Of a DNA stretch of 30,068 nucleotides, positions 1 to 30,068 are shown piece by piece. This DNA comes from Ectocarpus siliculosus (taxonomy: Eukaryota > Sar > Phaeophyceae > Ectocarpales > Ectocarpaceae), in contig FN648038.1 of assembly GCA_000310025.1 (NCBI GenBank), forward strand, positions 7,334 through 37,401, written 5' to 3'. The position numbers were made by a program, and so were the translations under genes. Under the pieces are notes generated by a model. The model was not told the origin of the DNA. It saw only the letters and a program-made list of their open reading frames with translations, and searched no databases. Within the stretch, counting starts at the first letter, position 1. Every line of letters starts with the position of its first letter.

Positions 1-400
1 AGAGTACAGCTGTCAAGTCCTCAACACCGGATGCGCCAAGAACATGTTCCGTGGCTCGACGGGCGACCACGCTCCTCATGTTCTCTGGGGTGGGGGCGGC
101 CCTTGTTCTACCGAGGCAAACCTGCAGACCCGCGGACATCGCACTAAACCCGCAGTGGCCATCCGGCTTTACGGTATACACACCAGCGCGGTCGGGCAAG
201 ACCATAACCCTCCCACCTCTTGTCAATTCTGTGCTGCAAATGATGCGCGACGCAGATCCATCGATGTGCTGCTGTACCCGTTGGCCCAACGCAGCCGGCT
301 GGGGAGCTAGCTCCTGTTCCTTGCGAACGTGATACACAGGAACCCCGTCCATAGCGCTCGTGCGAAAAATCGCAACAAGCAGGAGGAAAAACAGCATCAT
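1..400 (-). CDS. OTU-like cysteine protease, 5' part (runs off left edge)
   Basis: An open frame runs on the minus strand from about 400 to base 1 with no stop, so only the N-terminal part is present. The key motif is V-K-P-D-G-H-C-G-F-S-A, with the Cys codon at 152-154. It matches the D-G-x-C nucleophile block of OTU-family deubiquitinating cysteine proteases, followed by a helix as expected for the family. The catalytic His would lie further on, outside the window. ATG codons at 398-400 and 395-397 would give a hydrophobic start (M-M-L-F-F-L-L-L-V-A-I-F), which could be a signal peptide or anchor. The same T-rich stretch could instead be the pyrimidine tract of a 3' splice site, in which case coding begins near the in-frame ATG at 350-352. 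OTU domains also occur in transposon-encoded proteins, so host or mobile origin is open. The family call is a motif-based inference. Confidence 0.6.
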   Translation of the reverse strand, partial: MMLFFLLLVAIFRTSAMDGVPVYHVRKEQELAPQPAALGQRVQQHIDGSASRIICSTELTRGGRVMVLPDRAGVYTVKPDGHCGFSAMSAGLQVCLGRTRAAPTPENMRSVVARRATEHVLGASGVEDLTAVL

Positions 401-1004
401 TATCGCGTTTCTGCGTGCTGGACTGAGGTCCACAGCAGCACAGCAGCAGCGCGGGATGCAGGGTGCTGCGGAGCATTGCAACTCCCAGGCTTTCAATTTT
501 CTGTATAGGGGACGTGCTGTTTCTGTCCCCGGTCGTTACTTTGTTTCTTTTCGAGCGGTCTAGTCGTACCGTCGAGCCGTCGTCGACGCAGGTATCCACA
601 GCTCAATTCGGTTCGAAAGTTGTCGCATATAAGAGTTATCGTGCCTGCTAACATGCCCGATTCGGGGGTGTAGTCACGTAAGGGTTAATAGCTACCAAGC
701 CGCCCATTGGACCACCGGGGCGAACCACATTTTTCACGTCGGCATCGCTGCGATAACGCGTCTCTGCGAAGGTTGCGCGGCACCAGTTGGGGTTTTGGCG
801 TGGCTGTGGCCTTCTGCTTGTGTACCGTGCGCCTCTGCTTCCTTCCTCCCCGACGTCGTATCGCCACTGCTGCTGAAACAATTGTAGACCTGTAGATGGA
901 TTCCCTGCGGCTTGAGGGCTCACGAGACTACAGCATCGGCGATCCTACCTCTCTTGGTGGCTCGAGGGCCATTTTTTGGCGGAGTCACCGCCCTGTCAAT
1001 AGAC
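401..1004. other. no supported gene; possible intron or upstream region of the OTU-like gene
   Basis: Short open frames occur in both strands around 650-900, including basic, disordered-looking frames on the minus strand, but none has a convincing combination of start, splice sites and composition. It could contain further exons of the OTU-like gene. Confidence 0.4.
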
Positions 1005-1099
1005 CTCCGCTCGCCACGAGATTCGCGCTTGCCGGTAGGCCTGGGCCGCGAGGGCCTTGCCCGTGTGCGGCTCGCTCTCGGGGCGGCCGTCGCGGAGCG
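1005..1099 (-). CDS. possible exon, unrecognised
   Basis: On the minus strand a frame rich in charged residues (containing H-T-G-K-A-L-A-A-Q-A-Y-R-Q-A-R-I-S-W-R-A-E) is bounded by an upstream AG and a downstream GT. Composition and splice dinucleotides fit an exon of a minus-strand gene. It may belong to the OTU-like gene that starts 600 bp further along that strand, but the phase (0 at its 3' end) does not clearly fit the next exon. I cannot name a family. Confidence 0.25.
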
Positions 1100-2040
1100 C
1101 TAACGAGGGCAGAACGTCGCGCCTCCGACGTGTACCACGACTCCACCAATCACTGCCCGGTTTATTTGCAACGACCAGGCCATTCGTGCATTCGGCAAGC
1201 GGCTGACGTGGTGCGTCTATGCCCTGACTACACACCTTCACCACACGCAACAACCAAGCAACCAAGTCTCCGCATGACACGAGACAAAGAACCCTACTGC
1301 TTATTGTGCGCCTCCCTTTCGATCCCGGCGAAAAGCGGGGGAGGTTGCGGTTGGTGTCGTGCATCCAGCACCGCAGTCTGTAAAGCATACCCGCCAGAAA
1401 ATATCAAAACTTGCCGTGAAAACGTTGTAGTTCCATAGTGTATGTTCCTGCTTTTCATGCGCATCCCAAAGTACAAGGCGTACGGGGTTCGAGTCCTGGC
1501 GCGGCCGTTGTTTTCGCCTATTATCTTGGCTGCATGTAGAATGACTTAAGGGACAGGCTCCGCACCAACCAACGCACGAACTTCCAGAGTCGTCTGACCC
1601 CGAAAACCTTCAGGCAGAGCGTAGAGCGGTACTGCGGTGGGACGAGTACTCCATGTACTGTGGGTTTTTGCCCTCCTGACACGACACTTACTTACATTAA
1701 TACTTTCGAAGGACATGTTGTAGTTGCTGGGATGATGCAAGAAGAGATAATGTACAGCATTTTTGTATATTCTCCTCACACGTAGACGACACATTTCCCG
1801 GTGGTGTTGGGGCACATGCGCCTACATCGTTGTATGGTCTCTGTACAACTAACTAGACGTTGTTCTTGCTGCGGTGTTGTTTCTTGCCCCGTCTGCATGT
1901 TTTACCCGATATCATTCATTGTGCGTAGTATCAGGTACGCGAACAAATGAGCACTTTACATACATACTTAGTTCGTCTCATCTCCAAACCACCCGAACAC
2001 AGCACTTGGCGCCGCCATACAACCTGCGAGCGTAGCGCCG
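1100..2040. other. no gene seen
   Basis: Short ORFs on both strands show no domain or splice structure I can defend. A tRNA B-box-like string occurs near 1486-1498, but no tRNA can be folded there. Confidence 0.5.
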
Positions 2041-2080
2041 ACCGCAAAGCGGTACGCCGCAAAGCGGTACGCCGCAAAGC
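2041..2080 (+). repeat. 15-bp tandem repeat, about 2.5 units
   Basis: The unit CGCAAAGCGGTACGC is repeated in tandem, seen directly in the sequence. The unit is itself partly palindromic (GCGGTACGC-like). Confidence 0.8.
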
Positions 2081-2463
2081 GCCCTTGTGTCAGTTACGCT
2101 TTCTCTGAGAACTCTTCAATTTACTTGTTTCATATTCGCGTCGGCCGCTGACAGGCCAGCATTCCCATTCTCGGGGCTCTCACAGGTCGCCGTTTCTCCC
2201 ATCGGTTCTACTTGGGTGTCAAGTGCGTTGATTCTCAACGCGGCAGTCCGACTGTCCTTGCCACAGGTTTTTATGCTCTCCCCATTTTGTGCCCCGCGCA
2301 TACGCTCGCTCCACACCCGCTCCACGTTCAACGCTGGGCTTCCCAACAGAGCAATACACACTCCAATAAATACTGCCTATTTACTCAGTTGTGTGCATTT
2401 GCGCGTTTTCATGTTTCCCGCCTCTAAGTGCTTTTGACAGCTTACCAAAAGGTTTGGCGACGT

Positions 2464-2558
2464 TTGTCTCTCTGTCTCTGTTTCTGTCGCTGTCGCTGTC
2501 GCTGTATCTCTCTTTCTCTCCCTCTCTCTCTCTCTCTGTCGCTGTCTCTCCTCCCTTT
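2464..2558 (+). repeat. CT-rich microsatellite (CTGTCG / CT)n
   Basis: A pyrimidine-rich tract mixes CTGTCG/CTGTCT hexamer-like units with uninterrupted CT dinucleotides. It makes long Ser/Leu/Arg/Glu runs in shadow frames on both strands; these are not genes. Confidence 0.9.
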
Positions 2559-2777
2559 GCCCGCGCGCACGGCGTCGAGACCTTCGGCGATAGTCCTTGC
2601 GCGCACACCACACTCTCAACTGGCACGCACTTCTTCGAGCCTTACGTACATCTCGCACACGTTCCAACACACACGATGTACAATATTTATCGAAGGATCG
2701 TTTTTCATCTACACTGTATCCGATCCATGCCTATAAACCCAACGCCAACGCTCGCCTGCCCACCAAAAAAACAAGCG

Positions 2778-3015
2778 TTTATTTTGTTTTCTTTCGAATT
2801 GCTTCATTATTTCTTCGGTTTCTAGGCTACGTGTTGGGGAGAGAGACGCACGAAACGCTCATCGTCTCTCCGGCCGCGTTAGCTGCAAAGGCCGGCGTCA
2901 ACTCTTACAAATCCATCTCTCTCCCCACAAATACTAGCCGGGGGACTACGACTGCAAACGCAGGAGTCCCAAAACTGACCAAGTCCTCAAATGGTACACA
3001 CCATTCTACAACACC
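2778..3015 (-). repeat. split direct repeat B2 (element 3' terminus)
   Basis: This 238-bp copy looks identical to 3347-3584. Its outer end at 2778 is the element boundary; on the other side homology stops abruptly at 3015. Confidence 0.85.
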
Positions 3016-3083
3016 TGACTAGATACCGAATATTCCCGAACTTATGCCCCCACCTTCGAAAGAAAAGGGATGGGAGGGCGGGA

Positions 3084-3346
3084 TTTTCTAAACTGCCGCC
3101 GCTACTGCGTTAGGCGGCTGCTGCTGTCCTTCCGTTGCTTCACGCGCTCTGTAGCTGTCACACGTTACCCGACTTTGCTACAGCCCCTGCGTGGACTCGA
3201 TCACGGAATGACACCCCCAACTATAGACTAATAATTCCAAACACCGTGACCCTGGGTTTCCGGTAGAAAATGAAGCCAAATTCTAATTCGACTGTTACAA
3301 AATAAACACCAGTTTATTCTATCTGCTTCGACGAACAAACCTTCCT
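3084..3346 (-). repeat. split direct repeat A2 (internal copy)
   Basis: This 263-bp copy looks identical to 8779-9041 and directly abuts repeat B1 at 3346/3347. That junction equals the element's two outer ends joined together. Confidence 0.85.
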
Positions 3347-3584
3347 TTTATTTTGTTTTCTTTCGAATTGCTTCATTATTTCTTCGGTTTCTAGGCTACG
3401 TGTTGGGGAGAGAGACGCACGAAACGCTCATCGTCTCTCCGGCCGCGTTAGCTGCAAAGGCCGGCGTCAACTCTTACAAATCCATCTCTCTCCCCACAAA
3501 TACTAGCCGGGGGACTACGACTGCAAACGCAGGAGTCCCAAAACTGACCAAGTCCTCAAATGGTACACACCATTCTACAACACC
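3347..3584 (-). repeat. split direct repeat B1 (internal copy)
   Basis: It looks identical to 2778-3015 and lies about 40 bp downstream of the tyrosine recombinase stop on the minus strand. Short ORFs shared by both copies are by-products of the repeat, not genes. Confidence 0.85.
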
Positions 3585-3625
3585 CACATCGAGGTCAGTT
3601 TCTGGACGACTACCGAATAAGTCAA

Positions 3626-4780
3626 CTATCCGTTCCCCCAGACGGTCCCCTCCCCCGGCTGTCTCGATACGATCCTACTGCCGTCTGTAAGTTTCCGTGA
3701 CACTCGCCGCGAATCCTCTACATTGTTTCGCGCGTACGGCTTGTATGCATCCGACCTCCACTTCCCTTCTCTCTGAATCACTCGTTCTGCGATGTCTCCG
3801 CCCGATGCAAGAGCCGTCGCGCCTCCAATTCGCAACGAGTGCAACGCGTACTCCTGGGGGTTACGCCCCGACCTCGCTACCACTTCTCTGAGTGCACGGA
3901 GGGCAGCAGTATACCTCACTACTCTCACTGCTCTTCCACTACGGTACGAAGCCAACGGTGCGGAGTCAGGGAACGTCGCATGACACGATAACAGCTCCAC
4001 CACAAGAGCCACCGCGCCACCGCGTGCTCTCACACCTGACTGCGGTCCGGTGACTTCGTCTCGCGTACGAACCCGTATGTTTCCTTTCTGCTCTTGATCG
4101 GCCTTGTGCCCTCTAAACCTCATTTCGACACGGTCTGCTCTACGATAGTGACTAAAGACTAATTGCGTCTCGCCAGCAAACAATGCTACGTCCGCCCTCG
4201 TAAGACAGTGTGCCTCATGCACCCTGCCCGCATCATTCGCGAACACCTCATCAGACCGTGTGATAAAGAGATAGGACAAGCACAGACACAGCCACATCAC
4301 TCTGCCCCCTTCCCCCCAGTTCTGGCTTGCGCTTTCCCCGTCCAGCAGCATACGCCAAGACACAGGCAGGCGCACACGGCGTACCGTCCCCACAGCCACG
4401 TGGTTCCTCGCAATCCCCCTTAGCGCACATTTCAACATCGGAGACGACAAGTCTAGCTCGACAGAAGCTTCCAGCCTATGAAAATGTTGTACAGCCGTGA
4501 GTTTTCCGGATATTGTACTCGCTAGATTACCCTCAGACTCGAAACACCAGGCTACGAAGTCTATCAACTCCCACACATGAAGGTCCCCGGCACGTTGCCC
4601 TAGGAACTTGGGCTTCTCCGTCAGCCTGCGAAACGTGCACCAAGAGTTGAAGCCTGACGTGTAAGTCCTTCTAGACGAAGACGCAACTGAGTGCTCGACG
4701 AGCTGCATGCCAAGACGTCGGTAACAAAGTCCCGTCCTGCCTGTCCCAGGTCCTGAACCTGCTGATAGCCCTGGAGCCAA
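3626..4780 (-). CDS. tyrosine recombinase / phage-integrase-like transposase
   Basis: A 384-residue frame with the layout of a tyrosine recombinase. The N-terminal third is helical and SAM-like (around residues 25-130). The catalytic domain follows: Arg in F-I-T-R-S-D-E-V-F (about residue 175), a probable beta-hairpin Lys (K226), the H-S-L-R box (H314, R317), Trp in G-K-W-R-S-D (about 341, the usual His/Trp position), and a catalytic Tyr in A-Y-K-P-Y (346 or 349). All catalytic positions appear present, so the enzyme could be active. The start at 4780 is a non-ATG codon; the frame stays open upstream and overlaps the CCCH-finger frame, so the true start, or a frameshift fusion to the upstream gene, is undecided. 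Such enzymes integrate circular intermediates of DIRS/Ngaro/PAT retroelements or move Crypton DNA transposons. The split repeats around it favour PAT/Ngaro. Confidence 0.85.
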   Translation of the reverse strand: MAPGLSAGSGPGTGRTGLCYRRLGMQLVEHSVASSSRRTYTSGFNSWCTFRRLTEKPKFLGQRAGDLHVWELIDFVAWCFESEGNLASTISGKLTAVQHFHRLEASVELDLSSPMLKCALRGIARNHVAVGTVRRVRLPVSWRMLLDGESASQNWGEGGRVMWLCLCLSYLFITRSDEVFANDAGRVHEAHCLTRADVALFAGETQLVFSHYRRADRVEMRFRGHKADQEQKGNIRVRTRDEVTGPQSGVRARGGAVALVVELLSCHATFPDSAPLASYRSGRAVRVVRYTAALRALREVVARSGRNPQEYALHSLRIGGATALASGGDIAERVIQREGKWRSDAYKPYARNNVEDSRRVSRKLTDGSRIVSRQPGEGTVWGNG

Positions 4781-4873
4781 CCTCGTGTAGACCGGCGTGC
4801 TGCCGTTCGATTTAGCCGCAGGTGCGCTGCCATCCGAGGTAGGCCCCCCCGCTACGCGGGAGAGCCCGCACCC

Positions 4874-5822
4874 CTATTTGTCTTTCCCGTGGGTGAAGAA
4901 GCCAGCGGCCTTGGGTCTCGCGCCGCCCTCGCCAGCGGCGCGCGCCTCTCCTCCGCGCCCTCCCCCGTTGCCGTGGCCAACGCCGCGCGCGCCGGTTGCC
5001 GGAGTTTCGGACGCTCCGCGCCTAGCGTGGGAAGGGTTCTGGGCGTGGATGTGTGGGCAGTTACGATCATGGCAACCGGACGACGAGTTGAAGGCGAAGC
5101 AGTAACCACGAGCGTGTCGAGCGATGCCGCCACTTTCTCTGTCACCAGGACGCCTTTGCGAAGCAAGGATTGCCACTCCATCTGCGACAGTTTTGAAACT
5201 GCCGGGGGCCGCCCCAGGATGAGCCACGCTTTTACCCGGCGGAGGTCCCCCCACATCCGCGCTCTATCCTTTGCCGTAGCCTTAGCCGCCTCGGCGCTGG
5301 GTGTAGCGGGGGCCCGAGAGGCCGATGGTGGGGCGGTTGTGCCCACAAGTTGCACCCCCCCCCGGAAGGCCAGGTCCTGCTGCTTGGGGTGGCGATCAGG
5401 TCGTCGATCGTTGCTTGAAGCTGCTGGCGATCACCGGCAGCCTCATCGCGCTTCCGCTGCAGCTCCTCCCTCAGGCCGTCCACCAGCCCGCGGAGAGAAG
5501 CGAGCTCAGTCTCATCAGCGGGGGGGTCGCCGCGGGTGCCTGTCCCTGGCGCTCGCGAGGAGGATACCGCTCGACGCCTCGCGGGAGTACGTGATCCGCT
5601 GCGCGTCGAGGGGCGAGCCGTCGAGCTCGCCACCGATCGCGCGGTAGACCTCTCGTGCGTGGTGTCGAAGGTGTCGCCGCCCGACCTCGCCCTGCTTGCC
5701 CAGCCGCTGCCCTGCCGCTCCGCGTGGAGGCCCGTGTCGGCATCTGGTCGCGGTTGGAGTCGTATAAGCAGCGGACCGGCGGCAGGCGGCGGGCGAGCGT
5801 CAGGGCGGCGTTGCGGGAACAC
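4874..5822 (-). pseudogene. gag-like protein with coiled coil and CCCH zinc finger, frame broken twice
   Basis: Three overlapping minus-strand frames seem to be pieces of one protein preceding the recombinase. The first (from 5822) is Arg/Ser/Pro-rich and ends in a coiled coil (E-T-E-L-A-S-L-R-G-L-V-D-G-L-R-E-E-L region). At the C9 run (5355-5363 on the plus strand) the plausible frame switches to one containing D-L-R-R-V-K-A-W-L-I-L-G. Near 5100-5150 it switches again to a frame with C-F-A-F-N-S-S-S-G-C-H-D-R-N-C-P-H-I-H, a C-x8-C-x4-C-x3-H type finger. The tail is Gly/Ala/Arg-rich and ends at 4874. A finger of this type beside a recombinase fits a nucleic-acid-binding gag-like protein. The breaks may be mutations or homopolymer sequencing errors. 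Function is inferred from context. Confidence 0.6.
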
Positions 5823-6129
5823 TTCTTTTCCTCTTCATCGTGGGCGTAGTCGATCGCGCGCCTGGATCTGCAGTTAGAATGGTCTACAAATCCTATCTTC
5901 GGGCGAAACTATCTGACGTGGGTTTTCGTCGGGCCCAGAACGACGCGTTGTTATATCGCGAGCTCGCGTTAGTTCATTCTCGACGCCTGTGGATTGAATG
6001 GAGTGATTATTGCTGCTGACGCTACGGTCACCGGACGTCGACCAATCCCGAATATTTCTCTCTTTGGAACACTAGCGATGGTTTCTCTTTTTTTTTTTTT
6101 TTATATATATATTTTCTTGGATTCGGTGA

Positions 6130-7625
6130 ACCCCGGTTCGCCATCGGCACGGGTGCTTCCACTCATTGGCGCGTCCCGTGCTGATACGTGTTTTTTTTTT
6201 TTTTCGATGCGTTGGATACGGTGAACTCCACTTGCCAACAGCGCGGGTGCTTCCACTCATTGGCGCGTCCCTCGCTGAAACTGACAACACATATGCAGCA
6301 CGGGTGCTTCCACTCATTGGCGCGACCCGCACTGATGATACTTGTACGCACCGCGGGTGCTTCCACTCATTGGCGCGTCCCTTGCTGAAACTGACAACAC
6401 ATATGAGCACGGGTGCTTCCACTCATTGGCGCGTCCCGTACTGATACGTGTATGACTTCGTTTTCGATGCGTGGAGATCGGTTAATTCTACTCGCCCAAC
6501 AGCACGGGTGCGCCCACTCATTGGCGCGTCCCGTACTGATACGTGTACGGCGTTTTTGTTCTTTCTTTTTGAGATCGGTTAACTCTACTCGCCAACAGCA
6601 CTCATTGGCGCGTCCCTTGCTGAAACTGACAACACATATGCAGCACGGGTGCTTCCACTCATTGGCGCGTCCCGTACTGATACGTGTACGACTTCATTTT
6701 CGATGCGTTGAATTCGGTTAACTCTACTCGCCAACAGCACGGGTGCGTCCACTCATTGGCGCGTCCCGTGCTAATACGTGTACGGCGTTTTGTTCTTTCT
6801 TTTTGAGATCGGTTAACTCTACTCGCCAACAGCACGAGTGCTTCCACTCGTTGGCGCGTCCCGTGCTGAGGCTGACAACACATATACAGCACGGGTGCTT
6901 CCACTCATTGGCGCGTCCCGTACTGATGCATGATTTGTGGTATTTCCTACCGCTGCGTTGAATTCGGTTAACTCTACTCGCCAACAGCGCGGGTGCTTCC
7001 ACTCATTGGCGCGTCCCGTGCTGATACATGTACGGCGTTTTGTTCTTTCTTTTTGAGATCGGTTAACTCTACTCGCCAACAGCACGAGTGCTTCCACTCA
7101 TTGGCGCGTCCCGTGCTGAGGCTGACATCACATATGCAGCACGGGTGCTTCCACTCATTGGCGCGTCCCGTACTGATGCATGATTTGTGGTATTTTTCTA
7201 CCGCTGCGTTGAATTCGGTTAACTCTACTCGCCAACAGCGCGGGTGCTTCCACTCATTGGCGCGTCCCGTGCTGATACATGTACGGCGTTTTGTTCTTTC
7301 TTTTTGAGATCGGTTAACTCTACTCACCAACCGCACGAGTGCTTCCACTCATTGGCGCGTCCCGTGCTGAGGCTGACATCACATATGCAGCACGGGTGCT
7401 TCCACTCATTGGCGCGTCCCGTACTGATGCATGATTTGTGGTATTTTTCTACCGCTGCGTTGAATTCGGTTAACTCTACTCGCCAACAGCGCGGGTGCTT
7501 CCACTCATTGGCGCATCCCGTGCTGATACATGTATGACTTCGTGTTTCGTTGCGTTGAGATCGGTTAACTTCCACTCGCCAACAGCACGGACGAGTGCTT
7601 CCACTATTGGCGCGTCCCGTGCTGG
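6130..7625 (+). repeat. minisatellite array with 251-bp higher-order unit
   Basis: About 19 copies of a core (GTGCTTCCACTCATTGGCGC followed by GTCCCG) recur roughly every 50-100 bp, separated by a few spacer types (CTGATACGTGT, AACTGACAACACATATG, GAGATCGGTTAACTCTACTCG). From about 6950 on, three-core blocks repeat with a 251-bp period (starts at 6950, 7201 and 7452), giving higher-order structure. The ORFs across the array on both strands are repeat translations with no independent support. It lies inside the body of the tyrosine-recombinase element. Confidence 0.9.
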
Positions 7626-8778
7626 TGCGTGTCCTTGTTTTTTTTATTTTCATTGAGATCACTTCCGCATAGACAATCCTACGGCAGGTTGACGAGTTTT
7701 TGGCATGCATCAATTGCTGTCCGGGCGTTTTTGGTCGCTTAATCGTCGATGGACGTGACGTATTCTTATAGAAGGTTTGTGTCACGGCGGCAATAAATTT
7801 GACGTGATGCCCCTCGAGACCGTGATGCATTCACATGGACCGCTACCTGACGTTCCTCGCGAGTTCGAACCTCGCGTGTCACATCCACCTCCCCCCCCTA
7901 TTTTTTTCTCATCTTCTTTTTCCTTATGCATACAGCACGTAGTTCGCTGTCTCGTTTTTTTTTTCTCGTCTTCATTGTTTTTCAGTCTTTTTCTTTGAGT
8001 CTTTCTCTCGCATGCATGTGTTTTTGCTTTTATCCGTTCCCGTGAATGCTGTTGAATGCACTTTCCGATTACGTATGCGGCCGCTTTGTATGCCATGGGA
8101 CTTGTCGATACCATCAGTGGGGACTTGTCAATACCATCCGTGGAGACGATTGCTTACGTGAGTGGGCATATTATCGTCGATTCCTTCAGCTATATGCCCC
8201 TCTGTGCGCGGCACAGACAAGATTGTACCGGCAAGTAGTCCCTAGTAAGCCGGGGGAAACAGAAAACAAGGCACCTGCCTCATGTGCATAATCGTGACAG
8301 CATCATGCCCTACTGCCGCGGGTCGATTGGTTATGTCCGATGCCGCAGGGTTCCTCCACCCCGTGCAGTACAATGGCTGCTATCAACCGCGACAAGTCAG
8401 CGTGCGACCATACAACAGGCCCCGCTCTTTCTTTTTGCCGTTGAATTTTTTCTTCAGAGAGAGTACGTCTGGTTGGGACGAACCGCATTTTTTTTCTTCA
8501 GCGAGAGTACGTCTCGGTTGGGATGAACCGCATCCCATGTTTGGGAAGGGACCTATCTGAGCGGCGCGGCGAGCGAGACTGCGTTGGCTTGCCGCCGCTT
8601 ATCTTACTGCACCCTCCCCCCTCGTGCTAAATGCACGCAGCGGTGAGGTCACAAGAGTAGCGGGACGCGAATAGGAACACGGCCGACACGATGGATGTTG
8701 GACACGAGTACACACCTTTATATGGAGAGTCGCGTGCTGGTCACTTCCCCAATGCTTGCGCCGTGTCCCGTCCCGCCC
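7626..8778. other. element body without recognisable gene
   Basis: This stretch lies between the minisatellite and repeat A1. Short ORFs are present on both strands, T-rich tracts lie at 7900-8000, and a short duplicated motif (GAGTACGTCT...GAACCGCAT) occurs twice at about 8460-8535. I looked for a reverse transcriptase or RNase H signature and saw none. Confidence 0.6.
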
Positions 8779-9041
8779 TTTTCTAAACTGCCGCCGCTAC
8801 TGCGTTAGGCGGCTGCTGCTGTCCTTCCGTTGCTTCACGCGCTCTGTAGCTGTCACACGTTACCCGACTTTGCTACAGCCCCTGCGTGGACTCGATCACG
8901 GAATGACACCCCCAACTATAGACTAATAATTCCAAACACCGTGACCCTGGGTTTCCGGTAGAAAATGAAGCCAAATTCTAATTCGACTGTTACAAAATAA
9001 ACACCAGTTTATTCTATCTGCTTCGACGAACAAACCTTCCT
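8779..9041 (-). repeat. split direct repeat A1 (element 5' terminus)
   Basis: This 263-bp copy looks identical to 3084-3346. Homology ends sharply at 9041, which I take as the outer boundary of the element. Unrelated flanking DNA follows, then a 5-bp target duplication of the next transposon. Confidence 0.85.
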
Positions 9042-9055
9042 ATATCAAACAAACC

Positions 9056-9420
9056 TGTTGATTGGCCCCAAGCCGAGTGCTGCTGGATGAGCACGGCTGT
9101 CCCGTTTGACAATGTGAAGAGATGGTAAAGTCGTTTTATTGGTCGTCCTCGTAGACACAAGCAACGGAAGAGAGTGGGCACCCAGGTGCATCACAAACAC
9201 CGAGGCACGCGAGCAACAGTCACAAGACGCATTCGGAACTCGGAATACATGGCAGCAAGGAATGCGCGACAACTTGCCAAAGATCCTACTACCGGAGATA
9301 CCCCGAAGATCCAAATGACCGATGGACGGTCACGCACTTGCGCACCTGCATAGCTCAAAACCACACATGAGTACTACCGCAATAGCCTTCGTAAGGATGG
9401 CATAATCCACCTCACGAACA
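9056..9420 (-). repeat. 3' LTR
   Basis: The 365-bp repeat looks identical to 12039-12403 and begins TG and ends CA. It is preceded by AAACC, one half of the target-site duplication. Confidence 0.9.
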
Positions 9421-10665
9421 CCCTCCCTGATTCTGTACATCATAACGAATGCTCTCAAAACCAAAGCGCTCAGGGTACTCATAGAAAACTCCAAAAAGAA
9501 ACAAAAATAAAACAAACGAAGGGAAACCCGGCCACCGGATCAAAACCCTCCGCCCCCACGGGTCATCCTGCTGATTGAACTGTCAACACAATCAACACAG
9601 CAGTCACAAAGTTGCAAACCTACACGTCTACAACTGTCAGGCATTTGTACTACCCCTTTTCAAGTAGTCCCCTCCCAGCCAACAGGATCCCTACTGTATC
9701 GAGTTGCTGTCAGCACCGCGGCGCGCCTAAGGCCACAAGCACCAATGCCAAATTGCAGCGGAAAAACGTAAAACCTAACGCTACATCGCTAAATGACATT
9801 TTTATAGAGGGCGATCAACCAAGAGGAAGATCAAGCAGTATCTCAACCACAACGGCCCCACGCTTCGAGAGACACTGGACCTAGACATTTTTTTTTTGCT
9901 ACTCCTTCACAAGTAACTCCCTCCCAGCAACAGGATCCCTACTGCTGTATCCAGCTGCTGTTAGCAACGGGGCGCGTCTGCAACCAACCCCGATCACCAT
10001 TGTCGATCACATGACAGTGAGGGGTGCCCCCCTCGGTCTGTACATCAATGAAAGATCATATAAAAGGGCAATCAACCACATGTTAGGGGAGGGTGCCCCC
10101 TCTCAGCCTACACATCAGAGGACGATCGAAGCAGCATATCAATCACAAACAGTTCATCAACCAGCCTGCCGGTACCTGCTAATATGAGAGACGCTGGTAG
10201 CCATCTATCACGGAAAAAGGCGTCATTCATCAGCCCTCCCTGATTTCAGGCAAAATAATTCCGAACATCATCAATCAAATTGGTGTGACCGCAGTGCCCT
10301 GCGGATCACCATTCCTCAAAGTGAGACGACAACGGAATGCCACACCATCCTCAGTATTTCATCGTGCAATAAGCCTCATCATGGCTCAACCTACGCGGTT
10401 AGTTACTGAGATGCGCATGGAATACCGGACAGGCAACATCGAGTTTCGTGGACTGCGTTCGTATCCCGATCGAACACAAAAGAAAAAAAACAACGAGCGA
10501 ACGGCGGAAAAGTAACAGGCCAGAAAAAAATTCCCCTTTGTACTTTCGTCAGTCGTATCATCAAAATCGGCTCTTTATGGGGAAATGCCGACGAGCCGAA
10601 TTGCACGCAAGGCACGAAAGCGAACGGGCGTTGATGCACCGCTGGGAAAACAGATCTAGACAACA
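9421..10665. other. LTR element interior without pol; degenerate internal repeats
   Basis: No pol domains are visible. Two diverged copies of a segment containing CAACAGGATCCCTACTG lie near 9660-9730 and 9905-9980. Related strings around GGGTGCCCCC occur near 10022 and 10090, so the region has grown by internal duplication. Confidence 0.55.
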
Positions 10666-11989
10666 TCAGAGTGCTTCGTATGCGACGTCCAACTCGACAC
10701 CACCGACTCCAACTTCAATCGCGGCGACTGCAGTTTCAGTTCTCGATGGGCAGTTTTTCGCGTTGTGCCCCTTTTTTCCGCACCTCTGGCAAAGCTTCTC
10801 TGGGCATGCACTCGCATAGTGGTCACCATCACAGACGTAGCACTTGACTCTCTTATCGCTAGCTAAATTCGCCTCTTCGTAACCTCGGTTTTGTTTCGGA
10901 CGTCTCTTTCCTCCCCCCTTCCCCTCTACTGCTACGAACGCATGATGGTTCGCTCGCCGATCACTCTTCCCCTTCTTTTCCTCCGCTTTCAGTTGCCCAG
11001 CCCGTGTGCGAAGCACTCTCAAAATCTCTTCTTCATCGAGTGTTTTCTGGGCGAGCAGCTGTTGCTTTTGAATCTCGAATTCCGGGGAAAGCGCATCGAG
11101 GAACCGCGCATACACGAGCATTTTTGGGATGGGCTGGTCGAATGCCAACTCTAGGTTAGTCACTACGGACTTGAACTCCTGGAAAAACACTCGGGGTTCC
11201 TGGTTCTTCCCTTGTTGGGCATTATAAAACTTTCCGATCAGCGAGATCTGCTCGCCGCCGGTCAAGGGGGTGAATGTTTCTTCTAACGCACGCCACGCTG
11301 CCGAGGGCCCCTTTCGATCGTACACCAGCATTTTTGTGGAGTTGTTGGATATCGCTCCGGTCAGCATCCCCCACAAATCCCGGTACATGGCTATCTCCCC
11401 TACTTCCACTCCTTGCTCTATCATGCCATCATCGTCTACGCCTAGGACCTCAATGTCTCTGCTGTCGCTCAAGGCGCGACCCATCCCACAAGTCTGAACC
11501 TGCGTAATGAAATCGTTTCGGAACATCAGCCAGTTTTTCTCGTCTCCGTTGAAGTCCAACTGTTTCAGGCGTGGGATACGGGCATGCGAGCTGAAAGCAT
11601 ACCCGTGAAGCTTGCTCCTCTCTGCTGATTCCCTCTCGCGAGATAGCACCGTGTGGTGTAGGCTCTCGTGTTTCCGGGCCTCGCAGTCCTCTCGCTCCCT
11701 CGAGCCCTCGTCCAGTATTCGGCGCTTGGTCTAGCTGACCCGCGCCAGGGAAGGCGTGCGTCCTCCCCTGTGACTCCCCCCCGCCGCCCGCTGCGGTCGC
11801 ACTTCCGGCGGGCGGTGTCCCGGGCACTAACCGGGACAAGGTGTTCATGATGCCTTCCAGTTTCTCCGTCACCATCTTCTCCATTCTGGTGCTGGCGTCG
11901 CCCACGGCGTCGTCGATGACCGTCCTAAGCTCCTCATGAGTCGGGCCAGCCTCGCCCCCGCCAGAGTTCCCAGAGTCGTTCGAAGACAT
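10666..11989 (-). CDS. retrotransposon Gag with two zinc knuckles (one internal frame break)
   Basis: This is a Copia-type Gag. A short disordered/coiled N-terminal part starts at the ATG 11987-11989. The main capsid-like part follows (P-R-L-K-Q-L-D-F-N-G-D-E-K-N-W, then the W-R-A-L-E-E-T-F region). The C-terminus is basic with two zinc knuckles, C-x2-C-x3-H-x4-C and C-x2-C-x4-H-x4-C. The first knuckle has one residue fewer than the canonical CCHC spacing. The N-terminal and main parts are in different frames and overlap around 11690-11735, where one base of shift would join them; this may be a mutation, a sequencing error or a frameshift site. The stop at 10666 ends the protein, with no fused protease or integrase. 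Gag packages element RNA into virus-like particles; this copy would need pol from another element. Confidence 0.8.
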
Positions 11990-12038
11990 GTGTGTCTGCC
12001 GCACTAGACTATGACGTTAACGCCACAAGACTCTAGAG

Positions 12039-12403
12039 TGTTGATTGGCCCCAAGCCGAGTGCTGCTGGATGAGCACGGCTGTCCCGTTTGACAATGTGA
12101 AGAGATGGTAAAGTCGTTTTATTGGTCGTCCTCGTAGACACAAGCAACGGAAGAGAGTGGGCACCCAGGTGCATCACAAACACCGAGGCACGCGAGCAAC
12201 AGTCACAAGACGCATTCGGAACTCGGAATACATGGCAGCAAGGAATGCGCGACAACTTGCCAAAGATCCTACTACCGGAGATACCCCGAAGATCCAAATG
12301 ACCGATGGACGGTCACGCACTTGCGCACCTGCATAGCTCAAAACCACACATGAGTACTACCGCAATAGCCTTCGTAAGGATGGCATAATCCACCTCACGA
12401 ACA
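12039..12403 (-). repeat. 5' LTR
   Basis: The 365-bp repeat looks identical to 9056-9420 and is followed by AAACC, the second half of the target-site duplication. Being upstream on the minus strand, it should hold the element promoter. Confidence 0.9.
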
Positions 12404-12411
12404 AAACCTCC

Positions 12412-13640
12412 ATGGATGGTACGAAGCGCACGCGAGGCGAGTTCGTGGACTCCGCGCTCATTCAACTCTTCATTCCGCACAAGCGAGTACGTTAATTTCT
12501 CCGAGCTTTGATAACTCCACCTACAGTAGTATGTACCAACACAACAGCACCGCTCGTCTGTGTAGCTTCGGTACTTTCCGTTCACCATGCATGGAGATAT
12601 GGATGGATATCGTCTGCTTACGGGCGTTTTTTCCTCAGCTGTTTCGACAACGCATGCGTACATGCAGCCGCGCTTTTTGACATCAGCAGGTCTCCGTTGG
12701 GACATCATGAAGTTCGGTTGAGCGTATCAAACAGACTGCGGTGGCACGAATCTTTGATGAGGTGTCGTGCATGATCTGCGAACACGCCGTCAGGTACGAG
12801 ATCAAGAGCGCGCTCGAGATCTTCCAGCGGGAGCTGAGGGGGTCCGAGGACGCGGCCAGCGGGGGGGGGGGCAGGGGATGCCGGCGCCCAGCGGCAGCAG
12901 CAACAACAGGGGACGTTTGCCTCTTTGGTCCCCGCTGGGATCCAGAACATGGCCGTGACGTACTTAAAGGTGACTCCTCCCGAATTAGGCAGGCACTGAC
13001 GCGTGCGTCTTGCATCTATACGAATGATCCCGCCTTGTGGTGCGGGCGGCGGGGTGGTACTTTGGTGACCTTAGCTGTCTTATATATGTACACGGCTGTT
13101 TTGGTCTTTCAGTCCTCCTGGGTTCGTTAAGCACACCTGCGAGCTCAGTCCTAGTTCTGCATCTAGGATAGCCGCAACGGGTCGGCATCAGCGAAGATAG
13201 CGCTCGAGGGCTACACATATGTGTCCAACAGAGGAAGCAGCACGTGCTCCTTTAAGACAGGGACGCCTGTGGCCAATAGATGAATGAGCACCCCCCGCCC
13301 ATGTCAAGCGTTTGGTTAGCCGGGATGCCCAATCAATCCATGGCATATCTGGTTTGGCATTGTACACGCAAGCATGATGACCAGCTTCTGGTTCATCCTT
13401 GTGCAACGTAGCCGGCATATCGCTCCGTGCCGGCATTGTAGGGATGCGAGGTGTACGGTCTAACGAGTACGGAATGCGTTTACATGGGTACACCCCGTCC
13501 CGTATGTACCCCTCTGCTAGGCAAACCTGGAGTACCTGTTGGATAATCACCGGGAGCCCCTCAAGCTCCTGGCCTCGTACCACAGCTTCCACGGGCCCGA
13601 GGAGTACTCGGGACCCGGGGAGACGATTGCCCCTCCCTAA
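12412..13640 (+). CDS. three-exon gene, unrecognised protein (~143 aa)
   Basis: Three exons fit in frame and phase. Exon 1, 12412-12486, starts M-D-G-T-K-R-T-R-G-E-F-V-D and ends in CGA before GTACGT. Exon 2, 12732-12969, starts after CAG and contains R-I-F-D-E-V-S-C-M-I-C-E-H-A-V-R-Y-E-I-K; it ends in M-A-V-T-Y-L-K before GTGACT. Exon 3, 13521-13640, starts after a pyrimidine-rich CTCTGCTAG, contains L-E-Y-L-L-D-N-H-R-E-P-L-K-L-L-A and stops at TAA 13638-13640. All junctions are phase 0. Exon 2 contains an 11-G run (12861-12871) that breaks the frame; ten G would keep it open through to the donor. I do not recognise the family; the mix of helical charged and Cys-containing segments looks like a soluble protein. 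The LTR element ends 3 bp before the ATG, so the original promoter or upstream exons may be displaced. Confidence 0.55.
13425..13495 (+). repeat. dispersed intronic repeat, diverged copy
   Basis: It shares TGTAGGGATGCGAGGT and the following TCTAACGA.TACGG string with copies near 19780, 21600 and 24340. It lies just upstream of the acceptor of exon 3 of the three-exon gene. Confidence 0.6.
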
Positions 13641-15760
13641 TCCAGCAACATGGTGGGGAATGTGTGTTGATCTTGTTTGTGCTTTTTTTTTCTTTTTCAT
13701 CTTCCGCTACTCTGCTGTATCGTGGTGGCGTGTTGTCGAGGAAGGGATTGTAGGGCAGGGAGCGGGGCAACGAGTAGTTTGAGCCCAGGGGGGGCGATCG
13801 ATTCCGGTTGTTCTGACTTACTCGGCTTAACACCCTGCCTCCTTTTCACGTAAGCACGCATAGAACTGATTGCCGCGAGCATAGTCCACGCCCTACCCGA
13901 AAGAGATAAAACGATGTGAAGAATAGACTTGACTGACAGTTGCATCAATTGGACAGCTAGTCAATCAATTAAGCATCAATTGGACAGCTAACCCCTGTTG
14001 CTGGAGGAGAGGCCAACCGGCGGATTACCAGCCACGAACGGGTCTGAATGCTTTTGCACGCAGGGAAGTTCACAGGACATAATTAGTTCACGTGTACAGG
14101 CTTCCAAATAGCTCCAACCACACCACCCTGTTTGTCCTACGTTCTTTCGTGCCTTTGTCTTCATCCTCCCGGAGGCAGATACTGATTCCTACACTCCAGC
14201 GAACGGTGACAGTGATAGTACTCGCGTCGGCCCAACCTCGGACGTGTAGTACCGAGACACCAGAGGTACCGTCGCCCCCGACTGTGTCGAGATGGGGGCT
14301 GCCACTGGAACGACCCACGACAGCATTCGCGTCTTGCCATGGTTTTGGAAGCCGCCGACAACAAACGATGGTCTCCCGCAAGGTGGCCATCTGTATACCA
14401 TCAAGTGTCGCGGTCATTGGTCGGGTTTCGACATGCGATGTCCCATACCTTGTCGTTGTTGGAGCGGAACATGCAGATAGGTACCACCGGCCTGTGGCTT
14501 GTAGGGATGTATTGGGGATGGAATGTACTTAGCAACCCCGGGTTCCGTTGGACCCCTGCCAATTAGGGCTCCAAGGATAGTATCTTGCGGTTCTGAGTTC
14601 TTGATCGGTTGTTTTGTTTGTCCGGTGTCACGTGTCGAACGGGAGCGATGGGCTTCATAGTTGTTTGTGTTCTTTGTTCGTTTCTCCTTTGGTCCTGGCA
14701 GCCGCCAGAAGACCGTGGTGATACTTGTTGTGAAGACATTTGGCGATTCGCCCTTCAACCTCTTCTGGTGCAATGCAGGTGGAAACGATGTTACGGCCTG
14801 TCAAGAGCCATATTTTGGTTTTCAATCTAGGGTGTTCTCTGCGAACCCATTTGCCTTCAATACCGTGTGCTTGAGCTGATTCCGATGCAAGATGCCATGG
14901 GTAGTGATGAATGATTGATTGAGGTCTTCTTTGCTTCGAGTGGAAATGGAAAAGGCACAACGCCAGGGTTTGCGCCACCAAATCATTGTCAAAGCTTGCT
15001 TTGTCGCACGCTCTGGCAAGTTTCGTGGTATGACGGCGTGTGCCTGCTTCTTCTATGACCACGCCTACGCATCCCACCAGTCCCATGAAGAAAACTTCCT
15101 TCGCCCCCGATATTGAGCGTGCAATGAAAGAACAGTGTTTTTGACAAAAAATTCTCGCCAAAAGTTGAGAACAAAGGTTTCAAACCTATGTAATTTTTTC
15201 TCGCAACTAAATGCTCCCAAAAAAAACGGTGAAATAGGTGACCAGATCGTCAAACGTTACCACCCTATTGTTCGGGGATCGGAACGGGGGCTAAAGATAT
15301 AGGACCCCTGGGAATCAAATAGGGGCCTCTAGTTTCGTGCGCGCATGTCCTGCTATCGATTGCCATTTTGTTGCTACGCGTTGGAACAGATCGATACTTG
15401 GAGCTTTTTTTACCATCTTCCTGGAATGAACGTGAATAATACTGTCTGCCCGCGATCCGCGGATAATGTACACATTTATTTCGGATAATACACAGTTTCT
15501 ACATTATTACCTTGAACATAATAATAGCGCGGGGAAAAACAAATTGATTGCCTCGTCAGTCGTCGTGTTTTGGACCATCATGACTTCGTGTCACAGCAAC
15601 GAACACGTCGCAGGGTTTTCAACTTCGTCTGAGAAGGGTTGTTGCGGACCTCAAACAACCACAGACAATGTTACATTTTGGAGATTTCCCGACAGGACCT
15701 CTATCGTCTTCTACTGATTGTTCCATCCCTCAAACGCTACGAAATAATACGTGCCCACTG
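13641..15760. other. no confident gene; some unexplained open frames
   Basis: A short duplicated string (GCATCAATTGGACAGCTA) occurs twice at about 13943-13990. Minus-strand open frames at 14189-14530 and 14655-15161 are longer than their surroundings but lie in competing frames without domains or splice sites I can defend; they may be remnants of a decayed element. 15180-15640 is AT-richer with nothing recognisable. Confidence 0.4.
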
Positions 15761-15954
15761 CTTTCATGGAAAGTTGTGCTGCTTCCGAGACGGCAGTTCT
15801 CGTTCTTCCGTGGTGCTTCCGTGGAAGTTGACACACATTACATCCCCATCTACAATACTCCCATGTAATAAGTGCTTGGGCTGGTTTCATGGAAATTTTC
15901 CATCTTCCGTGGGAGTTGACAGAGAGAGATCAACTTGGCCTTTTTCATGAAAGT

Positions 15955-17312
15955 TGCCGAGTTTCCATGGAAGTTGCCTAGAAATCGAGACGAACTCTTC
16001 CACGGAAGGAAGTTGTTCTCTCTCATGGAAGTAGCTCAATGCTTCCATGGAAGTTGATGTCCAGTTGTCACAAACACTTCCATGGAAGTTGCTCTCATGG
16101 AAGTAGCTCTCATGGAAGTAGCTTGCTTCCATGGAAGTTGCTGTCCACTTGCCTAAAACACTTCCATGGAAGTTGCTCTCATGGAAGTAGTGTGCTTCTA
16201 TGCAAGTACCTTCCGGTTTAGTGGCAGGGATCGATGGACGGACTTCCATGGAAGTGCACTTCCATGGAAGCTCGATGGTCCTTCCGTAGAAGTTGCAGAC
16301 GAGACTTCCATGGAAGTAACCACCCCTGATTCCGTGGAAGCTCCATCTACATCCATAAAAGTATCTCATACTTCCGTGGAAGTCGCGTGGAAGTTCGGTG
16401 GTGATTTCGCGCAACAGCTTCCACGCGGCTTCCGTGGAAGAAGCTTTCACTTCAATGGAAATAGATGGAGCTTCCATGGAAGCGAGGCGAGCAGTGGGCT
16501 TCCATGGAAGTAAACATTCACTTCCATGGAAGTAGAATTTGACTTCCATGGAAGCGTGTCCCATATGTACAATGGGCACCTGAAACAGTCATCATGTCGT
16601 TCTACCACCAGATCCGACTTCACACGAACATGCGACGTATGTTTCTTCTTTCCCCAGTTAAAAAACAGGGCCAAGGGTGGATCCCCCCGCTTATGGTAAG
16701 GTGGGAAAACCTGCCATGGAAGCTGAGACACGCGGAATACAATCTACTCCTCCTCCTCCCGTCATGCTACCTACTGTACCATGGTTGACTTCCACACCTG
16801 GAGCGGAGAGTAGGACGAGTGATGATGTACTTCCATGGAAGTATCGCCATGACATCTGTGAACGTTCCCATGGAAGTCGCTCCTGAATACTTCCATGGAA
16901 GCTTGGGGCGGGTGGCGTGCTTCCATGGAAGTATCGCCACGATTCGTTTGGACAGCTTCCATAGAAGCCGCATATTTTGACTTCCACGGAAGCTGGGGTC
17001 GGGTGGTGTACTTCCATGGAAGTAGAGCGATGATGCTTCCATGGAAGCTAGATATTATGCTTTCATGGAAGCTGTCTGATTATGGCCTACTTCCATGGAA
17101 GCACGTGGAAGTGGGTGTAATCGACTTCCGTGGAAGCGCTCCAAACTACTTCCATGGAAGTTGAAGCTTCCATGGAAGTTGTTGCTGACCCCCCAGCTAT
17201 GTGAACTTCCACGGAAGTCGCCCACACTTCCATGGAAGTCAGTTTCGAGCTTCCATGGAAGCTGAAATCAATGAACTTCCATGGAAGTAAACATCTACTT
17301 CCATGGAAGCTA
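15955..17312. repeat. field of dispersed 12-bp palindromes CTTCCATGGAAG
   Basis: At least 20 exact copies (about 23 counted by eye) and some 15 one-base variants lie in about 1.36 kb, separated by irregular unique spacers of roughly 10-50 bp. Weaker relatives start near 15770. Most variants are transitions at the centre (CCGTGG or CCACGG for CCATGG). Because the unit is a perfect palindrome whose length is a multiple of three, every frame on both strands reads F-H-G-S, S-M-E-V or L-P-W-K, which explains the overlapping ORFs here; I do not call them genes. A gap with few copies lies around 16580-16720. Confidence 0.9.
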
Positions 17313-18250
17313 CACACATATGGACAGTAATGTAGAGGACTGGCAGAGGGAGAGGAGAGTCGAAGACTCTCCGCTTCCACTTTCGGCAAGTGGCCAGGGA
17401 CTTCGGAAGATATCCATCGCCGACGGTGCATTTCTTGTCACTCTCCTTGTGACAAGATACTACCCCGACGGAGCCATATCTTCCTACACTTCGTATGTGC
17501 ACACATGGTTTTATACTCCTGACAGGTGTCCTCCACAGCTCCACAGGCACGAGAAAAATGTCAATTTTCAGCTTTCGAGGGAAACCGTGCTTTGGTACAA
17601 ACAAACAAAAAAGCAGGAATGTCATTGGGACTCCCGCCCGCGTAAAACCCGCTCTCCTCAATAGCGGCACAGCAGACAGCAGAGTGTGAAAAGCAAGCCC
17701 CCTGCAAAACCGCGCCCAAGGCAGAGCGTGACGCACGCAGTACTGTTACAAGTGATTCTCCTAAAATACCACCCTCTAAATAATAGGTTCATCGATTCCT
17801 ACCATCAATCGCCGCACACACAGGTTGACCCGCCTCCACGTTTGAACCAAAAATGCGTCAGGTGTGCAGTCTACAACGGGACGGGGGGGGGGTGTTATCC
17901 GACGTGATCGTCAAAAAAACCCATTTCGACCCACAAAAATCAACACATGGTCTTTCTTCGACCTCATTTTTGGGGGTTCCGCGAATCGATTCACCCCCCC
18001 CCCCCCCACCCCCCCGTTCAGGGTTGAAGAAAAAGGCTTTCTTCGCCATCCAGGTCCCCTGATAAAGTTGGTTCTCCCTCCCCTGTCGCCTCTTCCGCCA
18101 GCGCTGCTGCATCTCTATCAGGGAAACTGCCCGGCGGATGTGGCGCTCCCAAAACGCTCAAGAGGCTGGCCACCTGCAGCATCGAACGCGGTGGTCTTTG
18201 GTGCTGTTGTTGTTGCTCTAAGCATTGAAAACTCCGCCCATTACCGTGTG
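17313..18250. other. no supported gene; poly-G and poly-C tracts
   Basis: Homopolymer-rich strings lie near 17883 (G run) and 17993-18015 (C-rich run). A minus-strand frame at about 18018-18200 with Q-Q-Q-Q and acidic residues has coding-like composition, but it has no start or clear splice partner. Confidence 0.4.
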
Positions 18251-18253
18251 CAC

Positions 18254-18405
18254 GTTTTCGGAAATATCTCGACTACATGAGGCGGTTTCAGCTCCGCCGC
18301 TTTCTGTTTCTCGAAAGCTTTGAAAATCTGCTCAAACCGTACGTTTTCGGGGGAGGGAACTCGACTAGACGGTTTCAGCGCCGCAACTTTCGAAACAGCG
18401 GTCGC
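18254..18405 (-). repeat. two-copy imperfect tandem duplication (~70-75 bp)
   Basis: On the minus strand GCGGCGCTGAAACCGTCT...CCGAAAACGTACGG...ATTTTCAAAGC is followed by a diverged second copy (GGAGCTGAAACCGCCT...CCGAAAACGTGC...GTTTTCAATGC). The first copy overlaps the end and stop codon of the SGNH-like gene. Confidence 0.6.
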
Positions 18406-18526
18406 TGTAGGGTAATTTGAGCCGTGTAAATCGGTGCCGGAGGTAGGCGTGGTATCTTGTCGCGAGCTCTGCGGGCATGGCGGACAGCCTGTCTGGCGCA
18501 AGGCGACACCGGTCGGCAAAAGTTCC
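18365..18526 (-). CDS. SGNH-like gene, terminal exon
   Basis: It starts after ATTCCTCAG in phase 0, matching the phase 0 end of the preceding exon. It reads G-T-F-A-D-R-C-R-L-A-P-D-R-L-S-A-M-P, then a basic Tyr/His-rich stretch, and stops at TAG. The competing longer frame over 18241-18561 has no matching splice sites and I treat it as a shadow. Confidence 0.6.
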   Translation of the reverse strand, partial: GTFADRCRLAPDRLSAMPAELATRYHAYLRHRFTRLKLPYSDRCFESCGAETV

Positions 18527-21500
18527 CTGAGGAATACACTACTATAATAGCACCGGTACATATATCGTCGTTGTGAACTTAGTCAACAAAGTCGGACCCT
18601 AAGGAATCCTGCTCAATACGCGTTGCGTTCGAGGCGAACTGCGCAGCTTTAGTCCGACACAGAAGGAAGGAATGAGGTTGACTTGACTTGTAGCCCGAAC
18701 CGTAGCGAATGTGCATGTCGCCTCTTCTCGCGACGTCCGGTGGAACTCCCTCCTCCTTCCAGGCAGGCAAAACCAATCAACACGAGTTTACTGTACAAAT
18801 ACGAAAACAGTCGAAACTGACACGGTCGGGGGAACACAGTTTCAATCCTACAGGGGGTGACGCGCATGAATACACACTCACCTCTATCGGCACCAGCTTG
18901 TGGAAGTGCCTCCCGTCGTTGGCGGGAGATGCCCACCCCTGCCCCTCCACTATCTTAGCCGCGTCCACGACAGGCACCCCAAGACGAGACATCACCGGCC
19001 GGGCTCGCCTGATTTTTGTCGGCGTACATGATGTCGTGCGGGGTTGGGCGCAATGCCAAGCGGGCTAACTCGAAGGATAGGGGGGTCTTCAAGCAGGAGT
19101 GAACGGTGGTTTCGCAGCAAGGGCTACTTGCTGACTCAGAGGTAGGTGCGGGGCTAGCTCGAGAATAGGACGGAAAAACTCTTCCAAGCGCTGAGAGGAA
19201 ATACCATCACCATCTCGGCAATAGAGCACCAAAAGAAACCGAAGAAGACAAAATACGGTGTTAATACCCTGGTATCATTGAACCTGCGTACAAAGCCGGA
19301 CAGGTACGGAACGGGGGCATCCAGTCTTGCCGGGGCCACGGTAAACCCGCAAACCGAGCCGGAGAGGCACAAAGGGAGGGCATTCGTTTGGGACAGGGCT
19401 TAGGATGTCATCCAACGTGATGCTAGAAGGCACATGACGTGCACACGTTGCCCTCACTGAGAAGACTGGCTATTTCTAACGGTCAGCGCTGTCGAAGCTA
19501 AACCCTAAAAGGCCACTTGCGCTGCTGAATCACCGTCGTTGTCACCCTACCTGCTCATCTGCAGGGAGCCCCGTCGATCCAAGATGGCCTCCTCGCAGTA
19601 GGTGTCCACGGTGAACAGCCCCTGTCCCTCAGGGTGGGTAATGTACTCGGCGATGTCGGGTTTTCCGTGCCAATCGGAGTAGCGAAAGTCGCCAGGGTTT
19701 CCGACGGATGCGGCCCTGACTTGGACGTTGTCCTGCGCGAAAAAAAAAACAAAAAATGGGGGCGGGGGGGTACTCACAGTCGTGCACGCCGTAGTCGTAG
19801 TCGTTAGACCATTGACCTCGCATCCCTACAAAGTCGCGACGGAGCATGCCGGGTTCTCATCGGACCAAGGCTCGATGCCTGAAATCGTTTTGGTTGGCGG
19901 TGCATCTCCGTAGGCAACCAACCCCCGTAACCCGACATCGATCCCGAGAGGTTCGAGAGAAGGGAGAAGCGGTCAAGCCAAGCCCGGCTCTACGCAAGCA
20001 CAAAAACGATAATATACTAGCTAGAGTTTTTCTCTCACAGAATAACAAGAAGGTAAGACAGTAGCGATAAAATAAGCAATATTTTTCTACCACAGAATGA
20101 GAAAAAAAGATAGTAGTAGCTGGCAATAACAGCCTGTCCTCACAGCAACTAGCTGCAAAAAACGATCCCCCTTCCACACGGTCGTGTACCTCTCTTTGGC
20201 ACTCCGCCCGGATGGTGGCGTTCCCCTCTCCTTCCCGATAGGCGGCGCGAATCTCTTTGTACTCGCCGGTAAATAGCTCGTCGGCGATGGCGTGATTCGT
20301 CATAAAAGTGACTTTGGTGATGGCCGAAAAAAATGTAAAAAAAATATATGTAACGTTGGCGGCGATGGCGTGATGATAGCGATGTTGGTGACGGCCGAAG
20401 AAAGACATCGAAAATAAAAACAAAACACACAAATTCTAGCTGTCGGCGGTGGCGTGGTTCGCCATGAAAGCGAATCTGCTGATGGCCGAAAAGAGATAGT
20501 ACAAAAACACAAAAAAACGTCGTCGGCGATGGCGTGGTTTTTCATGAAAGCGAATCTGGCGATTGCCGAAAACAATCGGGGTGAAATTTCACTTCTTTCG
20601 ACGAACGCTAATGTAGTCCTAGTGCTAGCCCTGAGCCGGACGGACGAAAGCGACCTCCGACAAGGAATCTCGGAATGATGCTCACTTCACATCCTGTCCG
20701 TTCTTCGCACGAACACCCTCGACGACTCCCTCGAGAAGACTCTCGTAATTCAACCACCTGCAAGGACACGAGTCAGCGGACATGCAAGCCAGACAGAGCA
20801 AACTATTGAGACGAAGGGTTTCATGCCCGTCAAGATGCCCACTTTCTTGGGCACAAATATCGATGACCTGCCTGTCCTCGAGCACCACCGAGATGCTGTT
20901 TTTCTGGCCATCTACCAAGAGGACGGGGGGATACGTGGACGGGAGAGCGAAAAGTGGCGAGGGTACCCCTGTCTGCCTGCCTACGTCCCTTCCCGAAGGC
21001 TACGTAAAACATTAAACAGAGGTCAAAAATCCCAGAACAATTAAGAGAAGTAAACATCACACAGTAGTAGTGATACGTCCAGGCATTGTACGGAAGGGTG
21101 AAAACTCCCCCCCCCGTGTGCGCTATGAAGGCGGGAAACACGCGAGTTTAACGCCCGATCTGCCCTTCCGTTTCTCCGCACAGGCGGCGTCATGGTCCCA
21201 TCCCTCGCCTTCCCCAACTCACGCACACAGCACTAGCGGCGGCCCTTGAGGAGAGAATACTTCAGAGGAAGGAAAACGGATGGAAGATCATGGATTCGGC
21301 TGGTTCCGACCATGAGAAAACACAAAAGGAACACAACATCTACACAGTAGCACGTGAATAAGAGAGGCTGTTGTGTCGAAACCCTTCCTCAAACCGTAGC
21401 CGCTGCTATACATGTATCTCGGTCGATCGGTCGCAGGCAGCAAAGCGGCATCCTGCTGTGCCCCCCCTTTCAACCCCTGAAGCCTTTGCCCGGCAAGCAA

Positions 21501-22565
21501 AGCTCGTCAAGACCAAGAAACACGGCTTTCTCTCCTCTCCTTTCCTCTCCTCTCCCGCCGGCTGTCATAACCCGACTCAGAACGGTATCATTCCCCTCCC
21601 GGCGTGCTCCGTCCCGGCTTTGTAGGGATGCGAGGTCAATGATCTAACGACTACGGCATGCACGACTATGACGATGAGTACAACACCCCCTCCCCCGGAT
21701 ACGTGCAGCTCAAGTTCCTCCCCGTCTATCCGAAACAAGGGCCTGTCCCTCACCCTAACCCCAACCCGAATGTCTCACGATTGCACTCGCAGCGGTTCCA
21801 TGGGGTGCATCTCCGGCCAGTGGGGGTACATGTGCAGCAGGTGGAGACCGCTGCCGAAGTAGTAGGCATCCACCGACGTCCTGTCCGGTCGCTTGGGGTC
21901 AAGGAAGCGGAAGTGGTCATACTGGAAACAAAGACCCCGCCCTCCTCCTCCTTCTCCTCCGTCTTCTTTGGGCAACGTGTCCATGCAGCAACCGGGGGCC
22001 CTGCCTTGAATCACCTTAGGGGGGAGGGGGGGGTTGGGGGGGCGTCAATGAGCAAGGTCATTGCGGGTTGGCTTTGCGTAGGTTTTCACGTTCATCTCTC
22101 TCCTCAATCCTCCAGACAAAAATGAGTAACCTCTCTCTCTCTCTGGCGCGCTATGTGCAGAGAGGAGACAGAGCCAGACAGAGGGACAAGACAGAGAAAC
22201 ACGAAGAGAAATAAACAAGGCAGAAAAGAGGGATACTTGGAGACTGAAACCAAAGGTCCGCGGGTGCTTTTTCCGAGCTTTCCAAAAAACAACCAGATGA
22301 AATACTTTAGGTTCCGGTGTCCCTTGAGCCGTCACCGCCCCAAAACAAAACAAAAAAAGCCCGTGTACGGGGTAAAGGTAACGCAGACGACCTTCACCTG
22401 CATCCCGAAGGACGCTCGAACAATGGGACAAAAACAAACAAGCAGCAACAAACGCACATCTTACCCACACGAAGATCATGACCTCTAGCACCCAATTCTG
22501 TTTTCAACCGCACCGAGACTGACGTCTGTTCATTGGTCAGCGCGGTCGATGATAACAAAACAAAC

Positions 22566-22606
<41 letters not shown>

Positions 22607-23869
22607 GTGAAAGGTAGCAGCCTTCCTAGACGTGTGAAGTTTCTTGTGTTGCTACCGTTTCTGTCTTGATCCCGAGAATAGATCAGTCTCCCCCATGCCG
22701 CCCCCTCACCGGGTCCCAGTTGATGCCATTTACAAGTGTTTTGTGTTTTCAACCGCACTGAGACTGCCGTCTTTTCGTTGGTCAGACGGTTAGCGCGGTC
22801 GACGCTAAAATAAAATAAAATAAAACACAAACGCACACACACACCTCGGGATCGAATCGTCGTCCCTCTCTCTCGCCCATGAAGCCGCAGATGGCGCCGA
22901 ACTGGTGGCTCATCGTGCTGTCCCCGATCATCAGGACGCGGAAGGGCTCCGTCTCTGTGTCCTCCCTTTCCTCCGCGATGGAAGCCAGCAGGTCTAGCTT
23001 GGCCTGCATGAACTTGTTCCTGCCGATGATGCCCGCGATTTCACAGACACGTAGCGCCCGCACATAAAAACAGAACGTGGCAGTTTAAGAACTTCATGCT
23101 CGACAGTACATCGAAACACAAGAGCGCGTTCGTGAGCCCTGTCAAGAACCCCCATACTAAAACCTATCTACATGGCGGCAATTTGCAGCCCACAAGAAAC
23201 AACGAAACACAGACGCGGCCAAAACTAGAGGTGCTGAAGTGCGGGTAGCGCTACCTGTATTGTTTGGGAGGGGGGGAAGTCGGGTTTGCAGGTGGAAGTC
23301 AGCGTTGGCAAGGTACTACGTGGTGGAGATAGAGACAAGGTGTGTGTTATTATTATCAGCATCGACCGCGCTAACCGGCTGACCAATGAAAAGCCGTCAG
23401 TCTCAGTGCGGGTGAAAAGCAAGAACACTTCTGAATGCCATTAACTGGGACCCCGTGAGGGGGCGGCATGGGGGAGACTAACCTATTCTGCGGGTCAAAG
23501 ACAGAAACGGTAGCAGCACATGCGGTGTGCGCCGAAAACCTCCGAGCAAATAGGTGGCTTTCTCACCAAGAGTCAAACCAGGCGTTACCGTCCTCGCCAG
23601 AGAGGTAGTTCTTCCACCAGTAGCCGCACACGACGTCGTTGCAAGGCTCGCCCAGCACCTGTGTCGAACAACAACAGCAGCAAGGCGGGGTGGTGGTGGT
23701 GGTGCAGAGACCCCAATATAAAATAAAACGGTGCTGACTGCTGTGGATCGCGCCTAGCGGTGCATGTGCTCTTAACACGCTGTGTGATCACGTTAACGCG
23801 CAGCATGGAGAAGAGGAACAGCCTCTCGCACTCGAGAAGCGTCGAGGCCAGCATGATGGGCCCCAAATC
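18365..23869 (-). CDS. multi-exon SGNH/PC-esterase-like hydrolase
   Basis: A spliced minus-strand gene assembled from exons whose phases mostly match: 23798-23869, 23567-23658, 22845-23019, 21779-21921, 20686-20757, 20519-20555 or the related start of 20190-20311, 19551-19732, 19284-19422, 18882-19068, 18365-18526. The third exon holds R-V-L-M-I-G-D-S-T-M-S-H-Q, a GDS nucleophile block. The exon at 18882-19068 holds V-P-V-V-D-A-A and D-G-R-H-F-H, a D-x-x-H block as in SGNH and PC-esterase hydrolases. The order GDS then DxxH and the spacing fit an O-acyl esterase or transferase of that superfamily, perhaps acting on polysaccharide or glycan; the substrate cannot be told. An A5 run in the 18882-19068 exon breaks the frame by one base. 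The 5' end is not defined; a further upstream exon is possible at 24073-24155. The stop is TAG at 18365-18367. Confidence 0.65.
18882..19068 (-). CDS. SGNH-like gene, exon with the DxxH catalytic block (one frame break)
   Basis: It opens after TTCGAG with L-A-R-L-A-L-R-P-T-P-H-D-I-M-Y-A-D-K and closes with G-R-H-F-H-K-L-V-P-I-E before GTGAGTG, a strong donor. The two halves differ by one base at an A5 run (about 19016-19020 on the plus strand as T5); with four A's the exon is 186 nt and phase 0 at both ends. D-G-R-H places the catalytic Asp and His of an SGNH hydrolase. Confidence 0.6.
19284..19422 (-). CDS. SGNH-like gene, probable exon
   Basis: It begins after CCTTCTAG, completing the split codon left by the upstream exon, with I-T-L-D-D-I-L-S-P-V-P-N-E-C-P-P-F, and ends at ACGCAG before GTTCAA in phase 0. 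A competing frame (ending R-R-F-N-D-T-R before GTATTA) is equally protein-like, so the exact exon is uncertain. Confidence 0.4.
19551..19732 (-). CDS. SGNH-like gene, exon
   Basis: It begins after a T-rich tract and GCGCAG with D-N-V-Q-V-R-A-A-S-V-G-N-P-G-D and contains F-R-Y-S-D-W-H-G-K-P-D-I-A-E-Y and V-D-T-Y-C-E-E-A. It ends before GTAGGG with two bases of a split codon. Composition is clearly coding. Confidence 0.65.
19770..19855 (-). repeat. dispersed intronic repeat, copy in same orientation as the gene
   Basis: The reverse complement matches the copies near 21600 and 24340 (GTAGGGATGCGAGGTCAATG, then GTCTAACGACTACG). It sits directly upstream of the 19551-19732 exon. Confidence 0.75.
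20190..20311 (-). CDS. SGNH-like gene, exon whose 5' part is tandemly duplicated
   Basis: It contains H-A-I-A-D-E-L-F-T-G-E-Y-K-E-I-R-A-A-Y-R and ends Q-R-E before GTACAC in phase 0, matching the next exon. At its own 5' end the ancestral acceptor CAG has become CAA. Intact acceptors remain in upstream copies of the duplicated segment. Confidence 0.55.
20275..20580 (-). repeat. four ~80-bp tandem copies of a splice acceptor plus exon start
   Basis: Copies begin at about 20283, 20361, 20444 and 20525 on the plus strand (GGCGATGGCGTG anchor). Each contains the acceptor region (TTTTCGGC.ATC.CCAG on the minus strand) and the start of the exon (F-x-F-M-K/T/A-N-H-A-I-A-D). Only the 20525 copy keeps an intact CAG acceptor with an open 12-codon mini-exon (20519-20555); the 20283 copy is joined to the rest of the exon. 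Confidence 0.75.
20686..20757 (-). CDS. SGNH-like gene, exon
   Basis: It starts after TCCTTGCAG, completes the split Ser codon of the preceding exon and reads W-L-N-Y-E-S-L-L-E-G-V-V-E-G-V-R-A-K-N-G. It ends with two bases (AA) before GTGAGC, which the 20555 copy of the duplicated exon start completes as Lys. Confidence 0.6.
21598..21692 (+). repeat. dispersed intronic repeat
   Basis: It nearly matches 24338-24415: GGCTTTGTAGGGATGCGAGG, then CTAACGACTACGGCATGCA and a GACTATGA...GTACA stretch. It lies in an intron of the SGNH-like gene in antisense orientation. Confidence 0.8.
21779..21921 (-). CDS. SGNH-like gene, exon
   Basis: It starts after GTTTCCAG with Y-D-H-F-R-F-L-D-P-K-R-P-D-R-T, contains Y-Y-F-G-S-G-L-H-L-L-H-M-Y-P-H-W-P-E, and ends L-R-V-Q plus two bases before GTGAGAC. 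Phase agrees with both neighbours. Confidence 0.65.
22499..22554 (+). repeat. partial copy of the ~155-bp dispersed repeat
   Basis: It shares TTTTCAACCGCAC.GAGACTG and TTGGTCAGCGCGGTCGATG-type strings with the end of the 22650 copy. Confidence 0.65.
22566..22604 (+). repeat. (AC)n microsatellite
   Basis: About 19 uninterrupted AC dinucleotides lie in an intron of the SGNH-like gene. A shorter GT/AC tract also forms the donor side of the 22845-23019 exon. Confidence 0.95.
22650..22806 (+). repeat. ~155-bp dispersed repeat, copy 1
   Basis: It matches the reverse complement of 23359-23516 over nearly its whole length (GCTACCGTTTCTGTCTT, CTCCCCCATGCCGCCCCCTC, GGTTAGCGCGGTCGA). The two copies form an inverted pair around the GDS exon. 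Confidence 0.8.
22845..23019 (-). CDS. SGNH-like gene, exon with the GDS nucleophile block
   Basis: It starts after CATCGGCAG, completing a split Trp codon, and reads N-K-F-M-Q-A-K-L-D-L-L-A-S-I-A, then F-R-V-L-M-I-G-D-S-T-M-S-H-Q. It ends F-D-P-E before a GTGTGT donor. I-G-D-S with Ser as nucleophile is the block I signature of SGNH hydrolases and the GDS of PC-esterases. Confidence 0.7.
23359..23516 (-). repeat. ~155-bp dispersed repeat, copy 2 (inverted)
   Basis: It is the reverse complement of 22650-22806 with scattered differences. It may be a short non-autonomous transposon. Confidence 0.8.
23567..23658 (-). CDS. SGNH-like gene, exon
   Basis: It starts after CGACACAG with V-L-G-E-P-C-N-D-V-V-C-G-Y-W-W-K-N-Y and ends D-S plus TG before GTGAGA, so the Trp codon is split and completed by the next exon. 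Confidence 0.65.
23798..23869 (-). CDS. SGNH-like gene, first well-supported exon
   Basis: It starts after GGCAGGCAG with D-L-G-P-I-M-L-A-S-T-L-L-E-C-E-R and ends F-S-M-L-R before GTTAAC. It is phase 0 at both ends and matches the next exon. Confidence 0.55.
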
Positions 23870-24072
23870 CTGCCTGCCGTAACGGCATGTACGAAATACT
23901 AGGGTGCTATAGTACCCCTAGAATGGTGGTCGAGCATATTATTGCGTTTCCAGACTGAAAATAAAAAATACCCACAACAAAAAACAATTTTCACATATAT
24001 ATATGTCATTAGCAGTCTCCGCTGAGTACCTTCTAATATCTGTAATCAATTGTGTTGTGCGGGGTCGAGAAC

Positions 24073-24155
24073 CTTCACTCCGCGCGAAGGGGATGATCGC
24101 AGTGTTCAACTGGTCAAACACCCTCGAGGCAGGTACAGAGTGCTCATGACGGTCT
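24073..24155 (-). CDS. possible upstream exon of the SGNH-like gene
   Basis: It follows TTTCCCAG and reads D-R-H-E-H-S-V-P-A-S-R-V-F-D-Q-L-N-T-A-I, ending before GTTCTCG. Composition and splice dinucleotides are good, but its 3' phase (one base over) does not fit 23798-23869 directly. Either a further small exon lies between, or it belongs to something else. Confidence 0.35.
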
Positions 24156-24337
24156 CTGGGAAATGAAAGCACCAGAAAATAAATGAATTCATTCGCAGCT
24201 GTCCTTCGTATGCAAGGAAATGAGCACAAGATGCCGACCACCCTTAGCAGGATGAAGCGCACCCTCCATGCGACTCGCCGAATACCTCACGGCGCTTCGC
24301 GCTTGGTGATGCGAGAGCCTGGTCCGGTGAGCACCCG

Positions 24338-24415
24338 GCGTGCTCCGTCCCGGCTTTGTAGGGATGCGAGGTCAATGGTCTAACGACTACGGCATGCATG
24401 ACTATGAGTACACCC
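24338..24415 (+). repeat. dispersed intronic repeat
   Basis: It nearly matches 21598-21692 apart from a 6-base difference in the GACTATGA region. Confidence 0.8.
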
Positions 24416-24954
24416 CCCTCCGCGTTGCTAGACGACCGCGGGGCCTCTCGGTTATCCCCCCCGCATCAATGACGGCTGCACCAACACCAGCAGTGTCGGA
24501 GAATACGCTTTTTTTCCTCACCACCCAGAGAGGCCACAACAAGTCATAGTATATGTTCATCCTTGGGGTTGTGGGTGGTATCTTGTGTGTCTATGTTACA
24601 TAGCGGGGCTTTTTCCAGGGAAAAAAGGAAATATCACATGGGGTTTCTCAAGGTTTCTGTACGTTTTCGTTAGGGTTGTCGTATCTTCTGTGAGTGTGGT
24701 AGTAATGTAACCTATCCGGTAAGTCCTTCAAATCACCTCTGGGAAACATACCCCGATCACCAATGTCTTTCGGATCACCTCGGGTAAAAACACCCCGATC
24801 GCCAGGTCACCTCGGGCAAACTACCCTTGTCACCTACTACTGTATGTCCTTCATTCAGATCACCATGGCGGATCACCATGGCGAAAACATACCCTCATCA
24901 CCTACATCCTTCGGATCACCTCGGGAAAAATTACACCCATCACTTACGTATGTA
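24416..24954. repeat. no gene; degenerate ~40-45-bp tandem motif
   Basis: From about 24725 to 24945 the strings GATCACCTCGGG, AAAACA and CCCCGATCACC or variants recur in order about five times, with drift. No coding signal is visible upstream of it. Confidence 0.55.
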
Positions 24955-24958
24955 TTAA

Positions 24959-25017
24959 GGAATAATAAAAACACACACAGAAAGACTACCCATTCGAGAT
25001 ATACCCACAGTCGAACG
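24959..25017 (+). repeat. left terminal inverted repeat
   Basis: This 59-bp arm is the perfect inverse of 26975-27033. Confidence 0.85.
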
Positions 25018-25393
25018 TATGTATGCACGTCCTACCGATCACCAGGGACATTCTCCTGAAAAGAGCTGGTACATATATAGCTCGATCTGCAGGGATCGGA
25101 TGTGTCCTACAGAGTATGTGTGGAAAATTTCCAAGTAGTTTCCCTGTGGGTCAGTCCTGTCTCCCTTCTTGATAAAAATTCACGACCACCCCTCCCTTCA
25201 TGGTTGGCGCATAGTTTACTACACTCGTCTTCACACCCAGCACCATCAACTGGATCATCCCCTTTCCAACCAAAGACGTTGACCATCTATCTATCCCATC
25301 CGCCCGCGTGGGGGGGGAGCTACAAATGTTACTCGCGTACAGGATAGCAGGTTGGTTGTGATCCCTCGGGAGCGGATAGATAGAAGGGTACCA

Positions 25394-25620
25394 TAAGGTT
25401 ACGAGTCAGCGCACAGGGGTGCGAACGATTCTCAAAGCGTAATTTCTCCACGACCAGGAGGTTACCACTGTCGAAGAGGGCGATTTTAGAAATATTTCAT
25501 CGAGAGCTTCCCTGAGAAGCAGCAGTTGGCGCTCGCACCCTCCTCCTGGTTGGGGAGAAATTACGCTTTTGAAAATCGATCGCACGCCTGTGCGCTGACT
25601 CGCAACCTTACGACTACTGA
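25394..25620. mobile_element. foldback MITE nested in the TTAA element
   Basis: Arms of about 65-70 bp (25394-25462 and 25549-25620) are imperfect inverted repeats: AAGGTTACGAGTCAGCGCAC on the left against GTGCGCTGACTCGCAACCTT on the right. About 85 bp lies between them and TA sits at both ends. TA-flanked short foldback elements are typical of Stowaway/mariner-type MITEs. Confidence 0.7.
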
Positions 25621-26714
25621 AACAAAGCGACGATTAGCAAGACTTACCATCAATTCGTAGTAGGAAACAATACAAACACAGTAAGACTACCCATTCGAGA
25701 TATGAACACAGTCGAACGGGATGTGTTGAAGTCTTTACGGTGAGTCGAGCGTACGCATATGCGCGTGTACCTGCTTGTACATACGTCTGGTGCATATGCA
25801 TAGCAGCAGTAGTAGTTAAACTACCAGCATCTTATGTAGTTCTAGGCACACCTTTCGAACTCTACTTCTCCTCATGGCCGTCAAGGGAAAGATCAAGGGA
25901 CGGCTGAATAACCCTTTCTCGCGATAACAACTACTGGGCATGACAAGCGCCGCGCGCAGGAGGTGACAGGACAAGCCTTTGGCTCTCTCCTTCTGTATGC
26001 CCGGACACTTATCTCTATTGATCCTCCTGTATTTTTTCGGGCATGTGTAAGTAGGAAAACACAAAAAACACGTGTGTACTATTTACAGCAGTTACCGACT
26101 GCTGTCGTACAGCATGTACGTTGCATCATACAGCACGCTATTACACATGAACTCGAATATATGATGTCTAAATAGACGGGCGGCACCGTCTCGAGAGTAG
26201 TGTGATCCGAAAGGCGTTGTAGACTCTCTACCCGTTCATACGGGCGTCGAAGTGACCCAGACGCATACACGCCGCTCTCCTCCTCTCCTCTCTTCCTGAC
26301 CCTCCCTCGAGGTACTTGGCCCACGCAGGGAATCGGATCGTTCGGTCAAGTGTTTATGATCAGCGGACGGATGCCGTACCGGGTGCTGCTTTTGAGAGAT
26401 CGGAACCGTTCTGATGTGATAACACACCAACAACAATACAGCAACAGCAACAGGAGGGAGACGTTCATCTGCAAGTCTATGGAACCGACGAGCATAGAGT
26501 GCATCTGATGAGAGACAACTCGTCTTGGATTGCGAGCTCACGCAGAGTAAATCAGGTAAGCGGCCACCGCATCAGGGCGTTCGTTGGAAAGTACCGCCGC
26601 CGTTGGAGACAGACGGTGCAGATATTTCAGCAGTTTTTGCCTGGTTTTTGCAGTCTGTTAGTGACTCTTCCTATCTAACGGCTTTTACGCCCTCTGATTG
26701 GCTGTCAATAGACA

Positions 26715-26845
26715 CTGCGCCGTGTCCCCTGTAAAGGTTACAATTTACAATACACGGCACAACGGAGGGTTTCTCCCCGATATTTTGCCGTTGACCAGTA
26801 GAGAACTACAGGGGATGTATTGTAAACTGTAAGTTACCTATACAG
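26715..26845. repeat. small imperfect inverted repeat
   Basis: CCCCTGTA and TTTACAATACA-type strings at 26728-26755 reappear inverted at 26810-26840 (TACAGGGGATG, TGTATTGTAAAC). It could be another short foldback unit. Confidence 0.5.
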
Positions 26846-26974
26846 ATGTTTTTGTACTTAGCACCAGCTGGCATCACTGGTATAAATCATCAGTGTATAG
26901 ACTTAAAAAGACTCGAAATAAGTCCAGTACCCAGCCGGTTTCCCTCCACTCACTGAAAAGACTCCACCACATCC

Positions 26975-27033
26975 CGTTCGACTGTGGGTATATCTCGAAT
27001 GGGTAGTCTTTCTGTGTGTGTTTTTATTATTCC
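26975..27033 (-). repeat. right terminal inverted repeat
   Basis: This 59-bp arm is the perfect inverse of 24959-25017. Confidence 0.85.
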
Positions 27034-27099
27034 TTAATTGGTCCGGCGTTGGTTCCTAGCCTTGACCCTCTCCAGCGCCCTCTCGCCGTTCCGCATTCC

Positions 27100-27124
27100 G
27101 AGAACGCGGCGCAGCCGCGTTCTC
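27100..27124. repeat. perfect 11-bp hairpin, 3-nt loop
   Basis: GAGAACGCGGC, loop GCA, then GCCGCGTTCTC. It lies about 40 bp before the telomere-like tract. Confidence 0.8.
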
Positions 27125-27166
27125 GACCAGTTCGCGGCCGCTAGGCCGTCCTTTGGCCGTGGGTGA

Positions 27167-27195
27167 GGGTTAGGGTTAGGGTTAGGGTTAGGGTA
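27167..27195 (+). repeat. interstitial telomere-like tract (TTAGGG)4
   Basis: Four consecutive TTAGGG units, flanked by GGG on the left and TAG on the right. Further single TTAGGG-like strings occur near 28022. It is followed by a twofold GAGGAACCTAGCCTTG repeat (27206-27245). Confidence 0.9.
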
Positions 27196-27271
27196 GATGT
27201 GGGGTGAGGAACCTAGCCTTGCTCGCGTGAGGAACCTAGCCTTGCAAAATGCAACATCGGTTAGTCCTAAA

Positions 27272-27333
27272 GAGTCACTAACAGAGTGTAAATAGTCACT
27301 AACAGAGTGTAAATAGTCACTAACAGAGTGTAA
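27272..27333 (+). repeat. 21-bp tandem repeat, three units
   Basis: The unit AGTCACTAACAGAGTGTAAAT repeats three times with changes only at the last bases. Confidence 0.9.
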
Positions 27334-27349
27334 GGGCCGTTTTAATCGA

Positions 27350-27512
27350 TGTCCAAAAATCCAAATTTTGTACAAATCTCCAAAAAAGCTCCAAAAATTT
27401 GGAACCCACCGTTCCAAATTTTTGACATAAATTTGGAACGAAGTCGGGCCCGAAAATTTGGAGCCACTAGCTTCCAAATTTTGGAAGCCTTTTTGGAGCA
27501 CTTTCCAAATCA
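27350..27512. repeat. AT-rich cluster of CCAAATTT/AAATTTGG inverted repeats
   Basis: It includes a perfect 13-bp hairpin (27393-27405 with 27411-27423, 5-nt loop) and several further CCAAATTT and TTTGGA strings in both orientations, such as GCTTCCAAATTTTGGAAGC. Confidence 0.75.
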
Positions 27513-27721
27513 CCCTTACAGACGCACGCGCGGGCTGCGACGGCTGCAACACGAGTGCCCCTCACCAGCGACGTCTACAACACGAGTGCCCCTTACCATA
27601 GGAAGCCAGCTAGGGTTGTGTTTGGGGCATGGGCGACCGCGTAGAAAGCGCGGCGCGGCTACAGAATGTAGTGGCTCCCTTCGCCCACGGGCACGCGCTC
27701 GGCCAACACACACCCGGGATG

Positions 27722-28480
27722 TCCTCGACAAGCTCAAAGCAATAGCGGCGATTGTGCTGGTGCTGACTGTCGCCACATCGACTGTCGTTCAGCGCCTAAC
27801 ACCCAAGACGCGGCAACGTATCCACGAGCCGTGACGGCTGGTTTGGGACGAGCACTTAGAAGATGTGAGGCGCAGGAAGCTGTTCCGACGCATGTACAGG
27901 ATGGAGGAGCACAGCTTCGACAAGCTCGCGGAACTTTTACGACCCATCCTCGAGCGCAACGACTTCTACGCAAGTAAGAGATATACCCACACAGGGTGCG
28001 TCCGCGCGTGAGGAAGAGCGAGTAGGGTTAGGTTTCGTCAGGGTTGTCTTGCCGTCGCGAACACAGCCGCCGGTTTGCACTTGTATTTGCTGCTCACCGC
28101 TGATGTCCGAAAGATGAATTGGCACCGCCAGGGACATCAGCAGCGCAGGAGACGCCTTGGAGATGGCATGTGCGCTGATGTCCGTCCGGCGATGCGCCTG
28201 ACAAGTGCTTGGGCTTCGAATTTACCGGTACATCCATGCTTGTATTCTTGTTGGTCGCGTGGTGCAGGGTTGCGCGCGAGCAGTGGAGCTGTGCCGGTGA
28301 AAATTCGGCTGGCAGTTGCGCTGTGCATGTTCGAGGGGCGTCATACATCGATGTCGGCTTGCTGTTCGGCATTTCGAAGGAGTCCGTCTTCCACATCATG
28401 TGGCAAGTGGTGGACGCCATCAACAACACGCCGACGGTGGGGTCGTTCTTTTTTCCCCAGACACCAGAGGAGTGCTCCCG
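27722..28480 (+). pseudogene. PIF/Harbinger-like transposase (HARBI1/DDE_Tnp_4 type), N-terminal half, broken
   Basis: Exon 1 (to 27973) contains R-R-K-L-F-R-R-M-Y-R-M-E-E-H-S-F-D-K-L and ends N-D-F-Y-A before GTAAGAG. Exon 2 (28268-28480) starts after GGTGCAG in matching phase with L-R-A-S-S-G-A-V-P-V-K-I-R-L-A-V-A-L and continues with Y-I-D-V-G-L-L-F-G-I-S-K-E-S-V-F, then ends before GTAAGC. The R-R-x-F-R-M start, the L-R-L-A-x-x-L box and the helix-turn-helix-like G-I-S-K-E-S-V resemble the N-terminal half of Harbinger-type DDE transposases. A TGA (27832-27834) interrupts exon 1, and a one-base shift at a G4 run in exon 2 (near 28335) breaks the frame. No DDE catalytic part is seen downstream, so it is truncated and probably inactive. 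Family assignment is from motif memory, not a search. Confidence 0.7.
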
Positions 28481-30068
28481 GTAAGCGAAGGAGTGGGAGG
28501 TCGGTGCATGTTTGTTTGTATCATAGGTGTTGTACTTTAGTCGAACATCGTATGTGGTCTCCCATGCACTTCTACTATTGCGGGAAGGGGATCTCTGGCA
28601 TTTTCCCCTGCATCCCCTCACTCAGCAACATGGAAGCGAACGTGTTGTGGAGTCCAAGAACGACTCTTACAGAGTGGGCGCCTGTGTGTTGCATGACATT
28701 TCGTAAATACCCAGTCCTACACTCAAAATTCCGGACAACAGCACGCAAAATTCAACAGGTTACTACTGCCTACCTCCGGCCCCGTACGGCGGTAGACTAG
28801 TGCTGTAGATTTTTTTCACCCTCCCAATAGGTTGACATCAGACCCATAAACGTGGTCAAAACGCGCGCGTCCACCCTTACGTTGGGAAGGTCAGCAACAT
28901 TTTGTTGCATGCGGGAGGCGCTATCGCCCCCGAACCTTCATTTCGCCCGCCGATAAGGTAGTAAGCTACACCACGGCTGTACGAACCGTCGGCCACGCTC
29001 TGATGTACTGTTGTGTGTTTAAGGGCGTCTGTCCTCACACTCCTACGAAAAGATTGTCACGTGTGTATGTCGACTCGGGTCATACAAGAGGATAATGTGG
29101 AATAGCTTTTTTTTTTGTTGGAAAACGTACCTGCAAAGTAGGCTCGTGCGTTGCTAGAAAATGCTCGTTTATACCACACCAACCAGAGAAGCGCCGTGTG
29201 ATTTCCAGAGAAGGGGTGTGTGTGTGATCATCAGCTACATACATCGCAGCCCAAGAAAAAACTTTCTCTGTTTGTTCTCTCTCTCTGGTTGGAGCTTTGA
29301 TCTATGCACTGTAGACAACTCCAAAGCGTGTGATTTGTGGTCAGACTAGCACACGGAAGGGACAGGCGGCACCCCAGGCCCTCGCACAAAAGTATGGAGA
29401 GGTTTACACATTGATCATCAATAGTGGTGTCTAGCCGCGTGTTGGTGTGCATCTTGTCCTCTCCCGCTTATGACGAAAACGCTGCCGCTCGCGAAACGCA
29501 CAACACAACCAACGCTTCTTCTCGTCTCCTCTCGCTTCCTCCGCCGATAGCAAACAGCTGTAGAGTACAGGGCACACCCTCCCGCCTTGCTCTTCCGGTG
29601 GTGTGTGTGTGTCTCCCGCCCCCCATGTCCATCAGCCCTGTCTCTCTGTAGCGTGTGTGTTTTGGCACAGGAGCAGCAGCTGCTGCTGAGCACACCGACC
29701 GGCGGAACAAAAAAAAATCACGCCTGCCTGTGATTTTGGGCGAGGACGCTTGGTTCTCTACTTCAATTTCGCCGCAGATGCTGTGCTAGCTCGATGCACC
29801 GAGCACGGATTGAGCTGGAAGCAGTTGTGACAGCTCGGGCAAAATTCTACTTTTTGTGCACCAATCTTGAATTGCAATTTTGTGCCTAGATGGCGCAATG
29901 GACTCGAGTCTCCTGTCTGTGTATTTATCGGCACACAGACACGGCCGGACACACTCGCTACGAACTGGCCCCCCTGTGCACGATTTTTTGTTTTTTCACG
30001 TACGTACATGCACATCACGATCCCTCTAAACAGCTTTTTCTTGCAAAAAAAACAAATAATTGGGCCGC
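28481..30068. other. no supported gene
   Basis: Short ORFs occur on both strands with no domain, start context or splice structure I can defend. Simple GT/AC-rich and T/A-rich strings are scattered through it (29100-29120, 29216-29226, 29705-29720). The expected DDE half of the Harbinger-like transposase was looked for here and not found. Confidence 0.5.

Follow-up and report, generated by a model that had tools for sequence, protein, structure and literature searches.

We report that the element described here, found in a 30,068-nucleotide stretch of Ectocarpus siliculosus DNA (hereafter the window), is probably a non-autonomous Ngaro-type copy made from a spliced parent RNA, in which the reverse transcriptase (RT) and RNase H would lie inside a GT-AG intron. 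The element has kept the insertion enzyme, a tyrosine recombinase (YR), and has lost the copying enzyme, apparently because spliced parent RNA was copied back into DNA. Longer relatives with the same repeats encode gag, RT-RNase H and YR, and therefore we do not regard the element as a new RT-independent class.

Repeat architecture, body and integration site

On the minus strand the element is arranged as A1-body-B1-A2-(68 bp)-B2 (Table 1). Alignment of the repeats bore out the original prediction of two identical pairs, and the order A1-body-B1-A2-B2 with B1 and A2 abutting also held, to which we add the spacer between A2 and B2. Exact B1/A2 junctions (a slash marks a junction throughout) number 90 in the genome, compared with none for a reversed control pattern. 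The spacer is 100% identical in L001-L009 and L012-L014, which are 12 loci representing 10 distinct copies, as well as in L017 and L058, has one extra base in L015 and is 98.5% identical in L010 and L011.

Table 1. Positions of the features discussed, numbered from the first letter of the window
Feature	Position	Strand	Remarks
Repeat B2	2778-3015	-	3' element end, closes with ATAAA
Spacer A2/B2	3016-3083	-	68 bp
Repeat A2	3084-3346	-	adjoins B1
Repeat B1	3347-3584	-	equals B2 238/238
Body	3585-8778	-	region A1 to B1; L007 99.7% identical over its length
YR frame	3626-4873	-	415 aa plus stop; open; first Met is residue 56
Proposed exon-exon junction	4758-4759	-	ATCAGCAG/GTTCAGG; ~2.05 kb (RT-RNase H) absent relative to L058
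TAG stop followed by GGG	4874-4876	-	gag/YR boundary (gag/RT in parent); proposed readthrough stop
C-terminal gag remnant	4877-5263	-	129 aa; CCCH-like finger (our designation); same frame as downstream YR
Broken gag-like gene	4877-5908	-	intact frame of 542 aa in L016, 564 aa in L058
Gag deletion scars	near 5110; near 4984	-	511 bp and 84 bp, relative to L058
Minisatellite	6357-7624		TRF, ~251-bp period; repeated matches in same part of L007, L014, L015 and L058
Repeat A1	8779-9041	-	5' element end, starts AGGAAGG; equals A2 263/263
Uninterrupted copia-like sequence	10236-10836	-	empty site for L009 insertion; L009 flank matches

The predicted ends recur at the equivalents of positions 9041 and 2778 in the eight copies analysed with both ends (L007, L008, L009, L012, L013, L014, L015 and the window). 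Both 300-bp flanks of L009 match the copia-like sequence in the window (99.3% and 98.3%) and meet at position 10537, so that one integration junction can be read directly against its empty site. Target sites were counted in 25 of 28 copies, leaving out L020/21, L034/35 and L048/49, where B2 does not lie where expected. Between positions 2000 and 10000 of the window no inverted repeat pairs of 30 bp or longer were present, and thus no inverted terminal repeats of the DIRS1 type.

The minisatellite that had been predicted for the body is present, and the gag-like gene is indeed broken: relative to L058, one deletion shifts the reading frame and the shorter one leaves it intact. What remains includes a finger motif that we take to be CCCH-like. 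Around the TAG, gag and RT/YR share one frame in the window, L007, L014, L016, L017, L083, L063 and L082; in C50 the gag/RT stop position is occupied by TGA.

The recombinase, RT-bearing relatives and known elements

The original prediction of a recombinase with its catalytic residues agrees with the open frame, which has R206, K257, H345-x-x-R348, W372 and Y380 in what we presume to be their catalytic roles. The window YR gave no match in Pfam, NCBIfam or single-sequence PDB searches; it took a profile built from seven YR relatives to obtain a weak match to Cre, covering the C-terminal part (E 0.011). Residues 1-38 of the YR are the counterpart of the N-terminal end of RT-RNase H as encoded by the parent. 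In L010 and L011 the YR N-terminus is read in another frame, and for this reason the YR of these copies may not work.

As predicted, the body contains no RT among its frames of at least 100 aa. The original prediction had suggested looking for relatives in which RT/RNase H lies between gag and YR, and such relatives were found: L058 and L016 combine an RT-RNase H frame of 768 or 690 aa with A and B repeats that share 97.3-98.3% identity with those of the window. L058 spans 8.4 kb, has open gag, RT-RNase H and YR frames and a complete A1-B1-A2-spacer-B2 set, and its gene order is gag - stop - RT/RNase H - YR with RT-RNase H overlapping YR; L016 has A1, B1 and A2. Repeats belonging to unrelated elements, an RT frame in the body and copies with non-coinciding ends, which had been named as observations that would speak against the prediction, were not encountered.

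Across six aligned RT frames the D of motif A, FGW..SP, YVDD and the RNase H D/E/D/D positions are invariant, the motif names being our own assignment. Two of the six matched RVT_1 with E values of 0.0095-0.02, under the RVT_1 cut-off, and in hhalign comparison with Gypsy-type RTs of the same genome the motifs align in order (E 0.0063, with a probability of only 5.9). The RVT_1 genome search scored 150 of 1041 candidates, of which seven Gypsy-type ones served for comparison only. The RT-RNase H profile retrieved nothing from PDB, and the alignment confirmed no relative in viral_contigs. Single weak Pfam matches of the six frames to the unrelated families DinB_2, Peptidase_A17 and FAP42_B3 were disregarded, as was a 1341-aa frame in L009 considered as an RT, which is mostly a run of N.

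The element had been called PAT/Ngaro-type. The split repeats support this name; judged by gene layout against published descriptions, Ngaro-type fits better than PAT, since no methyltransferase was found among the scanned gag, RT-RNase H and YR frames and RT-RNase H runs directly into YR. A methyltransferase sets the DIRS-group elements, including PAT, apart from Ngaro (PMC4157794). The family shares split direct repeats, a YR and a finger motif in the gag region with the PAT-like elements Pat1, Toc and Kangaroo as described there (PMC4157794), and differs from them in that no methyltransferase was found in the frames scanned. The Ngaro arrangement A1-ORFs-B1A2B2 is present with the 68-bp spacer added, a YR takes the place of a DDE integrase (weak Cre profile match and catalytic residues, no Pfam YR match), and RT plus RNase H are absent from the window copy but present in the family, including L058, L016 and other relatives. 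For Cafeteria burkhardae, Ngaro elements of ~6 kb are described with the layout A1-ORFs-B1A2B2, a gag-like ORF, RT + RNase H and a YR reported to match PF00589 (PMC8547959). To the extent of that description, the Ectocarpus family has the same repeats and genes in an 8.4 kb parent, whereas the window copy is without RT/RNase H and the family differs in the A2/B2 spacer, the GT-AG boundaries around RT and the absence of a PF00589 match. Cryptons, according to PMC3212892, are without long direct repeats; they resemble the window element in YR-only coding and differ from it in that the latter has long split repeats and a retrotransposon parent. In Ectocarpus sp. 7, probably the same host or a relative of it, 15 Ngaro and five PAT-like families have been listed (PMC12477816), and the window family is likely to be included in that curated TE library. 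The passages of that report considered here describe neither RT-less YR copies nor splicing for Ngaro or PAT-like elements; its gag-only Copia families are likewise non-autonomous retrotransposons retaining one parent gene, which is gag and not a recombinase, and these passages make no link to splicing (PMC12477816).

GT-AG boundaries and recurrent loss of RT

Relative to L058, the missing block can be placed exactly as CAG/GTGTGG...TGGCAG/GTT, one of 6 equivalent placements, a boundary that could not be recognised in the window by itself. The block is in phase 1 on both sides, so that YR is joined in frame to the N-terminus of the RT frame. The consensus splice donor is GTRAGT, from which GTGTGG deviates at +4 and +6, although this consensus may not be that of the host. 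RT-bearing elements have donor-like sites at the homologous position, CAG/GTGTGGATGC in L061 and L062, AAG/GTGGGA in L063 and CAG/GTGACG in C50, and the acceptor reads TGGCAG/G in L061, L063 and C50 and TGGAAG/G in L062. TGGCAG is absent from L065 and L066, and its conservation alone is no evidence for splicing because the same letters code for a Trp-Gln pair that is conserved in RT-RNase H.

The splicing hypothesis was set down first, and only then were other families searched for RT-less YR copies. One such copy was found in each of two further families, L082 in family 2 (join CAGCAAG/GAACAAC, open YR of 422 aa) and L084 in family 3 (join CTACCAG/GAAGTGG, open YR of 466 aa; most of gag is missing), both with the join at a GT-AG boundary; RT identity for their families is 53% and 40%, respectively. 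The junctions of L010/L083, L082/L063 and L084 were taken directly from the sequence letters. A further candidate, L085 (C4), is rearranged and was not used. As a control, deletions of 1.5-2.6 kb with microhomology permit a GT-AG placement in 1.0-1.9% (L058) or 2.3% (L063) of cases. In the genome, spliced junctions number 106 (up to 2 mismatches) compared with 10 unspliced acceptors and 7 unspliced donors (up to 3), and RT-less copies thus appear to exceed complete parents about 10:1.

Within the main family, 16 YR sites group RT-bearing L058 and L016 with the RT-less window, L007 and L014 against RT-bearing L083 and RT-less L010 and L011, and none favours either alternative; the same split is backed by 2 sites in gagR, 1 in B and 2 in A, with 0 against (L017 was excluded from the count). 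RT-less copies occur on both sides of the split, and therefore RT was lost at least twice in this family wherever the root lies. A single RT deletion common to the window and L010/L011 is opposed by L083 and by outgroup sites, four of which join the window with RT-bearing copies and none of which joins the two RT-less lineages (gag yielded no usable outgroup). By pairwise distance, L083 is not closest to L010/L011, and its YR lies 4.0-4.9% from all groups. Together with families 2 and 3, we infer at least four RT losses across three families, all fitting GT-AG.

Proposed origin and alternative explanations

In the RT-bearing parent, with gag, a stop and RT/RNase H overlapping YR, the coding part for RT/RNase H would lie within a GT-AG intron. 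From unspliced RNA, Gag would be translated and, via readthrough of the stop, Gag-RT; spliced RNA would probably yield Gag-YR via the same readthrough. Occasionally the spliced RNA would be reverse transcribed by RT acting in trans, and the cDNA circularised via the B/A junction, with the B2/A1 letters of the circle predicted to be AAAATAAA/AGGAAGG. Integration of the circle by YR would then leave a copy that has YR and both pairs of split repeats but lacks RT, and this form then multiplied, presumably by using the RT of the few RT-bearing relatives. Somewhat less firmly, we favour the view that in this group of YR retrotransposons RT-RNase H acts as a retained intron whose splicing is regulated, with Gag-RT made from unspliced and Gag-YR from spliced RNA, and that in each family the spliced template keeps spawning RT-less YR satellites able to outnumber their parents. 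Some Ngaro elements may already have been described with introns. The titles and abstract openings surveyed gave no account of YR-retrotransposon splicing or of spliced retrotransposon copies resembling these.

Removal of RT by recurrent DNA deletion, or by RT template switching at short matches (GCAGGT, AGG, CAGG), would account for the 3-6 bp microhomology at each junction, and ordinary deletions do occur in these elements (D1 and D2 in the window, the gag deletion of L010/L011 and a large one in L013). Still, neither D1 nor D2 allows a GT-AG placement, while all of the at least four losses do, against 1-2% in the control, and in the window, L082 and L084 the upstream frame runs on into YR without a shift; we therefore consider deletion unlikely. 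That one ancestral deletion reached other lineages through recombination or gene conversion fits the identical junction in window-type and L010/L011-type copies, and exchange among copies may occur, since L083 is nearest to the window copies when judged by A and B, though not when judged by gagR. Such a transfer leaves L082 and L084, with their divergent RTs and different junction letters, unexplained, which makes it very improbable.

The original prediction offered two readings, a non-autonomous family keeping its own recombinase or a new YR class using split repeats without RT. The former proved right, and the latter found no support once relatives with the same repeats were found to encode RT. 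A separate class moving as DNA only could draw on the intact YR and split repeats and on the abundance and recency of the RT-less form (the 106 junctions, and 13 of the 102 YR matches among the matches listed, the window's included, sharing the top score). Yet the near-identical repeats of RT-bearing elements, which fall into both groups of the main-family split, and an RT-less YR frame that opens with RT-frame residues contradict it as an origin, and we give it scarcely any credence.

Reverse transcription of spliced RNA, which we infer to have happened at least four times among three families, provides a concrete and testable origin for RT-less YR elements. It suggests how YR retrotransposons of this poorly understood group may encode RT and YR on two different RNAs, and how a form that has the recombinase but no RT can come to dominate a genome. 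If RT-RNase H is indeed a regulated retained intron, a YR retrotransposon could by this path give rise directly to a YR-only element.

Structure, genomic copies and classification of the element

The minus-strand element at window positions 2778-9041 has the predicted layout A1-body-B1-A2-B2 with identical repeat pairs, and in addition a spacer between A2 and B2 that was absent from the original prediction. Its body contains, as claimed, an open tyrosine recombinase (YR) frame, a minisatellite and what is left of a CCCH-finger gag-like gene; among its frames of at least 100 aa no reverse transcriptase (RT) was found. The G+C content of the window is about 53%.

Repeats and spacer of the split-repeat element (window positions)
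Feature	Position	Strand	Remark
Repeat A1	8779-9041	-	identical to A2, 263/263
Repeat B1	3347-3584	-	identical to B2, 238/238
Repeat A2	3084-3346	-	identical to A1
Spacer, 68 bp	3016-3083	-	between A2 and B2
Repeat B2	2778-3015	-	identical to B1

The searched assembly comprises 189.46 Mb in 492 contigs (the window is G000:C42:7334-37401); pattern counts are complete, and the protein and DNA searches, in which the best candidates were scored, give lower bounds. There are 90 exact B1|A2 junctions and, at ≤2 mismatches, 220 starts of A (controls, with a reversed pattern for the junction, 0 in each case), while the YR search gave at least 102 matches (101 of 755 candidates scored), at least 13 of them, the window's own included, at top score. 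At locus L060 (G000:C12:1581800-1583500) the 3' end carries an extra tandem A-spacer-B unit, B1-A2-sp-B2-A3-sp-B3, with the connection falling precisely at B|A. In loci L067 and L068 repeat A is present twice at the 5' end of one element, at distances of 377 and 452 bp, with the body start after each copy, which looks like partial 5' duplication.

Relatives with RT-RNase H between gag and YR, sought as proposed, were found with the same repeats. The element at L058 (contig C74) is about 8.44 kb with open frames of 564 aa (gag-like), 768 aa (RT-RNase H, overlapping the YR frame) and 392 aa (YR); the corresponding frames at L016 (C27) are 542, 690 and 392 aa. RT and RNase H signature residues are common to six related RT-RNase H frames in an alignment. 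Support from domain and structure libraries is weak: two of the six matched RVT_1 (E 0.0095-0.02, under its cut-off), no match was obtained against PDB, and hhalign gave an alignment in register (E 0.0063, probability 5.9); on the combined motifs we accept these frames as RT. More distant RT-RNase H frames (L065, 921 aa; L066, 1232 aa) have long N-terminal extensions, and at G000:C460:210532-213852 RT-RNase H and YR matches lie within one 1112-aa open frame.

No methyltransferase was found between RNase H and YR, RNase H continuing directly into YR, and by the methyltransferase criterion the family thus fits Ngaro over PAT. The window element therefore belongs to an Ngaro-type YR retrotransposon family, of which it is a non-autonomous copy without RT. 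This family is probably not new, since Table 1 of PMC12477816 already catalogues 15 Ngaro and 5 PAT-like families in Ectocarpus.

Integration sites and neighbouring sequences

Among eight copies whose flanks were compared to other loci, one empty site was found, that of the copy L009, which is inserted in a copia-like sequence with an uninterrupted copy at window 10236-10836; the L009 flanks meet at 10537. The sequence of the target is GTACAA|AGGGG; the insertion has GTACAA|AGGAAGG at its left end and ATAAA|AGGGG at its right, with no target-site duplication beyond a shared A. Joining the L009 element ends would recreate the internal B1|A2 junction. The copy at C12:1576818 has an additional A-spacer-B unit whose connection lies precisely at B|A, as would be expected of a recombination site there. 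In 25 of 28 copies, the sequence on the left side of the element is rich in A (A at -3 in 24/25 and at -4 in 19/25), and mean G+C of the last 10 bases is 22% versus 49% at 20-30 bases away.

Some 14 bp separate the end of the window element from an LTR-like repeat of a Copia-like element (9056-12323; the two repeats, at about 9056-9340 and 12039-12323, match over 285 bp), whose gag frame at 10666-11730(-) gave a weak zinc-knuckle match. Elsewhere in the window are several arrays (16020-17316) built on the palindromic motif CTTCCATGGAAG with periods of 15-34 bp, a telomere-like, contig-internal GGGTTA array of 5.7 copies (27161-27194), and a 101-aa frame (28179-28484) that by eye resembles a Harbinger-type transposase start; Pfam gave no match for an overlapping frame.

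Loss of the RT block

Compared with L058, the window element lacks two pieces of gag, of 511 bp and 84 bp, and a 2054-bp stretch that includes RT-RNase H (2056 bp when L016 is the reference). Six equivalent placements exist for the RT deletion; in one of them, CAG|GTGTGG...TGGCAG|GTT, the first 38 RT-frame residues join YR in frame. Neither gag deletion can be placed between GT and AG. The hypothesis that RT-RNase H lies inside a GT-AG intron, and that RT-less copies are reverse-transcribed spliced RNA, preceded the tests on other families. Other RT-bearing elements have donor-like sites at the corresponding position (CAG|GTGTGGATGC in L061 and L062, AAG|GTGGGA in L063, CAG|GTGACG in C50) and an acceptor-like site where the YR region starts (TGGCAG|G in L061, L063 and C50, TGGAAG|G in L062); the acceptor-like AG is absent at the homologous position in the more distant L065 and L066. 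YR searches from two other families gave the RT-less candidates L082 (C183; YR open, 422 aa) and L084 (C33; YR open, 466 aa), whose junctions, CAGCAAG|GAACAAC and CTACCAG|GAAGTGG, respectively, both fall at the GT-AG boundary of their RT-bearing relatives. L082 retains a 496-aa gag frame ahead of the stop and L084 has lost most of gag. Among control microhomology deletions of 1.5-2.6 kb, a GT-AG placement was possible in 910/87905 (≥3 bp), 96/5918 (≥5 bp) and 29/1496 (≥6 bp) for L058, and in 1254/55258 (≥3 bp) for L063.

Within the main family, informative sites separate RT-bearing L058/L016 and RT-less window/L007/L014 from RT-bearing L083 and RT-less L010/L011 (YR 16 to 0 to 0; gagR 2, B 1 and A 2, each to 0; L017 left out, and gagL without L083). 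RT-less copies on both sides imply at least two losses wherever the root lies, unless exchange between copies moved the RT deletion across the split. Pairwise distances make the L083 grouping less clear than the informative sites do, since in YR L083 differs by 4.0-4.9% from every group, and its A and B repeats are closest to those of the window copies; in an outgroup test, four sites unite the window-type with the RT-bearing copies (L058, L016, L017) and none unites the two RT-less lineages. Judged from these sequence comparisons, reverse transcription of spliced RNA is the strongest explanation for the RT missing from the window element, and we infer at least four losses by this route, spread over three families. 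Within the literature covered by our searches, we met neither an RT described as an intron nor RT-less YR copies traced to spliced RNA.

Proposed translation and probable spread of RT-less copies

Between the gag frame and the RT or YR frame lies a single in-frame stop, with GG directly after it. The stop is TAG in the window element, L007, L014, L016, L017, L083, L063 and L082, and TGA in C50; L058 has one base fewer directly ahead of it, changing the local frame, L061 and L062 have TAG-GGG with differing local frames, and the search pattern gave no hit for it in L010/L011. Readthrough would yield Gag-stop-RT when the RNA is unspliced and Gag-stop-YR when it is spliced. The YR frames of L062, L063 and L064 have no Met at the position of Met56 of the window element, which fits YR made as a fusion.

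The spliced junction occurs 106 times genome-wide at ≤2 mismatches, and the unspliced acceptor and donor 10 and 7 times at ≤3 mismatches (reversed controls 0 throughout). RT-RNase H matches at ≥92% identity lie at no fewer than eight loci (C27, C74, C187, C79, C147, C156, C14 and C85; best 64 of 491 candidates scored), split in two pieces at C14, C156 and C85, and open RT frames are present among them. It is possible that the RT-less form spreads as DNA only, by its YR. As RT-bearing copies are few and some have an open RT, the spread of the RT-less form probably relies on RT supplied by these few copies.
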